A stretch of DNA of 64,000 nucleotides, from NCBI RefSeq assembly GCF_002733955.1, contig NZ_NVXQ01000009.1:143348-207347 (forward strand), read 5' to 3'. How positions within the stretch are numbered: the stretch's first letter is position 1; each line of letters starts with the position of its first letter. Under the pieces are notes generated by a model. That model saw only the letters and a list, made by a program, of their open reading frames with translations, ran no database searches and was not told the DNA's origin. Made by a program: the position numbers and the translations under genes. This DNA is from Hoeflea sp. Lineage in GTDB: Bacteria; Pseudomonadota; Alphaproteobacteria; Rhizobiales; Rhizobiaceae. Below are positions 1 to 64,000 of this stretch, piece by piece.

Positions 1-886
1 GGAAGGGCAGGGCAAGTGACCCAACCAGGCCGATAAAGGCAAACAGCGACAGCAGCGGCCGCCGGTCCTTCATCCGGTCGGCAACCAGCCCGACGGGGAT
101 CTGGAACAGGACGTTGCCGAGCCCCATCATCATCAGAAGCAACGCGCCTTCTGATTCGGTGAAGCCGGTCCGGTTGGCATAGACCGGAAACAGCGACAGC
201 CCGCCTGATTCGACCGCGCCGAAGATGAACACCGCAGCCGTTGCCGTCGGAACCAGGAACACGTAGCGCATGAACGAGTGACTTGGCGTCGTCTCGATGA
301 TCGGATTTTCCTTGCGCGCCATCAGGATCGGAATGGCGGCCAGCAGGATGATGCCGGCGCCAATGGCAAACGGCATGATGCCTTCCGAACCAATCACCGA
401 GAAGATCAGCGGGCCGGCTGCAAAACCGAGCGACAGCACGGTGGCGTAGATCCCGAGCACCAGTCCCCGCCGTGACGGTGGCGCTGCGGTGTTGATCCAG
501 AATTCCGACAGCACGAACAGGATGGTGATCGCGCCATGGAATATGATGCGCAGCGGAAACCACATCCACAACGCCTCGGCATAGTAGAAGCCAAGCGCAC
601 TTGCCGAGGCCGCAATGATCGACAGCACCATGGTCGTGGTTACGGTTAGTCGTTGCGCGATCATCGTCGAAATCGGCGCCGCCACGATTGCTGCAACACC
701 GGCCATGGCCGAGTTGAGCCCGATCATCGAGGACGAGACGCCGCGTTTTTCGAGAATGATGGACAAAAGCGGCAGCCCCAGGCCGATGGCAATGCCGACC
801 GCCGTGATGGCAGAAACGGCGGCGATCAGGGCAGGCCAATGAATCTCCTCACGGATCACGGGGGTGCGGAGGGATGGATTGTCCAT
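1..886 (-). CDS. MFS transporter (partial, 3' end outside window)
   Basis: Reverse strand open from the window edge to ATG at 886 (MDNPSLRTPVIREEIHWPALIAAVSAITAVGIA...); hydrophobic multi-TM protein with MFS-like composition. Confidence 0.75.
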   Translation of the reverse strand, partial: MDNPSLRTPVIREEIHWPALIAAVSAITAVGIAIGLGLPLLSIILEKRGVSSSMIGLNSAMAGVAAIVAAPISTMIAQRLTVTTTMVLSIIAASASALGFYYAEALWMWFPLRIIFHGAITILFVLSEFWINTAAPPSRRGLVLGIYATVLSLGFAAGPLIFSVIGSEGIMPFAIGAGIILLAAIPILMARKENPIIETTPSHSFMRYVFLVPTATAAVFIFGAVESGGLSLFPVYANRTGFTESEGALLLMMMGLGNVLFQIPVGLVADRMKDRRPLLSLFAFIGLVGSLALPF

Positions 887-897
887 GTGGGGTCGCC

Positions 898-1617
898 CTA
901 AATCAATTCGCGAACGAATCGTCCGTTGCGGGAGTAGTAGAACGGAACCGCTTTGCCAAATGGTAAAGACGGGTCTTCCGCCAGTGCGTCGCCCAGGTCA
1001 GAGAGGATCACCCGGGTGATCCTGGGCAGGGGATGGCTTTCATGCGCGTCGACCGGCAACCATGTCAGGTCATGCAGTTCCTCGCTGTCCTGCACGGCGT
1101 CCGGCTCGAGGCCGAGCTCATCGCAAAAACAGGCAAAGAAGCGGGTGTCGAAGCGGCGCGACTGGCCCGGAGGCGTGATGGCGCGGGCCAGAAAGCGGAA
1201 GGGCGAGACATCCGGACGCAGCTGGTCCGCATATTCCGATGGCGTGAGAGACAGATGCGCCTCTTCCATCATTTCCCGCGCCGCGGCGACGGCGAGGCCG
1301 CGGGCCGCCTTGTCGTGAAACCGGGCCCGGGTTCGCGCCATCAGCTTGTTCAGCACCTCATCCTGCAGCGGTTGGGCAAGTGGCACCCTGTTGTCGCCGG
1401 GATCACGCCGGCCGCCGGGAAACACGTAAAGATCCGGCATGAAGGCATGCGCCTTGCCACGCTTTCCCAACAGCGCCCGTGGCGTCGTGCTGCTCCGATC
1501 CAGCAGGATGAGCGAGGCGGCGTCGCGCGGGGATCGGGTCGGATGCCGCTTTTCACTGGTTCGCGCCTGGTGATCCTCCGTCAGCAGCGCGGTGTTGGCG
1601 GCAACACTGTCATTCAT
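898..1617 (-). CDS. NUDIX hydrolase family protein
   Basis: 239 aa ORF with VFPGGRRDPGD and REMMEEAHL (Nudix-like box). Confidence 0.8.
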   Translation of the reverse strand: MNDSVAANTALLTEDHQARTSEKRHPTRSPRDAASLILLDRSSTTPRALLGKRGKAHAFMPDLYVFPGGRRDPGDNRVPLAQPLQDEVLNKLMARTRARFHDKAARGLAVAAAREMMEEAHLSLTPSEYADQLRPDVSPFRFLARAITPPGQSRRFDTRFFACFCDELGLEPDAVQDSEELHDLTWLPVDAHESHPLPRITRVILSDLGDALAEDPSLPFGKAVPFYYSRNGRFVRELI

Positions 1618-2060
1618 CGCACATCCTCATGCGCGGTGTCGGCCAGCATCGGCTCTTCCGAATGGCCGCCGAAGCCGTGCATGCGCAAGGCCCATTGTAG
1701 TCCGATGACCCCGCCCTTGATCGAAGGCAGCATCGCCAGTGTCAAAATGATGGTGATCGGGATCCAGATCATCAGGTGCTGCCAGCTTTCAAGCACCAGC
1801 CAGGTGTCGGTGGCCATGAAACCGGCAACAACAATGTGGCCGACGATGAAGATCGCCAGATAGGCCGGAAAATCATCGGCACGGTGGTGGACCATCTCTT
1901 CGCCGCAGTGGGCACAGGCATCCACCGGCTTCAGAAACGCCCTGAACAGCTTGCCTTCGCCGCAATTGGGGCAGCGGCAGAACAGGCCGCGCTTGACCGC
2001 GCGCCAGGTATCCCGCGGAGCTTCCTTGTCATGGGCAGTGTTGCCGCCGAATTCGAGCAT
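1614..2060 (-). CDS. DUF983 domain-containing membrane protein
   Basis: MLEFGG...RGLFCRCPNCGEGKLFRAFLKPVDACAHCGEEM, two CxxC motifs then TM helices; start chosen internal to the longer ORF. Confidence 0.8.
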   Translation of the reverse strand: MLEFGGNTAHDKEAPRDTWRAVKRGLFCRCPNCGEGKLFRAFLKPVDACAHCGEEMVHHRADDFPAYLAIFIVGHIVVAGFMATDTWLVLESWQHLMIWIPITIILTLAMLPSIKGGVIGLQWALRMHGFGGHSEEPMLADTAHEDVR

Positions 2061-2121
2061 CTCTCTTCTCCTGAACTGAACACGCGTCCTGGACGCTGCA
2101 GATTTCTTGCCCGGCGCAGGC

Positions 2122-4482
2122 TCAGCGCCGTCCGCGAGGAGGCCTGGTGCCGGGTTTCTTCGGCCCGCCGCGCTTGGCCCGACCGGACTTGTGGAACGAG
2201 CGGGTGCCGGTGGGCATCTTCTGGCCCTCGCTGAGCATCTCGAATCGCATCGAGCCTGCCAGCGGTATGACTTCGACGAGCTTGACCTCCACCCCATCAC
2301 CGAGACGATAGCCCAGACCGGTTTTCTCGCCGGTCAGCGCCTGATGTGCCTCGTCATAGTGATAATAGTCCAGCCCCAATGTGGAAACCGGAATAAAGCC
2401 ATCTGCGCCAAATTGAGGCAGGCTGACAAAGAGGCCGGATTTGGTCACGCCGGAAATCCGCCCGTCAAAGGCTTCGCCGATGCGGCCGGCGAGGTGGTGC
2501 GCCACCAGCCGGTCGACGGTGTCGCGTTCAGCCGCCATGGCGCGCCGCTCGGTGACGGAAATTTCCGCGGCGATGTTTTCGAGCGCAGCTTCCTCCGACG
2601 GCGTGATCCCGCCTTCGCCCAGGCCGAGCGAACCGACCAGCGCCCGGTGCACGATCAGGTCCGCATAGCGCCGGATCGGCGAAGTGAAATGCGCATACTT
2701 CATCAGGTTGAGGCCGAAATGCCCCAGGTTTTCCGGCGAGTAGATGGCCTGGCTCTGGCTGCGCAGAACCATCTCGTTGACCATGCCCTGATAGGGCTGA
2801 TCGACAGCCTTGGACAGGATGCCATTGAATGAATTGGCTCGCACCGAAGCACCGCGCGCCAACGACAGGCCGAGCGTGCCGAGAAATTCGCGCAGCACTT
2901 CCTGTTTTGCCAGCGAAGGCTCGTCGTGAACCCGGTAGATCAGTGGCTGTTTGCGCTTTTCCAGCGTTTCCGCGGCCGCCACGTTGGACTGGATCATGAA
3001 TTCCTCGATCAGCCGGTGCGCGTCGAGCCGTTCGGGCACGATCACCTTGTCGACCTTGCCTTCCGGGGTCAGCAAAATCTTGCGCTCGGGCATGTCGAGA
3101 TCAAGCGGCTGGCGCCGGTCGCGCTCGCGCTTGAGCACCGCATAGGCCTTCCACAACGGCTTCAGAACCGTCTCCAGCAACGGCCCGGACTTGTCGTCGG
3201 GATTGCCGTCGATTGCGGCCTGAGCCTGCTGATAGGACAGTTTCGCCGCGCTCTTCATCATCACGCGGTGAAACTTGTGACCGACTTTGCGGCCTTCGGC
3301 GGAAAACACCATGCGGAGCGCCAGCGCCGGGCGGTCTTCGCCTTCGCGCAGCGAACACAGATCATTGGAGATCCTCTCGGGGAGCATCGGCACGACCCGG
3401 TCGGGGAAATAGGCCGAGTTGCCGCGTTTGAGCGCCTCGCGGTCGAGCGCCGATCCGGAGCGCACATACCAGGAGACGTCGGCGATCGCCACGGTGGCGA
3501 TGATGCCGCCGGGATTGTCGGGCGAGGGGTCTTCCTCGGCATAGACCGCGTCGTCATGGTCCTTGGCGTCATGCGGGTCGATGGTGATCATCGGAATGTG
3601 GCGCCAGTCTTCGCGGCCCTGGAGCGGTGCCGGCTTGGCGTTCTCCGCCGCCTCGATCACTTCTGCCGGGAAGACATGCGGGATGCCGTGCGCATGGATG
3701 GCGATCATTGATATCGCCTTCTCGCCCTCGACCGACCCCAGCACCGCGTGCACCTTGGCGCGCGGCAGCCCCATGCGGCCCAGCCGCGCCGGTTCCGCCT
3801 CGACCAGGTCACCGTCCTTGGCGTCTCCGGTGAAGTCGCGGTCGACAACCAGTTCCTCGCCGCGCCGTTCGATCGGCATCAGGCGGCCGCCGCCGCCGGG
3901 GGTTTCCCGGAACACGCCGAGGACCAGGCCGTCGCGTCGGTCGAGAATTTTCATGATCCGGGCGGTGTAGCTGGTGCCCTTGCCGTGCGTGGCCGGGAAG
4001 ATCCGCGCCAGGACCCGGTCGCCGATGCTCGCCGCCGTCGACGGTGTGCGTGACTTGCCACGGTCGCGCCCGGCGTTCGACTGCCGAACGATCACGGCCG
4101 GGGCCGCGCCATGATCCTCGAGCCATTCCGCCGGACGGGCGACCAGATCGCCGTCGCTGTTGCGCAGGGTGATTTCAAGCACCGCCACCGCCGGCAGCGT
4201 GCCGGGGCGCCTGAGCATCTTCTTGTCCCGCTCGATCAGGCCTTCTTCTTCCAGCTCTCTGAGCACATCCTTGAGCTCGGCCCGTGTGTCGCCCTTGATG
4301 CCGAAAGCCTTGGCAATGTCACGCTTGGAGGCCCGGTCCGGGTTCTCGCTCAGATACCGCAGGATGGTTTCCTTGTCCGGCATGTCGCCGCGGCGGAAGG
4401 CCGGACGTGAATCCGCTGACGCGCCGTCACTCTTGCTTGACGACGGTTTGCCCGCCCGTGACTTGCGCGGAGGATGTGCCAA
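2122..4482 (-). CDS. rnr: Ribonuclease R
   Basis: 786 aa; RNB-domain motifs (ITIDPHDAKDHDDAVY, LRSQSQAIYSPENLGHFGLNLMKYAHFTSPIRRYADLIVHRAL) and C-terminal S1 domain. Confidence 0.93.
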   Translation of the reverse strand: MAHPPRKSRAGKPSSSKSDGASADSRPAFRRGDMPDKETILRYLSENPDRASKRDIAKAFGIKGDTRAELKDVLRELEEEGLIERDKKMLRRPGTLPAVAVLEITLRNSDGDLVARPAEWLEDHGAAPAVIVRQSNAGRDRGKSRTPSTAASIGDRVLARIFPATHGKGTSYTARIMKILDRRDGLVLGVFRETPGGGGRLMPIERRGEELVVDRDFTGDAKDGDLVEAEPARLGRMGLPRAKVHAVLGSVEGEKAISMIAIHAHGIPHVFPAEVIEAAENAKPAPLQGREDWRHIPMITIDPHDAKDHDDAVYAEEDPSPDNPGGIIATVAIADVSWYVRSGSALDREALKRGNSAYFPDRVVPMLPERISNDLCSLREGEDRPALALRMVFSAEGRKVGHKFHRVMMKSAAKLSYQQAQAAIDGNPDDKSGPLLETVLKPLWKAYAVLKRERDRRQPLDLDMPERKILLTPEGKVDKVIVPERLDAHRLIEEFMIQSNVAAAETLEKRKQPLIYRVHDEPSLAKQEVLREFLGTLGLSLARGASVRANSFNGILSKAVDQPYQGMVNEMVLRSQSQAIYSPENLGHFGLNLMKYAHFTSPIRRYADLIVHRALVGSLGLGEGGITPSEEAALENIAAEISVTERRAMAAERDTVDRLVAHHLAGRIGEAFDGRISGVTKSGLFVSLPQFGADGFIPVSTLGLDYYHYDEAHQALTGEKTGLGYRLGDGVEVKLVEVIPLAGSMRFEMLSEGQKMPTGTRSFHKSGRAKRGGPKKPGTRPPRGRR

Positions 4483-4484
4483 AT

Positions 4485-7145
4485 TCAGTCCTTCTTTGCC
4501 GTGGCGGCTGCGGTTTTCTTGGCCGCTGCAGGCTTTTTCGCTGCCGTGGTCTTCTTGGCTGCGGCTTTTGGTTTGGCCTTGGCCTTGGTGGCTTTCTTCG
4601 CCGGTGCCTTGGTCTTCTTGCCTGAGGCGGCAGCCTTGGCGGCGATCATTTCAAGCGCTTCCTCGACCGTCACTTCAGCCGGTACCTTGTCCTTGGGCAG
4701 GGTGGCGTTGATCTTGCCCCAGTTGACATAGGGACCATACTTGCCGTCGCGCACGGTAATCGGGCCGCCATCGGGATGGTCGCCCAGCGCTTTCAGCGCC
4801 GTCGGAGTGCCGCGTCCGCGCCCGGGTCCCTTGGCCTGTTTTTCGGCGATCACTGTGACCGCGTGGTTCAGACCGATGGTGAAGACGTCTTCCACGCTTT
4901 CAAGATTGGCATAGGTGCCATCATGCAGCACGAACGGACCGTAGCGGCCGATTCCCGCGGAAATCATCTTGCCGGTTTCGGGATGTTCGCCGACGTCGCG
5001 CGGCAGCGCGAGCAGCGACAGCGCCTTCTCGAAATCGATGCTGGCGACTTCCCACCCCTTGGGCAGGCTGGAGCGCTTGGCTTCCTTGCCTTCGCCGCGC
5101 TGCACGTAAGGGCCGAAACGGCCGGTCCGCAAGGTAACCGGCTCGCCGGTTGCCGGGTCCGTGCCCAGCTCCTGCGGCTCGTTGGAAAGTGCTGCGTCGG
5201 CGTCCGAACCGTTGGAGGAGAGCTGCCGGGTGAAGTTGCAGTCGGGGTAGTTCGAGCAGCCGACAAAGGCGCCGTATTTACCGAGCTTCAGCGACAGGTT
5301 GCCGGTGCCGCAGGTCGGGCAGATGCGCGGGTTGGAGCCGTCCTCGCGCTCCGGGAAGACCAGCGGGGCGAGTGCCTCGTTCAGTGCATCGAGCACCTGG
5401 GTGACGCGCAACTCCTTGGTGTCGTCGATATGCGCATGGAACTCCGTCCAGAATTCGCGCAACACGTCTTTCCAGGCCAGTTCGCCGGCAGAGATCCGGT
5501 CGAGTTTTTCTTCCAGATCGGCGGTGAAACCGAATTCGACATAGCGGTTGAAGAAATTCTCCAGGAACGCGATCACCAGGCGGCCCTTGGGTTCGGGCGT
5601 CAACCTGCGGTTTTCGATCGTCACATAATCGCGGTCGCGCAGCGTCGCCAGCGTCGAGGCATAGGTCGAAGGCCGGCCGATGCCGAGTTCTTCCATCTTT
5701 TTGATCAGCGAGGCTTCGGAAAACCGCGGCGGCGGTTCGGTGAAGTGCTGCGAGGCATTGATCTTCTCCTTGGCCAGCGCTTCCTTCGCGTTGATCTGCG
5801 GCAGCCGGCCATCATCGTCGCCATCGCCGTCAGACTGCTCGCCATCTTCCTTGGCATCGGTGTAGGCGGCGATGAAGCCGTCGAAACGGACCACGGAACC
5901 GGTGGCTCGCAAGCCAGCCGTCTTGCCGTCCTTGGACGCCGTGATGTCGACAGTGGTGCGCTCGATCTCGGCGGACGCCATCTGGCTGGCGATCGCCCGC
6001 TTCCAGATCAGGTCGTAAAGCTTGAGCTGGTCGGCATCGAGATATTTCTTCAGCTCATCCGGCGCCCGCTCGAATCCGGTCGGCCGCACGGCTTCGTGGG
6101 CTTCCTGCGCATTCTTCGCCTTGGTCGAATATAGACGGGCCTTTTCAGGTACGTAGCGGTCCCCGAACCGGGTTCCAATCGCCGCCCGGGCCTCGTCGAT
6201 CGCCTCGGGCGCCATCTGGACGCCGTCGGTACGCATATAGGTGATCAGACCCACGGTCTCGCCACCGATATCGATGCCTTCGTAAAGCTTCTGCGCCACC
6301 TGCATGGTGCGCGAGGCGTTGAAGCCGAGCTTGGAGGAGGCGGCCTGCTGCAGCGTGGAGGTGGTAAACGGAGGCGACGGGTTGCGGCGTGTCGGCTTGG
6401 CTTCGACGCTGTCGGCGACAAAGGATGCGCCTTCGAGCATGTCCTTGATCTGCCCGGCCAGATCGCCCTTGGTGATCGACATCTTGGTGATCTTCTCACC
6501 GTCATGCGATGTCAGCCGGGCGGTAAACCCTTCGCCGCGCAGCGTCTTCAGCTCCGCCGCGATCTGCCAGTATTCCTCGGAGATGAAGCGTTCGATCTCG
6601 CTTTCACGATCGCAGACCAGCCTGAGCGCCACCGACTGCACCCGTCCGGCAGAACGGGCGCCAGGCAGTTTCCGCCACAGCACCGGCGAGAGATTGAAGC
6701 CGACGAGGTAGTCGAGCGCCCGGCGCGCCAGGTAGGCGTCTACCAGCGGCGTGTCGATCTCGCGCGGATTGGCCATCGCGTCGAGAACGGATTTCTTGGT
6801 GATGGCGTTGAAGACGACGCGGGAAACTTTCTTCTCTTTCAGCGCCTTCTTCTTGTTGAGAACCTCCAGCACGTGCCAGGAAATCGCTTCACCCTCGCGA
6901 TCCGGGTCGGTGGCGAGGATCAGCGAATCTGCACCCTTGAGTGCATCGGTAATGTCCTTGAGCCGCTTGTTGGAAGCCGTGTCGACTTCCCACGACATTG
7001 CAAAGTCCTCGTCCGGAAGCACCGATCCATCCTTGGCCGGCAGGTCTCGAACATGGCCGAACGAGGCCAGGACCTTGTAATCGCTTCCGAGGTATTTATT
7101 GATCGTTTTTGCCTTCGCAGGCGATTCCACTACCACTACATTCAT
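4485..7145 (-). CDS. topA: DNA topoisomerase I
   Basis: 886 aa; MNVVVVESPAKAKTINKYLG Toprim start, GLITYMRTDG active site, zinc-ribbon CPTCGTGNL, Lys/Ala-rich tail. Confidence 0.96.
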   Translation of the reverse strand: MNVVVVESPAKAKTINKYLGSDYKVLASFGHVRDLPAKDGSVLPDEDFAMSWEVDTASNKRLKDITDALKGADSLILATDPDREGEAISWHVLEVLNKKKALKEKKVSRVVFNAITKKSVLDAMANPREIDTPLVDAYLARRALDYLVGFNLSPVLWRKLPGARSAGRVQSVALRLVCDRESEIERFISEEYWQIAAELKTLRGEGFTARLTSHDGEKITKMSITKGDLAGQIKDMLEGASFVADSVEAKPTRRNPSPPFTTSTLQQAASSKLGFNASRTMQVAQKLYEGIDIGGETVGLITYMRTDGVQMAPEAIDEARAAIGTRFGDRYVPEKARLYSTKAKNAQEAHEAVRPTGFERAPDELKKYLDADQLKLYDLIWKRAIASQMASAEIERTTVDITASKDGKTAGLRATGSVVRFDGFIAAYTDAKEDGEQSDGDGDDDGRLPQINAKEALAKEKINASQHFTEPPPRFSEASLIKKMEELGIGRPSTYASTLATLRDRDYVTIENRRLTPEPKGRLVIAFLENFFNRYVEFGFTADLEEKLDRISAGELAWKDVLREFWTEFHAHIDDTKELRVTQVLDALNEALAPLVFPEREDGSNPRICPTCGTGNLSLKLGKYGAFVGCSNYPDCNFTRQLSSNGSDADAALSNEPQELGTDPATGEPVTLRTGRFGPYVQRGEGKEAKRSSLPKGWEVASIDFEKALSLLALPRDVGEHPETGKMISAGIGRYGPFVLHDGTYANLESVEDVFTIGLNHAVTVIAEKQAKGPGRGRGTPTALKALGDHPDGGPITVRDGKYGPYVNWGKINATLPKDKVPAEVTVEEALEMIAAKAAASGKKTKAPAKKATKAKAKPKAAAKKTTAAKKPAAAKKTAAATAKKD

Positions 7146-7397
7146 CAGGTTGCTCGCATTCGGCCATGAGATTCGGCATGCCGCGCGAATTCGCGCCGTA
7201 CCGATTGGCCCACGAAATGTACACCGAATGCGGCGCGGTCAAGCCCAAGTTCCAATTTACGCCCTTTTCGCAACCCGAATACAACCAATGCGCGATTGCA
7301 ACTGTATTGCAATTTAAGATAATTCAGGTATCGTATTTTTCTAATCTGTGAACGGCTCCTGGTCGGGCACCAGACAGGGAAATGCAAGGGAGCCACG

Positions 7398-7607
7398 ATG
7401 CCGAGCCACCCCTCTCAGGACTGGTCAGACAACGCCGAGACGGAGCAGAAAATCACCTATGTCCGGCAAATGCTCGGTGAACTGGGCAGTGTCGCTCGCA
7501 ATGAAAATGCCGACATGCTGTGTTACCTGATCGAGATGGCCTATCTCGAGGCCGGCGACGTGCTGGCAGGGACCCGGCCGTTGCACCTGGTCAAGAAGCC
7601 CTCCTAG
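7398..7607 (+). CDS. Small conserved hypothetical protein (69 aa)
   Basis: MPSHPSQDWSDNAETEQKITYVRQMLGELGSVARNENADMLCYLIEMAYLEAGDVLAG; intergenic, not antisense to a known gene. Confidence 0.6.
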   Translation: MPSHPSQDWSDNAETEQKITYVRQMLGELGSVARNENADMLCYLIEMAYLEAGDVLAGTRPLHLVKKPS

Positions 7608-7616
7608 GACAGGGCG

Positions 7617-8768
7617 CTAATTATCATCAAAGGCCATCGACACCATGCCGCCGGGGTGGCGGTGCAAGCGCCCGGCGAGATCAAGTTCGATCAGCACGAG
7701 ATAGACGGTTCGCGCGGCAATGCCGGTATGGCGGATGATGTCATCTATTTCCGCAGGTGAGGGGCCGAGCGCCTCGATCACCCGGCTTCGGTCGTCGTCC
7801 CGTGGCTCGGTGAATGAATCGTTGCCGTCGTTTTCGGGTTCTTCAAAAAACGGTTCGCCGTCTGTAAAAAGCCGGCTTGACGGGGCCAGTGCGTCAATCA
7901 CGTCGCGGCTTTCGGTGGTCAGGATGGCGCCGTCCTTGAGCAGGCCATTGGCGCCGGCCGCCCGCGGATCGAGTGGCGAGCCGGGCACCGCGAACACCAG
8001 CCGGCCGAAGTCGCCGGCCCGGCGCGCGGTGATCAGCGAGCCCGACCGCTGGGCAGCCTCGATCACCACCAGCCCAAGGCCGATGCCGGCAATCAGCCGG
8101 TTGCGGCGTGGAAAATCGCGCGCCCGCGGCTCCCAACCCATCGGCATCTCGCTGATGGCCAGACCGTTTCCGGCGCAGATATCCTTGTAGAGTTCGTTGT
8201 TCTCCGGCGGATAGGGCTGATCCAGGCCTCCGGCGAGGGCGGCGATGGTGCCGCTCTCCAGGCTGGCCCGGTGGGCGGCCGCGTCGATCCCGCGGGCAAA
8301 GCCCGAGACGATGACATAGCCTGCGGCGCCAAGCTCGCGCGCCATCCGTGCGGCCATCTTGGCGCCCGAGACCGAGGCGTTGCGTGACCCGACTATTCCC
8401 ACCGCTGCACGGGTCGCCAGCGCCAGGTCGCCAATTGCGGTAATCAGCGGCGGCGCACCGTCGATCCGCCTGAGCGCCGGCGGGTAATCCGGTTCGCCGA
8501 TACCGATAAACACGGCGCCAAATTTCTCCGCCGCTTCCAGTTCGCGCTCTGCCTCATCAACGCTTGCCACCCGGATGGAACGTGCCGATCCGCCACGCCG
8601 CGACAGTTCGGGCAGCTGTTCGATCGCGGTTTCAGCCGAACCGAAATGATTGATCAGGTCGCGAAAGGTTGCGGGGCCGACATTGTCCGAGCGGATCAGC
8701 CGCAACCAGTTGAGCCGTTGGCGATCAGAGAGGGGGACACCGCGTCTCCCTTCCTCGCCGGCAGGCAT
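7617..8768 (-). CDS. dprA: DNA-processing protein DprA
   Basis: 383 aa; Rossmann-like core VGIVGSRNASVSGAKMAARMARELGAAGYVIVSGFARGIDAAAH, SGSLITARRAGDFGRLVFAVPG. Confidence 0.95.
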   Translation of the reverse strand: MPAGEEGRRGVPLSDRQRLNWLRLIRSDNVGPATFRDLINHFGSAETAIEQLPELSRRGGSARSIRVASVDEAERELEAAEKFGAVFIGIGEPDYPPALRRIDGAPPLITAIGDLALATRAAVGIVGSRNASVSGAKMAARMARELGAAGYVIVSGFARGIDAAAHRASLESGTIAALAGGLDQPYPPENNELYKDICAGNGLAISEMPMGWEPRARDFPRRNRLIAGIGLGLVVIEAAQRSGSLITARRAGDFGRLVFAVPGSPLDPRAAGANGLLKDGAILTTESRDVIDALAPSSRLFTDGEPFFEEPENDGNDSFTEPRDDDRSRVIEALGPSPAEIDDIIRHTGIAARTVYLVLIELDLAGRLHRHPGGMVSMAFDDN

Positions 8769-9385
8769 CAGCCCTTGTCCCCGATCCGGCTCTCGGTGCC
8801 TGAAACCAGCCGACGGATATTCTCATGATGCTTGAGGATGGTGATCAGCGACATCACCACGAACAGCGACGCCACTTCTGGCCGCCCGTATAGATAAAGT
8901 GCGACCGGAACCGCCACGGCCGCTGCGAGCGCGGCCAGCGAGGAATAGCGGAAGATTTTGGCCATGCCGAGCCAGACGACGGCGAACACCAGCACCATGA
9001 CAGGGGCCAACCCCAGCAACACGCCGAGATAGGTTGCCACTCCCTTGCCGCCCTTGAATTTGAGCCAGACCGGATAGAGATGTCCCAGAAAGGCGCCGAG
9101 TCCGGCGATCAGTGCGGCTTCCATGCCGATGAAATGGCGCGCGGCGACAACCGCCACGGTTCCTTTCAGCGCATCGGCGAGCAGGGTCGCCGCGGCAAGC
9201 TTCTTGTTGCCTGTGCGCAGCACATTGGTGGCGCCGATATTGCCCGAGCCGATGGAGCGCACATCCCCGAGCCCGGCCATGCGGGTGAGGATCAGCCCGA
9301 ACGGAATCGAGCCGCACAGATAGCCAAACAGCAGCGATGCAAGCATCAAGGGAGTGGACAGGGTCCAGTCGATCAGATCAGGCAC
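8768..9385 (-). CDS. plsY: Glycerol-3-phosphate acyltransferase PlsY
   Basis: 205 aa; [57 protein letters not shown]. Confidence 0.95.
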
Positions 9386-9436
9386 GGTGCGTTCTTCCTC
9401 CCCGGCACCCTGATTGTCAGGCTGCCGAAACCGGTG

Positions 9437-10723
9437 TCAGTTCCGGTAAACAGTGACACCTGCAACCAGTGTTTGCAACACTTTGCCGGTGAACCTGGCG
9501 TCCTCGAAGGCGCTGTTCTTGGACATCGAGACGATATCATCCTTGGACAGAACCCAAGGATACTCGGGGTCGATCAAGGCGATATCGGCGCGTGCGCCGG
9601 TCTTAAGCGTTCCCGCATCCAGTCCCAGGATCTGCGCCGGACGCGTCGACAGCGCATCGATCAGCCGCATCAGCGGAACATCGCCGGAATGGTAGAGCCT
9701 CAGCGCTGCGGCAAGCAGTGTCTCGAGCCCGATGGCACCGTTCTCGGCGTCGGCAAACGGCAGCCGCTTGGTGTCGACATCCTGCGGATCATGCGCCGAG
9801 ACGATAATGTCGATGGCGCCGTCCGCCAGGGCAGCGACCATGGCGGTGCGGTCGTCCTCGGTCCGCAGCGGTGGCGATAGCCGGAAGAACGTCCGGTACT
9901 CGCCGATATCGGTCTCGTTCAGGGTCAGGTGGTTGATCGAGATCCCCGCGGTCACGTCGAGCCCGCGGGCCTTGGCGGCGCGGATGATGTCGGCCGATTC
10001 CGGCACCGAAATGCTCATCGCGTGGTAGCGGGACCGGGTGAGGGCCGCCAGACGCAGATCGCGCTCGAGCGGAATGATCTCGGCTTCGCGCGGGATTCCG
10101 GGCAGGCCCAGCCAGCTTGCAAACAGGCCTTCGTTCATCACGCCGGTACCACCGAGCTGCCGGTCCTGGGTCGCAACCGCAATCACGGTGCCGAAGTCAC
10201 GCGCATAGGTCATCGCCCGGCGCATCACCGCCGGGTTGTCGACCGTGTGCCGGCCGTTCGACAGCATCACTGCGCCGGCGTCGAGCAACAGCCCGACCTC
10301 GGTCATTTCCTCGCCGGCAAGCCCCTTTGTCAGGGCTGCCGCAGGATAGACCCGGACGATGGCTTCGTCGCGGGCAAGCCGCTGAACGAAATCGACAAGC
10401 GCCACGTCATCAATCACCGGGTCTGTGTCGGGCATCATGATGATCGATGTGACACCGCCGGCGGCTGCCGCCCGGCTGGCCGAGGCAATCGTCTCGCGGT
10501 GCTCGCCACCCGGTTCGCCGATATGCACGCAGGCATCGACCAGCCCGGGAATAGCGATCAGGCCGTCGCAGTCCTCGACTTCGGCATCTGCCGGAACCGG
10601 AAACCCGGAGGCCTCGGTGCCGCAGGCTTCAATCCTCCCGTCGACAATGACGATGTCGCCGACCTCGTCCATTCCGGTCGAGGGATCGACAATCCGGACA
10701 TTCTGGAGAACTCGTGAGCTCAT
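9437..10723 (-). CDS. pyrC: Dihydroorotase / PyrC-like amidohydrolase
   Basis: 428 aa; dihydroorotase-type sequence ([48 protein letters not shown]); overlaps pyrB by ATGA. Confidence 0.88.
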
Positions 10724-11655
10724 CGGGCAAGCTCCCCGTGCAACATCAGCGTTTCCATCACAGCCATCCGCACCGCAACACCCATCTCGACCTGCTGCTC
10801 GATCACGCTTTGCGGACCGTCGGCAATGTCGGAGGCGATTTCGACGCCGCGGTTCATCGGTCCCGGGTGCATCACCAGCGCATCGTCCTTGGCTGCCTTG
10901 AGTTTTTCGGCATCGAGGCCGAAATAGCGGAAATATTCCCGCACGGACGGAACGAACGAGCCTGCCATGCGCTCGCGCTGCAATCTCAGCATCATCACCA
11001 CGTCGGCATCTTTCAGCCCGTCTTCCATGCGCTGAAACACTTCCACGCCCATGTCGGCGATGCCCGAAGGCAAGAGCGTCGAGGGCGCGACCACACGGAC
11101 GCGTGCTCCAAGCGCATTGAGCAGCAGGATGTTGGAGCGCGCGACGCGCGAATGCAGCACGTCGCCGCAGATGGTGACGATCAGCCGCCCGACCTTGCCC
11201 TTGGCGCGGCGGATCGTGAGCGCGTCAAGCAGCGCCTGGGTCGGATGTTCATGGGCGCCGTCACCCGCATTGATCACCGGACAGCCGACCTTTTGCGCCA
11301 GCAGCGCCACCGCGCCGGCCGAGGAATGCCGCACCACCAGCACGTCGGGCCGCATGGCATTGAGCGTCATTGCCGTGTCGACCAGGGTTTCGCCCTTCTT
11401 GACGCTGGAATTGGCCACCGACATATTCATCACATCCGCGCCGAGCCGTTTGCCGGCGAGTTCGAAAGAGGCTTGCGTCCGGGTGGAGGATTCGAAAAAC
11501 AGGTTGATCTGGGTAAGGCCGCGCAGCGTGGTGGTCTTTTTCTCGCGCTGGCGGGAGATCTTGACCGCCTCATCCGCCTGATCGAGCAGATAGTGGATGT
11601 CCAGCTCCGAAAGCCCCTTGATCCCGAGCAGGTGGCGGTGCGGAAATGACATCAT
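10720..11655 (-). CDS. pyrB: Aspartate carbamoyltransferase catalytic subunit
   Basis: 311 aa; [51 protein letters not shown]. Confidence 0.96.
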
Positions 11656-11779
11656 GCGTCCTGTGATCTAAAATCTTAGGCGTTCATAGAAAGGTTCAAG
11701 TCCGGGGGCAAGCTTGAGTAGGGTGGAAATACGTAATGTCCCCATGCAATAGCGCGCGAATCCCTGTAAGCGAGGTCCA

Positions 11780-13438
11780 ATGAGCCCAATCCAAGCCTTT
11801 GGCCCGCAGGCCGACAATCAGAGCCCATCCTTTTCCGGGCACAATGCCTATCGTTCAGATCCCTTGCTGAAGGACATCGCGGCTGACATGCCACGGGCGC
11901 TTCGCATCGATTTCGAAACGGTTGGAAAATTCGTGGCCTCGGCGGAAGCCCAGGATCTGGCGAGGATTGCCAATCGCTCCGTGCCGGAACTCAGAACCCA
12001 TGATGCGTCCGGCAACCGCATTGACCAGGTCGATTTCCATCCCAGCTGGCACGCCCTGATGCGCCGCGGCGTCGCGTCCGGGCTGCAGGGCTCGGTCTGG
12101 GAAGGCAAGCGCGAGGAGGCGGGCTTTGCCCACCAGACCCGCGCCGTCCGGTTCTTTCTGACCGCCGGTCTCGAATGCGGCCATCTGTGTCCGCTGACCA
12201 TGACCAACGCCTCGATTGCCGCCATCATGGCCTCGCCGCGCATTGAAAAGGCCTGGGCGCCGCAGGTTGTGTCGCGGCGTTACGATTCGAGCCATCGCCC
12301 GGCGATGCAGAAATCCGGCGTCACCATCGGCATGGGGATGACGGAAAAGCAGGGCGGCACCGATGTCCGCGCCAACCAGAGCGTGGCGACCCGCGCAGGC
12401 GAGGGGGTGTATCGCCTGTCTGGCCACAAATGGTTCATGTCGGCGCCAATGTCGGATGCCTTCGTCATGCTGGCCAAGACCGGCAAGGGCCCCACCGAGC
12501 AGGTCAGCTGTTTTCTGGTTCCACGCATCCTCGAGGATGGCAGTCTCAACGGCCTGCGGCTGCAGCGGCTGAAAGATAAGCTCGGCAACCGCTCCAATGC
12601 CTCCTCGGAAGTCGAGTTCTCCGACACCTTCGGTTTCCTGCTTGGCGGCGAAGGCGAGGGCATCCGCACCATTCTCGATATGGTCACATTGACCCGGCTC
12701 GATTGTGCGCTGGCCTCCGCCGGCATGATGCGTGCGAGCCTTGCCGAGGCCGTGCATCACTGCCGCCATCGGCGGGTGTTCGGCGAATTGCTGATCGACC
12801 AGCCGCTGATGGCGCGCGTGCTCGCCGACCTGGCGCTCGACACGGCGGCCGCAACAGCACTTTCGATGCGCCTGGCCCGCGCCTTCGACAATGCCCGCGA
12901 CAACCCCACCGAAGCTGCCATTGCCCGGCTGTTGACGCCGGTGGCAAAATACTGGGTCTGCAAGATTGCGCCCTCGGTCATCTATGAGGTGATGGAATGC
13001 ATGGGCGGCAATGGCTATGTCGAGGAGCGGGCGGTGGCACGTCACTATCGTGAGGCTCCGGTCAACGCGATCTGGGAAGGCTCGGGCAATGTCATGTCGC
13101 TCGATGTGCTCAGGGTTCTCACCCGTGGCCGCGATCTGTGCGAAGTGGCCCTGGAAAGCATCAACCGTGATCTGGGCGCTGCGGGACAGCGCACCGTCGA
13201 CGTGCTGCGCGCCTGCATGGCGGTGGCCGAGAGCGACGAGGGCGCTGCCAGGCTGCTGACCGAGCAGTTCGCACTTGCCGCAGCTGCCGCCGAACTGACG
13301 CGATTGGGTGCAGGCCACGTCGCCGAAGCCTTTGTCGAAACCCGGCTTGGCGGCGCCTGGCGCTTGACCTACGGCATGCTCGATGCGCGGTTCGACGCGC
13401 GCCAGATCGTCGATCTGCTTTACCCGCCTGTGAGCTGA
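11780..13438 (+). CDS. Acyl-CoA dehydrogenase family protein, AidB-like
   Basis: 552 aa; GMTEKQGGTDVRANQS, GHKWFMSAPMSDAFVMLAKT, LTRLDCALASAGMMRASLAEAVHHCRHRRVFGELL, ECMGGNGYVEE. Confidence 0.85.
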   Translation: MSPIQAFGPQADNQSPSFSGHNAYRSDPLLKDIAADMPRALRIDFETVGKFVASAEAQDLARIANRSVPELRTHDASGNRIDQVDFHPSWHALMRRGVASGLQGSVWEGKREEAGFAHQTRAVRFFLTAGLECGHLCPLTMTNASIAAIMASPRIEKAWAPQVVSRRYDSSHRPAMQKSGVTIGMGMTEKQGGTDVRANQSVATRAGEGVYRLSGHKWFMSAPMSDAFVMLAKTGKGPTEQVSCFLVPRILEDGSLNGLRLQRLKDKLGNRSNASSEVEFSDTFGFLLGGEGEGIRTILDMVTLTRLDCALASAGMMRASLAEAVHHCRHRRVFGELLIDQPLMARVLADLALDTAAATALSMRLARAFDNARDNPTEAAIARLLTPVAKYWVCKIAPSVIYEVMECMGGNGYVEERAVARHYREAPVNAIWEGSGNVMSLDVLRVLTRGRDLCEVALESINRDLGAAGQRTVDVLRACMAVAESDEGAARLLTEQFALAAAAAELTRLGAGHVAEAFVETRLGGAWRLTYGMLDARFDARQIVDLLYPPVS

Positions 13439-13451
13439 GGCCCGGAGCGGC

Positions 13452-14387
13452 CTATAAGCCGCCGGCCAGCCCGGCGGCCCACATCACGGCCGGTATGGTC
13501 ACAAAGGAGGCGACCGTCTGCACAGTCGCCACCGCTGCGTAAAGCGGCGCATCGCCGCCCATTTGCCGCGCCAGCAGATAGCCGTTCATCGCCGTCGGTA
13601 CGGCTGCGCACAGCGCCAGGATGAGCACGGTCTCCCCAGTCAGCCCGAAGCCGAGCGCCAGAGCCACCATCACAGCAGGGAACAGCAGGAGCTTCAGCAC
13701 CACGGGTGTCAGCACTGCAAGCCCGGGGCGCAATGCATCGGTGAGCTTCAGTCCGGCGCCGACCATCAGCATGCCCAGGCCAAGGGCGGAACGGGCGATC
13801 AGGTCGATCGCCTGTTCGGCCGGCGGATAGATGCCGATTGACGAGGCATTGACGAAAATGCCTGCGAGACAGCCAAGGATCAGCGGATTGCCGGCAATCC
13901 GCTTGGCCAGGGTCGCCATGCTGCGCCCGCCGGTTCCGTACCAGACCAGCATGATTACGTTGATGAAATTGAGCGGGATGACGATCAGCGCCAGCACCAG
14001 CGCAACAAGCGCCATACCGCTCGCGCCGGTCAGCTTTTCCGCGATCGCCAGCGCGATGAACCCGTTCCAGCGCGATGATGTCTGAAACAGGGTGGTGAAG
14101 CTTGCATTGGACATGCCTTTCGCCCGGGCGATCGGATGCAGCGCCAGCAAAAGCACCGTCATGATCGCAACGGCCCCGAACGACACCAGCGCCACAGTGC
14201 CGAGCTCGATGCCTGAAAAATCTGCCGTCGCCAGGGTCAGAAACAGCAGCGAGGGAAACAGCAGGTAGTAGCCCAGCGTTTCCAGTCCCGGCCAGACACT
14301 CTGGTCGATGAACGGTGCGCGCTTGAGCGCAATGCCTAAAAGCACGATCAGGAAAATCGGCAGGATGCTTTCGAATATGGGGATCAT
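13452..14387 (-). CDS. AEC (auxin efflux carrier) family transporter
   Basis: 311 aa, multi-TM, MIPIFESILPIFLIVLLGIALKR... typical AEC family arrangement. Confidence 0.8.
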   Translation of the reverse strand: MIPIFESILPIFLIVLLGIALKRAPFIDQSVWPGLETLGYYLLFPSLLFLTLATADFSGIELGTVALVSFGAVAIMTVLLLALHPIARAKGMSNASFTTLFQTSSRWNGFIALAIAEKLTGASGMALVALVLALIVIPLNFINVIMLVWYGTGGRSMATLAKRIAGNPLILGCLAGIFVNASSIGIYPPAEQAIDLIARSALGLGMLMVGAGLKLTDALRPGLAVLTPVVLKLLLFPAVMVALALGFGLTGETVLILALCAAVPTAMNGYLLARQMGGDAPLYAAVATVQTVASFVTIPAVMWAAGLAGGL

Positions 14388-14530
14388 GAGGGTCGCCGTA
14401 GGGGGGAGGGTGCCCTCTCATAAGCAGCTGTTCCGCCAAGGGCAATGGCGGTCGTTAACCTTAACAAATGGTTTACATTGCACCGAGGCACCGCCACCGT
14501 CATGCTGGCAGCTGATTTTAACCTTAACGC

Positions 14531-15142
14531 ATGAGCCCCGACGGTCCCGTGATGATATCTAACCGCCTGTATTATGCCTCGATGATGCTGTTCTGGGTCT
14601 GCTACCTGTCGCTGCTGGCGATGGTTGTTGCCTATGCGCCGCAGGGCGGGGTGAGCATGGCAGGGCTGACCCTGTTTAGCGACACGGGACTGGTCGAGAC
14701 GGCGGTGATGGCCATGCAGTCCATCGGTCTGTCGCCGGTGGGGCAAAGCGTCGTCTTCGGGCTGCTGGGTGGTTTCAGCGCTGCGTCTGCCGGTTTGCTG
14801 CTGTTTTCAATGATGTTTTATGTGTTCGGCGAAGAGCGTGAACAGCGCGAGTCACGGGCATTGGCGCAAGGCGCCGTCGCATGCACGGCGCTTGGCGCCA
14901 TGTTGACGGCTCTGGTGTTCTTTGCCGGCGGGCAGGCGGGCGCGCTTCTGGCGCTGCAATTCGGTGCTCTCGGCGGATTGTTCCTCACCGTCATGTCGCT
15001 CGGCCAGACACAGATAGAGCCGGATCAGCAGACAGATGACGAGGCGAGTGAGTTGGATCAGGTGATTGCCGACCACGCCGCCAATCATGCAGCGTTCAGC
15101 GCCCAGCTGGCCTCGCTCTCCAGACACGGATCACGGTCATGA
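14531..15142 (+). CDS. Hypothetical membrane protein (203 aa)
   Basis: Several TM helices; overlaps the next CDS by ATGA-type coupling (15139-15142). Confidence 0.65.
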   Translation: MSPDGPVMISNRLYYASMMLFWVCYLSLLAMVVAYAPQGGVSMAGLTLFSDTGLVETAVMAMQSIGLSPVGQSVVFGLLGGFSAASAGLLLFSMMFYVFGEEREQRESRALAQGAVACTALGAMLTALVFFAGGQAGALLALQFGALGGLFLTVMSLGQTQIEPDQQTDDEASELDQVIADHAANHAAFSAQLASLSRHGSRS

Positions 15143-15489
15143 AGGTCTTTCTCGCACTCTGGATCATGCCGATTTTCCTGCTCGGAAGCTGGTACGGCCT
15201 GTCCTACTACGACATCAATTTCGGCTATCGCATCCTGACCCGTGAGCTGCACGATCTGGTCTTCCAGATTTACGGCAATCTGCTCGGCATCCCACCCGAA
15301 ACCATTCCGGCGCTGGTGCTCAAGGCGATCATTTTCGACACCTTCCTGGTCATCGGATTCATCATCCTCAAGCGCCGCCGCAAACAGATCTGGGCGGCCA
15401 TCCGCAGGATGCTCGGCTGGTCCGATAATGCCGATGTGCCGATGCAGGCACCCGCACCGGCCGACTCAGAGTTCTCCAGAAGCGCCTGA
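15139..15489 (+). CDS. Small hypothetical membrane protein (116 aa)
   Basis: [84 protein letters not shown]; two TM segments; coupled to upstream ORF. Confidence 0.7.
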
Positions 15490-15969
15490 CGCTTGCTGTT
15501 GCGCGCGCAGGCCGGTCAATCGGTCGAGCGCGCCCTGCAGGATGAAGCTGGCTGCAGCCGAATCAATCCGCTCCTTGCGCTTCTTGCGCGACACGTCCAT
15601 TTCGATCAGCGCCCGTTCCGCGGCCACCGTTGACAGCCGCTCGTCCCAGAACACGAATGGCAGTTCGGTCTTTTGCGCCATGTTGCGCACGAAGGCGCGC
15701 GTGGCCTGCACCCGGGGGCCCTCGCTGCCGTCCATGTTGACCGGCAATCCGATCACCGCGACAGCCACCTTGTCTTTCTCCAGCGCCGCAATCAGGGCAA
15801 TCGCATCGAGGGTGAACTTCTTGCGTTTGATCATCGGCCGCGGCGAAGCGAGCCGCAGCGACAGGTCGGACACCGCCAGGCCGATGGTTTCCGTCCCCAG
15901 GTCGATGCCAGCAATCGTCTGGCCCGGCGCCATGTGCGCGCTCACATCCTCGATGGCAATCACGGCCAT
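15466..15969 (-). CDS. ruvX: Putative Holliday junction resolvase / pre-16S rRNA nuclease YqgF (RuvX)
   Basis: 167 aa; [48 protein letters not shown]. Confidence 0.92.
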
Positions 15970-16075
15970 TTCTCAACTCCGCCTTTGCGCACGGGCCGAT
16001 GCCGCGCTAGATGTTGGGTTTAGCGAACAAGCCCTTGAAACGCGAGGGTCCGTGTAATGCGAGAGAGGATAATCC

Positions 16076-16783
16076 ATGAAAATCACCTGGCTGGGTCATG
16101 CTGCATTCCGTCTGGAAACCGGCAAGTCGACCATACTGATCGATCCGTTTCTCACCGGCAATCCGGGTTTCGAAGGCAATGACCGCAAGGAAGCGGTCAA
16201 GGATGTCACCCACATTCTGCTCACCCATGGCCATGCGGATCACATCGGCGACACCGCGGCCATCGCCAAGGAAACCGGCGCGGTGGTGCTGTGCAATTAC
16301 GATCTCGGGGTCTGGCTCGGCCGTCATCAGGGCGTGGAGAAGCTCGAGATGGGCAACACCGGCGGCACCATTTCGCTGGGCGATTTCTCAGCTACCTTCG
16401 TCAACGCCTTCCATTCCTCGGCGCAGATCACCGAAGACGGCGTGTCGCACTCGCTGGGCAGCGCCAACGGCTTGATGCTGCATTTCGATGACGAGCCGGG
16501 CCTCCTGCATATGGGCGACACCGATATCTTCTCCGACATGGCGCTGATCAACGAGCTGCACCGGCCGGAGATCGGCATCGTGCCGATCGGCGACCGCTTC
16601 ACCATGGGCGGTGCTGTCGCGGCTCTTGCCTGCCGCCGCTACTTCTCCTTTGCCAAGGTCTTGCCTTGCCATTACGGCACCTTCCCGTTCCTCGACCAGA
16701 CCGCTGACGCGTTCATCGAGGGCATGGAAGACGATGCCAAGAACGTTGCCGCTCCCAAGTCGGGCGAAAGCGTGATTGTCTGA
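16076..16783 (+). CDS. Metal-dependent hydrolase, UPF0173 type (MBL fold)
   Basis: 235 aa; [64 protein letters not shown]. Confidence 0.9.
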
Positions 16784-16893
16784 TCCACTCATTCGGCAAC
16801 CGCGACGGCACAAAACAATGCCGCGCGGTTGCGCGGCTGCCCGCTCGCCGCTATAGCGGGGCCACCTGTTCACACCACCCCGATGAGGACCCG

Positions 16894-17181
16894 ATGTCCG
16901 TAGATCTTGCCACCGTCAAACGCGTTGCGCACCTGGCCCGCATTGCGGTCACCGACGAGGAAGCCGCCCGCATGGAAGGCGAACTCAACACCATCCTGGG
17001 ATTTGTCGAGCACCTGTCGGAAGTCGATGTCGACGGCGTCGAGCCGATGACCTCGGTTACGCCGATGGCGATGAAGAAGCGCGCCGATGTGGTCACCGAT
17101 GGCTCCAAGGCGGACGATATCGTCGCCAACGCGCCCGAAAGGGCCGAGAATTTCTTCATGGTGCCGAAGGTGGTCGAGTAA
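16894..17181 (+). CDS. gatC: Asp-tRNA(Asn)/Glu-tRNA(Gln) amidotransferase subunit GatC
   Basis: 95 aa; [52 protein letters not shown]. Confidence 0.95.
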
Positions 17182-17185
17182 GCCG

Positions 17186-17668
17186 ATGGCTGTGTCGATC
17201 GCCATTGAAACGCCGCTGCAGGACGAGGTGAAGACGCTTGTCACGGCGCTCGATGCGCATCTGGCGCCGCTGGCGCCGGCCGAGTTCAATTTCGGCCTTG
17301 ATCTTGAAGAGATGGCTGCCGACGACACCACCGTCTTTGTGGCCCGCAACGCCGACGGCAAGGCGGTGGGGATTGGCGCGCTCAAGCACATCGGCCAGTA
17401 CGAGGGCCAGCAATTGGGCGAGATCAAGCGCATGTTCACCGATCCCGCCGTGCGCGGCCAGCGGATCGGCTCGGCCTTGCTTGAAGCGATCCAGGCACGC
17501 GCCCTGTCGCTGGGTATCGAGCGCCTGGTGCTCGAAACCGGCGTGGGCGAGGGGCTCGCCGCCGCCGTCCGGCTTTATCAGAACCACGGCTTCACCGAAT
17601 GTGGCGCCGTGCTCGATTATCCCGCATCTCACTATTCCCGGTTCTTTGAAAAGAAGTTGTCCGCATGA
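17186..17668 (+). CDS. GNAT family N-acetyltransferase
   Basis: [26 protein letters not shown]...[45 protein letters not shown] 4 nt after the gatC stop, TGA overlaps the gatA ATG. Confidence 0.88.
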
Positions 17669-19146
17669 CAGACCTCATCCGCCTGACCATCGCCGAAGCC
17701 CGTGACGAAATGGGCAAGGGCGCGCTCTCCAGCGTCGAGCTGACCGACGCCTATCTGGCCGCCATCGAGGCCGCCAACCCGGCGATCAATGCCTATGTGA
17801 CCGTCACCGCCGACAAGGCGCGCGAGATGGCGAAGGCCTCCGACGCCCGCCGCGCGGGCGGTGAGGCCGGCGCGCTGGAAGGTATTCCGCTTGGCGTCAA
17901 GGATCTCTATGCCACCGAGGGCGTACACACCCAGGCCTGCTCCCACGTGCTCGACGGCTTCGAGCCGCGCTACGAATCCACCGTCACGGCCAATCTCTGG
18001 GCCGACGGCGCGGTGATGCTGGGCAAGCTCAACATGGACGAGTTCGCCATGGGCTCTTCCAACGAGACCTCCTATTACGGCCCGGTCATCAATCCCTGGC
18101 GCGCCGAAGGCTCCAACGCCAACCTGGTGCCCGGCGGTTCCTCGGGTGGTTCGGCAGCCGCGGTGGCCGCGCTGATGTGCGCCGGTGCGACCGCGACCGA
18201 CACCGGCGGCTCGATCCGCCAGCCCGCAGCGTTTACCGGCACCGTCGGCATCAAGCCCACCTATGGCCGCTGCTCGCGCTGGGGCATCGCCGCCTTCGCC
18301 TCGTCGCTCGATCAGGCGGGTCCAATCGCCCGCGACGTGCGCGATGCGGCGATTCTGCTCAAGTCGATGGCCTCCGTCGACGACAAGGACACCACCTCCG
18401 TCGACATGCCGGTGCCCGATTATGAAGCCGCACTTGGCGGTTCGGTCAAGGGCCTGAAGATCGGCATCCCGCGCGAATACCGCATCGAGGGCATGCCCGA
18501 AGAGATCGAAGCCCTTTGGCAGAAGGGCATTGCCTGGCTCAAGGATGCCGGCGCCGAGATCGTCGATATCGAACTGCCGCACACCAAATACGCGCTGCCC
18601 GCCTATTACATCGTCGCCCCCGCGGAAGCCTCGTCCAACCTCGCCCGTTATGACGGCGTCCGCTACGGCCTGCGCGTGCCCGGCAAGGACATTGCCGACA
18701 TGTACGAAAAGACCCGCGCCGAAGGTTTCGGCCAGGAGGTCAAGCGCCGCATCATGATCGGCACCTATGTGCTCTCCGCCGGTTACTACGACGCCTATTA
18801 CCTGCGCGCCCAGAAGGTTCGCACCCTGATCAAGCGTGATTTCGAACTCGCCTTCGAGGCGGGCGTCGATGCGATCCTGACCCCGGCAACCCCGTCCTCG
18901 GCCTTTGCGGTCGGCGACGAGAGCCTCGCCAGCGACCCGGTCAAGATGTACATGCAGGATGTCTTCACCGTCACCGTCAACATGGCCGGTCTGCCGGGCA
19001 TCTCGGTTCCTGCCGGTCTTGATCACAAGGGTCTGCCGCTCGGCCTGCAGCTGATCGGTCGTCCGTTCGAGGAAGAAACCCTGTTCAAAACCGCCCACGT
19101 CATCGAACAGGCCGCAGGCCGGTTCGAAGCCAAGCCCTGGTGGTAA
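17665..19146 (+). CDS. gatA: Asp-tRNA(Asn)/Glu-tRNA(Gln) amidotransferase subunit GatA
   Basis: 493 aa; amidase signature [36 protein letters not shown]. Confidence 0.97.
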
Positions 19147-19169
19147 GCAGGTTTCGCAAGATCAGTGAC

Positions 19170-19195
19170 AAAGCGGCGCCCTGAGGCGCCGCTTT
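19170..19195 (+). terminator. Intrinsic-terminator-like hairpin downstream of gatA
   Basis: AAAGCGGCGCC-CTGA-GGCGCCGCTTT, perfect 11-bp arms, 24 bp after the gatA stop; weak U-tract. Confidence 0.75.
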
Positions 19196-19303
19196 GCATT
19201 TACAGCGCCGGGCATCCAATCGGATGTGCAAAAGTCGCTGTAACACTTTGAAATGATGCATGTACGTGATCGTTCAAATGAGACCATTTGGACGCGCCAT
19301 GCA

Positions 19304-19561
19304 TTAGCGGTTGTTCAGCTGCGAGCGTACCAGCTCCAGCCCGCGCCGGGTGACACCGTAGGGCTTGCCATTGCGCGAACTGATCGCGCGCCGCCGCTTG
19401 AGCTTGCGGAAGGTTTCGAGATCGAGATCGGCAAACAGCCAGCCTTCGCGTGTGATGAGCTTCAGCTCCGTGATCTTCCTGCGGTCGTCACGGACCGGCT
19501 CGATCCTGCCGCCTTGTGCCAGCAGGTGCAAAATGCGCTGTTCAGCGCGGGATATATCCAT
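19304..19561 (-). CDS. YjhX-like (UPF0386) protein, putative toxin family
   Basis: MDISRAEQRILHLLAQGGRIEPVRDDRRKITELKLITREGWLFADLDLETFRKLKRRRAISSRNGKPYGVTRRGLELVRSQLNNR resembles the YjhX/UPF0386 family from memory. Confidence 0.8.
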   Translation of the reverse strand: MDISRAEQRILHLLAQGGRIEPVRDDRRKITELKLITREGWLFADLDLETFRKLKRRRAISSRNGKPYGVTRRGLELVRSQLNNR

Positions 19562-19893
19562 TGGTCTGATGTCCGGGAAAGCGCTCCGGTGAGCGCACAA
19601 AAACAGTCACCAACGTCGCTGACGTCAGCGGGTGCGTGTTTTTGTCGGGCCTGGCGCGGCGTGTTGAACGCAGGCAGGCCCCTTATCGGGACTCGGACAG
19701 GAAGAACATAAAGGCTCCGGTAATGGACGGCTTGACCATAGACGTGGTGGGAGGTGGGTTCAAGAAAACCCGGTCCGGTTGCTTCCCGAAAGCTTGCCCG
19801 CTGTTGCCCTTTTACACGGCAAAGCAGTGCAGGGCTTGCTGAATCGCCCATTTCCGGCGAAAGTCGGTACAATTGGCTCGCACCGGCGCGGTC

Positions 19894-20448
19894 ATGAACT
19901 CACGGAGCGATCTCTTGATAGCTATCCGGCCTGCCACGTCTGCCGAAGCCCAGGATCTCGCCGAGATCGGTCTCGCCGCATGGGAAAAGGCGATCCGCGT
20001 CTGGGGCGAGGACGCCGAGCGCCTGCGCGAAAATGCCCGGGAAGCCTATTATGATTTCTGCACCCGCTGCTGGCCCGATATTCTTGTCGCCGAGTGGGAT
20101 GGTGATGTGGCTGGCTGGGGATCGTGTGAAAAGGCCGATGATTTCATCACCGATCTCTGGGTGCTGCCGGAGTTCCAGAACCGGGGAATTGGCACCGCGC
20201 TGCTTGAGGAGATCGAGGCCGGTATCATAGAGCGTGGCTTTCCTTCTGCGCGGCTTGACACCCACGCCCGCAACATCGCCGCGATACGGCTGTTCAAGCG
20301 GCTCGGATACCGGGTGAAAACCTATTTCGTCACCTATTCCGATCCTCTGGACGAAGACATCGACAAGGTCGAGATGATCAAGGAATTCGAACCCGACAGC
20401 GAGCCGCTTGATCGCGGTACGGACGACTACAGTCTCTACGACAATTGA
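19894..20448 (+). CDS. GNAT family N-acetyltransferase
   Basis: IAIRPATSAEAQDLAEIGLAAWEKAIR...ITDLWVLPEFQNRGIGTALLEEIEAGIIERGFPSARLDTHARNIAAIRLFKRLGYR. Confidence 0.88.
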   Translation: MNSRSDLLIAIRPATSAEAQDLAEIGLAAWEKAIRVWGEDAERLRENAREAYYDFCTRCWPDILVAEWDGDVAGWGSCEKADDFITDLWVLPEFQNRGIGTALLEEIEAGIIERGFPSARLDTHARNIAAIRLFKRLGYRVKTYFVTYSDPLDEDIDKVEMIKEFEPDSEPLDRGTDDYSLYDN

Positions 20449-20482
20449 GCGCAGAACGAGCTGTCTTGGTGGATTGCGGGCG

Positions 20483-20516
20483 AAAAAAGACCCGGACGCG
20501 GCGATGCAATCCGGGT
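20483..20516 (-). terminator. Terminator-like hairpin with T-run on the minus strand, downstream of the DUF6455-like gene
   Basis: Minus strand: ACCCGGA...TCCGGGTCTTTTTT; a second hairpin GGCGGAGG-AAAACG-CCTCCGCC lies at 20526-20547. Confidence 0.6.
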
Positions 20517-20564
20517 TGAAAATTGGGCGGAGGAAAACGCCTCCGCCTAGAGGGAGCTTGAATA

Positions 20565-20849
20565 TCAGGCTGCGGGCTGCGTCTTGGCTTCGGCGTTGCG
20601 CAGCACCCGGCCGAAAAGATCGTGATTGCGGCAAAAGGACGGGGCCTCATCCGGCGCGGCTTCGTGCGACAGCCAATGCTGGCAGCCATCGGTCCGGTCG
20701 CAGCTCAGGCAGCGGTTGGCGGCACGGCGCAGCACGCCTGCATGATCCGGCAAGGCCTGGATCTCGTCTGCGACCCCGAGTTTGTGCATCATGGCGTCCA
20801 TCAGGTCGGCCTGTTTTGTCAGACGGCTGAAAATGTCGAGTACGCTCAT
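20565..20849 (-). CDS. DUF6455-like small protein
   Basis: MSVLDIFSRLTKQADLMDAMMHKLGVADEIQALPDHAGVLRRAANRCLSCDRTDGCQHWL...; start internal to the 675 aa antisense ORF. Confidence 0.7.
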   Translation of the reverse strand: MSVLDIFSRLTKQADLMDAMMHKLGVADEIQALPDHAGVLRRAANRCLSCDRTDGCQHWLSHEAAPDEAPSFCRNHDLFGRVLRNAEAKTQPAA

Positions 20850-21035
20850 GATCTTCTCCTCTTGATTGTTGCAGGGAGAATCCCACCAGCGCCGCACAGC
20901 CGCATTGATCTCGGTCAAACAATTTGCACTTGGTTTCGGGCCAGATACCAGCCTCGATGCCCGGAAAGCCTTGCAGTCGGGCCGGCTTTGTTCTACCCGA
21001 CAGGGAGCTGATCCTTCACAGACAATGAGCCTGCC

Positions 21036-22538
21036 ATGACACTCGTCGACACCCGCACCCCTGAACCGAAACGGCTGATTCCCGGCGCCACCGGCGATTG
21101 GGAGGTCATCATCGGTCTGGAAGTCCATGCGCAGGTAACCAGCAACTCGAAACTGTTCTCCGGTTCGTCGACCGAGTTCGGCAAGGCAGCCAACTCCAAT
21201 GTCAGTCTCGTCGATGCGGCGATGCCCGGCATGCTGCCGGTGATCAACGAGGAATGCGTGGCCCAGGCCGTGCGCACCGGGCTCGGCCTCAAGGCGCAGA
21301 TCAACAAGCGCTCGGTGTTTGACCGCAAGAACTACTTCTATCCCGATCTGCCTCAGGGCTACCAGATTTCCCAGTTCAAGGATCCGATTGTCGGCGAGGG
21401 CACGATCATCATCTCGGTCGGCCCGGACCGGCAAGGCAATTTCGAGGACATCGAGATCGGTATCGAGCGCCTGCATCTCGAGCAGGACGCCGGCAAGTCG
21501 ATGCATGACCAGCATCCGTCGATGTCCTATGTCGATCTCAACCGTTCCGGCGTGGCGCTGATGGAGATCGTCTCCAAACCCGACATGCGCTCGGCCGACG
21601 AGGCCAAGGCCTATGTCACCAAGCTGCGCTCGATCCTGCGCTATCTCGGCACCTGCGACGGCAACATGGACGAGGGCTCGATGCGCGCCGACGTCAATGT
21701 CTCTGTGCGCAAGCCCGGCGGCGAGTTCGGCACACGCTGCGAAATCAAGAACGTCAACTCGATCCGCTTCGTCGGTCAGGCCATCGAATCCGAGGCCCGT
21801 CGCCAGATCGCGATCATCGAGGACGGCGGCACGATTGACCAGGAAACCCGCCTGTTCGATCCAGGCAAGGGCGAAACCCGTTCGATGCGCTCGAAAGAAG
21901 ATGCGCATGATTACCGTTATTTCCCCGACCCCGATCTGCTGCCGCTGGAGTTCGACCAGGCCTATGTCGATGCGCTCAAGGCCAATCTGCCCGAACTGCC
22001 AGACGACAAGAAGGCGCGTTTCGTCGCCGATATGGGCCTGAGCGTCTACGACGCCTCGATCCTGGTCTCCGAAAAGGCCGTCGCCGACTATTTCGAGGAA
22101 GTGGCCTCGGGCCGCGACGGCAAGATGGCGGCGAACTGGGTCATCAACGACCTGCTTGGCGCCTTGAACAAATCCGGCAAGGGCATTGAAGAGACTCCGG
22201 TTTCCCCGGCCCAGCTCGGCAGCATCATCGACATGATCAAGGACGGCACCATTTCCGGCAAGATCGCCAAGGACCTGTTCGAGATCATCTGGGAAGAGGG
22301 TGGTGATCCGGCCGAAGTCGTTGAGAGCCGCGGCATGAAGCAGGTCACCGACACCGGCGCCATCGAAAAGGCCGTCGACGAGGTCATCGCCGCCAACCCG
22401 GACCAGGTCGCCAAGGCCCAGGCCAAGCCCGCACTCGCCGGCTGGTTTGTCGGCCAGGTGATGAAGGCCACGGGCGGCAAGGCCAACCCGAAGGCGGTGC
22501 AGGAGCTGGTCAAGACCAAGCTCGGTATCGAGGAATAG
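21036..22538 (+). CDS. gatB: Asp-tRNA(Asn)/Glu-tRNA(Gln) amidotransferase subunit GatB
   Basis: 500 aa; [60 protein letters not shown]. Confidence 0.97.
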
Positions 22539-22548
22539 GGCCAGCCAG

Positions 22549-23046
22549 ATGTTCTTCGTCCGCTCCGCGTCACCCCGCGATGTTTCAGCCATCCGCGACG
22601 TGCTGGCTGAAACCTGGCGCGCGACCTACGCGCCGTTCTACGGGGCGGCGAAGGTCGAGGAAATCATTGCCGATTGGCATTCCGAAGCGGCGATCAAGGA
22701 TTCAATGGCGCGCCCGAACGGCGAGTTCCTGGTGGCCGACGATGGCAAGCAGATCGGTGGCATGGCTTTTGCCAGCCACGCCCCGGGCACCCATGTGGTC
22801 TCGTTGCATCAGCTTTACGTCCGGCCTGAATGTCAGGGCCTGGGCATCGGGCGCGATCTTTTCGCCGAAATCGAGACCTGTTTCCCCGGCGCGCAGACGC
22901 TCACGCTTGAAGTCGATCCCGGCAATGAGCCGGCCATTGCCTTCTACCAGTCCCACGGCATGGAGCAGACCGGCAGCACCGACAATTGCGGCAAGGACCA
23001 GTCGGGCATCCCAGCCGTAATCATGAGCAAACCACTCCTGGGATAG
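22549..23046 (+). CDS. GNAT family N-acetyltransferase
   Basis: MFFVRSASPRDVSAIRDVLAETWRATYAPFYG...LHQLYVRPECQGLGIGRDLFAEIE. Confidence 0.88.
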   Translation: MFFVRSASPRDVSAIRDVLAETWRATYAPFYGAAKVEEIIADWHSEAAIKDSMARPNGEFLVADDGKQIGGMAFASHAPGTHVVSLHQLYVRPECQGLGIGRDLFAEIETCFPGAQTLTLEVDPGNEPAIAFYQSHGMEQTGSTDNCGKDQSGIPAVIMSKPLLG

Positions 23047-23080
23047 GGGGCAGGGCGAACATCCCGACCCAATCCCGGGT

Positions 23081-23524
23081 TCAGTTGGCTTCCAGTTCCT
23101 GGCCCTTGTCGTCCCAGAACCGCACGGCTGAGCATTCGATGATGTAGCTCCGGCGTTCGCGGTCGCAGGCGACTTCGATGGCCGCCAATACCGCTTGTTT
23201 GCTGTCCCAGCCGCACAGATATTCGTGCCAGTGCAGACCTTCCTGATGCTGGACGAACAGGTCCGCCGACCAGCCCGCCGGATAGCACCACTTCACCCTG
23301 AGGCAATCCTGCGCCATCGCGCCGCCTTCCACGCATTTCTCCCTTGCGCAGGCGAGTGTCTTGTCCGTGCTTTGTCCGGTGCACACGCCCGAGGATTGCT
23401 CGGGCGCTTCGGCAAAGGCGATGCCGATCGGGCCATCCTGCGCGCCGGCCATGACACTCGTCATGAGCACGATCATCGCCGCGCGAGTACATGTGTGGAT
23501 CAATTGTTCCCCCTCCGTCATCAC
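23081..23524 (-). CDS. Hypothetical secreted Cys-rich protein (147 aa)
   Basis: N-terminal hydrophobic segment and multiple Cys residues in the mature part; no family recognised. Confidence 0.55.
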   Translation of the reverse strand: MMTEGEQLIHTCTRAAMIVLMTSVMAGAQDGPIGIAFAEAPEQSSGVCTGQSTDKTLACAREKCVEGGAMAQDCLRVKWCYPAGWSADLFVQHQEGLHWHEYLCGWDSKQAVLAAIEVACDRERRSYIIECSAVRFWDDKGQELEAN

Positions 23525-23672
23525 ATTCGGTAATCATGCCGTCATTTTTTCTGTGTGAACAGTCAAAAGCCGAATTGACGCATGCGGAAGCTTGCTCTCA
23601 AGGTTACCATGCTGTGGTTCACGTAAGCTATGTGGCGGGCGCTGCGGCGGGTATCTGCGTTAGGGGAATTGC

Positions 23673-24161
23673 ATGACACAGTGTTTGAAGATTGCCATAC
23701 CGGTATTTGTTCTCGGTTTTCTCGCCGGCGCCGCCTTCTGGTTTCTTTTTTCTCCTGCGTTCATCGACCGTGTTGTCAGTGAAGAACTGCCGGCGGGTTT
23801 TGACCTGAGTGAACTCCGCAGCGGCGATTTTCGCGATGTTGATGGCGCTCACCGCGGGTCGGGCAAGGCACAGGTTCTGGTTTCGCCGGCCGGCGCCGCG
23901 CTGCTCAGGTTCACCGAGTTTGAAGTCACCAACGGTCCGGCCCTCGAAGTCTGGCTGGTCAAGGATCCGGACCCAAAGAAATCGGCTGATGTAAGCGCCA
24001 GTCAATGGCTTTCGCTTGGCCCGCTTCGCGGCAACAAGGGCGACCAGACTTATGTCATACCCGAAGGCACCGATCTGTCGGAATGGGGCTCGGTGGTGAT
24101 CTGGTGCGAGCAGTTCAGCGTTCTGTTCTCGGTCGCGACGCTGTCTGAGGCACGAATCTAG
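23673..24161 (+). CDS. DM13 domain-containing protein
   Basis: 162 aa, N-terminal TM, FRDVDGAHRGSGKAQVLVSPAGAALLRFTEFEVTNGPALEVWLVKDPD...VVIWCEQFSVLFSVATL (DM13-like). Confidence 0.82.
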   Translation: MTQCLKIAIPVFVLGFLAGAAFWFLFSPAFIDRVVSEELPAGFDLSELRSGDFRDVDGAHRGSGKAQVLVSPAGAALLRFTEFEVTNGPALEVWLVKDPDPKKSADVSASQWLSLGPLRGNKGDQTYVIPEGTDLSEWGSVVIWCEQFSVLFSVATLSEARI

Positions 24162-24170
24162 GGGCAGGCG

Positions 24171-24629
24171 ATGGATGTGGAAATCCGGCCGGCGCGACGG
24201 GAAGATGTCGCAGCCATTGCGGCAATGTTTGCCGGCGACGAGCTGGGCGGGCATGGCGACAGCGCGGATCCGGCTGACCTGCCGGCCTACACCGCCGCCT
24301 TCGACGCAATTGACGGCAGCCCCAATGATCAGCTTCTCGTCGCCGTCCGCGGCGGGGAAATTGTCGGCACCTTTCAGACAACCCTGATCACCTCGCTCAC
24401 CGGCAAGGGCAGTACGAACCTGACGATCGAAGCCGTCCACACCCGCAGCGACATGCGCGGCCATGGAATCGGCGAGGCGATGATCAGCCATGCGATCGAG
24501 CAGGCCCGAACAAGCGGGGCACGGCTGGTGCAGTTGATGTCCAATGCCAACCGGGCCGGCGCGCACAGGTTTTACAGCCGTCTTGGCTTCAGCCAGAGCC
24601 ATCTCGGCTTCAAGATGAAATTGCGCTGA
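24171..24629 (+). CDS. GNAT family N-acetyltransferase
   Basis: IRPARREDVAAIAAMFAGDELGG...IEAVHTRSDMRGHGIGEAMISHAIEQARTSGARLVQLMSNANRAGAHRFYSRLGF. Confidence 0.9.
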   Translation: MDVEIRPARREDVAAIAAMFAGDELGGHGDSADPADLPAYTAAFDAIDGSPNDQLLVAVRGGEIVGTFQTTLITSLTGKGSTNLTIEAVHTRSDMRGHGIGEAMISHAIEQARTSGARLVQLMSNANRAGAHRFYSRLGFSQSHLGFKMKLR

Positions 24630-24729
24630 GCCGATAGTCCAGACACTGGACAATGCAGGCTCAGCGGGCCATAAGGCGAGACAAGACGCGGCTGCAATGC
24701 GGCCGCCAGTCCACGGACGAGAGGCTTTC

Positions 24730-25128
24730 ATGAAGGCACTACTTCTTCAGATGTTTACCTGGTGGAACGGACAGACCTGGGGGACCAGGTTTCACACCTG
24801 GCGCCACGGCACCCGCGTTGGCGAAGATGCCGACGGCAATGTCTATTATGAAGGCGGAACTGATTCAGAGGGCCGCACCCGCCGCTGGGTGATCTACAAC
24901 GGCTACTCGGAAGCCTCCGCGATTCCACCCGGCTGGCATGGCTGGATTCATCACCGCACCGATGTCTCGCCTGCGGCTGAAAACTACGTGCCAAAGCCTT
25001 GGGAAAAAGCCCATATTGCCAACATGACCGGCACCGGTCGCGCCTATCACCCCAAGGGCTCGATCCTCAACCAGGGTGCGCGTCCTCATGTGACCGGCGA
25101 CTACGACGCCTGGACCCCGAAATCCTGA
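24730..25128 (+). CDS. NADH:ubiquinone oxidoreductase subunit NDUFA12-like
   Basis: MKALLLQMFTWWNGQTWGTRFHTWRHGTRVGEDADGNVYYEGG...RRWVIYNGYSEASAIPPGWHGWIHHRTD. Confidence 0.93.
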   Translation: MKALLLQMFTWWNGQTWGTRFHTWRHGTRVGEDADGNVYYEGGTDSEGRTRRWVIYNGYSEASAIPPGWHGWIHHRTDVSPAAENYVPKPWEKAHIANMTGTGRAYHPKGSILNQGARPHVTGDYDAWTPKS

Positions 25129-25250
25129 CAGGCCGTCGTGGCTTTGGCGCAGCCCTGCCACATTTCATGCTTAACGCTTCGTTGATGGCGGTGGGCTAGG
25201 CTCTCCGCCTGAGACCTGCCGGGAACGGCCTTATTGTGGCCTTGTGACGA

Positions 25251-25685
25251 GTGAAGCGAATGAATTTCCACCTCAAAAGACTTGCAACAGCCGCGGGCGC
25301 GCTGCTCGTTGCGGCAACGGCCGGGTTCGCCGGTCCGGCTCAGGCCGCGCGCATCGAGAATCCGGTGGCGGTGTTTTCCGGGATCGACAAGATCACCGGT
25401 CGAATCACCACCTTCGATGTGTATGTCGGCGAAACCGTGCAATTCGGCGCCCTGCAGGTCACGCCCCGGATTTGCTACAGCCGCGACGAAACCGAGGCGC
25501 CGAAGACCACCACCTTTGTCGAGGTCGATGAAATCACCCTCGACCGCAAGATCCGGCGGCTTTTCACAGGCTGGATGTTTGCTGATTCTCCCGGTCTGAA
25601 CGCGGTTGACCATGCCGTTTATGACGTCTGGCTCAAGGACTGCAAGCAGCAGTCCGACATTCCCGCCCCGAGCTCCGGCAACTGA
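25251..25685 (+). CDS. DUF2155 domain-containing protein
   Basis: Signal-peptide-like start; ENPVAVFSGIDKITGRITTFDVYVGETVQFGALQVTPRICYSRDETEAPKTTTFVEVDE. Confidence 0.88.
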   Translation: MKRMNFHLKRLATAAGALLVAATAGFAGPAQAARIENPVAVFSGIDKITGRITTFDVYVGETVQFGALQVTPRICYSRDETEAPKTTTFVEVDEITLDRKIRRLFTGWMFADSPGLNAVDHAVYDVWLKDCKQQSDIPAPSSGN

Positions 25686-25736
25686 TTCCCGCTGACGCAA
25701 GCAGCCCCATGTGTGCGGCAACACTGAGAACACCAG

Positions 25737-25770
25737 AACGCCGCGCACCAGATCAAGTGCGCGGCGTTTT
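25737..25770 (+). terminator. Intrinsic-terminator-like hairpin downstream of DUF2155
   Basis: AACGCCGCGCAC-CAGATCAA-GTGCGCGGCGTT followed by TT; perfect 12-bp arms. Confidence 0.8.
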
Positions 25771-25806
25771 GCATGATTATGGTCTGGCTGTTTGCGAGCC
25801 TGCGGC

Positions 25807-28044
25807 TTACCGCGAGGCGACCGGGGTAACCAGCGGCGTGATGCGGCGGATCGTGACCCGGCGGTTGAGCCGTTCCGGTGCTTCGGTGCGAACCTTGAGA
25901 TAGCGCTCGCCGTAGCCCTGTGTGACCAGGTTTTCCGGCGGAATGCCAAACACGTCGGTCAGTGCCACGGCTATGGTTTCGGCGCGCTTGTCTGACAGCA
26001 GAAGGTTGGATTCGTCCCGGCCCACAGCGTCGGTGTGACCTTCGATCAGGAAGGTTTCCGCCGGATTGCGGTCAAGGATCTCGCTCATCGCGTCGGCCAC
26101 ATCGGAAAGCCGCTGGATCTGGTCTTCGGCAATGCTTGCCTTGCCGAATTCGAATGTCAGCGAATCCATGTCGACGCGGCGGACCTTGTCCCGGATACGG
26201 GCGGAGCGGCGGACCTCCTCGACGGAGTAGAGACGTTCAACCCGTTCGACCGGCGGCTCCAGCAGGAAATCGAGATAGGCAGAAGGCTCGGCATCCGTGG
26301 CGTCGAGAATATAGTCTGCGATCGGAATGCCCAGCCGCAGTGGCGGCAGGTTGCGGCCCGGATCCACGAAGGCTTCGCGCGAGCCGTCGCTGTTGGCTTC
26401 TGCGTAAAACAGCACATATTCCTGACCATCAGGCATGATCCGGCTGCGCTGGATCACGTCACCCCAGCGGTTGCTGATGGTGACAAGCTGCACACCATTG
26501 GGACGGACGATGACTTCACGTGTCCGGCCGCCGCGCAGACGCTCGTAATAGACCTCTTCGCTGCCCGCGCGCAGACGCTCGCGCTCGTCATGTTCGATGA
26601 CGGTGCGATTGTCGACCTCGATGATGGTCCGGTTATCGGTCTGATTGATGATGGTGACGTTGGTCTGGGCTTCACGCGGGGGCGCTTCGTTCACACGTTC
26701 GCCACGCTCCGACATCGCGGCTTCCGGGCCGGCAGCGGAGCGGGAGGCCGGGGCCTGTGCTTCGGCATCCGAAGCCGGAGGAGGGGGCGCCGGTTCGCTC
26801 GAGGCCGCTGCTGGAGCGGGTTGGGTGCCGCTTTCGTCTGCGATCGGTTCTTCCTTGGCGCTGTCTAGCACAGGCGCGCCATCCTCGACGGGAAGGGTGA
26901 GAACCTCTTCCTCGGCAGGCGCCGGGCTTTCTGGCTCTGATTGCTGGCTCGGTGCCGCGTCAGACGCTTCCGTTGCGCTGGTGGAATCGTCGGTCATCGG
27001 CTCGGGGGCTGTGTCCCCGCCTTCAGCAGGGGTATCGTTTGTTTGGGCGGATGCAGGTGTATCGGCTCCTTCAGCGGGCTCTGGAGCCGTTTCGGCTTGT
27101 GCTTCGCTTTTGGGCGCGACCAGACGCTGGGTATCAGGTGCCTCAATAGCGGGTGCGGCTTCGCCAACTGGCTCGTTGCTCTCAGGCGCTTCGCTAGCCG
27201 GAACAGGCTGATCGGAGGCGGCCGGCTCTTCGGCGGCCGGGGCTTCGGTGGCAGATGCTTCTGGTGCAACTTCACCCTCTTCTGTCACCGGCAGATCTGG
27301 TGCAGCTGGCTCTTCTACCGGGACCGGCTTCTGTGCAACTGGTTCTTCAGCTGAGGCGGGTTCAGCAGATTGCTGCTCGGGTTCTGCAGCAGCGGCAGGC
27401 TGTTCGGCTTGGCCTTCAGCCTTGACAGCGGGCTCGGCTTCAACCGGTGCTGCTTCAGCCGGCTGCTCCGCCTCTGCGGAGCCTTCGCCTGTCGCCTGTG
27501 CTTCAACACCGGAGTCGGCAGGCGCCTCGGCGGCTGATGGCGCCACTGGTTCGCTGGGTGCGGGGGTGGCTTCCGGAGCGGCAGCCGGTTCGGGTTCCGA
27601 AACCGGTTGCTCTGCTGCGGGGGCAGGCGCGGGTTCAGCCGGCGCCTCGGCAGCCGCCGGTGCGGGTTCGGCAGGTCTTTCTTCCGCAGCGTCTGCGGCG
27701 GCGGGCTCGGGAGACTGGGCTGCGGCCTGAGCAGCCTGAAGTCCGGCCTGGGCAGCTTCCACCTCGGCTTGCGCTGTGGCGACATCGCCGCCTGTGCTTT
27801 CTGCTTCCGCCTTGCGTTCGAGCGCTGCTGCAAGAGCATCTTCGGCATCAGCAACGCTCATCTGCACGTGAACGAGCGGATACTGAATGGCGGGCTGGCC
27901 GACAGCGGGAGCCTGAGCCAGGCTGAATGAGGCGGCGTGGCTGAAGCCAAGGCTGCAAAGGCTGATGGCGGTGGAGGCAAGTAGGGTCCGTGTCAATGTC
28001 ACGAGGGCAACTCCTGTAGGGTAAACGTTCCTTCGAACAGACAA
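25807..28044 (-). CDS. OmpA-family protein with long Ala/Glu/Pro-rich low-complexity region
   Basis: 745 aa; C-terminal OmpA-like motif FLIEGHTDAVGRDESNLLLSDKRAETIAVALTDVFGIPPENLVTQGYGERYL; signal-like N-terminus; GTG start at about 28002 also possible. Confidence 0.88.
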   Translation of the reverse strand: MSVRRNVYPTGVALVTLTRTLLASTAISLCSLGFSHAASFSLAQAPAVGQPAIQYPLVHVQMSVADAEDALAAALERKAEAESTGGDVATAQAEVEAAQAGLQAAQAAAQSPEPAAADAAEERPAEPAPAAAEAPAEPAPAPAAEQPVSEPEPAAAPEATPAPSEPVAPSAAEAPADSGVEAQATGEGSAEAEQPAEAAPVEAEPAVKAEGQAEQPAAAAEPEQQSAEPASAEEPVAQKPVPVEEPAAPDLPVTEEGEVAPEASATEAPAAEEPAASDQPVPASEAPESNEPVGEAAPAIEAPDTQRLVAPKSEAQAETAPEPAEGADTPASAQTNDTPAEGGDTAPEPMTDDSTSATEASDAAPSQQSEPESPAPAEEEVLTLPVEDGAPVLDSAKEEPIADESGTQPAPAAASSEPAPPPPASDAEAQAPASRSAAGPEAAMSERGERVNEAPPREAQTNVTIINQTDNRTIIEVDNRTVIEHDERERLRAGSEEVYYERLRGGRTREVIVRPNGVQLVTISNRWGDVIQRSRIMPDGQEYVLFYAEANSDGSREAFVDPGRNLPPLRLGIPIADYILDATDAEPSAYLDFLLEPPVERVERLYSVEEVRRSARIRDKVRRVDMDSLTFEFGKASIAEDQIQRLSDVADAMSEILDRNPAETFLIEGHTDAVGRDESNLLLSDKRAETIAVALTDVFGIPPENLVTQGYGERYLKVRTEAPERLNRRVTIRRITPLVTPVASR

Positions 28045-28227
28045 CGCCTAGGTGACCACAGTGGTTCCATTCACCCGCAATCCTCTACCACCCTCGGCGC
28101 AGCTGCAAAAACGGCCGTAACGCGTGGTCGGCACATGGGCAGTTCACTTGGGGCGAATGATTGGCAGGACAGGGAAGGTCGGATTGTACCGAAAGGGGAG
28201 AACGTCTGCAGGGCCGCTGTCGCTATC

Positions 28228-28869
28228 TCACGATGTCGTGCGGTCGCCCTGGTGCGTATCGGCAAAGGCCAGATCTGGCCCCTCGAGCGCCTCTGCGAGC
28301 AGGTCGACATAGTCTTCGCGTGGCACGTCAATGGCGCCGAAGCGCTTCAGATGCTCGGTGGTGAACTGGGTATCGAGCAGCACGAACTGGCGCGCGCGCA
28401 GCCTCTCAACAAGGTGCACCAGGCAGACCTTCGAGGCGTCGGTGGCGCGGCTGAACATGCTCTCGCCGAAAAAGGCCCGGCGCAGGGATACCCCGTACAG
28501 CCCGCCCACCAGCCTGCCATCGCGCCAGGCCTCGACGCTGTGGGCGTGGTTGAGCCGGTGTAATTCGCTGTAGAGTTCGGTGATGGTCGAATTAATCCAG
28601 GTCGATGGACGATTTTCGACGCTTTCCGCACAGGCTGCAACGACCGCGTCGAACGCGGTGTTGATGCGGATCTCGAATGGCCCCTGGCGCACGGTGCGGG
28701 CGAGCCGCTTGGGGATGTGAAACCCGTCCAGCGGCAGCACCCCGCGCATCTCCGGCTCGACCCAGAACAGGTCCGGGTCGTCGGCCGAATCCGCCATCGG
28801 AAACAATCCCGACGCATAGGCACGCAGCAAAAGGTCCGGCGTGATCTGGGGCTGAGAGCCGTGTGGCAC
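28228..28869 (-). CDS. aat: Leucyl/phenylalanyl-tRNA--protein transferase
   Basis: 213 aa; [49 protein letters not shown]. Confidence 0.95.
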
Positions 28870-28901
28870 CTCAGCCTCCTCGAACCAGTGTGATCGCGGT
28901 G

Positions 28902-30260
28902 TTATTTGCCGGCTTTGGCGGCTTTGGCGGCGAGGAATTTTTCCAGCCAGTGAATGTCGTAGTCACCATTTGCGATGTCCGGATTGGCAAGAAGATCACG
29001 AAACAGCGGGATCGTGGTGTTGATGCCGTCGACCACGAACTCGTCGAGCGCACGACGGAGCCGCATCATGCATTCGACCCGGGTCCGCCCGTGAACGATC
29101 AGCTTTCCGATCAGGCTGTCGTAAAAGGGCGGGATCTTGTAGCCCTGGTACACGCCTGAATCGACGCGCACGCCAAGCCCGCCGGGCGGATGGTAGTGCG
29201 TGATCGTGCCGGGCGAGGGGACGAAAGTGTCCGGATCCTCGGCATTGATGCGGCATTCGATCGCGTGGCCCTGAAACCGGATCTCTTCCTGTGTCACCGA
29301 CAGCCCGGCGCCCGAGGCGATGCGGATCTGCTCATTGACCAGGTCGATCCCGGTAATGGCTTCGGTGATGGTGTGTTCAACCTGCAGCCGGGTGTTCATT
29401 TCGATGAAATAGAACTCGCCGTTCTCGTAGAGAAACTCGATCGTTCCGGCGCCGCGATATTTCAGCTTGCGCATTGCTTCCGCGCAGATCTCGCCGATTT
29501 CCATGCGCTGGTCTTCGTTCAGCGAAGGCGAGTTGGCTTCTTCCCAGACCTTCTGGTGCCGCCGCTGCAGCGAGCAGTCGCGCTCGCCCAGATGCACCGC
29601 GTTGCCTTCGCCGTCGCCAAGCACCTGGACCTCGATGTGCCGGGGGCGGCCCAGATATTTTTCCATGTAGACGGCGTCATTGCCGAAATTGGCAAGAGCC
29701 TCCGAACGGGCCGTCGACAGGGCTTCGGAAAGCTCCTCGTCGTTGTGCGCCACCTTCATGCCCTTGCCGCCGCCGCCGGCCGTCGCCTTGATCAGCACCG
29801 GGTATCCGGTTTCCTTGGCAATGCTGATGGCCTGGTTGACGTCGTGCACTTCTCCGTCGGACCCCGGTACGCATGGGATGCCAAGCGACACGGCGGTCTT
29901 CTTGGCCGTGATCTTGTCGCCCATCAGCCGGATGTGGTCAGCGGTCGGGCCGATGAAGGTGATGCCGTGGGCATCGAGGATATCGGCGAATTTGGCGTTC
30001 TCGGAAAGGAACCCGTAGCCCGGATGCACCGCGTCGGCGCCGGTGATCTCACAGGCGGCAACAATCTGGTGAATGTTGAGATAGCTGTCGCGCGAGGGGG
30101 GCGGTCCGATGCAGACGCTCTCGTCGGCCAGGCGCACATGCATGGCGTCCTGGTCGGCAGTGGAATGCACCGCGACGGTCTTGATGCCGAGCTCTTTGCA
30201 GGCGCGCAGCACCCTGAGCGCGATCTCTCCGCGGTTTGCTATGAGGACCTTTGAGAACAT
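28902..30260 (-). CDS. accC: Acetyl-CoA carboxylase, biotin carboxylase subunit
   Basis: [69 protein letters not shown]. Confidence 0.97.
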
Positions 30261-30272
30261 AGCCTCGCTCAC

Positions 30273-30740
30273 CTACTCGATCACAATCATCGGTTCGCCG
30301 AATTCCACCGGATCGGCATCGCCAACCAGGATGTCGACAACCTTGCCGGAGCGCGGTGCGGGGATCTGGTTCATTGTCTTCATCGCTTCGATGATCAGGA
30401 TGGTCTGGCCTTCCTTGACCGACTGGCCGACTTCGACAAACGGCTTGGCGCCGGGTGCCGGCGACATGTAGACGGTGCCGACCATTGGCGCGGTAACGGC
30501 GTTGGCCGACGGTTTTGAAGCAGCGGCCGGAGCTTCCGACTGCTGCGCGGCTGCAGGCTGTGCGGCAGGTGCCGGGGCTTGCGCGACCGGCGCATGCACC
30601 ATCTGCGGCGTGCCGGCGCGGCTCACCCGGACGCGCAGATCATCCTGTTCGATCTCGATCTCGGTGAGGTCGGTGTCGTTGAGAATATTGGCCAGATCCC
30701 GGATCAGATCCTGGTCGATCGACGGTTTTCGTGTTGCCAT
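30273..30740 (-). CDS. accB: Acetyl-CoA carboxylase, biotin carboxyl carrier protein
   Basis: MATRKPSIDQDLIRDLANILNDTDLTEIEIEQDDLRVRVSR...LIIEAMKTMNQIPAPRSG; biotinyl-Lys motif. Confidence 0.96.
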   Translation of the reverse strand: MATRKPSIDQDLIRDLANILNDTDLTEIEIEQDDLRVRVSRAGTPQMVHAPVAQAPAPAAQPAAAQQSEAPAAASKPSANAVTAPMVGTVYMSPAPGAKPFVEVGQSVKEGQTILIIEAMKTMNQIPAPRSGKVVDILVGDADPVEFGEPMIVIE

Positions 30741-31033
30741 CGGACTGTTGCCTTTGTTTTTGTTGTCGCCGACGGCAGTTGCAGCCGTCGCGCTGGTTGT
30801 CTGTCCTTTACAGCCCAGAACTGCCCGGTGACAAGCCCGCACGGTTCAAGGAGCCGAGAATTGGCCTGAAAACCCGAAATGCGGGGTCAGGCCGCTTGGT
30901 ATGCATCCATACACTGTCTGGCAGGGCCTATGAGAAAGCTTTCGCAGGCGCACTGCATTTTCCACAAGCGATTGCGGGAGACCGGCGGATTGGAGCGGTT
31001 TGCAGCCGCCCGGCCGCCCGCCTGGGGAGCGTC

Positions 31034-31834
31034 TCAGCAGATGGTGCTTTCGCATTGGCGCATGTTGGCGATCTTCTCACGCAGCACGTCATCGCCGACA
31101 GCGCCGAACACGGCTTCGTCGCCGATGACGAAGGACGGCGTGCCGGAAATGCCCAGCGCATTGGCCAGCTCGTAGGTCTGGCGGATCGACTGATCGATGG
31201 CCGGGTCATCCATGCCTGCGCGCAGCTCTGCTTCGTCGATGCCGAAGGACTTGGCCGTTTCGATGGCATATTCTTCGGTTGCGCGGACGTCAGCGCCCAG
31301 CAGCTGCATGTGATATTCGCCGTATTTTTCGGGCGCCAGGGCGCGGAACGACATGGCAACCCGGTGTGCCGCCAGGGAATCGGGGCCGAGGATCGGAAAT
31401 TCCTTCAGCACGAAGCGGATATTCGAATCCTTGTCGAGAAGCGAAATCATGTCGTTCATCGCGCGTTTGCAGAAGCCGCAATTGTAATCATAGAACTCGA
31501 CCACGGTGACGTCGCCGTCCGGATTGCCCAGCACGATGTCTTCCGGCGCATTGAAGATCGCATCCCTGTTGCTCGAAATCGCGGCTTGCGCCATGACCCG
31601 GCTTTCGGCTTCCTTCTTGATCTCGAGCGCCTGTTGCATCTCTTCGACGATTTCCGGGTTGGCCATCAGATATTCGCGGATGAAGGCGCCGAATTCCTCT
31701 TTCTGGGCGTCATCCAGCGCTGCGGCTGGCAGAGGCAGTGCCGTCGACATGCCGATAAGAAGGGCGGCCATCAGGCCGGTGCGGGTTTTCAGTGCCATGT
31801 CGATCAAATCCTTGTAGCTTGTCCATGCGGCCAA
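31034..31834 (-). CDS. DsbA-family thioredoxin-fold protein
   Basis: 266 aa; VTVVEFYDYNCGFCKRAMNDM (CGFC), ISGTPSFVIGDEAVFG. Confidence 0.92.
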   Translation of the reverse strand: MAAWTSYKDLIDMALKTRTGLMAALLIGMSTALPLPAAALDDAQKEEFGAFIREYLMANPEIVEEMQQALEIKKEAESRVMAQAAISSNRDAIFNAPEDIVLGNPDGDVTVVEFYDYNCGFCKRAMNDMISLLDKDSNIRFVLKEFPILGPDSLAAHRVAMSFRALAPEKYGEYHMQLLGADVRATEEYAIETAKSFGIDEAELRAGMDDPAIDQSIRQTYELANALGISGTPSFVIGDEAVFGAVGDDVLREKIANMRQCESTIC

Positions 31835-31857
31835 CGCCTGAACGCCTTGGGTGTTTT

Positions 31858-33255
31858 CTATCTGCCGATGGTTAAGATGTCATTGGCGCGAATGGCGCCG
31901 GGCGAGCCCTTCGGCAGCTTCGTCAGGGCGCGGGCCGCAAACGCTTTTGCCTCCCGCGTGTTGCCTGCTCGAAAATTACCTTCCGCCATGGCAAGCTCCG
32001 CATTGGCAATGTCGCCGGTCTGGCCATAGGCCTGGGAAAGGTGCCGGTAGGCTGAAAAATTGTCCGGTTCGGCCTGGATGGCAACCCGCAATTCCTCGAT
32101 GGCGCGCTTCATGTTTGCAGGCTTGCCGGAGGCGACAAGCGCAAACCCGTGCCGGGCCCGGATCAGCGGCGACTTGCTGCGATCGAGTTTCACCGCCCGC
32201 GCGAAGGCCTTGATGGCTTCGTCAGTCTTGCGCAACTTGATCAGCACCTCACCACGGAATTCGTGGAAATAGGGATTGTTGGGCTGTTCGCGGATCAGCG
32301 CATCGAGCTTCTTTAGGGACGCGGCTGAGTTTCCCGACAGATCGGTGGCGATCGCATCACCGTAGCGCGCGGCAAGCGAGCTGCGGTCATTGGCAAAAAG
32401 CCGCGCCACGGCTGCTGCGCCGCCCGAATAGGCAGCGATCTTGGCCCGCATCAGCTGATGCCGGTCATTGAGCTGTTTCGGGTCCCTGGCGTCGTAATAC
32501 TTGCTTTTGCGCGCCAGCTCTTCCAGCAGCGCAATGCGCTCGCGCGGCAAGGGGTGGCTGATCTGGTATTGATCCACCTGAACGCCGGAAAGCGATAGGC
32601 TCTGCGAGAACCGCTCGAAGGTTGTCAGCATGCCCTTGATCGACTGCCCGGTGGCATTGAGATAACGCGCCGCGGCCTGGTCGGCATTCATTTCCTCGGA
32701 CCGGCGGTAACTCAGCAGGTTGCGCTGAACCAGCGTCGGTGTTGCCGAAATCAGCGCGCCGCCGGCCTGGGCACCGCCGTCACTGCCTGCAATTGAGCCT
32801 GCGGCCATTGCGCCGATGCCCAGCAATCCGCCGACAATGGCCATGGTTTGCGCCGCGGCGATCTGCTCGCGAAGCCGCTGCTGATGCCCGCCGGCCAGAT
32901 GCCCGGCCTCATGGGCAATCACGCCGATGATTTCGTTGGGAACGGTTGCGGCTGACAGCGCGCCGGTGTTGATGAATATGCGTTCGCCGTCGACGAAGGC
33001 ATTGAAACTCTGGTCGTTGACGAGAATGATCTGTACCCGGCTGGTCTTCAGTCCGGCCGCCTTGAGCACCGGTGTGGCATAATCCTTCAGCAGCGTTTCG
33101 ATTTCCGCGTCGCGAACCACCGCCACCCGACCCTGGGCAAATGCCGGAAGGGCAAGTGAGACCGAAACCACCGCTGCGGTCGCCGCGGTGATAAGCCTGC
33201 CAAAGCTGCGTGGTCTGCCTGTCGCGCTGCCGGGTGCCCTGGTGTCGTTTGACAT
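31858..33255 (-). CDS. M48-family metalloprotease with TPR region (BepA-like)
   Basis: HEAGHLAGGHQQRL (HExxH), EMNADQAAARYL, C-terminal TPR-like repeats; start MSNDTRAPG chosen inside a longer ORF. Confidence 0.9.
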   Translation of the reverse strand: MSNDTRAPGSATGRPRSFGRLITAATAAVVSVSLALPAFAQGRVAVVRDAEIETLLKDYATPVLKAAGLKTSRVQIILVNDQSFNAFVDGERIFINTGALSAATVPNEIIGVIAHEAGHLAGGHQQRLREQIAAAQTMAIVGGLLGIGAMAAGSIAGSDGGAQAGGALISATPTLVQRNLLSYRRSEEMNADQAAARYLNATGQSIKGMLTTFERFSQSLSLSGVQVDQYQISHPLPRERIALLEELARKSKYYDARDPKQLNDRHQLMRAKIAAYSGGAAAVARLFANDRSSLAARYGDAIATDLSGNSAASLKKLDALIREQPNNPYFHEFRGEVLIKLRKTDEAIKAFARAVKLDRSKSPLIRARHGFALVASGKPANMKRAIEELRVAIQAEPDNFSAYRHLSQAYGQTGDIANAELAMAEGNFRAGNTREAKAFAARALTKLPKGSPGAIRANDILTIGR

Positions 33256-33503
33256 GATCGGTGATGCTCTCCTCATTCGGCTGAAAGGTAACGGCTGCGA
33301 CCGGAAAAGCAATTCCGGAATCCCGGCAACGCGCCACGCTCTCGCTCTTGTGATGGACACGACAATCGGGCATTTGTGCGGCCATCCGGCCCCGCGCAGG
33401 CCCTGCGCGGTTCGCAAGTTCGCCGCATCTTGCCGGAAAGCCGGCGCCATAGAAGTTTACATCCGCAGCCGGTTGACGGCATCGCGGCCAGGGAGAGCCA
33501 GTT

Positions 33504-34664
33504 TTGACAATGATACGCAAGCCATCGGTTGAGCCGTTCCACGCCATGGATGTTCTGGCCGCCGCAACACGGCTGAAGCAGGAGGGCAAGCCTGTCATCT
33601 CCATGGCCGTCGGGCAGCCCGCCCATCCCGCGCCCGCAACAGCCCGCTCCGCCGCGTCGCGCGCGCTGGAGGCCGGGCAGCTCGGCTACACCGATGCCCT
33701 TGGCATCAAGAGCCTGCGTCAGGCCATCGCGCGCCGCTACAAGAGCGTCTACGGCCTTGACCTCGACCCGCAGCGTGTGGCCGTTACCACCGGGTCATCC
33801 GCGGGCTTCAATCTGGCCTTCCTGCAGCTGTTCAACCCCGGCGACATGGTCGTCATCACCCGTCCGGGCTACCCCGCCTACCGCAATATTCTTGCGGCGC
33901 TTGGCCTGAAGGTGGTCGAGATCGCGGTCGGGCCGGAGACCGGTCATGCCCTGACCCCTGCAGCCATCGAGGAAGCCGAACGCGAGGCCGGTATGCGCGT
34001 CGCGGGCGTGCTGATCGCCAGTCCGGCCAATCCCACCGGTGCGGTGCATTCGAAACAGGCCATCGCCGAGCTCGACGCCTGGTGCGCTGATCGTGGCGTG
34101 GCCTTCATTTCCGACGAGATCTATCACGGACTGACCTGGAGCGGTGAGGAGACGACCGCGCTCTCGGTTTCCGACAATGCTGTGGTGATCAACTCCTTCT
34201 CGAAATATTTCTGCATGACCGGTTGGCGCATCGGCTGGATGGTGCTGCCCGAGGATCTGGTGCGTCCGGTCGAATGCCTGGCCCAGAGCCTCTACATCAG
34301 CGCACCGGAACTCTCCCAGGTTGCTGCCGAGGCGGCGCTGGACGGAATCGAGGAGATGGAGGCGGTCCGCGCCGGGTACCAAGAAAACCGCGCACTGCTG
34401 GCCGAGCGGCTGCCGGCACTAAAATTGCCGTTTGCGGCCCCGATGGACGGCGCGTTCTACGCGTGGGTGGATGTCTCCGGGCACACCAACGATTCCATGG
34501 CATTCGCCCGCCAGATGCTTGCCGATATTCATGTCGCGGCAACGCCGGGCAGGGACTTCGACCCGGTCGACGGATCGCGGTTCATGCGCTTTTCCTATGC
34601 CGGTGATCATGCCGACATGGTGACGGCGCTGGACCGCATCGAGGGCTGGATTGGCAGCAGATGA
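33504..34664 (+). CDS. Pyridoxal-phosphate-dependent aminotransferase class I/II
   Basis: 386 aa; VTTGSSAGFNLAFLQLFNPGDMVVITRPGYPAYRNIL, SPANPTGAV, INSFSKYFCMTGWRIGW. Confidence 0.93.
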   Translation: MTMIRKPSVEPFHAMDVLAAATRLKQEGKPVISMAVGQPAHPAPATARSAASRALEAGQLGYTDALGIKSLRQAIARRYKSVYGLDLDPQRVAVTTGSSAGFNLAFLQLFNPGDMVVITRPGYPAYRNILAALGLKVVEIAVGPETGHALTPAAIEEAEREAGMRVAGVLIASPANPTGAVHSKQAIAELDAWCADRGVAFISDEIYHGLTWSGEETTALSVSDNAVVINSFSKYFCMTGWRIGWMVLPEDLVRPVECLAQSLYISAPELSQVAAEAALDGIEEMEAVRAGYQENRALLAERLPALKLPFAAPMDGAFYAWVDVSGHTNDSMAFARQMLADIHVAATPGRDFDPVDGSRFMRFSYAGDHADMVTALDRIEGWIGSR

Positions 34665-35236
34665 AGGGCGGCAAGAGACCCGCTCTCTCAGCCCGTGCCA
34701 CCGAACCGGCAGGTTCCGAGCTCCTGACCGACAGGACACGCATGCGGCGCCACACTGTCGCTGACTTCGAACAGTCTGCTGAACTCTGGAGTGATCCCGA
34801 TGTGGTCCGTTACATTTCGGGCAAACCCTCCACCCGCGCCGAATCCTGGTCGCGCCTGCTGCGCTACATCGGCCATTGGCAGGCGCTGTCCTTTGGCTAC
34901 TGGGTGGTCGAAGACCGCCTGACCGGACAATTCCTGGGCGAGGTCGGTCTCGCCGACTACAAGCGCGACATGACGCCATCAATCGAACAATGGCCCGAAA
35001 TCGGCTGGGTTCTGGCGCCGCATGCGCAAGGGCGCGGTCTGGCGTCCGAGGCTGTTGCGGCAGCACTTGCCTGGAGTGACCGCACGCTGACGGCAGACCG
35101 GACCATGTGTCTGGTGGATCCCGATCATGCCGCATCGATTGGCGTTGCGGCGAAGAACGGTTTTGTCGAGCGTTGTTCCGGCGAGCTCGTCGGTAGTCCG
35201 GTCCTGATCATGGAACGGCTGAAGCCGGCGACTTGA
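34661..35236 (+). CDS. GNAT family N-acetyltransferase (RimJ/RimL-like)
   Basis: LLTDRTRMRRHTVADFEQSAELWSDPDVVRYISGKPSTRAESW...IGWVLAPHAQGRGLASEAVAAALAW; ATGA-type overlap with the upstream gene. Confidence 0.88.
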   Translation: MKGGKRPALSARATEPAGSELLTDRTRMRRHTVADFEQSAELWSDPDVVRYISGKPSTRAESWSRLLRYIGHWQALSFGYWVVEDRLTGQFLGEVGLADYKRDMTPSIEQWPEIGWVLAPHAQGRGLASEAVAAALAWSDRTLTADRTMCLVDPDHAASIGVAAKNGFVERCSGELVGSPVLIMERLKPAT

Positions 35237-35334
35237 TAAAACCGAGCAATCACAGATCTATATATTGAATTGCTAAATTATTTGATTAGCAAGATAATGT
35301 GTAGGCCAAGGACATCACTTCTGCCCTGAAACGA

Positions 35335-35361
35335 AAAAACCGGCGGGGGTTCCGCCGGTTT
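35335..35361 (-). terminator. Intrinsic terminator of rne
   Basis: Minus strand AAACCGGCGG-AACCC-CCGCCGGTTTTTT; 10-bp arms and T-run, just after the rne stop. Confidence 0.85.
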
Positions 35362-35384
35362 CTCGTCCTGTCATTCGGCCTGGC

Positions 35385-38366
35385 TCAGAAGAAGCCGCGC
35401 TTCTGCCACCAGCCGGCTTTCTTTGGCTTCTTCTCCTCATCAGGTGCGGTCGATGAGGTCACCACGGGTGCCGTGGCAATCGCTGCGAGATCGGTGCGCG
35501 CGGCGTTGCGGTCGGCAGCCTTGTCTTCGCTCTTCTCTTCGGCTTCAGCCGGTTCCGCTGCGGCAGCCTCGGAGCCGCTGTCGGCCTGTGCATCAGCCTC
35601 GGGTTCGGCAACGGCTTCCGCTTCGGGTTCCGCAGCGGCTGCTGCTGCCGCTTCTTCGGCAGCCTTGTCGGCGGCGATCTGCGCCTTGGTCCGGCGTTTC
35701 TTGCGCGCGGGCTTGGCGGGCTTTTCTTCTTCGGCCGCAGGCGCGTCCTCGGCAGGGGTGGCCTCGGCAGCAGCCGCAACAGGCTCTGACGCGGGTGCGT
35801 CGCCGGATGCATCGGTCTCTGAGGAGGCCTCCTCGGAGGATGCCGCTACCTCGTCTGCCTGTGCTGACTTGTCAGCGGAATCCGATGCGCCGTTCGCATC
35901 TTCTTCGCGATTTCGGCGTCCACCACGTTTGCCACGGCGGCGGCGTTTACCGCGTGGCTGGTCGTCATTCTCGCCATCGGCGGAAGCTTCCGCGCCGTCC
36001 TCATTGGAAGACGTGTCGTCATCGCTCTTGTCGTCCTGACCGGATCCATCGGCGGAAGCGTTGTTTTCGTCGCCATTGCCGTTTTCACCGTCAGACTTGC
36101 GACCGCCACGGCGGCGGCGTCTGCGCCGCTTCTTGCCCTGACCGTCCTCGCGTTCGGAACGCTCATCGCTCTTGGCTTCCGCCGTGTCGTCGGAATCGGT
36201 GGTTTCTTCTTCGATTTCCTCGATGATCTCCGGATCATCGTCATCTTCCGGATAGGCCGGCGTGTTGACGGTGATGTGCTCGATATTGACCGGCGATTCG
36301 ACGGCAGCACCGCGATCGATGGCGAAGTGGTTCGCGCCAACGCTCTCGTCCGCCGAGAAGCTGATCGAAACACCGAAGCGGTTCTCCAGATCGACAACCG
36401 TGTCACGCTTGTGGTTGAGCATGTAAAGCGCCGTCTCGCCGGTGGTGCGCACGATGATGTCGTGGGTGGTGTTCTTGAGCAGATGCTCTTCCACGCCGCG
36501 AAGAACATGCAGTGCCACCGAGGACTGCGACCGGATGTGGCCGTTGCCGCCGCAGGTCGGGCAGATCTGCATGGTGCTTTCCAGCACCGAAGCCCGGATT
36601 CGCTGGCGCGACATTTCCAGAAGGCCGAAATGCGAGATCCGTCCGACCTGAATGCGGGCGCGGTCGTTCTTCAGGCAATCCTTCATCCGCTTTTCAACCG
36701 CCCGGTTGTTGCGGTTTTCTTCCATGTCGATGAAGTCGATGACAATCAGGCCGGCGAGGTCGCGCAGCCGGAGCTGGCGGGCGACTTCGTCCGCTGCTTC
36801 CAGGTTGGTCTGCAGCGCCGTGTCCTCGATCGAGTGCTCTCGGGTCGAACGGCCCGAGTTGACGTCGATGGCGACCAGCGCTTCGGTCTGGTTGATGATG
36901 ATATAGCCGCCCGATTTCAGCGTCACCTGCGGCTGCAGCATGCGGTCGAGCTGGGCTTCGATGCCCGAACGCGCGAAGATCGGATGCAGGTCGCGGTAAG
37001 GCTGAACCACCTTGGCGTGGCTCGGCATCAGCATCTTCATGAAATCCTTGGCTTCGCGGTAGCCTTCTTCGCCCGAGACGACGATTTCAGAAATGTCCTT
37101 GTTGTAAAGGTCGCGGATCGACCGCTTGATCAGGCTGCCTTCTTCGTAGACGAGGCTTGGCGCCGTCGACTTCAGCGTCAGGTTGCGGACATTTTCCCAC
37201 AGCCGCATCAGGTATTCGAAATCGCGCTTGACCTCGACCTTGGTGCGGTTGGCGCCGGCGGTGCGCAGGATGACGCCCATGCCCTTCGGCACTTCCAGTT
37301 CGCGGGCAATCTCCTTGAGACGCTTGCGGTCCGGCAGGTTGGTGATCTTGCGCGAAATGCCGCCGCCTCGTGCGGTGTTCGGCATCAGCACCGAGTAACG
37401 TCCGGCCAGCGACAGGTAGGTCGTCAGCGCGGCACCCTTGTTGCCGCGTTCTTCCTTGACCACCTGGACCAGCAGGATCTGGCGGCGCTTGATGACTTCC
37501 TGGATCCGGTACTGCTTGCGCGGCTTGCGCTGCGAGCGTGTCGGAACTTCTTCCATTGCGTCTTCGGAACCGACCGATTCGACGGAATCGTCGTCCGAGG
37601 CGCTGTCGTCATCATCTTTTTTCGATTTGCGCCTGCGCGGAGCCGCGACCGGTTCCGAGATTTCGTCGGCTTCGACGTCCGCCGCCATTTCGGTCGGCTT
37701 GTCGTCATCGTCATCGTCGTCGTTTGACGTGTCGGTGGTATCAGAACTCGAGTCTGCCGTTTCCGTCGTGCTGTCTTCAGCGCTTTCGGCAGCGGCCGCT
37801 ATCTCGGCAACCGATGCATCATCGGCTGCAGGGCTTTCGGCTTCGTCTTTAGAGCCGGTTTCCTCGACGGCGGCTGCGGCATTCGCATCAGCGTCTTCGG
37901 ATTTTGCCGCGTCGCCGGATTTCTTCCCGCGACGGCTGCGGCGCGGACGTGACTTCGAAGACTTGCCGTCCTCGCTGCCGTCATCCTCGTCTTCCGTCTT
38001 TGCCTTGGAGCGTGCCTTGGCCTTGCTGGGCCCGGCGTCAGCCTCGTCGGCGCTTTCGAAATCAGGATCGTTTTCCGCGTCCTCTGCTTCCGCCTGAAGC
38101 AGCGCCTGCCGATCGGCCAGCGGGATCTGGTAATAGTCGGGGTGGATTTCCGAGAACGCCAGGAAACCGTGGCGGTTGCCGCCGTAATCGACGAATGCCG
38201 CCTGAAGCGAAGGCTCTACGCGGGTCACTTTTGCCAGATAGATATTTCCGCGGAGCTGTTTCTTGTGCTCCGATTCGAAATCGAATTCCTCTATGCGGTT
38301 TCCACGAACGACAACGACGCGGGTCTCCTCGGGATGGGAGGCGTCGATAAGCATTTTTTCTGCCAT
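35385..38366 (-). CDS. rne: Ribonuclease E/G family (RNase E)
   Basis: 993 aa; MAEKMLIDASHPEETRVVVVRGNRIEEFDFES, split S1 domain, TALVAIDVNSGRST, ICPTCGGNG, charged C-terminal scaffold. Confidence 0.95.
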   Translation of the reverse strand: MAEKMLIDASHPEETRVVVVRGNRIEEFDFESEHKKQLRGNIYLAKVTRVEPSLQAAFVDYGGNRHGFLAFSEIHPDYYQIPLADRQALLQAEAEDAENDPDFESADEADAGPSKAKARSKAKTEDEDDGSEDGKSSKSRPRRSRRGKKSGDAAKSEDADANAAAAVEETGSKDEAESPAADDASVAEIAAAAESAEDSTTETADSSSDTTDTSNDDDDDDDKPTEMAADVEADEISEPVAAPRRRKSKKDDDDSASDDDSVESVGSEDAMEEVPTRSQRKPRKQYRIQEVIKRRQILLVQVVKEERGNKGAALTTYLSLAGRYSVLMPNTARGGGISRKITNLPDRKRLKEIARELEVPKGMGVILRTAGANRTKVEVKRDFEYLMRLWENVRNLTLKSTAPSLVYEEGSLIKRSIRDLYNKDISEIVVSGEEGYREAKDFMKMLMPSHAKVVQPYRDLHPIFARSGIEAQLDRMLQPQVTLKSGGYIIINQTEALVAIDVNSGRSTREHSIEDTALQTNLEAADEVARQLRLRDLAGLIVIDFIDMEENRNNRAVEKRMKDCLKNDRARIQVGRISHFGLLEMSRQRIRASVLESTMQICPTCGGNGHIRSQSSVALHVLRGVEEHLLKNTTHDIIVRTTGETALYMLNHKRDTVVDLENRFGVSISFSADESVGANHFAIDRGAAVESPVNIEHITVNTPAYPEDDDDPEIIEEIEEETTDSDDTAEAKSDERSEREDGQGKKRRRRRRRGGRKSDGENGNGDENNASADGSGQDDKSDDDTSSNEDGAEASADGENDDQPRGKRRRRGKRGGRRNREEDANGASDSADKSAQADEVAASSEEASSETDASGDAPASEPVAAAAEATPAEDAPAAEEEKPAKPARKKRRTKAQIAADKAAEEAAAAAAAEPEAEAVAEPEADAQADSGSEAAAAEPAEAEEKSEDKAADRNAARTDLAAIATAPVVTSSTAPDEEKKPKKAGWWQKRGFF

Positions 38367-39177
38367 TGAATGTAAGCTCCTCGGCGCGTCCTCGAGGTCT
38401 GACTCCGCCGCGCCGAATGTCGGGGCAGGGGATGGTCAGCACAAAGTGCGCCGGATGATAGATATTCCGGACGTCGGCATGGAGCAGTGGTCAGGGCTGA
38501 AACCGGGGTGTTTGACACCCGGGGCCTGTTCACACTTTGGGAGATCCGCATTTGCACCATAAAAGCCGGCCGAAAATTCATTTGCGTATAGTCCTTGCGG
38601 ACCGATGAAAGCCCCTTGCAGAGGCGTGCGACGACAATGGTCGCGAAGGTTGTGGCAGGAGTCCTCGCCTGCCGGGTTTAATCACTATCGTGGCCTGGGA
38701 TGCCGTCTAAAGCTGACTAGCCTCGCCGCACCTTCGGCCATATTGCCTGGCAGGAGCAGTCAGATTGGGTTCCCGACTTGGAAACTATGAGCTGGCCGCT
38801 CCGGGGAAGGATTTTATTCGACGACGGACGATCCGCACTCCTGGCGCCTTGGGCCTGTTACAGGCGGCGGCCGGAAGGGTGACAGTTCTATCCCGTCAAT
38901 ATACTTACCCAATGAAAGCTTTTATGGGCTGTTTAGCGATCTGGCAACTGAAAACATCTAGCGGTCCGGTTGTCCAAGCCTGCGAGTTTACGCAACCCGG
39001 GTTCGGGTAAGGATTCGATCGCCATATTTATGGTGAACCAATGCTTAACCCGATTGCGCGATGCTGGTTGGGAGCTCTCGAGCCGAATCGTGCCATTGTG
39101 TTGACGCTGTTTGCCGATACTGACTGAGATTTGAGGGCGCTTGAGAGGCGGCAGGGCCAGAGGCTGGATACAGACCA

Positions 39178-40437
39178 ATGCGACGAAATGCAAAACGAGG
39201 GCAGGTTGAAACGCGCGGAGGCCGCAGCCTCCTGCGGACAATCGCCGGTTTCGCAGCTGGTGCGCTTGCCCTGTTGGGGGCAACAGCATTCGCTCCTGCC
39301 GCAGATGCGGAGGATGCAGCTTCTTCTCCCCATGTTGCCATCGCCGCAAGGCTTGCCGGTGACGAGAGCCGCGTCCGGCTGGTGCTTGATTTCGAACGTG
39401 AGCCTGACTTCGAGCTGCACTATCTCGAAAACCCTTATCGCGCAGTAATTGACCTGCCGGAGACGGTCTTCGCCTTTCCCGAAGGCTCGTTGCAACAGCG
39501 CGGACTGGTCAAATCCATCCGGTACGGCAATTCCGGCAACGCCCGGGCGCGCATGGTCTTCGAATTTGCAGCGCCTGTGAAAATGGAACTGGCCGAAGCC
39601 GGCACGGAAGCCGAAGGCGCAATCCACCGAATGGTGTTTGACATCACCATCATCGAACAGGAGGATTTTTCCGCCGAGGTTTCGACATCGGATTGGCCGG
39701 AATTCGTGGATGAGGACCGCGCAGAAGCGGCAACGCCTCCGGGCGACACCCTGAAAATTGTGGTCGATGCTGGTCATGGCGGCATTGATGGAGGCGCTGA
39801 GGGCCCCGCCGGCTCAATGGAAAAGGATATCACCCTGGCCTTTGCCGAATCCCTCAAAGCGGCCCTGGAGGAAAAGGACGGCATCCGGGTGGCCATGACC
39901 CGGACCGATGACAGTTTCCTGTCTCTGTCCGCGCGGGTGCGCCGTGCCCGCGACGAGGCTGCGGATCTTCTCATTTCGCTGCACGCTGATTCGATTGCCG
40001 TGCGGTCGCTGCGCGGTGCGACGGTCTACACGCTTTCGGACAAGGCGTCCGATGCGGTGGCGCAATCGCTGGTGGATCAGGAAAACCGTGAGGATGCGAT
40101 TGTCGGCGCCAGCCTCGAAAACGCGCCTGAAGACATTGCGGCTATCCTCGTGGATCTGGCCCGCACGGAAACCCGGGTTTTCTCCGCAGGTCTGGCGCAA
40201 CAGGTGATCACATCTTTCGAAGGTCAGGTCAGGCTGATCAACAACCCGCTGCGTCATGCCGGTTTCCGGGTGTTGCAGGCCCCCGATGTCCCCTCCGTCC
40301 TGGTCGAGATGGGATATCTGTCCAATCGCGAAGACGAAAAACTGCTCAATGACGAAGAGTGGCGAGAAAACACGGCGCAATTGCTCGCCCAATCTGTCGA
40401 GAATTACCGCGAAACGATCTTGGCGGGCAGGCGATGA
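39178..40437 (+). CDS. N-acetylmuramoyl-L-alanine amidase with AMIN-like N-terminal domain
   Basis: 419 aa; IVVDAGHGGIDGGAEGPAGSMEKDITLAFA, LLISLHADSI, VLVEMGYLSNREDEKLL. Confidence 0.94.
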   Translation: MRRNAKRGQVETRGGRSLLRTIAGFAAGALALLGATAFAPAADAEDAASSPHVAIAARLAGDESRVRLVLDFEREPDFELHYLENPYRAVIDLPETVFAFPEGSLQQRGLVKSIRYGNSGNARARMVFEFAAPVKMELAEAGTEAEGAIHRMVFDITIIEQEDFSAEVSTSDWPEFVDEDRAEAATPPGDTLKIVVDAGHGGIDGGAEGPAGSMEKDITLAFAESLKAALEEKDGIRVAMTRTDDSFLSLSARVRRARDEAADLLISLHADSIAVRSLRGATVYTLSDKASDAVAQSLVDQENREDAIVGASLENAPEDIAAILVDLARTETRVFSAGLAQQVITSFEGQVRLINNPLRHAGFRVLQAPDVPSVLVEMGYLSNREDEKLLNDEEWRENTAQLLAQSVENYRETILAGRR

Positions 40438-40753
40438 TGACCGATAAGGCAGATAATGATTCTGGCCGACGCTGCGGGTGTGACACAAGGCTGCCAGCTC
40501 GATCGGTAACGGCAAGCACGGCTGCGCGCTGCAATGCGCGGGGCGCGAGTTCGGTAGCGTATTTGCGTCGAGGGTTTCGGGTGTTGGAAAACCAAGGGGT
40601 TGCAGCGCTTTTCCTGCGGTGTGCACCTGGGGTAAATGCGTCCGCGCCCTATTTTATTCACATTGTCCGGGCTAACCGGGCGCAAGACATGATCGGCCAT
40701 GACCTTGGCGTCTGCCAGGCGGGTCAAAAAGAAAAACAAACGGTAGCTGGCTG

Positions 40754-43204
40754 ATGATACGACTGATTGGATATTTTTTCGGGATCGGGACCGTGCTGTT
40801 TCTGATGGTTGCAGCAGGCGTTGCCTGGTACATCGGAGATATCTCGAAGGATCTTCCCGATTACGAAGTGCTCAACAGCTACGAGCCGCCGGTGACCACC
40901 CGCGTGCATTCGGCCTCCGGCGAGCTGATGGCTGAATATGCCCGCCAGCGCCGTCTTTTCCTTCCCATCCAGGCCATCCCGGACCGGGTCAAGGCAGCGT
41001 TTCTGTCCGCCGAAGACAAGAATTTCTATTCCCACCCTGGCGTCGATCCCGTGGGTCTTACCCGTGCTGTGATCAACAATATCCGCACCGGCGCACGGCA
41101 GGGGGCATCGACGATAACCCAGCAGGTGGCTAAGAACTTCCTTCTGACGTCCGATCAGACTTATGAGCGCAAGATCAAGGAAGCGATCCTGTCGTTCCGT
41201 ATCGAGCAGGCCTATTCCAAGGACCGCATTCTCGAACTCTATCTCAACGAGATCTTCTTCGGCATGAACGCCTATGGCATCGCCGGGGCGGCGCTGACCT
41301 ATTTCAACAAGTCGGTCAACGAGCTGAGCATCTCTGAAACCGCCTACCTCGCAGCCCTTCCAAAGGCGCCGGCCAATTACCACCCGTTCCGTCACCCCGA
41401 GCGCGCGATCGAGCGCCGCAATTGGGTGGTCGACCGCATGGTGGAAAATGGCTATGTCCGCGCCGCCGACGGGGCCGAGGCGAAGCAGGAGCCGTTGGGT
41501 GTGACCCCGCGCAAGACCGGCTCTTACCTGTTTGCATCGGAGTATTTCGCTGAAGAGGTGCGCCGCGAGCTGATCGGCCGCTATGGCAATGATGCGCTGT
41601 ATGAAGGTGGCTTGTCGGTCCGCACCACGCTCGATCCGCGGCTTCAGGTGATCGCCCGCAAGGCCTTGCAAAAAGGCCTGATGAATTATGACGAGCGCCG
41701 CGGCTTCCGCGGGCCCGTGACACGCATCGACACATCTGGCGACTGGGGCACACCGCTCAGTGAGATAGATCCGCTGCGGGACGTGCCGGAATGGAAGCTG
41801 GCCGTCGTGCTGTCGGCGTCCGACGACGCGGTCGAGGTTGGTTTGCGTCCGGGCCGGGAAGTTTCCGGCGCGGTTGCAGAAGAGCGCCCGACCGGCACGA
41901 TCCTGGCCGAAGACATGAAATGGGCATTCCGCGTCAATCTGGACGGAGAAAGAGCCCGAAACGTCAAGAAGGCTTCCGAGGTTCTGACTCCGGGCGATGT
42001 TGTCTATGTAGAACCCTACGACAAGGACGGCACGCAAGGCCTGCGCCTGAGACAGCCGCCGAAAATCCAGGGCGCGCTGGTGGCGATGGATCCGCATACC
42101 GGTCGCGTGCTTGCCATGGTCGGCGGGTTCTCCTTTGCACAGTCCGAGTTCAACCGCGCAACCCAGGCCGAACGCCAGCCCGGATCGGCTTTCAAGCCTT
42201 TCGTTTACGCGGCGGCTCTCGACAATGGTTACACGCCCGCCTCAGTGGTGCTTGATGCGCCGATCGAAATTGTTTCCGGTGGCGAACTCTGGAAGCCGAA
42301 GAACTACGGTGGCGGATCGGCCGGGCCTTCAACGCTGCGGCTCGGAATCGAACGCTCGCGTAACCTGATGACAGTCCGGCTTGCCCAGGACATGGGCATG
42401 AACCTGGTGGCGGAATATGCCGAGCGGTTCGGTGTCTATGACGACATGCTGCCGGTGTTGGCGATGTCGCTCGGCTCCGGCGAAACCACGGTAATGCGGA
42501 TGGCCTCGGCCTATTCGGTGCTCGCCAATGGCGGCAAGCAGATCAAGCCGTCGCTGATCGACCGCATCCAGGACCGTTACGGCAAGACCATCTTCAAGCA
42601 TGAAGAGCGCTCCTGCGATGCCTGCATCGCCACCGCATGGCTGTCGCAGGAAGAACCCGAAGTGGTCGACACCCGCGAGCAGGTTCTCGATCCGATGACC
42701 GCCTACCAGATCACTTCGATGATGGAAGGCGTGGTCACCCGAGGAACCGCAGCCGGCAAGATCAAGCTCGATCGCCCGACCGCCGGCAAGACCGGCACCA
42801 CCAACGAGGAAAAGGACGCCTGGTTCATGGGCTATACCGCCGACCTCGTGGCCGGCGTCTTCATCGGCTTTGACAATCCGACGCCCATGGGCCGCGGCTC
42901 CACCGGCGGCGCGCTGGCAGCCCCCGTGTTCAACGAGTTCATGCAGGGCGCGCTCGAGGGCACGCGCCCGGCTGATTTCCGCGTTCCGCAGGGCATGAAG
43001 CTGATTGCGATCAACCGCAAGACCGGCATGCAGGCCTTTGAAGGCGAGGGCGACGTGATCATGGAAGCCTTCAAGCCCGGCACCGGACCTTCGGACGTCT
43101 ATTCGGTCATCGGTCTTGAGGAGTTCGCCACCGGCGACGCCATCACCACGATTTCGCCGCAGGCCAACCAGGCCGTCAACAATGGTGTCGGCGGGCTTTA
43201 TTGA
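40754..43204 (+). CDS. mrcA: Penicillin-binding protein 1A
   Basis: 816 aa; glycosyltransferase motif AEDKNFYSHPGVDPVGLTRAVINN, GASTITQQVAKNF; transpeptidase PGSAFKPFVY, KTGTTNEEKDAWFMGYT. Confidence 0.95.
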   Translation: MIRLIGYFFGIGTVLFLMVAAGVAWYIGDISKDLPDYEVLNSYEPPVTTRVHSASGELMAEYARQRRLFLPIQAIPDRVKAAFLSAEDKNFYSHPGVDPVGLTRAVINNIRTGARQGASTITQQVAKNFLLTSDQTYERKIKEAILSFRIEQAYSKDRILELYLNEIFFGMNAYGIAGAALTYFNKSVNELSISETAYLAALPKAPANYHPFRHPERAIERRNWVVDRMVENGYVRAADGAEAKQEPLGVTPRKTGSYLFASEYFAEEVRRELIGRYGNDALYEGGLSVRTTLDPRLQVIARKALQKGLMNYDERRGFRGPVTRIDTSGDWGTPLSEIDPLRDVPEWKLAVVLSASDDAVEVGLRPGREVSGAVAEERPTGTILAEDMKWAFRVNLDGERARNVKKASEVLTPGDVVYVEPYDKDGTQGLRLRQPPKIQGALVAMDPHTGRVLAMVGGFSFAQSEFNRATQAERQPGSAFKPFVYAAALDNGYTPASVVLDAPIEIVSGGELWKPKNYGGGSAGPSTLRLGIERSRNLMTVRLAQDMGMNLVAEYAERFGVYDDMLPVLAMSLGSGETTVMRMASAYSVLANGGKQIKPSLIDRIQDRYGKTIFKHEERSCDACIATAWLSQEEPEVVDTREQVLDPMTAYQITSMMEGVVTRGTAAGKIKLDRPTAGKTGTTNEEKDAWFMGYTADLVAGVFIGFDNPTPMGRGSTGGALAAPVFNEFMQGALEGTRPADFRVPQGMKLIAINRKTGMQAFEGEGDVIMEAFKPGTGPSDVYSVIGLEEFATGDAITTISPQANQAVNNGVGGLY

Positions 43205-43314
43205 CGCACCAAAAATTCGGCGTCTTTGACGCCTTTACATCACGCGGAGTGGAACTTATGGTCCGCCCGCTTCGGCAAGAAATTTGCCTGATAACATGAC
43301 GGAACCAGAGATCC

Positions 43315-44443
43315 ATGCGCGCAGAAACCCAGGTCGTTGTCGACGAAATCAAGCAGGCCATAAGCCTGCTGAGGAGGCATCTTTGACTGGGAACCTGCTC
43401 AAAAACGTCTCGAATGGCTGAACGCCAAGGCTGAAGACCCGTCGATCTGGGATGACGCGCAGGAAGCTCAGAAGCTGATGCGTGAACGCCAGCAACTCGA
43501 TGATTCCATCAATGGCCTTAAACGTCTGGAAAGCCAGCTGTCCGACAACCTCGAACTCATCGAGATGGGCGAGGAAGAAGGCGACAGCGGCATCGTCAGC
43601 GAGGCGGAATCAGCCCTCAAGGAACTTCGCACCGAAGTCACCCGCCAGCAGATCGAATCGCTCCTTTCGGGCGAAGCCGACAGCAACGACACCTATCTCG
43701 AAGTTCATTCCGGCGCCGGCGGTACCGAAAGCCAGGACTGGGCCAACATGCTGTTGCGCATGTACACCCGCTGGGCCGAACAGCACGGGATGAAGGTCGA
43801 GCTTCTCGAAATCCATGATGGCGAAGAAGCCGGCATCAAGTCGGCCACGCTGTTGGTCAAGGGACACAATGCCTATGGCTGGCTGAAGACGGAATCAGGC
43901 GTTCATCGCCTGGTCCGGATTTCGCCCTATGACAGCCAGGCGCGTCGTCACACCTCGTTCTCGAGCATCTGGACCTATCCGGTGATCGATGATTCGATTG
44001 ATGTCGACATCAACGAGAGCGATTGCCGCATCGATACCTACCGCGCATCAGGCGCCGGCGGCCAGCACGTCAACACCACCGACTCGGCGGTTCGCATCAC
44101 CCATAACCCGACCGGGATTGTGGTGCAGTGCCAGCAGGAACGCTCGCAGCATAAGAACCGCGCCAAGGCCTGGGACATGCTTCGCGCGCGGATCTACGAG
44201 GCGGAGCTGCAAAAGCGCGAGGAAGCGGCCAACGCCGAAGCGGCTTCAAAGACCGATATCGGCTGGGGTCACCAGATCCGGTCCTACGTCCTGCAGCCAT
44301 ACCAGCTGGTCAAGGACCTGCGCACCGGAACAGAGAGCACCAACCCGCAAGGCGTGCTGGATGGCGACCTCGACGAGTTCATGGAAGCAGCCCTAGCTCA
44401 GCGCGTTTACGGCGGTGGCGAGGACGTCGCCGACATCGATTGA
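43315..44443 (+). CDS. prfB: Peptide chain release factor 2 with programmed +1 frameshift at 43381-43385
   Basis: Frame 0 from ATG 43315: [23 protein letters not shown] then CTT TGA C; +1 frame continues [24 protein letters not shown]... into the 43478 [19 protein letters not shown] motif. Confidence 0.95.
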
Positions 44444-44490
44444 TCGTACCGGCAGGCATCGAGCCCTGGTGACTGCGGCGAGTAACGTGT

Positions 44491-45111
44491 TTAGCGGGTC
44501 AGCGCCGAGCGGATCAGGCTGAAACCTGCCAGGGCGAACAGCCCCGCGGCGACGCCTTCAATCCATCGTCTCGATTTTCGATAACCGGCCATGAAGCCGG
44601 GAAGCGAGAACGTCAGCGCATAGCCCGCATAATTCGCAAATCCAAGTCCGGCGCAGATCAATGTGGCAGCGGCCACAGCATGGACGTCTGTTTCTTGTCC
44701 CAAACCCATGGACAGGGCAGCCATCCAGGCCACGACCGCCTTCGGGTTCGACAGGTTGAGCAGCAATCCTCGCCAGAACCATCCGCCCTTGTGCGCGCCG
44801 GTTGCAGTTTGGTCCATCTTCCGTGCCGCGGATCTGCCCGATTGAACTGCCAGCCAGACCAGATAGGCACCGCCAAAAAGCTTGAGAAGCGTGAGCAGGG
44901 TGGTGGTGCCCTGTACCACGACACCAAGTCCCGTTGCGGCAATCAAACCCCAGAACGCCAGCCCGACCGACAGACCGAGCCCGAACAGCAATCCGGCCGA
45001 ACGGCCCGAATGCATTGCGACTGTCGCAAGGGCGAGGTTTGCGGGGCCGGGCGATACGGTGACAATGAAAAAGGCAGCTGCAATGGTCAGATAGCTGTTC
45101 AGATGTTCCAT
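44491..45111 (-). CDS. LysE family translocator
   Basis: 206 aa; FFIVTVSPGPANLALATVAMHSGRSAGLLFGLGLSVG. Confidence 0.9.
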   Translation of the reverse strand: MEHLNSYLTIAAAFFIVTVSPGPANLALATVAMHSGRSAGLLFGLGLSVGLAFWGLIAATGLGVVVQGTTTLLTLLKLFGGAYLVWLAVQSGRSAARKMDQTATGAHKGGWFWRGLLLNLSNPKAVVAWMAALSMGLGQETDVHAVAAATLICAGLGFANYAGYALTFSLPGFMAGYRKSRRWIEGVAAGLFALAGFSLIRSALTR

Positions 45112-45207
45112 TTCGGCCTCCCGCGCCGCGGCTCCGGATCCGCTGGGAAATGCCGCTCAGGTCCCGCGATCATCGTCCCTTAAACATAGCATCGAGGCGT
45201 CACGGCC

Positions 45208-45699
45208 TCAATTGCTTGACCGTTCCACCAGCATTTCGCCGAATTCGTCGATGTAAAGCGCCCAGGTTTCCGGCTCGGCCACAGCAGGATCAGTCTTGAG
45301 ATAGATGTAGGCGCCAAACCCCTGCCGGCTCGCGGCACCGGTCGAATCCTCCGGCCTGATGTCGGTGATGTACCCGCCCAGACTGTTGATTTCATCGATC
45401 CCGGTGGAGCTGGCCAGTGCGGGGCCGTCAGGACCCAAGGCGATTTCCTGCAATTTCAGCAGCGAGCGGTTGTCCTCGCCGCGGATGGCCACAAGCCGGT
45501 AATAGCCACGCTGGGGGGCGGCTTCCGAATCCGAGCCTTCCGCCGTTTTCTCCCAGAAGCCGCCGCTGGTCGCAAACAGGATCCGCGGCGACAGACTGTC
45601 GGCGAGTTCCGATCCCTGCTGGGCATGAACCGGCGCTGAAACCCAGGCGGCGAGACATGCCAGCATTGCCATCATTTTCAATGTAGTACGCAGCATCAA
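45208..45699 (-). CDS. Hypothetical secreted protein (163 aa)
   Basis: Signal peptide MMLRTTLKMMAMLACLAAWVSAPVHAQ; no family recognised. Confidence 0.65.
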   Translation of the reverse strand: MMLRTTLKMMAMLACLAAWVSAPVHAQQGSELADSLSPRILFATSGGFWEKTAEGSDSEAAPQRGYYRLVAIRGEDNRSLLKLQEIALGPDGPALASSTGIDEINSLGGYITDIRPEDSTGAASRQGFGAYIYLKTDPAVAEPETWALYIDEFGEMLVERSSN

Positions 45700-45719
45700 C
45701 TCAACCTCCCGTTTGTGAG

Positions 45720-46484
45720 TCAGTAGAGAAATTGTTCGGCCAATATGCGGTCATTCCATGAATGGCTGGAATCGGTGAGAATCCGGGTGGTCGATTCCTG
45801 CGATTCAGCCACCTGAACCTGGGTCACGGATTTGACCTCGATATGGTCGGCCACCGCGTTGACCGGGCGCTTGTCGCTTTCCAGTACATCGATCGTCACT
45901 TTGACCTTGTTGGGAAGCAGCGCCCCGCGCCAGCGCCGTGGCCGGAACGGGCTGACCGGCGTCAGGGCCAGAAGCTGCGCATCGAGCGGCAGGATCGGGC
46001 CGTGCGCCGAGAGATTGTAGGCGGTCGAACCGGCCGGCGTCGCCACCATCAGTCCGTCGCAGATCAGCTCCTCCATGCGTTCAAGCCCGTCAACCGACAG
46101 TTTCAGCTTTGCCGCCTGGTAGCTCTGCCTGAGCAGTGAGACCTCGTTGATCGCCAATGCCTTGTGAGTGGCGCCATGCGCATCCCTGGCGACCATCTCG
46201 AGCGGGCGGATGATGTTTTCCACCGCTGCGTTGATGCGGCCCGGCAGATCCTCATCCGAATAGTCGTTCATCAGGAAGCCGATCGAGCCGCGGTTCATGC
46301 CATAGACTGCGCGGCCGGTGTTCATCTGCTCGTGCAGCGTCTGCAGCATGAAGCCGTCGCCGCCAAGCGCCACGATCACGTCAGCTTCCTGCTGCCGGGT
46401 GTTGCCGTAAAGGGCTGCGAGGTGCTGAGCGGCTGCCTGCGCATCAGGTGCCGGCGAGGCGATGAAACTGAATTTCCAAGTCAT
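45720..46484 (-). CDS. nadK: NAD kinase
   Basis: 254 aa; VIVALGGDGFMLQTLHE, YGMNRGSIGFLMN, LMVATPAGSTAYNLSAHGPILPL. Confidence 0.95.
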   Translation of the reverse strand: MTWKFSFIASPAPDAQAAAQHLAALYGNTRQQEADVIVALGGDGFMLQTLHEQMNTGRAVYGMNRGSIGFLMNDYSDEDLPGRINAAVENIIRPLEMVARDAHGATHKALAINEVSLLRQSYQAAKLKLSVDGLERMEELICDGLMVATPAGSTAYNLSAHGPILPLDAQLLALTPVSPFRPRRWRGALLPNKVKVTIDVLESDKRPVNAVADHIEVKSVTQVQVAESQESTTRILTDSSHSWNDRILAEQFLY

Positions 46485-46671
46485 GTGATGAGCTTACTCC
46501 ACTCCTTGGCAGACAATGGCGATTGCCAGGACAGGATGCAAGGGGAGGCGCGCTGCACCAGTGCCGAATTGACGAACGTCACTCTGCCTTGCCGAGGTCG
46601 CGCGGGCGGGCTCGAAGCATCGCCGAGTGAACACGATCAGCTTCCACCCGGGCGTCGGCCGCGGGCGCGCA

Positions 46672-48618
46672 TCAGGCAGGGCGCGCGCGCGTCTGCGCTG
46701 TCGGCGTCTCGCCAAGGACGGTTGGCCTTATTCTCAGGGCCCGCAGCGCATTGAGGATGACCGCAACATCGATTGCCTCCTGCAGCAATGCGCCCTGGAC
46801 CGGTGTCAGATAACCAAGGGCTGCGGCGATCATTCCCGCCACGGAAAGGCCGATGCCCACAACGACGCTTTCGAGCGCGATCCGCTGCGAGCGTTGCGCC
46901 ACCTCGAGCCCGGACAGGAGGCGGTCAAGATGGTCGACCAGCAGCACCACATCCGCAGCTTCCGCCGATGCGGCAGCACCGCGCGCTCCCATGGCCACCC
47001 CGATGTCGGCTGCAGCCAGCGCCGGCGCATCATTGACCCCGTCGCCGACCATCATCACCGGGCCGTTCTTGCGCTCGGTGAGAACCAGCAGCACCTTTTG
47101 ATCCGGCGTCAGCTCCGAGCGAACGGCATCAAGTCCCAATCCTTCTGTCACCGCCTCGGCCACCGAGCGCCGATCCCCGGTGGCAAGCAGGATGCGGCCG
47201 ATGCCGTGGCTGCGAAGCCCGGCCAGCAGCTCAGCGGTGCCGGCGCGCAACGTGTCGGCCATCACCACGTGGCCCGCGAGTTCGCCGTCGATGGCAAGCG
47301 CGACAATGACCTCGCCGGTTTCGCCGGCCTTGTCATGGGAAATCGACAGTCCGAGCTGTGCCGAGACAAAGGCCGTGCCGCCGACCGCCATTTTCCGGCC
47401 GTCAATGGTGCCGGTGATGCCTTCGCCGGCGGTTTCATCAAGATGGTCGGGAAACGGCAGGGCGTTTCCGCGCGCCCGCGCTTCGCTCACCAGCGCCTGC
47501 GCGATCGGGTGTTTCGATCCCTGGTCCAGCGCCGCCGCGTAGTGCAGAACTTCGGCTTCAGACAGGTCCCCATAGCTCTCGATTGCCACGATCACCGGCC
47601 TGCCGTCGGTCAGCGTTCCCGTCTTGTCGAGAATCAGGGTCCGGATCCGCGCCAGCGCCCCAAGCGGTTTCGCCCCCTTTATAAGCACCCCGAAATGCGC
47701 GGCGCGGGAAAGCCCGGCCACCAGCGCCACCGGGACTGCGAGAATGAGCGGGCAAGGCGTGGCGACCACAAGAACCGCGACAGCCCGGATGGGGTCGCCC
47801 GTAAACCACCAGGCGGCAAAGGCAATCACCACCGTGACGACCAGGAACACAAGCGAATAGCGGTCTGCCAGCCGCGCCATCGGCGCTTTCGATTTCTGCG
47901 CCGCTTCGACCAGCCTGACGATGCCGGCAAAGGTGCTGTCTTTCGCCTGCCGCGTTGCCTTGAGGTCGAAGGCCTCGCCGGCATTGGTGGCGCCGCTCAT
48001 CACCTCCGCATCGCGGGTGAGGTGAACCGGCAGCGATTCCCCGGTCAGTGCCGATTGGTCAAGTATCGCCTGGTCGCTGGCGACAACGCCGTCGACGGGC
48101 GCCACATCGCCTTGCCGGATGAGCAGCAGGTCACCCGGTTCGATCTCGTCGAGCGGCACCTCGTCGAGCACACCGTCGCGATGCCGCGTTGCCGTACGCG
48201 GAACCCGCGCCAGCAAGCTGCTCATCTCGTGCCTTGCCCGGCCTTCGGCAAAGCTCTCGAGAAATGTGCCGCCCGAATACATCACCGCGACAACAGCCGC
48301 TGCCAGGGTCTCGCCAAATGCCAGCGCCGCCGTCATCGACAAAGCGGCAACGATGTCGAGGCCGACTTCGCCGTTTCTCAGGCTGCGCACGATCTCGGCC
48401 ACAAGTCCCAGCAGCACGGGAATGACCCCGGCGGACCAGATCAGGTCGGCAGCCGTGGGCAGGCCGGCCAGGCTGAATCCCAGTCCCACGATCAGGCCGA
48501 GAAGAGAGATCGCCAGCAGGCCGGTATTGAGACGGTCTTCAAAAAAAATGCGCACGAAAACTGTCGTCCTTTGCGTGGTGGAAGCGTCATACCTACACCG
48601 GCCGGCAGGAATGTTCAT
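46672..48618 (-). CDS. Heavy-metal translocating P1B-type ATPase (TPC motif)
   Basis: 648 aa; DKTGTLTDGRP, VATPCPLILAVPVALVAGLSRAAHFGVLIKG, MVGDGVNDAPALAAADIG. Confidence 0.92.
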   Translation of the reverse strand: MNIPAGRCRYDASTTQRTTVFVRIFFEDRLNTGLLAISLLGLIVGLGFSLAGLPTAADLIWSAGVIPVLLGLVAEIVRSLRNGEVGLDIVAALSMTAALAFGETLAAAVVAVMYSGGTFLESFAEGRARHEMSSLLARVPRTATRHRDGVLDEVPLDEIEPGDLLLIRQGDVAPVDGVVASDQAILDQSALTGESLPVHLTRDAEVMSGATNAGEAFDLKATRQAKDSTFAGIVRLVEAAQKSKAPMARLADRYSLVFLVVTVVIAFAAWWFTGDPIRAVAVLVVATPCPLILAVPVALVAGLSRAAHFGVLIKGAKPLGALARIRTLILDKTGTLTDGRPVIVAIESYGDLSEAEVLHYAAALDQGSKHPIAQALVSEARARGNALPFPDHLDETAGEGITGTIDGRKMAVGGTAFVSAQLGLSISHDKAGETGEVIVALAIDGELAGHVVMADTLRAGTAELLAGLRSHGIGRILLATGDRRSVAEAVTEGLGLDAVRSELTPDQKVLLVLTERKNGPVMMVGDGVNDAPALAAADIGVAMGARGAAASAEAADVVLLVDHLDRLLSGLEVAQRSQRIALESVVVGIGLSVAGMIAAALGYLTPVQGALLQEAIDVAVILNALRALRIRPTVLGETPTAQTRARPA

Positions 48619-48714
48619 TGCTGCAGATCAAACAGCCGCTGCGGTCATCATGGCTTGTCTTGACGAGGAGGGACGCTAAAGATGCGCATGAAGTTCTGGT
48701 TGGGAGCAGAATGA

Positions 48715-50229
48715 ATGTCGACACCGCAATCACACGTGCCGCTCTGGGTGCTGGTCACCCTGCAGGGCGCGGTGTCGGGCGTCAGCCTGGTGGTCGAGAT
48801 CGTCGCCGGCCGCATGCTCGCACCCTATGTCGGCATGTCGCTCTACACCTGGACCGCGGTTATCGCCGTTGTGCTGGCCGGCTTCTCCGTCGGGCACTGG
48901 TGGGGTGGCCATGTTGCCGGGCGCCCGGCAAAAAAGGCGCTTGCCTATACCGGCTGGGTCCTGCTTGCTGCCGCCATCTCGACGGCCTCCGCCTTGTTAC
49001 TGTTGCGCGTCATCGGCGGCCCGGTTCTGGTCGCAGTCGAACATCCGGTCTGGGGCATCGTGATCCTCACTTTCGGCGTGTTCTTCCTGCCTTCGCTGTT
49101 TGCCGGGGTCCCGGCGCCGGTTCTGGCGCAGATTGCCGTCGCTCAGGAACATGTGCCGTCCGGCAGATCGCTCGGCGCCATGTTTGCGGCCGGTGCCGTC
49201 GGTGCGATTGCAGGAACATTGCTCGCGGGCTTTGTCTTCATTCCGTGGCTTGGCACCACCCTGACGCTGGCCATCGTCACCGCGATCTACCTCGTTGCCG
49301 CGGCACTGCTGTTCTGGCTGGCCCGGCCATTCAGGCAGGTGGCGGTAGCCTCGACCGTTTCGGTGCTGGCGATCGCGCTTGCCGCGCTGTCGGTCACGCG
49401 GCCGGCGGGCTGCACCACCGAAAGCCAGTATTTCTGCATCAGGGTTCTCGATGTGACCGCCGAATACGGGGTGCCGGTCAAGCGCCTGGTACTTGATCAT
49501 CTTTCGCACGGCACCAGCGCACGGGATCTGCCCCGAACGATGTTTTCCGAGTTTACCGCCATGTTCGATGCGATCGGCAGGGGGCGCCTCGGGGCCGAGC
49601 CGTTTTCGGCTTTCTTCATCGGTGGCGGGACTTTTTCCGTACCGCGTGCCTGGGCTGACCGCGACACCGGGCCGATCACCGTGGCTGAAATAGACCCGCG
49701 AGTGACCGAGACGGCGGTGCGGGATTTCTGGCTTGACCGGGAGCGCATGAAGATCCTCGACGAGGACGCCCGCGTCGCGCTGCGCAGACGGCCGGATCAG
49801 CGCTACGACGTCATTGTCGGCGATGCCTTCGGCGATATTGCCGCCCCGCCGCACCTCGTCACCCAGGAGTTTTTCCAGCTCGTCCGATCTCGGCTCACGG
49901 AGGAGGGGGTCTTCCTGATGAACGTGGTCGATTTCCCAGAGCGGCTGGCTGCGCTGGGCGCCATTGCGGCGACCTTGCAATCAGTTTTTGCCAGTGTCGA
50001 GATCTGGACCGAGGAGCGGCTGCCCACGCCCGGTGAGCAACGGGTTTTCGTTCTGGTCGCCGCTGACAAGCCGACCGCCTTTTCCGCGGTCACGGCCGCC
50101 GCACCCGATCCGGCCCGCTTCGCCGCCATGGCCGAGAGTTTCACCGACCGCCTGATTGCGAAAGCCGCGCCTGCCTTGCTGACCGATGATTATGCGCCGA
50201 TCGACCGGCTTCTCGGCGGACATTTTTGA
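48715..50229 (+). CDS. Fused membrane (MFS-like) / spermidine synthase-like protein
   Basis: 504 aa; N-terminal multi-TM half, C-terminal methyltransferase-like half (ITVAEIDPRVTETAVRDFWL, YDVIVGDAFGDIAAPPHLVTQEFFQLVRSRLTEEGVFLMNVV). Confidence 0.82.
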   Translation: MSTPQSHVPLWVLVTLQGAVSGVSLVVEIVAGRMLAPYVGMSLYTWTAVIAVVLAGFSVGHWWGGHVAGRPAKKALAYTGWVLLAAAISTASALLLLRVIGGPVLVAVEHPVWGIVILTFGVFFLPSLFAGVPAPVLAQIAVAQEHVPSGRSLGAMFAAGAVGAIAGTLLAGFVFIPWLGTTLTLAIVTAIYLVAAALLFWLARPFRQVAVASTVSVLAIALAALSVTRPAGCTTESQYFCIRVLDVTAEYGVPVKRLVLDHLSHGTSARDLPRTMFSEFTAMFDAIGRGRLGAEPFSAFFIGGGTFSVPRAWADRDTGPITVAEIDPRVTETAVRDFWLDRERMKILDEDARVALRRRPDQRYDVIVGDAFGDIAAPPHLVTQEFFQLVRSRLTEEGVFLMNVVDFPERLAALGAIAATLQSVFASVEIWTEERLPTPGEQRVFVLVAADKPTAFSAVTAAAPDPARFAAMAESFTDRLIAKAAPALLTDDYAPIDRLLGGHF

Positions 50230-50460
50230 TCGTCCGTCGGTGCCTCTGCCCGCCGAAACGGCACATCGACATCTTTTTTTGCGCGTAATGTCTGCGCTGG
50301 AGCATGTCCTGTGTTCCCGGATCGATCTTGCGCCGAGCTTCTTGCGATAATGACCTGCTAACCCCGGAAACCGGGCGCTTGCGTCCGGCATTTGCCCGTC
50401 GCCGCGGCGGTGGCCGTCATGGCAAAACGAACGGCGGATATGGTTGACCTTCCCGAAATT

Positions 50461-50493
50461 GCCGTTAGTGTCCAACAATCGGACACTAACGGC
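50461..50493. promoter_or_regulatory. Perfect 13-bp inverted repeat upstream of the Liv-type cluster, candidate operator
   Basis: GCCGTTAGTGTCC-AACAATC-GGACACTAACGGC in the intergenic region, about 120 bp before ATG 50611. Confidence 0.6.
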
Positions 50494-50610
50494 GTTGGTC
50501 GTAGGGTTGATTGTGGGGTTGCTGCAAGCGCTGCTGAGGAGGAGCGCTGCCGTGACACATGGTTTCCGTCGATTGCCTGTCCGGACATTACTTTGGGAGG
50601 AGTACACATC

Positions 50611-51927
50611 ATGATGAAATCACGGATAGGCGGCCTGTTGGCTGCAACCACGCTGGCGGTCGGCATGGCCGGGCCGGCAGCCGCTGCAGACGACACGTTC
50701 AAGATTGGCGTGATCACGTTCCTGTCGGGACAGGCGGCGGAAAGTTTTGGCGTGCCGGCCTGGAATGGCGGCAAGCTTCTGGTCGACATGCTCAACGAAG
50801 GCGGCAAACTGCCCGCGCCCTATGACAAGATGGGCTTCGGCGGCATGAAGATCGAGGCCGTCATTGTCGACGAAGCCGGCGGCGCCACCAAGCAGGTTCA
50901 GGAATTCCGCAACCTTGTTCAGCGTGAAGAGGTCGACGCGGTCGTGGGTTATGTCTCGTCGGGCGACTGCCTGGCCGTTCCGCCGGTGGCTGACGAGCTC
51001 AAGGCCTTCACCATCCTTTATGACTGCGGCACGCCGCGTGTGTTCGAGGATGGCAGCTACGAATATGTATTCCGCACCGCGGCGCACGCCACGATGGATA
51101 ATGTCAGCCTTGCGCGCTACCTCAAATCCCGCGATTTCGATGTCCCGAGCTTTGCCGGTCTCAACCAGGACTATGCCTGGGGGCAGGACAGCTGGGCCGA
51201 TTTTACCGGCGCGATGAAGCAGCTCTATCCCGATGCCGAGGTCAAGACCGCGCTGTTCCCGAAATTTGGCGCCGGCCAGTATGGCACCGAGATCTCGGCG
51301 CTGCTGCGTGAAAAGCCGGCACTGGTCCACTCGTCCAACTGGGGTGGCGATCTGCAGGGCTTCCTGATCCAGGCCACGGCGCGCGGCCTGCACAAGCGGG
51401 CGCAATTGGCGCTGGCGGCGGGCGATCACGTCATTCCGCAGCTTCAGGACAAGATGCCGGACGGCATTTTCCTTGGCGCACGTGGCGTCAACGGTCTGGC
51501 CGCTTACGCCCGTGGTGGTGAGCTCAAGCAGCTGACCGACACGATGTGGGATGCTTACGAGGCGGAATACAACACCTTCCCGGTACAGGCTCCGTTCCGC
51601 ATGTGGCAGGCCCTGTTCGGTCTGAAGACTGCGGTCGAGAAAGCGATGGCCGACAATGGCGGCACCAAGCCGACCAGCGAGGAACTTGCAGCCGCGATGA
51701 AGGGTCTCTCGTGGGATGCGCCCTCGGGCCGCATCGAGATGGCGCTTGCGGATGGGCATCAGGCGATCCAGCCCAACGCCATCGGCACCACCAAGTGGAA
51801 TGCCGATACCGGCAAGATGGAACTGGTTGACGTCGAGTATTACGATGCCCGCTGCGTCAATCCGCCCGAAGGCATGAAGTCTCAGGACTGGCTGGCGCAG
51901 GGTTTCCCCGGCGCTGAATGTGACTGA
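50611..51927 (+). CDS. ABC transporter substrate-binding protein (branched-chain amino acid/amide type)
   Basis: MMKSRIGGLLAATTLAVGMAGPAAAADDTFKIGVITFLSGQAAESFGVPAWNGGKLLVDMLNEGG. Confidence 0.9.
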   Translation: MMKSRIGGLLAATTLAVGMAGPAAAADDTFKIGVITFLSGQAAESFGVPAWNGGKLLVDMLNEGGKLPAPYDKMGFGGMKIEAVIVDEAGGATKQVQEFRNLVQREEVDAVVGYVSSGDCLAVPPVADELKAFTILYDCGTPRVFEDGSYEYVFRTAAHATMDNVSLARYLKSRDFDVPSFAGLNQDYAWGQDSWADFTGAMKQLYPDAEVKTALFPKFGAGQYGTEISALLREKPALVHSSNWGGDLQGFLIQATARGLHKRAQLALAAGDHVIPQLQDKMPDGIFLGARGVNGLAAYARGGELKQLTDTMWDAYEAEYNTFPVQAPFRMWQALFGLKTAVEKAMADNGGTKPTSEELAAAMKGLSWDAPSGRIEMALADGHQAIQPNAIGTTKWNADTGKMELVDVEYYDARCVNPPEGMKSQDWLAQGFPGAECD

Positions 51928-51946
51928 CACCTGAAATCCGAACAGA

Positions 51947-51968
51947 CCCGTCGCAGGCATGCGACGGG
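51947..51968 (+). promoter_or_regulatory. Intercistronic hairpin between substrate-binding protein and permease genes
   Basis: CCCGTCGCA-GGCA-TGCGACGGG, 9-bp perfect arms, followed by ATCGCTTTTC. Confidence 0.65.
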
Positions 51969-52005
51969 ATCGCTTTTCATGTACACGTGCTCGGACCCCT
52001 GACCC

Positions 52006-52908
52006 ATGGATCTTGCGGCAACCATCCTTGTTGATGGCCTCATCTATGCCGGCTGGCTGTTTATCGTCTCCGTCGGCCTGACGCTCGTCTTTGGCGTGCT
52101 CAATATTCTCAATATCGCGCATGGCAGTCTCTACGCCATCGGCGCCTATGCGTCCGCCTCGATGGTGGGGGCCTATTTCGCGCTCGGCGGCGAGGCGTTC
52201 CCCTATGGCAGCTACGTCGCGATGATCCTCGCGGCCCTGCTGGTCGCGCTGGTGCTTGGCCCGCTTCTGGAGCGCGGCCTGCTGAGATTCTTCTACGGCC
52301 GCGACGAAGTACTCAATGTGCTGGTGACCTACGCCGTGTTCCTCATTCTCGAGGACGTGATGAAGCTGATCTGGGGCGTCAATCCCTATTTCGTCTACGA
52401 GCCCTACACGCTGCTCGGCGATGTCGAGATCGGTCCGCTCTTTTATGTCGGCTACGATTTCGCGGTGATCGCGGCGGCCATCGTGGTTGGCCTCGCCGTC
52501 TGGCTGACGCTCAACAAGACCCGGGTCGGCAAGGTCGTGCTCGCCGTCATCCACGACTCCGAGATGAGCCAGACCATGGGCGTCAATGTCCAGCGCATCT
52601 ATCTCGGCGCCTTCATGGCCGGCACGTTTCTGGCAGCCCTTGGTGGCGCGCTGACAGCACCGATGATCTCGGTGACGCCGGGGCTGGGTGTCAATGTCAT
52701 CATCGTCGCCTTCGCCGTGGTCATCATCGGCGGGCTCGGCTCCGTTCCGGGTGCAGCCATCGGCGCGCTGATGGTCGGCATCAGCCGCGCGGCCTCGGTT
52801 CACCTGATGCCGGAAGCCGAGCTCTTCATCATCTATTTCGTCATGGCAATCGTGCTGCTGTTCCGGCCCGAAGGGCTGTTTGCGAAAACCCAGGCGAGGA
52901 AAATCTGA
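52006..52908 (+). CDS. Branched-chain-type ABC transporter permease (LivH-like)
   Basis: 300 aa; SVGLTLVFGVLNILNIAHGSLYAIGAYASAS, IGGLGSVPGAAIGALMVG. Confidence 0.92.
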   Translation: MDLAATILVDGLIYAGWLFIVSVGLTLVFGVLNILNIAHGSLYAIGAYASASMVGAYFALGGEAFPYGSYVAMILAALLVALVLGPLLERGLLRFFYGRDEVLNVLVTYAVFLILEDVMKLIWGVNPYFVYEPYTLLGDVEIGPLFYVGYDFAVIAAAIVVGLAVWLTLNKTRVGKVVLAVIHDSEMSQTMGVNVQRIYLGAFMAGTFLAALGGALTAPMISVTPGLGVNVIIVAFAVVIIGGLGSVPGAAIGALMVGISRAASVHLMPEAELFIIYFVMAIVLLFRPEGLFAKTQARKI

Positions 52909-53846
52909 TGCGTTTCAACCTTCTCCTCGCCGCCGTCATCGCCTTTGTCGTACTCGCTGCCGGATCGGTGATCCTGCCGGACTGGGCCATGTTCCTGTTT
53001 GCCATGGCGCTGGCCAAGGGGCTGGTGTGCCTCGGCATTGTCGGCATGATGCGCGGCGGCGTGGTCTCGTTCGGGCAGGGGCTCTACTACTGCCTTGGCG
53101 CCTACACAGCGACGCTTGTCGCCAACAATCTTGGCGTCTCCGACATCTTCCTGCTCACCTTGCTGAGCTCCGCGGTCTGCCTTCTGGTCGGCATGGCCTT
53201 CGGGCCGCTGCTCTCGAGCTACCGCGGCATCTTCTTCGCCATGCTGTCGCTGGCGCTGTCGATGGTGCTCTATGGCTCGCTGTCGAAGATGAGCTTCATC
53301 GGCGGCACTGACGGGCTCAACATCGCAGCCCCCACCTTCCTCGGCTGGGCGCCGGAGGGCCGGCCCTTGCAGATGGCGCTCTACATCTACGTGGTGGCGA
53401 TCGTGGTGATCGCCGGCGTGCTGATGCGCATCTATTTTGACAGCGAGCGCGGGCTGCTCACACTCGCCACCCGCGACAACGAACTCCGGGTCGAGTATCT
53501 CGGCGCCTCGGTCCGCAATGTCATGACCTACAACTACGTCTTTGGCGCGGTGCTGGGTGGCATTGGCGGCACCATCGCCGCACTTGCTCTGGGCCATGTC
53601 GATCCGGAATTTGCCTTCTGGACGACCTCGGGCGAATTCGTCTTCGTGGCCATTCTCGCAGGCTCGCTGTCGGTGCCCTCGGTCTTCGTCGCGGCGATCA
53701 TTCTCGAACTGGTGCGCTCGTTCTCAAATCTCTATTTCCCCAACACCTGGCAGCTGGCGCTCGGCATCTTCCTGCTGGCCGTCATCGTCGTTCTACCGAA
53801 AGGGCTGGGCTCGCTGGTCAGCCGCCGGAAAGGAAGCCCGGCATGA
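52908..53846 (+). CDS. Branched-chain-type ABC transporter permease (LivM-like)
   Basis: 312 aa; MRGGVVSFGQGLYYCLGAYTATLVANNLG, GVLGGIGG-type region. Confidence 0.92.
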   Translation: MRFNLLLAAVIAFVVLAAGSVILPDWAMFLFAMALAKGLVCLGIVGMMRGGVVSFGQGLYYCLGAYTATLVANNLGVSDIFLLTLLSSAVCLLVGMAFGPLLSSYRGIFFAMLSLALSMVLYGSLSKMSFIGGTDGLNIAAPTFLGWAPEGRPLQMALYIYVVAIVVIAGVLMRIYFDSERGLLTLATRDNELRVEYLGASVRNVMTYNYVFGAVLGGIGGTIAALALGHVDPEFAFWTTSGEFVFVAILAGSLSVPSVFVAAIILELVRSFSNLYFPNTWQLALGIFLLAVIVVLPKGLGSLVSRRKGSPA

Positions 53847-54595
53847 ACAAGGCAGTGCTAGAAGTCCGCGACCTTCAGAAAACCTTCGGCGCTGTCACTG
53901 CGGCGCAGGACATCTCGGTCACCGTGCCCGAAGGCGCGGTCTATTCGCTGATCGGCTCGAACGGCGCCGGCAAGACGACCTTCGTCAACATGGTGACCGG
54001 CTACATCAAGCCCGATTCCGGCCTGATCAATTTCGGCAACCGCAACATTGCCGGCATGGCCCCGCGCCAGATCACCCGACTGGGCATTCACCGCTCGTTC
54101 CAGATTGCCCAGCTCTGCGCCGAGCTGACAGTCGAGGAAAACATGCTGGTGGCCGATGCGATCCACGGCCACCCGGGCCCTTCGTTTCTGCGCAGGGCCC
54201 ACAATGCCGAGGCGCGCGAGCGTGCGCTGGCGACGCTTGAGCGCTTCCACATCGCCGAACACCGCGACAGGCTGGTGCCCGAGCTTTCCGGCGGGGTCAA
54301 GAAGTTGCTCGACATTGCCATGGCCATGGCCGGCGAGACGCAGATCATGATGCTCGACGAGCCCACTTCCGGGGTAGCGGCCGACGAGAAGTTCCCGATC
54401 ATGGATCTCGTCATGGACGCGCTGCGCTCGGCCGGTGTCACGGTGATTTTCGTGGAACACGACATGGACATCGTCACCCGCTATTCCGAACGCGTGCTGG
54501 CCTTTTACGATGGCCGCATCATTGCCGATGATGCGCCCGGCGAGGTGTTGTCCGATCCCGAAGTGCAACGATACGTGACGGGGGCGCCGGCATGA
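53843..54595 (+). CDS. ABC transporter ATP-binding protein (LivG-like)
   Basis: Walker A GSNGAGKTT, ELSGGVKKLLDIAMAMAGETQIMMLDEPTSGV. Confidence 0.93.
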   Translation: MNKAVLEVRDLQKTFGAVTAAQDISVTVPEGAVYSLIGSNGAGKTTFVNMVTGYIKPDSGLINFGNRNIAGMAPRQITRLGIHRSFQIAQLCAELTVEENMLVADAIHGHPGPSFLRRAHNAEARERALATLERFHIAEHRDRLVPELSGGVKKLLDIAMAMAGETQIMMLDEPTSGVAADEKFPIMDLVMDALRSAGVTVIFVEHDMDIVTRYSERVLAFYDGRIIADDAPGEVLSDPEVQRYVTGAPA

Positions 54596-55272
54596 GCCTG
54601 AAACTCGAAAATGTCGAAGTCAGCATCCAGGCAGCACCGATCCTGCGTGGCGTCAGCCTCGAGGTCGGCACCGGTGAGCGCATGGGACTGGTCGGCCGCA
54701 ACGGCGCGGGCAAGACCACGTTCATGCGCACCATCACCGGGCTTGCCAGCATGTCGTCCGGCAAGGTGTTCTGGCATGGCGATGACATCACCGCGATGCC
54801 GCCGCGGGACCGCGCCCGGCTCGGTTTCGGCTACATGCCCGAAGACCGCCGCCTGGTTCCGGATCTGACGGTCGAAGAAAACATGCTGCTCCCGGCCTGG
54901 GTCAATGACGATATCGATGGCGCGAAGGGCCTTGAATTCGTCTACGACCTGATGCCGGAACTGACCAAGATGGCGTCGCGCAAGGCGCTGCTCCTGTCGG
55001 GTGGGCAGCAGAAGATGGTCGCCCTTGGCCGCGCCCTGATCGCCGGCCGCAAGCTGTTGCTGCTCGACGAGCCGTTCGAGGGCGTGGCACCGGCGCTGGC
55101 CAAGCGGATTTCCGAGGTCATCACCTCGCTCAAGGGCGAGGGCCTGTCCGTGCTCATCGCGCAGTCCGAACTCAGCCACTCGCTCGATCTGCTGCAGCGT
55201 GAGAGCGTGATCGAACGCGGCGAGATTATCCGGGTGAACGTCATTGATGCGACGCTGGCGGAGGGGTTATGA
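54592..55272 (+). CDS. ABC transporter ATP-binding protein (LivF-like)
   Basis: Walker A GRNGAGKTT, LLSGGQQKMVALGRALIAGRKLLLLDEPFEGVAP. Confidence 0.93.
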   Translation: MSLKLENVEVSIQAAPILRGVSLEVGTGERMGLVGRNGAGKTTFMRTITGLASMSSGKVFWHGDDITAMPPRDRARLGFGYMPEDRRLVPDLTVEENMLLPAWVNDDIDGAKGLEFVYDLMPELTKMASRKALLLSGGQQKMVALGRALIAGRKLLLLDEPFEGVAPALAKRISEVITSLKGEGLSVLIAQSELSHSLDLLQRESVIERGEIIRVNVIDATLAEGL

Positions 55273-55343
55273 GAGCCCGTCGCCCATACCTGCCTGCAGC
55301 AGGGTCCTGCTTCCAAGCGCAGGATTTGAAGAGATAATTCCCC

Positions 55344-56108
55344 ATGCCGCTCAAACCCAAACAGCTTCGTGTCCAGCATGCCTATGAACAGGTGTCGACC
55401 GAAATCGAAGCCCAGATTCTCAACGCCTCGCTCAAGCCCGGCGACCGGCTTCCGGGCGAGGTCGAGATGGCCAGCATGTTCAACGTCAACCGCTCCACCG
55501 TGCGCGAGGGCATCCGGCGGCTTGAAAGCGAGGGCTTCGTGCGCCGGATTTCGCCGCGCAAGCTCGTGGTCTCGATCCCGCGCATGGCCGAGCTGTCCTC
55601 GCGGCAGACCCGCGCCCTGAGCATGCTCGACGTCACCTTCGAAGAGCTGTGGAATGTCGCCATCGCCACCGAGCCGCTGGCGGCTGAGCTAGCCGCCAAA
55701 CACGCCGATGCCGAGGATCTGGCGGCATTGGACGAGATCCACCGGGCGCTGGTGGCCGCGGAAGGCCAGGGCCAGGCGACGGTGGAAATCGACACCGCCT
55801 TTCATTCCCGTGTGGCGGCTGCAAGCAAGAACCGGGTTCTGCAGCTGGCGCGCGAGCCGATCGGGTTCTTGCTCTACAGCGGCGTCGACGTGCTGATCCC
55901 CAAGCTGCCGCAAGCCATGTCACGCCAGCTTGTCGCTCATCACCACATCATCAAGGCGATACGGGGCAGGGACGCTGACACCGCCAGGCTGTGGATGACC
56001 CGGCACATTGATGATTTCATGCGCGGTTACCTGCATGCAGGCCTGCCGATTGACGAGCCGATCACAAGTCCGACCGGTCGGTTGGCCGGATTGAGCCAGC
56101 CGTCGTGA
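55344..56108 (+). CDS. GntR-family transcriptional regulator with FCD domain
   Basis: GDRLPGEVEMASMFNVNRSTVREGIRRLESEGFVRRISPRKLVVS wHTH, helical C-terminal FCD-like domain. Confidence 0.9.
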   Translation: MPLKPKQLRVQHAYEQVSTEIEAQILNASLKPGDRLPGEVEMASMFNVNRSTVREGIRRLESEGFVRRISPRKLVVSIPRMAELSSRQTRALSMLDVTFEELWNVAIATEPLAAELAAKHADAEDLAALDEIHRALVAAEGQGQATVEIDTAFHSRVAAASKNRVLQLAREPIGFLLYSGVDVLIPKLPQAMSRQLVAHHHIIKAIRGRDADTARLWMTRHIDDFMRGYLHAGLPIDEPITSPTGRLAGLSQPS

Positions 56109-56175
56109 CGGGTCAAAACAGAAACAGGGTTTGCCGCCGGCCAGTCGGCAAACCGGATTGGGACGAGGACCGCAG

Positions 56176-57768
56176 ATGACGACGCAGCTGGCATTGCGCA
56201 GGGAACTTCACTACGGCAATCGCGTGGTCGCGTGCCATGCCGAACGCCCGCCCAATGTCCATGCAATGCTGGCCGAGGCCGTCGCCCGCTATCCGCACAG
56301 GGAAGCCCTGATCTGCGAGGAGGTCCGTTGGACCTATACCCGCCTGGATGAGGAGGTGGGGCGCGTCGCCGCAGGACTTGCGGCCCTCGGCGTGGGGCAG
56401 GGCGACAGGGTGGCCCTGCTTCTGGGCAATGGTGTGCCTTTCGTGGTGCTGACCTATGCCGCGGCCCGGCTCGGTGCCGTGACGGTCCCGCTGAGCATTC
56501 GCGACCAGATGCCGGGCATCCGCCATGCGCTGGTCAATTCCGAGGCCATCGCGCTTGTCGTCGAGGCGGAGTTTGCCGGCCTTGTTCCGCCGCCGGACGA
56601 AACGCCGAGCCTTGCTGCCCGAATCGCCGTGGGCATGGCACCCGGCTACCGCGACTATGACATGCTGCGTGAGGCCGGGACGCTTGTGGAGGCCGCCGAT
56701 GTGGGCGAGGAGGAGGTTGCGACCATCCTCTACACATCAGGCACCACCGGGGTCCCCAAGGGCGCGATGCTGACCGGTCTCGGGATCGTTCATTCTTCCA
56801 TGAATTTCGTGCAGACGATGGACCTTGGCCCGGGCGACAAGACCATCGTGGTCGTGCCCATGAGCCATGTCACCGGGCTGGTGGCTGGCATCCACACGCT
56901 GATCTGCGCCGGGGGCAGCATCGTCACCATGCGAGAGTTCAAGGCTGAGCGTTTTCTCGACTGTGCCGCGCGCGAGGCCATGACCTGTTCGCTGATGGTT
57001 CCGGCCATGTACAATCTGTGCCTGCATCAGGCCGATCTGAGCGACTACGATCTCTCCTCTTGGCGGGTGGGTGGCTATGGCGGCGCGCCAATGCCGGCTG
57101 CGACCATTGAACGGCTGGCGGACGCGCTGCCGGGCCTGGGGTTGATGAACGCCTATGGCGCAACGGAAGTGACGTCTCCGGCCACCGTCATGCCGGCCGA
57201 CCAGACAGCGGCTCGGCGCTTGTCTGTTGGGCTGCCGGTTCCGGGGGCGGAGATTTGCGTCGTGGACGAGGCAGGCCGCGAAGTGCCGGCCGGCGAAAAT
57301 GGTGAATTGTGGATCCGGGGCGCGATGGTGGTTCCCGGCTACTGGCGCAACCCGGAAGCCGATGCGCGAGAATTCTCGGCAGGCTTCTGGAAATCCGGCG
57401 ATATCGGTGCAATCGACGCCGACGGCTTTGTCCATGTCCACGACCGCAAGAAGGATATGATCAACCGCGGCGGCTACAAGGTCTTCACCGCCCAGGTCGA
57501 AAGCGTGTTGACCGCCTGTCACGGCGTGATCGAGGCCGCAGTGATCGCCAAGCCCTGTCCGATCCTGGGCGAGCGCGTGCATGCCGTGCTCTCCATCGAA
57601 CTCGGCAGCGTCACCGAGCTTGAGGTGTCGCAACGCTGCGCGGCCCGGCTCGCCGATTACCAGTGCCCCGAAACCTATACATTTTACGACGAGCCATTGC
57701 CGCGCAATGCCAATGGCAAGGTTCTCAAGCGCCAGATCCGGCAGCAGCTCGGGTTTCTGGATCCATGA
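56176..57768 (+). CDS. Class I adenylate-forming enzyme / acyl-CoA ligase
   Basis: ILYTSGTTGVPKGAMLTG, NAYGATEVTSPATVMP, DGFVHVHDRKKDMINRGGYKVFTAQVE. Confidence 0.92.
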   Translation: MTTQLALRRELHYGNRVVACHAERPPNVHAMLAEAVARYPHREALICEEVRWTYTRLDEEVGRVAAGLAALGVGQGDRVALLLGNGVPFVVLTYAAARLGAVTVPLSIRDQMPGIRHALVNSEAIALVVEAEFAGLVPPPDETPSLAARIAVGMAPGYRDYDMLREAGTLVEAADVGEEEVATILYTSGTTGVPKGAMLTGLGIVHSSMNFVQTMDLGPGDKTIVVVPMSHVTGLVAGIHTLICAGGSIVTMREFKAERFLDCAAREAMTCSLMVPAMYNLCLHQADLSDYDLSSWRVGGYGGAPMPAATIERLADALPGLGLMNAYGATEVTSPATVMPADQTAARRLSVGLPVPGAEICVVDEAGREVPAGENGELWIRGAMVVPGYWRNPEADAREFSAGFWKSGDIGAIDADGFVHVHDRKKDMINRGGYKVFTAQVESVLTACHGVIEAAVIAKPCPILGERVHAVLSIELGSVTELEVSQRCAARLADYQCPETYTFYDEPLPRNANGKVLKRQIRQQLGFLDP

Positions 57769-57864
57769 TGTTCACGCAGCGCCGCCAGGGGCGGCAGCTG
57801 ATCACTTTCAGATACGCCACCGGACAGAAGACCGGCGGATAGCCACAAGCAAGGACGAACCACC

Positions 57865-59055
57865 ATGAACAAGCTGCTGCAAAGAACCGGTGTGTCAGCC
57901 CGGGCACTGGAGATCGCAGATCGGGTTGAACAGTTCGTCCGCGAGAAAGTCGTCCCCTTTGAACGCGATCCGCGTCTGGGCTTCCATGGTCCGACCGAGG
58001 ACCTCGCCGATGAGCTCAAAGACCTGGCCCGCGCAGCCGGCGTGATGACCCCGCATATCCTCGATGATGGCGATCATCTGACCCAGCGCGAAACCGCCTC
58101 CGTGCTGATCCGCTCCGGTCTGTCGATCCTCGGGCCGCTGGCCTGCCACACCTGTGCTCCGGACGAAGGCAACATCTATCTTCTGGGCAAGGTCGCCTCG
58201 CCGGAGCTCAAGCAGCGTTTCCTGACCCGGATGGTCGATGGCTCGATGCGCACGGCGTTTTTCATGACCGAGCCGGCAGAGGATGGCGGCGCAGGCTCCG
58301 ACCCCTCTATGATGCAGACCACCTGCAGGATGGATGGCAACCACTGGGTGATCAACGGCCGCAAAGCCTTCATCACCGGCGCCGAGGGCGCCGGCATGGG
58401 CATCATCATGGCCAGATCCGACGATGGCGCTTGCATGTTCCTGGTCGATCTGCCCAACCCGGCGATCCGCATCGAACGGGTGCTCGACACCATCGACAAT
58501 TCGATGCCCGGCGGCCATGCCGTCATCACCATCGACAATCTGCGCGTCCCCGCCGACCAGATGCTGGGCGAATCGGGCGAGGGCTTCAAATATGCCCAGG
58601 TCCGGCTGGCGCCTGCGCGGCTCAGCCATTGCATGCGCTGGCTCGGGGCCTGCGTGCGCGCCAACGAGATTGCCACCGACTATGCCAACCGCCGCTTGGC
58701 CTTTGGCAAACAGCTGGTCGATCACGAAGGCGTCGGCTTCATGCTGGCCGAGAACCTGATGGACCTCAAGCAGGCGGAGCTGATGATCTACTGGTGCGCC
58801 GATGTGCTCGACAGCGGCGCTCAGGGGGGCGCCGAAAGTTCGATGGCCAAGGTGGCGGTCTCCGAGGCGCTGATGCGTGTCGCTGACCGCTGTGTGCAAT
58901 GCATGGGCGGGCAGGGGGTGACGGCCGATTCGATGGTCGAGCAGGTGTTCCGCGAAATCCGCGCCTTCCGCATCTATGACGGGCCGACCGAGGTTCACAA
59001 GTGGAGCCTGGCCAAGAAGATCAAGCGCGACTGGAAGGCGGAAAACGCCAAATGA
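57865..59055 (+). CDS. Acyl-CoA dehydrogenase
   Basis: 396 aa; FFMTEPAEDGGAGSDPSMMQTTCRM, INGRKAFITGAEGAGMGIIMARSD, CMGGQGVTADSMVEQVFREIRAFRIYDGPTEVHKW. Confidence 0.94.
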   Translation: MNKLLQRTGVSARALEIADRVEQFVREKVVPFERDPRLGFHGPTEDLADELKDLARAAGVMTPHILDDGDHLTQRETASVLIRSGLSILGPLACHTCAPDEGNIYLLGKVASPELKQRFLTRMVDGSMRTAFFMTEPAEDGGAGSDPSMMQTTCRMDGNHWVINGRKAFITGAEGAGMGIIMARSDDGACMFLVDLPNPAIRIERVLDTIDNSMPGGHAVITIDNLRVPADQMLGESGEGFKYAQVRLAPARLSHCMRWLGACVRANEIATDYANRRLAFGKQLVDHEGVGFMLAENLMDLKQAELMIYWCADVLDSGAQGGAESSMAKVAVSEALMRVADRCVQCMGGQGVTADSMVEQVFREIRAFRIYDGPTEVHKWSLAKKIKRDWKAENAK

Positions 59056-59864
59056 CCTCCATCGCTGACACCACGGCCTCGCCGCCGGTCCTGCTCGATG
59101 TCACTGCTGGCATTGCCCGCATTACGCTCAACCGACCGGACCGGGGCAATGCCCTCAATCAGCCGATGGCGGATGCGCTGCTGAATGCCGCCCTGCGCGT
59201 TGCCAACGACACCGAAATCCGCTGCGTGATCCTGACCGGGGCGGGCCGGATGTTCTGTGTCGGCGGCGATATCGGCGATTTTGCCGGCAGCAGCGAAGGC
59301 ACCGGCGCGTTCCTTGGCCGCTTGGCCGGGACGCTGCACCAGGCGATGCAACTGCTGGCCAAGATGCCCAAACCGATGATCTGTCTGGTCAATGGCCCTG
59401 CGGCCGGGGCAGGGCTTAGCATGGCGATCAGCGGCGACATCGTGCTGGCCCATCCCTCCGCCCATTTCACCGCCGCCTATCTCGGCATCGGCCTGACGCC
59501 GGACGGCGGCATGACCTGGCTCTTGCCGCGCCTGGTCGGCATGCGGCTGGCGCAAGAGATCATTCTGAGCAACCGGCGCGTCGGCGCTGAAGAGGCGGCC
59601 GCGATTGGCCTGGTGACCCGCGTGGTGGAAGATGACGCGCTGGACACACAAGGCTCCGAACTCGCCACCCGACTGGCATCCGGCGCGGTGGCGGCCATGG
59701 CCGCATCACGCAGGCTGCTGCAGGACAGCTTTGCCTCCGGCCTTGCCAGCCAGATGGACCGGGAGCTGGGGTCCATTGCCGCCGCCGGAGAAGGCGCCGA
59801 AGGCCGCGAAGGCGTCAGCGCCTTTCTGGATCGCCGGCCGCCGGACTTCCCCAATGCATCCTGA
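59052..59864 (+). CDS. Enoyl-CoA hydratase/isomerase family protein
   Basis: ITLNRPDRGNALNQPMADALLNAA, FCVGGDIGDFAG, GPAAGAGLSMAISGDIVLAHPSAHFTAAYLGIGLTPDGGMTWLLPRLVG; ATGA overlap with upstream gene. Confidence 0.93.
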   Translation: MTSIADTTASPPVLLDVTAGIARITLNRPDRGNALNQPMADALLNAALRVANDTEIRCVILTGAGRMFCVGGDIGDFAGSSEGTGAFLGRLAGTLHQAMQLLAKMPKPMICLVNGPAAGAGLSMAISGDIVLAHPSAHFTAAYLGIGLTPDGGMTWLLPRLVGMRLAQEIILSNRRVGAEEAAAIGLVTRVVEDDALDTQGSELATRLASGAVAAMAASRRLLQDSFASGLASQMDRELGSIAAAGEGAEGREGVSAFLDRRPPDFPNAS

Positions 59865-59972
59865 GGCGGGGCTACGGAGACGGACAGCGCCGCATCACCC
59901 GAAGCCGCCAGCTTTCGATCCGCCGCGCCATCAGCGCCGCGCCGCAGTCACCAAATCTCGGGAACAGATCAG

Positions 59973-61088
59973 ATGAGCCATCTTTTTCAACCATTGCAGC
60001 TCGGCGCGCTCGAGCTCGAAAACCGCATCATCATCGCGCCGATGTGCCAGTACTCGGCCGTCGACGGCAATGCCCAGGACTGGCACCTGATCCATCTCGC
60101 AAGCCTGGCGCTCTCGGGCGCCGGACTGCTGATCATCGAGGCCACCGCTGTCTCGCCGGAGGGCCGCATTTCGCCGGCCGATCTCGGGATGTACTCGGAT
60201 GACAACGAGGCGGCGCTGGGCCGGGTGATGCAGGCGCTGGCGAAGCACTCGGACATGCCGCTGGCAATCCAGCTTTCGCACGCCGGGCGCAAAGGCTCGA
60301 GCCAGCCGCCCTGGGAAGGTGGCGCCCAGATCCGGGCGGACCAGACCAATGGCTGGAAGGCCGAGGCGCCGTCCGCCGTGCCGCACGCGGAGGGGGAAGA
60401 TACGCCGGCAGCACTGGATGAGGCGGGCCTCGCCCGTGTGCGCGCGGATTTCGTACGCGCAGCGCAAAGGGCCCTGCGGCTTGGTATCCGCGGCATCGAG
60501 GTGCACATGGCCCATGGCTACCTGCTGCACCAGTTCCTCTCGCCGCTGTCGAACCGGCGCAATGATGCCTATGGCGGCACGCTCGAGAACCGGATGCGCT
60601 TCCCGCTTGAGGTCTTTGACGCGATCAGGGCGGAAATGCCCGCCGAAATGCCGGTCTGGGTCAGGGTATCGGCCACCGACTGGGTCGAGGGCGGCTGGGA
60701 CCTCGACAGCACGGTTGCGCTCTCCAAGGCCCTGAAACAGCGCGGCTGTGCCGCCATTCACGTCAGCACCGGCGGTGTGTCGACAAAACAGACGATTCCG
60801 GCCGGCCCCGGCTTTCAGGTCCCGTTTGCAGCAAGGATCAAGGCCGAAACCGGCCTGCCCACCTTTGCCGTCGGCCTGATCACGGAACCCGAACAGGCCG
60901 AGACAATCCTGCAAAAAGGCGAAGCCGACGCGATCGCGCTGGCCCGGGCAATGCTTTACGATCCGCACTGGCCCTGGCACGCAGCCGCAGCCCTCGGCGC
61001 CAAGGTCACGGCCCCGAAGCAGTACTGGCGCTCAAACCCGCGCGAATTCCCGGATCTCTTCAAGAACACCAGGACAGCACAGCGCTGA
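59973..61088 (+). CDS. NADH:flavin oxidoreductase, old yellow enzyme family (YqjM/NamA-like)
   Basis: 371 aa; LFQPLQLGALELENRIIIAPMCQYSAVDGNAQDWHLIHLASLALSGAGLLIIEATAVSPEGRIS, QLSHAGRK, HMAHGYLLHQFLSPLSNRR. Confidence 0.95.
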   Translation: MSHLFQPLQLGALELENRIIIAPMCQYSAVDGNAQDWHLIHLASLALSGAGLLIIEATAVSPEGRISPADLGMYSDDNEAALGRVMQALAKHSDMPLAIQLSHAGRKGSSQPPWEGGAQIRADQTNGWKAEAPSAVPHAEGEDTPAALDEAGLARVRADFVRAAQRALRLGIRGIEVHMAHGYLLHQFLSPLSNRRNDAYGGTLENRMRFPLEVFDAIRAEMPAEMPVWVRVSATDWVEGGWDLDSTVALSKALKQRGCAAIHVSTGGVSTKQTIPAGPGFQVPFAARIKAETGLPTFAVGLITEPEQAETILQKGEADAIALARAMLYDPHWPWHAAAALGAKVTAPKQYWRSNPREFPDLFKNTRTAQR

Positions 61089-61207
61089 CGGCTGTCAGCC
61101 GCGGTCATCGATGCAACTGGACAGAGCGCTTTGGAGGTACCCCGTCCGTGGCCACAGATATGTGGACCATTCCAACGGCGAGCATTCTGCATGCTTTTGG
61201 AGAAGAG

Positions 61208-61283
<76 letters not shown>

Positions 61284-61366
61284 AGCGGGGATGCGGATAG
61301 CAGCATCGGGTTTCCCAAGCAAGGGGGAAAACGCGATTAGCTGACCGGGCCTGGCCAGAACGCCCG

Positions 61367-62056
61367 TCAGCGTCCTTCGTGGAAATCCTTGCGCATGTAG
61401 ATCGAGGTCAGCCCCACCTGGAAGCGGAAATCATAGCCGTTCCCGCTCATGATCCGGAAGGTCTCGGTCTGCATGACATCCGGAATCGTCTCGGCATAGG
61501 TTTCAATGGCGATCATACGCGGCTTTTGCGGCCAGGCTGCGAGCGAGGCGATCGCTTCTTCGTCCATGCCCTCGATGTCGATATTCATGAAATCGATGCC
61601 CTTGGGCGCCAGTTCCGCGCTTTCGGCGATGATCGATGCCACGGAGCGGCAGGGCACAGTGATCGATGTCTGCTTGCCGCGATCCGACGCCATCTCCGGT
61701 ACCACCGTTCCGGTCAGGTCGGTTTCCTCTGCGGCGAAGAAGTCTATCGTGTCGCGTTCGGCGGCGATGCTGTCGGAGACGACCGCAGCCCAGATCGTGC
61801 GATCCTGCTTGCGTACCCGGCGCAGAATGTCGACGCTCTTGCGGTTGGCATCCACATTGACGCCGGTCCAGCCGCGAAGCCACAGCCGCGCGGTGTTGGA
61901 ATGGGCAAAGGGATGGTGCGCGCCGATATCGACGTAGAAACCCTGTTTCTGCTTGTCGAAATTGCGGTGGACGATGACGTCTTCGCCCCATTGCCCGAAG
62001 CGCGCCTTGATCTTTCCGTAAGGCCCGAGGAGGTGAAGCAGACGCGGGATGCGCAT
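61367..62056 (-). CDS. FkbM family methyltransferase
   Basis: 229 aa; FYVDIGAHHPFAHSNTARLWLRGWTGVNVDANRKSV, GIDFMNIDIEGMDEEAIASL. Confidence 0.9.
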   Translation of the reverse strand: MRIPRLLHLLGPYGKIKARFGQWGEDVIVHRNFDKQKQGFYVDIGAHHPFAHSNTARLWLRGWTGVNVDANRKSVDILRRVRKQDRTIWAAVVSDSIAAERDTIDFFAAEETDLTGTVVPEMASDRGKQTSITVPCRSVASIIAESAELAPKGIDFMNIDIEGMDEEAIASLAAWPQKPRMIAIETYAETIPDVMQTETFRIMSGNGYDFRFQVGLTSIYMRKDFHEGR

Positions 62057-62064
62057 TGCCGACC

Positions 62065-62958
62065 TCAGCTCTTGCCCAGGTGCTGCCGCGCCGCATAAAG
62101 CGCAATCGCCGTGGCATTGGAGACATTGAGCGACTTGATTTCGCCGGGCATTTCGAGCCGTGTCAGGATGTCGACGGTCTCGCGTGTCTTTTGCCGCAAT
62201 CCCTTGCCTTCGGCGCCGAGCACCAGCGCGATCCTGTCGCCTGACAACCCGGCCTCGATCGGCTCGGGACCTTCCGAATCAAGCCCGATGGTGGAGAAGC
62301 CCTGCGCCTTGAGCTCGTCGATCGCCGCGGCCAGGTTGCGAACCTCGATGTGGTCGATCATTTCCAGCGCGCCGGAGGCGGCCTTGGCCAGCACGCCTGA
62401 TTCCTGCGGGCTGTGGCGCTGGGTGGTGATCAGCGCGCCGGCGCCGAAGGCCACGGCGGAACGCATGATGGCGCCGACATTGTGCGGGTCGGTAACCTGG
62501 TCGAGAATGACCACGAGCCGAGTGTCGCCCAGCGCCGAGAGCGGCCGCGCCGTCAGTGGAGCGGCTTCCAGAAGCACGCCCTGATGCACCGCATCATCGC
62601 CGAGCAGCTGGTCGATCTGTTGCGGGCTGACCAGTTCGAGCGGATAGGGCAGATCGGCGTCTTCGGCGATCTCGAGCCGCATCAGCGCGTTGCGGGTGGC
62701 CTTCATGGCGGTGATCCGCCGCGCCGGGTTGTCGAGCGCCGCACGCACCGTGTGCAGGCCATACAGATAGATGGTGTCAGGCGCCACACGCCCGGCATAG
62801 AGCGAGCCCTTGCGCGCAGGCAGGTCGCGCTTGCTGCGCGGCTGCGCCGGCGGCAGGCCTTGTTGATCGCGCTTGGCGTCGCGATGGGCGCGGCGCAGCT
62901 TGGCGTAATGGGTATCGCGGTTGGAACCGGGCGCGCCGGCATCGTCATCTTTGCTCAT
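62065..62958 (-). CDS. rlmB: 23S rRNA (guanosine-2'-O-)-methyltransferase RlmB / TrmH family
   Basis: YLYGLHTVRAALDNPARRI, VVILDQVTDPHNVGAIMRSAVAFGAGALITTQRHSPQESGVLAKAASGALEMI, IALVLGAEGKGLRQKTRETVDILTRLEMPGEIKSLNVSNATAIALY. Confidence 0.94.
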   Translation of the reverse strand: MSKDDDAGAPGSNRDTHYAKLRRAHRDAKRDQQGLPPAQPRSKRDLPARKGSLYAGRVAPDTIYLYGLHTVRAALDNPARRITAMKATRNALMRLEIAEDADLPYPLELVSPQQIDQLLGDDAVHQGVLLEAAPLTARPLSALGDTRLVVILDQVTDPHNVGAIMRSAVAFGAGALITTQRHSPQESGVLAKAASGALEMIDHIEVRNLAAAIDELKAQGFSTIGLDSEGPEPIEAGLSGDRIALVLGAEGKGLRQKTRETVDILTRLEMPGEIKSLNVSNATAIALYAARQHLGKS

Positions 62959-63217
62959 GGCGCGCTTATACTCCAATTGTGATCTGGTGCAATCGGTGCC
63001 GCGAGGCGGGATTTCCGGCGCTTGAGCCCGTGCCACGGAGGCAGCGCCGGACGGATGCACAAGAACTGTCGGTTTTTGTCGCGATCCGTGTTGACACGGG
63101 AACCGCGCGCCGTCATAACGCCGACCGCGGTGCAGGTGTTTCTAACCAATCACTTGGCCCGCGAACCTGAACGTTTCAGGTTGTCCATCTTGGATGCATG
63201 ACCCTGACGGTTGGACC

Positions 63218-63302
63218 GGAGGAATGCCCGAGTGGTTAAAGGGGACGGACTGTAAATCCGTTGGCTTCGCCTACGTTGGTTCAAATCCAACTTCCTCCAC
63301 CA
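63218..63302 (+). tRNA. tRNA-Tyr (anticodon GTA)
   Basis: GGAGGAATGCCCGAGTGGTTAAAGGGGACGGACTGTAAATCCGTTGGCTTCGCCTACGTTGGTTCAAATCCAACTTCCTCCACCA; class II tRNA with long variable arm. Confidence 0.97.
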
Positions 63303-63322
63303 CCGTCGCGGGGTCGTGAAAT

Positions 63323-63396
63323 GCGGGTATAGCTCAATGGTAGAGCAGCAGCCTTCCAAGCTGAATACGAGGGTTCGATTCCCTCTACCCGCTCCA
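63323..63396 (+). tRNA. tRNA-Gly (anticodon TCC)
   Basis: GCGGGTATAGCTCAATGGTAGAGCAGCAGCCTTCCAAGCTGAATACGAGGGTTCGATTCCCTCTACCCGCTCCA cloverleaf. Confidence 0.97.
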
Positions 63397-63751
63397 GATT
63401 TCCCGTATTTCTCTTCTGTAACAAGCCAATTGTATCGTCGTCGCGGTGCGCACTTCCGTTTCCTCGGCAGGGCCAGCCTGCAGACGGCCTGATGCAATAT
63501 GGTGAAGTCTGCTGCGGCTAACGTGATTTGGCGCCGCAACTGCTGTGATTCGCGGGCGGTGCCCAGGTCGGCACCGGTGCCCGTGTGGTTCGGCACGTGG
63601 GGTCCGTGCACAGATTTCAGGCTTTTCCGGAGGCGAGATTTCCACTTGCGAAATCAGAGCGAAAGCCTTATGTCGCGTTAACTTCTCGCAGGATCAGGGT
63701 CAAACGTCTCCGGATCCACAGTCTGCCAACAGAATTACAGGATACAGGACG

Positions 63752-64000
63752 ATGGCAAAGGGTAAGTTCGAGCGCAATAAGCCGCACGTTAACATCGGCA
63801 CGATTGGTCACGTTGACCACGGCAAGACGTCGTTGACGGCTGCGATCACCAAGTTTTTCGGTGACTTCAAGGCCTACGACCAGATCGACGCTGCACCTGA
63901 AGAAAAGGCGCGCGGCATCACCATCTCGACCGCACACGTCGAGTATGAGACCGACACCCGTCACTACGCCCACGTCGACTGCCCCGGCCACGCCGACTAC
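63752..64000 (+). CDS. tuf: Elongation factor Tu (partial, 3' end outside window)
   Basis: [83 protein letters not shown]. Confidence 0.97.

Follow-up and report, generated by a model that had tools for sequence, protein, structure and literature searches.

A putative lva-like operon for the import and breakdown of 4-hydroxy acids in Hoeflea that lacks its kinase gene

4-Hydroxy acids stem from lipid peroxidation, gamma-lactones and poly-4-hydroxybutyrate, and their hydroxyl group blocks handling by normal fat breakdown. Bacterial uptake and degradation of these compounds are known mainly from the levulinate (lva) operon of Pseudomonas. The 4-hydroxyacyl-CoA is first phosphorylated by a kinase, and enzymes of the ACAD10/ACAD11/LvaC type then convert the 4-phosphoacyl-CoA to a 2-enoyl-CoA with zero net redox change (PMC12440821, PMC11342911). 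Clusters of lva genes vary in LvaB and in the ligase, with LvaB missing in P. citronellolis (PMC6692424), and the degradation of 4-hydroxybutyryl-CoA by P. putida has been left as a hypothesis (PMC7090098). Genes of the AttM/Fe-ADH/SSADH type in Rhizobium and Sinorhizobium have been tied to gamma-hydroxybutyrate by genetics and metabolomics in a preprint (PMC12636752).

Here we describe an operon in a 64,000-nucleotide stretch of a Hoeflea sp. genome (the window) that, judged from its genes, quite probably serves an lva-like pathway, in which a 4-hydroxy acid would be imported, activated with CoA, phosphorylated by a kinase acting in trans and relieved of its phosphate to give an enoyl-CoA. 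Literature searches in open-access papers returned no description of this gene set. ORF, profile and Pfam searches of the window revealed ten intact ORFs at 50611-61088, all on the + strand, as the sequence-only reading of this DNA had listed them. The genome that holds the window (G000) comprises 4.86 Mb in 40 contigs. The features of the locus are as follows.

50461-50493, no strand: inverted repeat, predicted GntR/FCD operator (conservation across full-operon loci)
50611-51927, +: Liv-type periplasmic binding protein, Peripla_BP_6 (Pfam PF13458, 4e-44; clade of 27 relatives)
52006-52908, +: Liv-type permease 1, BPD_transp_2 (profile and Pfam matches)
52908-53846, +: Liv-type permease 2, BPD_transp_2 (profile and Pfam matches)
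53843-54595, +: ABC ATPase, LivG/UrtD-like (profile and Pfam matches)
54592-55272, +: ABC ATPase, LivF/UrtE-like (profile and Pfam matches)
55344-56108, +: GntR/FCD regulator (PF00392 and PF07729)
56176-57768, +: acyl-CoA ligase, AMP-binding (PF00501, 3e-85)
57865-59055, +: LvaC/ACAD10/11-type ACAD (RLAPARLSHCMR and catalytic Asp in IYDGPTEVH; alignment to ACAD11 8v3u/8v3v; motif survey)
59048-59109, no strand: gap at the place of an LvaA-type kinase gene (nucleotide alignment with the G010, Sulfitobacter and MAG loci; N-termini)
59052-59864, +: crotonase-fold enzyme, likelier a PaaG-type enoyl-CoA isomerase than a hydratase (TIGR02280, alignments)
59973-61088, +: OYE ene-reductase close to 5ocs (phmmer 1.5e-175, 371/371 residues)
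61208-61283, -: tRNA-Thr(TGT), 3' edge of the variable chromosomal site (ARAGORN)

The near-overlapping junctions reported earlier were found at 52908, 53843/53846, 54592/54595 and 59052/59055, where genes overlap or touch; they fall within the transporter block and at the ACAD/crotonase junction. A neighbourhood search bore out the view of these genes as a single locus, since they co-occur elsewhere: the gene order is repeated in two congeners, and the operon is present whole or in large part in Sedimentitalea, Sulfitobacter and Roseobacter, the named relatives closest to it, and in an alphaproteobacterial MAG. All ten genes are under purifying selection (pairwise dN/dS ∼0.015-0.15 at dS ∼0.4-1.4, G000 against two congeners). 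The recurrence in relatives and the low dN/dS together show that the arrangement is non-random.

The operon is flanked by a P-type ATPase/spermidine-synthase-like pair on one side and by tRNA-Thr/FkbM/SpoU on the other. The end of the window is the end of the contig. Congener G010 carries the operon at the same site, and congener G001 carries it at another genomic position. The same flanks enclose ∼10.5 kb of other content in G013, and in G002 the two markers tRNA-Thr and P-type ATPase bracket an orphan ACAD (89%). The site is thus variable within the genus, with loss and relocation. A recent plasmid origin was rejected, as none of the plasmid records reaches 80% coverage of the locus.

The identity of the ACAD bears most directly on the chemistry of the pathway. 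Its closest characterised PDB relatives are the ACAD11 structures, and alignment to 8v3u and 8v3v revealed that it retains ACAD11 residues R626, R631, H634-C-M-R637 and D753. Specifically, RLAPARLSHCMR aligns with ACAD11 RLGPGRIHHCMR, so that the HCMR motif and the upstream arginines R626 and R631 are present, and a catalytic Asp replaces Glu where IYDGPTEVH is aligned with LADGPDEVH of ACAD11. The assignment of this column is confirmed by 8v3v, which differs from 8v3u by a D-to-N change at exactly the catalytic Asp. HCMR, R626 and the catalytic Asp are reported to be particular to ACAD10/11/LvaC and required for activity (PMC12440821, PMC11342911). By these diagnostic residues and the ACAD11 alignment, the gene that had been read as a plain acyl-CoA dehydrogenase is predicted to encode an LvaC/ACAD10/11-type 4-phosphoacyl-CoA enzyme and no ordinary dehydrogenase (PMC12440821), and the chemistry that follows from these residues points to a 4-hydroxy acid. 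An operon for plain beta-oxidation-like breakdown of some unsaturated or cyclic carboxylic acid, with the ACAD as a normal FAD/ETF dehydrogenase, would account for the generic family matches of ligase, ACAD and crotonase, but Asp in place of the catalytic Glu, HCMR and both extra arginines make this explanation unlikely. Models for the ligase and ACAD of the cyclohexanecarboxylate pathway matched far under cut-off, and that pathway was rejected.

A further argument against ordinary beta-oxidation, which uses no small-molecule kinase, comes from the orthologous operons, as these hold one. An APH-fold kinase gene with the motif HGDxxxxN lies directly 3' of the ACAD in five of the eight full-operon loci, namely in G010, where it is placed between ACAD and crotonase, in Sedimentitalea xiamensis, Roseobacter NP10 and Sulfitobacter sediminilitoris, and in the alphaproteobacterial MAG. 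The catalytic motif is present in all kinases that adjoin the ACAD in orthologous operons, and the gene measures ∼1.05 kb. Locus alignment showed that an LvaA-type kinase gene is absent from the operon in the window and in G001. In the nucleotide alignment of the window and G010, the match extends through the ACAD as far as 59048 and picks up again at 59109 in the crotonase. In the window as in G001, the stop codon of the ACAD overlaps the start ATG of the crotonase. The kinase gene has therefore been cleanly deleted in the window and in one congener. The crotonases of the window and G001 start with MTSIAD and MTSPAD, closer to the Sulfitobacter kinase (MTSTAV) than to the G010 crotonase (MTQLPV), which is suggestive of a deletion scar.

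This missing kinase is the most informative feature of the locus, and it counts against the lva-like reading, given that the kinase is essential in the known pathway. Relocation of the gene was rejected, since the best other kinases are 48% (G000) and 44% (G001) identical as compared to 72-78% for true orthologues. Two further LvaA-like kinases with the catalytic motif are encoded in G000. One of these loci (C6) is kept in G001 and G010 and lies near another HCMR-ACAD; the other kinase (C32) has an HCMR-ACAD, an SDR and a TRAP binding protein as its neighbours. Both of the kinase-less congeners encode LvaA-like kinases, catalytic motif included, that could act in trans. Because the operon copy was deleted, the kinase activity would probably come from one of the two other LvaA-like kinases, and supply in trans is possible on the gene content of these genomes.

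The GntR/FCD regulator shares 50% identity with a regulator of Pseudosulfitobacter whose TRAP-linked operon likewise encodes such an ACAD together with a kinase. Upstream of the binding-protein gene, at 50461-50493, we found the inverted repeat GCCGTTAGTGTCCAACAATCGGACACTAACGGC with 13-bp arms and the core AGTGTCCAACAATNGGACA. The core can be recognised 5' of the binding-protein gene in each of the eight full-operon loci: seven carry it exactly or with few changes, and the form in Thalassovita is degenerate. G000, G001 and G010 each have a single zero-mismatch match to the core, always upstream of the operon. The repeat contains TGTNNNACA, which we take to be the form expected for GntR/FCD operators, and it is a probable GntR/FCD operator. 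A core search of the same three genomes did not find this operator at the other kinase loci; a kinase co-regulated through a shared operator was rejected, as the other operator-like sites had three mismatches, about the control level.

The deletion could also mean that the operon is decaying, the pathway having been broken by the kinase loss and the rest being residual. The kinase is gone from both G000 and G001, and the lone ACAD near the tRNA-Thr site of G002 speaks of erosion in the genus. Against this, the ten genes are intact with the low dN/dS given above, the operator is exactly conserved in G000, G001 and G010, and translational coupling was kept across the deletion, which makes decay very unlikely in our view. 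HCMR-ACADs that do not adjoin a kinase were also found in Thalassovita (L060), on a Comamonadaceae plasmid (L031) and at two other loci (L065 and L096), besides the orphan in G002, and their recurrence indicates that the link between HCMR-ACAD and kinase is not absolute. Such kinase-less LvaC-type enzymes might handle 4-hydroxyacyl-CoA or 4-hydroxy-2-enoyl-CoA without phosphorylation, perhaps with the OYE acting on a conjugated double bond. Their presence in several separate lineages, the purifying selection on the ACAD of the kinase-less pair and the outcome of the operator search are in line with this idea, which would amount to a second, ATP-sparing entry of 4-hydroxy acids into beta-oxidation. 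However, the ACAD retains all phosphate-handling residues and candidate kinases are encoded in trans in both kinase-less congeners, and we therefore attach little credence to phosphate-free chemistry. A phosphorylating, lva-like pathway with its kinase in trans remains our preferred reading. The natural kinase loss provides a test of whether the pathway requires phosphorylation at all and, if so, whether this step has to be encoded in cis.

The importer also bears on the substrate. The Liv/HAAT set is complete, with a binding protein, two BPD_transp_2 permeases and two ATPases. Liv importers often carry aromatic acids and the PDB relatives of the binding protein are distant only, both of which would also fit an ordinary beta-oxidation operon. 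UrtA-E models matched far under their cut-offs, and a urea transporter was rejected. In a class-wide search of 385 genomes that was not selected for the ligase, five of seven binding proteins with at least 60% identity adjoin the ligase; among weaker matches none of 18 adjoins the ligase, and two of 18 adjoin Fe-ADH and SSADH. A related importer lies beside the AttM lactonase, Fe-ADH and SSADH on a Rhizobium plasmid, and beside Fe-ADH and SSADH on Sinorhizobium and Methylorubrum plasmids and in two further genomes. The binding proteins of these importers beside 4-hydroxybutyrate genes are only ∼50% identical to that of the window. In a binding-protein tree, for which the sample was partly drawn through the ligase, the ligase-linked importers form one clade of 27 (support 100/100), 25 of which are beside the ligase. 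The 4-hydroxybutyrate-linked importers are near neighbours outside this clade, and deep branches are partly unresolved.

Three lines of evidence, namely the residues of the ACAD, the kinase gene of the orthologous operons and the linkage of related importers to gamma-butyrolactone/4-hydroxybutyrate genes, lead us to infer with fair confidence that the substrate belongs to the 4-hydroxy acids. The sequence-only reading had held that the substrate could not be deduced; its class, at least, can be deduced from this evidence. Profile and Pfam searches found no LvaD-like SDR among the ten operon genes, which points to a 4-hydroxy rather than a 4-oxo acid, and levulinate itself was rejected for lack of an SDR in the operon.

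The remaining enzymes were compared with their relatives. In a neighbourhood sample of 78 named loci, each at least 5 kb long, the ligase family occurs with kinase and HCMR-ACAD in 14, with the Liv importer family in 14 and with all of these in six. The family thus often adjoins an LvaA-type kinase and LvaC-type ACAD, or a window-type importer. Most other relatives are from Bradyrhizobium, at loci that have another Liv permease and neither kinase nor window-type importer nearby, and the family is therefore broader than the 4-hydroxy acid pathway. The crotonase, read earlier as an enoyl-CoA hydratase, has TIGR02280 (PaaG) as its best NCBIfam match, under cut-off, and aligns best with PaaG-type isomerases (4fzw_C and 3hrx), with which it shares the Asp of the PDGG segment. 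Judged by eye in this alignment with PaaG-type sequences, the glutamate pair of hydratases seems to be absent. A PaaG-type enoyl-CoA isomerase is more likely than a hydratase.

The OYE matches 5ocs of the thermophilic-like YqjM/NamA/5ocs group over its full length (371/371 residues, 1.5e-175). A salicylyl-CoA/2-aminobenzoyl-CoA hydroxylase-reductase was rejected, as similarity of the OYE to PRK08255 is confined to the C-terminal half of the latter, and its monooxygenase half is missing here. The OYE had been singled out as the least routine member of the set. It recurs at >70% identity in six of the eight full-operon loci, yet it is accessory. In Thalassovita it is found upstream of the binding protein and not at the operon end, a difference in position that argues for a functional tie and not for inherited order; other OYEs of the relatives (58-62% identity) are not near operon-type genes. 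Activity of OYEs on an unsaturated gamma-butyrolactone has been reported (PMC3533789). By way of this enzyme, unsaturated 4-hydroxy acids or butenolides may also enter the pathway.

Taken together, the GntR/FCD regulator would control the genes, probably at the inverted repeat, and the importer would take in 4-hydroxybutyrate or one of its homologues, which may be unsaturated. The ligase would form the 4-hydroxyacyl-CoA, the 4-hydroxyl of which an LvaA-kind kinase, presumably in trans, would phosphorylate. The LvaC/ACAD11-type enzyme would then strip the phosphate in an internal redox cycle on FAD, yielding a 2-enoyl-CoA for beta-oxidation. The PaaG-like crotonase may shift the double-bond position, and the OYE may saturate the activated C=C of unsaturated 4-hydroxy acids or their butenolides. 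The import, CoA activation and beta-oxidation entry proposed earlier are upheld in this scheme. The locus joins ACAD10/11 chemistry to a dedicated importer, a regulator and a candidate operator, points to the importer clade as candidate transporters of 4-hydroxy acids and offers a testable route for 4-hydroxybutyryl-CoA degradation.

In comparison with known systems, the lva operon is similar in its CoA ligase and LvaC-type ACAD, in the LvaA-type kinase of the orthologous loci and in leading a C4-oxygenated acid into beta-oxidation. Its LvaD SDR, ActP-type transporter LvaG and sigma54 regulator LvaR are without counterpart in the window operon, which has instead a Liv ABC importer, a GntR/FCD regulator, a PaaG-like crotonase and an OYE, and misses the kinase. 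The mammalian ACAD10/ACAD11 pathway shares the ACAD domain residues R626, R631, HCMR and D753; in bacteria, by contrast, kinase and ACAD are separate genes accompanied by dedicated uptake and ligase genes, the kinase being absent from the window operon. An operon on plasmid p6 of Pseudosulfitobacter pseudonitzschiae encodes an 80% identical ACAD followed by an overlapping kinase gene, and the GntR regulator noted above, but differs in having a TRAP and not a Liv importer, a different ligase, an SDR and a thiolase, and no OYE. Finally, the att/blc gamma-butyrolactone/4-hydroxybutyrate genes on plasmids of Rhizobium, Sinorhizobium and Methylorubrum share a related Liv importer, yet they oxidise their substrate via succinic semialdehyde, whereas the window operon would follow a CoA/phosphate route.

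The chromosomal site at 48715-61283 of the window differs in content across the genus, as seen also at loci L220, L221-L222 and L023. It is flanked by P-type ATPase/spermidine-synthase-like genes on one side and by tRNA-Thr/FkbM/SpoU on the other, and in the congener G013 it holds ~10.5 kb of different genes.

Further HCMR-type acyl-CoA dehydrogenase (ACAD) genes were found as follows.

G002, L203 9414-10607 / L222 2914-4107: orphan HCMR-ACAD
G000 (the window's genome), C32:2500-22499 (L051): LvaA-like kinase, HCMR-type ACAD, SDR, TRAP binding protein, crotonase
G000 C6:237000-256999 (L052), G001 (L053), G010 (L054): third LvaA-like kinase/HCMR-ACAD locus

The G002 orphan is intact and 89% identical to the window's ACAD, with no ligase, kinase or importer near it. 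The window's own genome carries a second lva-like cluster (L051), and the third locus, common to G000, G001 and G010 (3/3 congeners), is accompanied by SDR, aldehyde dehydrogenase and ACAD genes. Kinase-like genes also adjoin HCMR-ACADs at L205-L207; these lack the HGDxxxxN motif and are possibly diverged or inactive kinases.

On Pseudosulfitobacter plasmid p6 (L021 5545-18293), a TRAP-linked operon encodes an ACAD 80% identical to the window's, overlapped at its end by the kinase gene that comes next; this is apparently another 4-hydroxy-acid operon. A related Liv importer lies with Fe-ADH and SSADH on a Methylorubrum extorquens DM4 plasmid (L036 8057-19484), and the nearby polyhydroxyalkanoate depolymerase and phasin genes would fit poly-4-hydroxybutyrate use.
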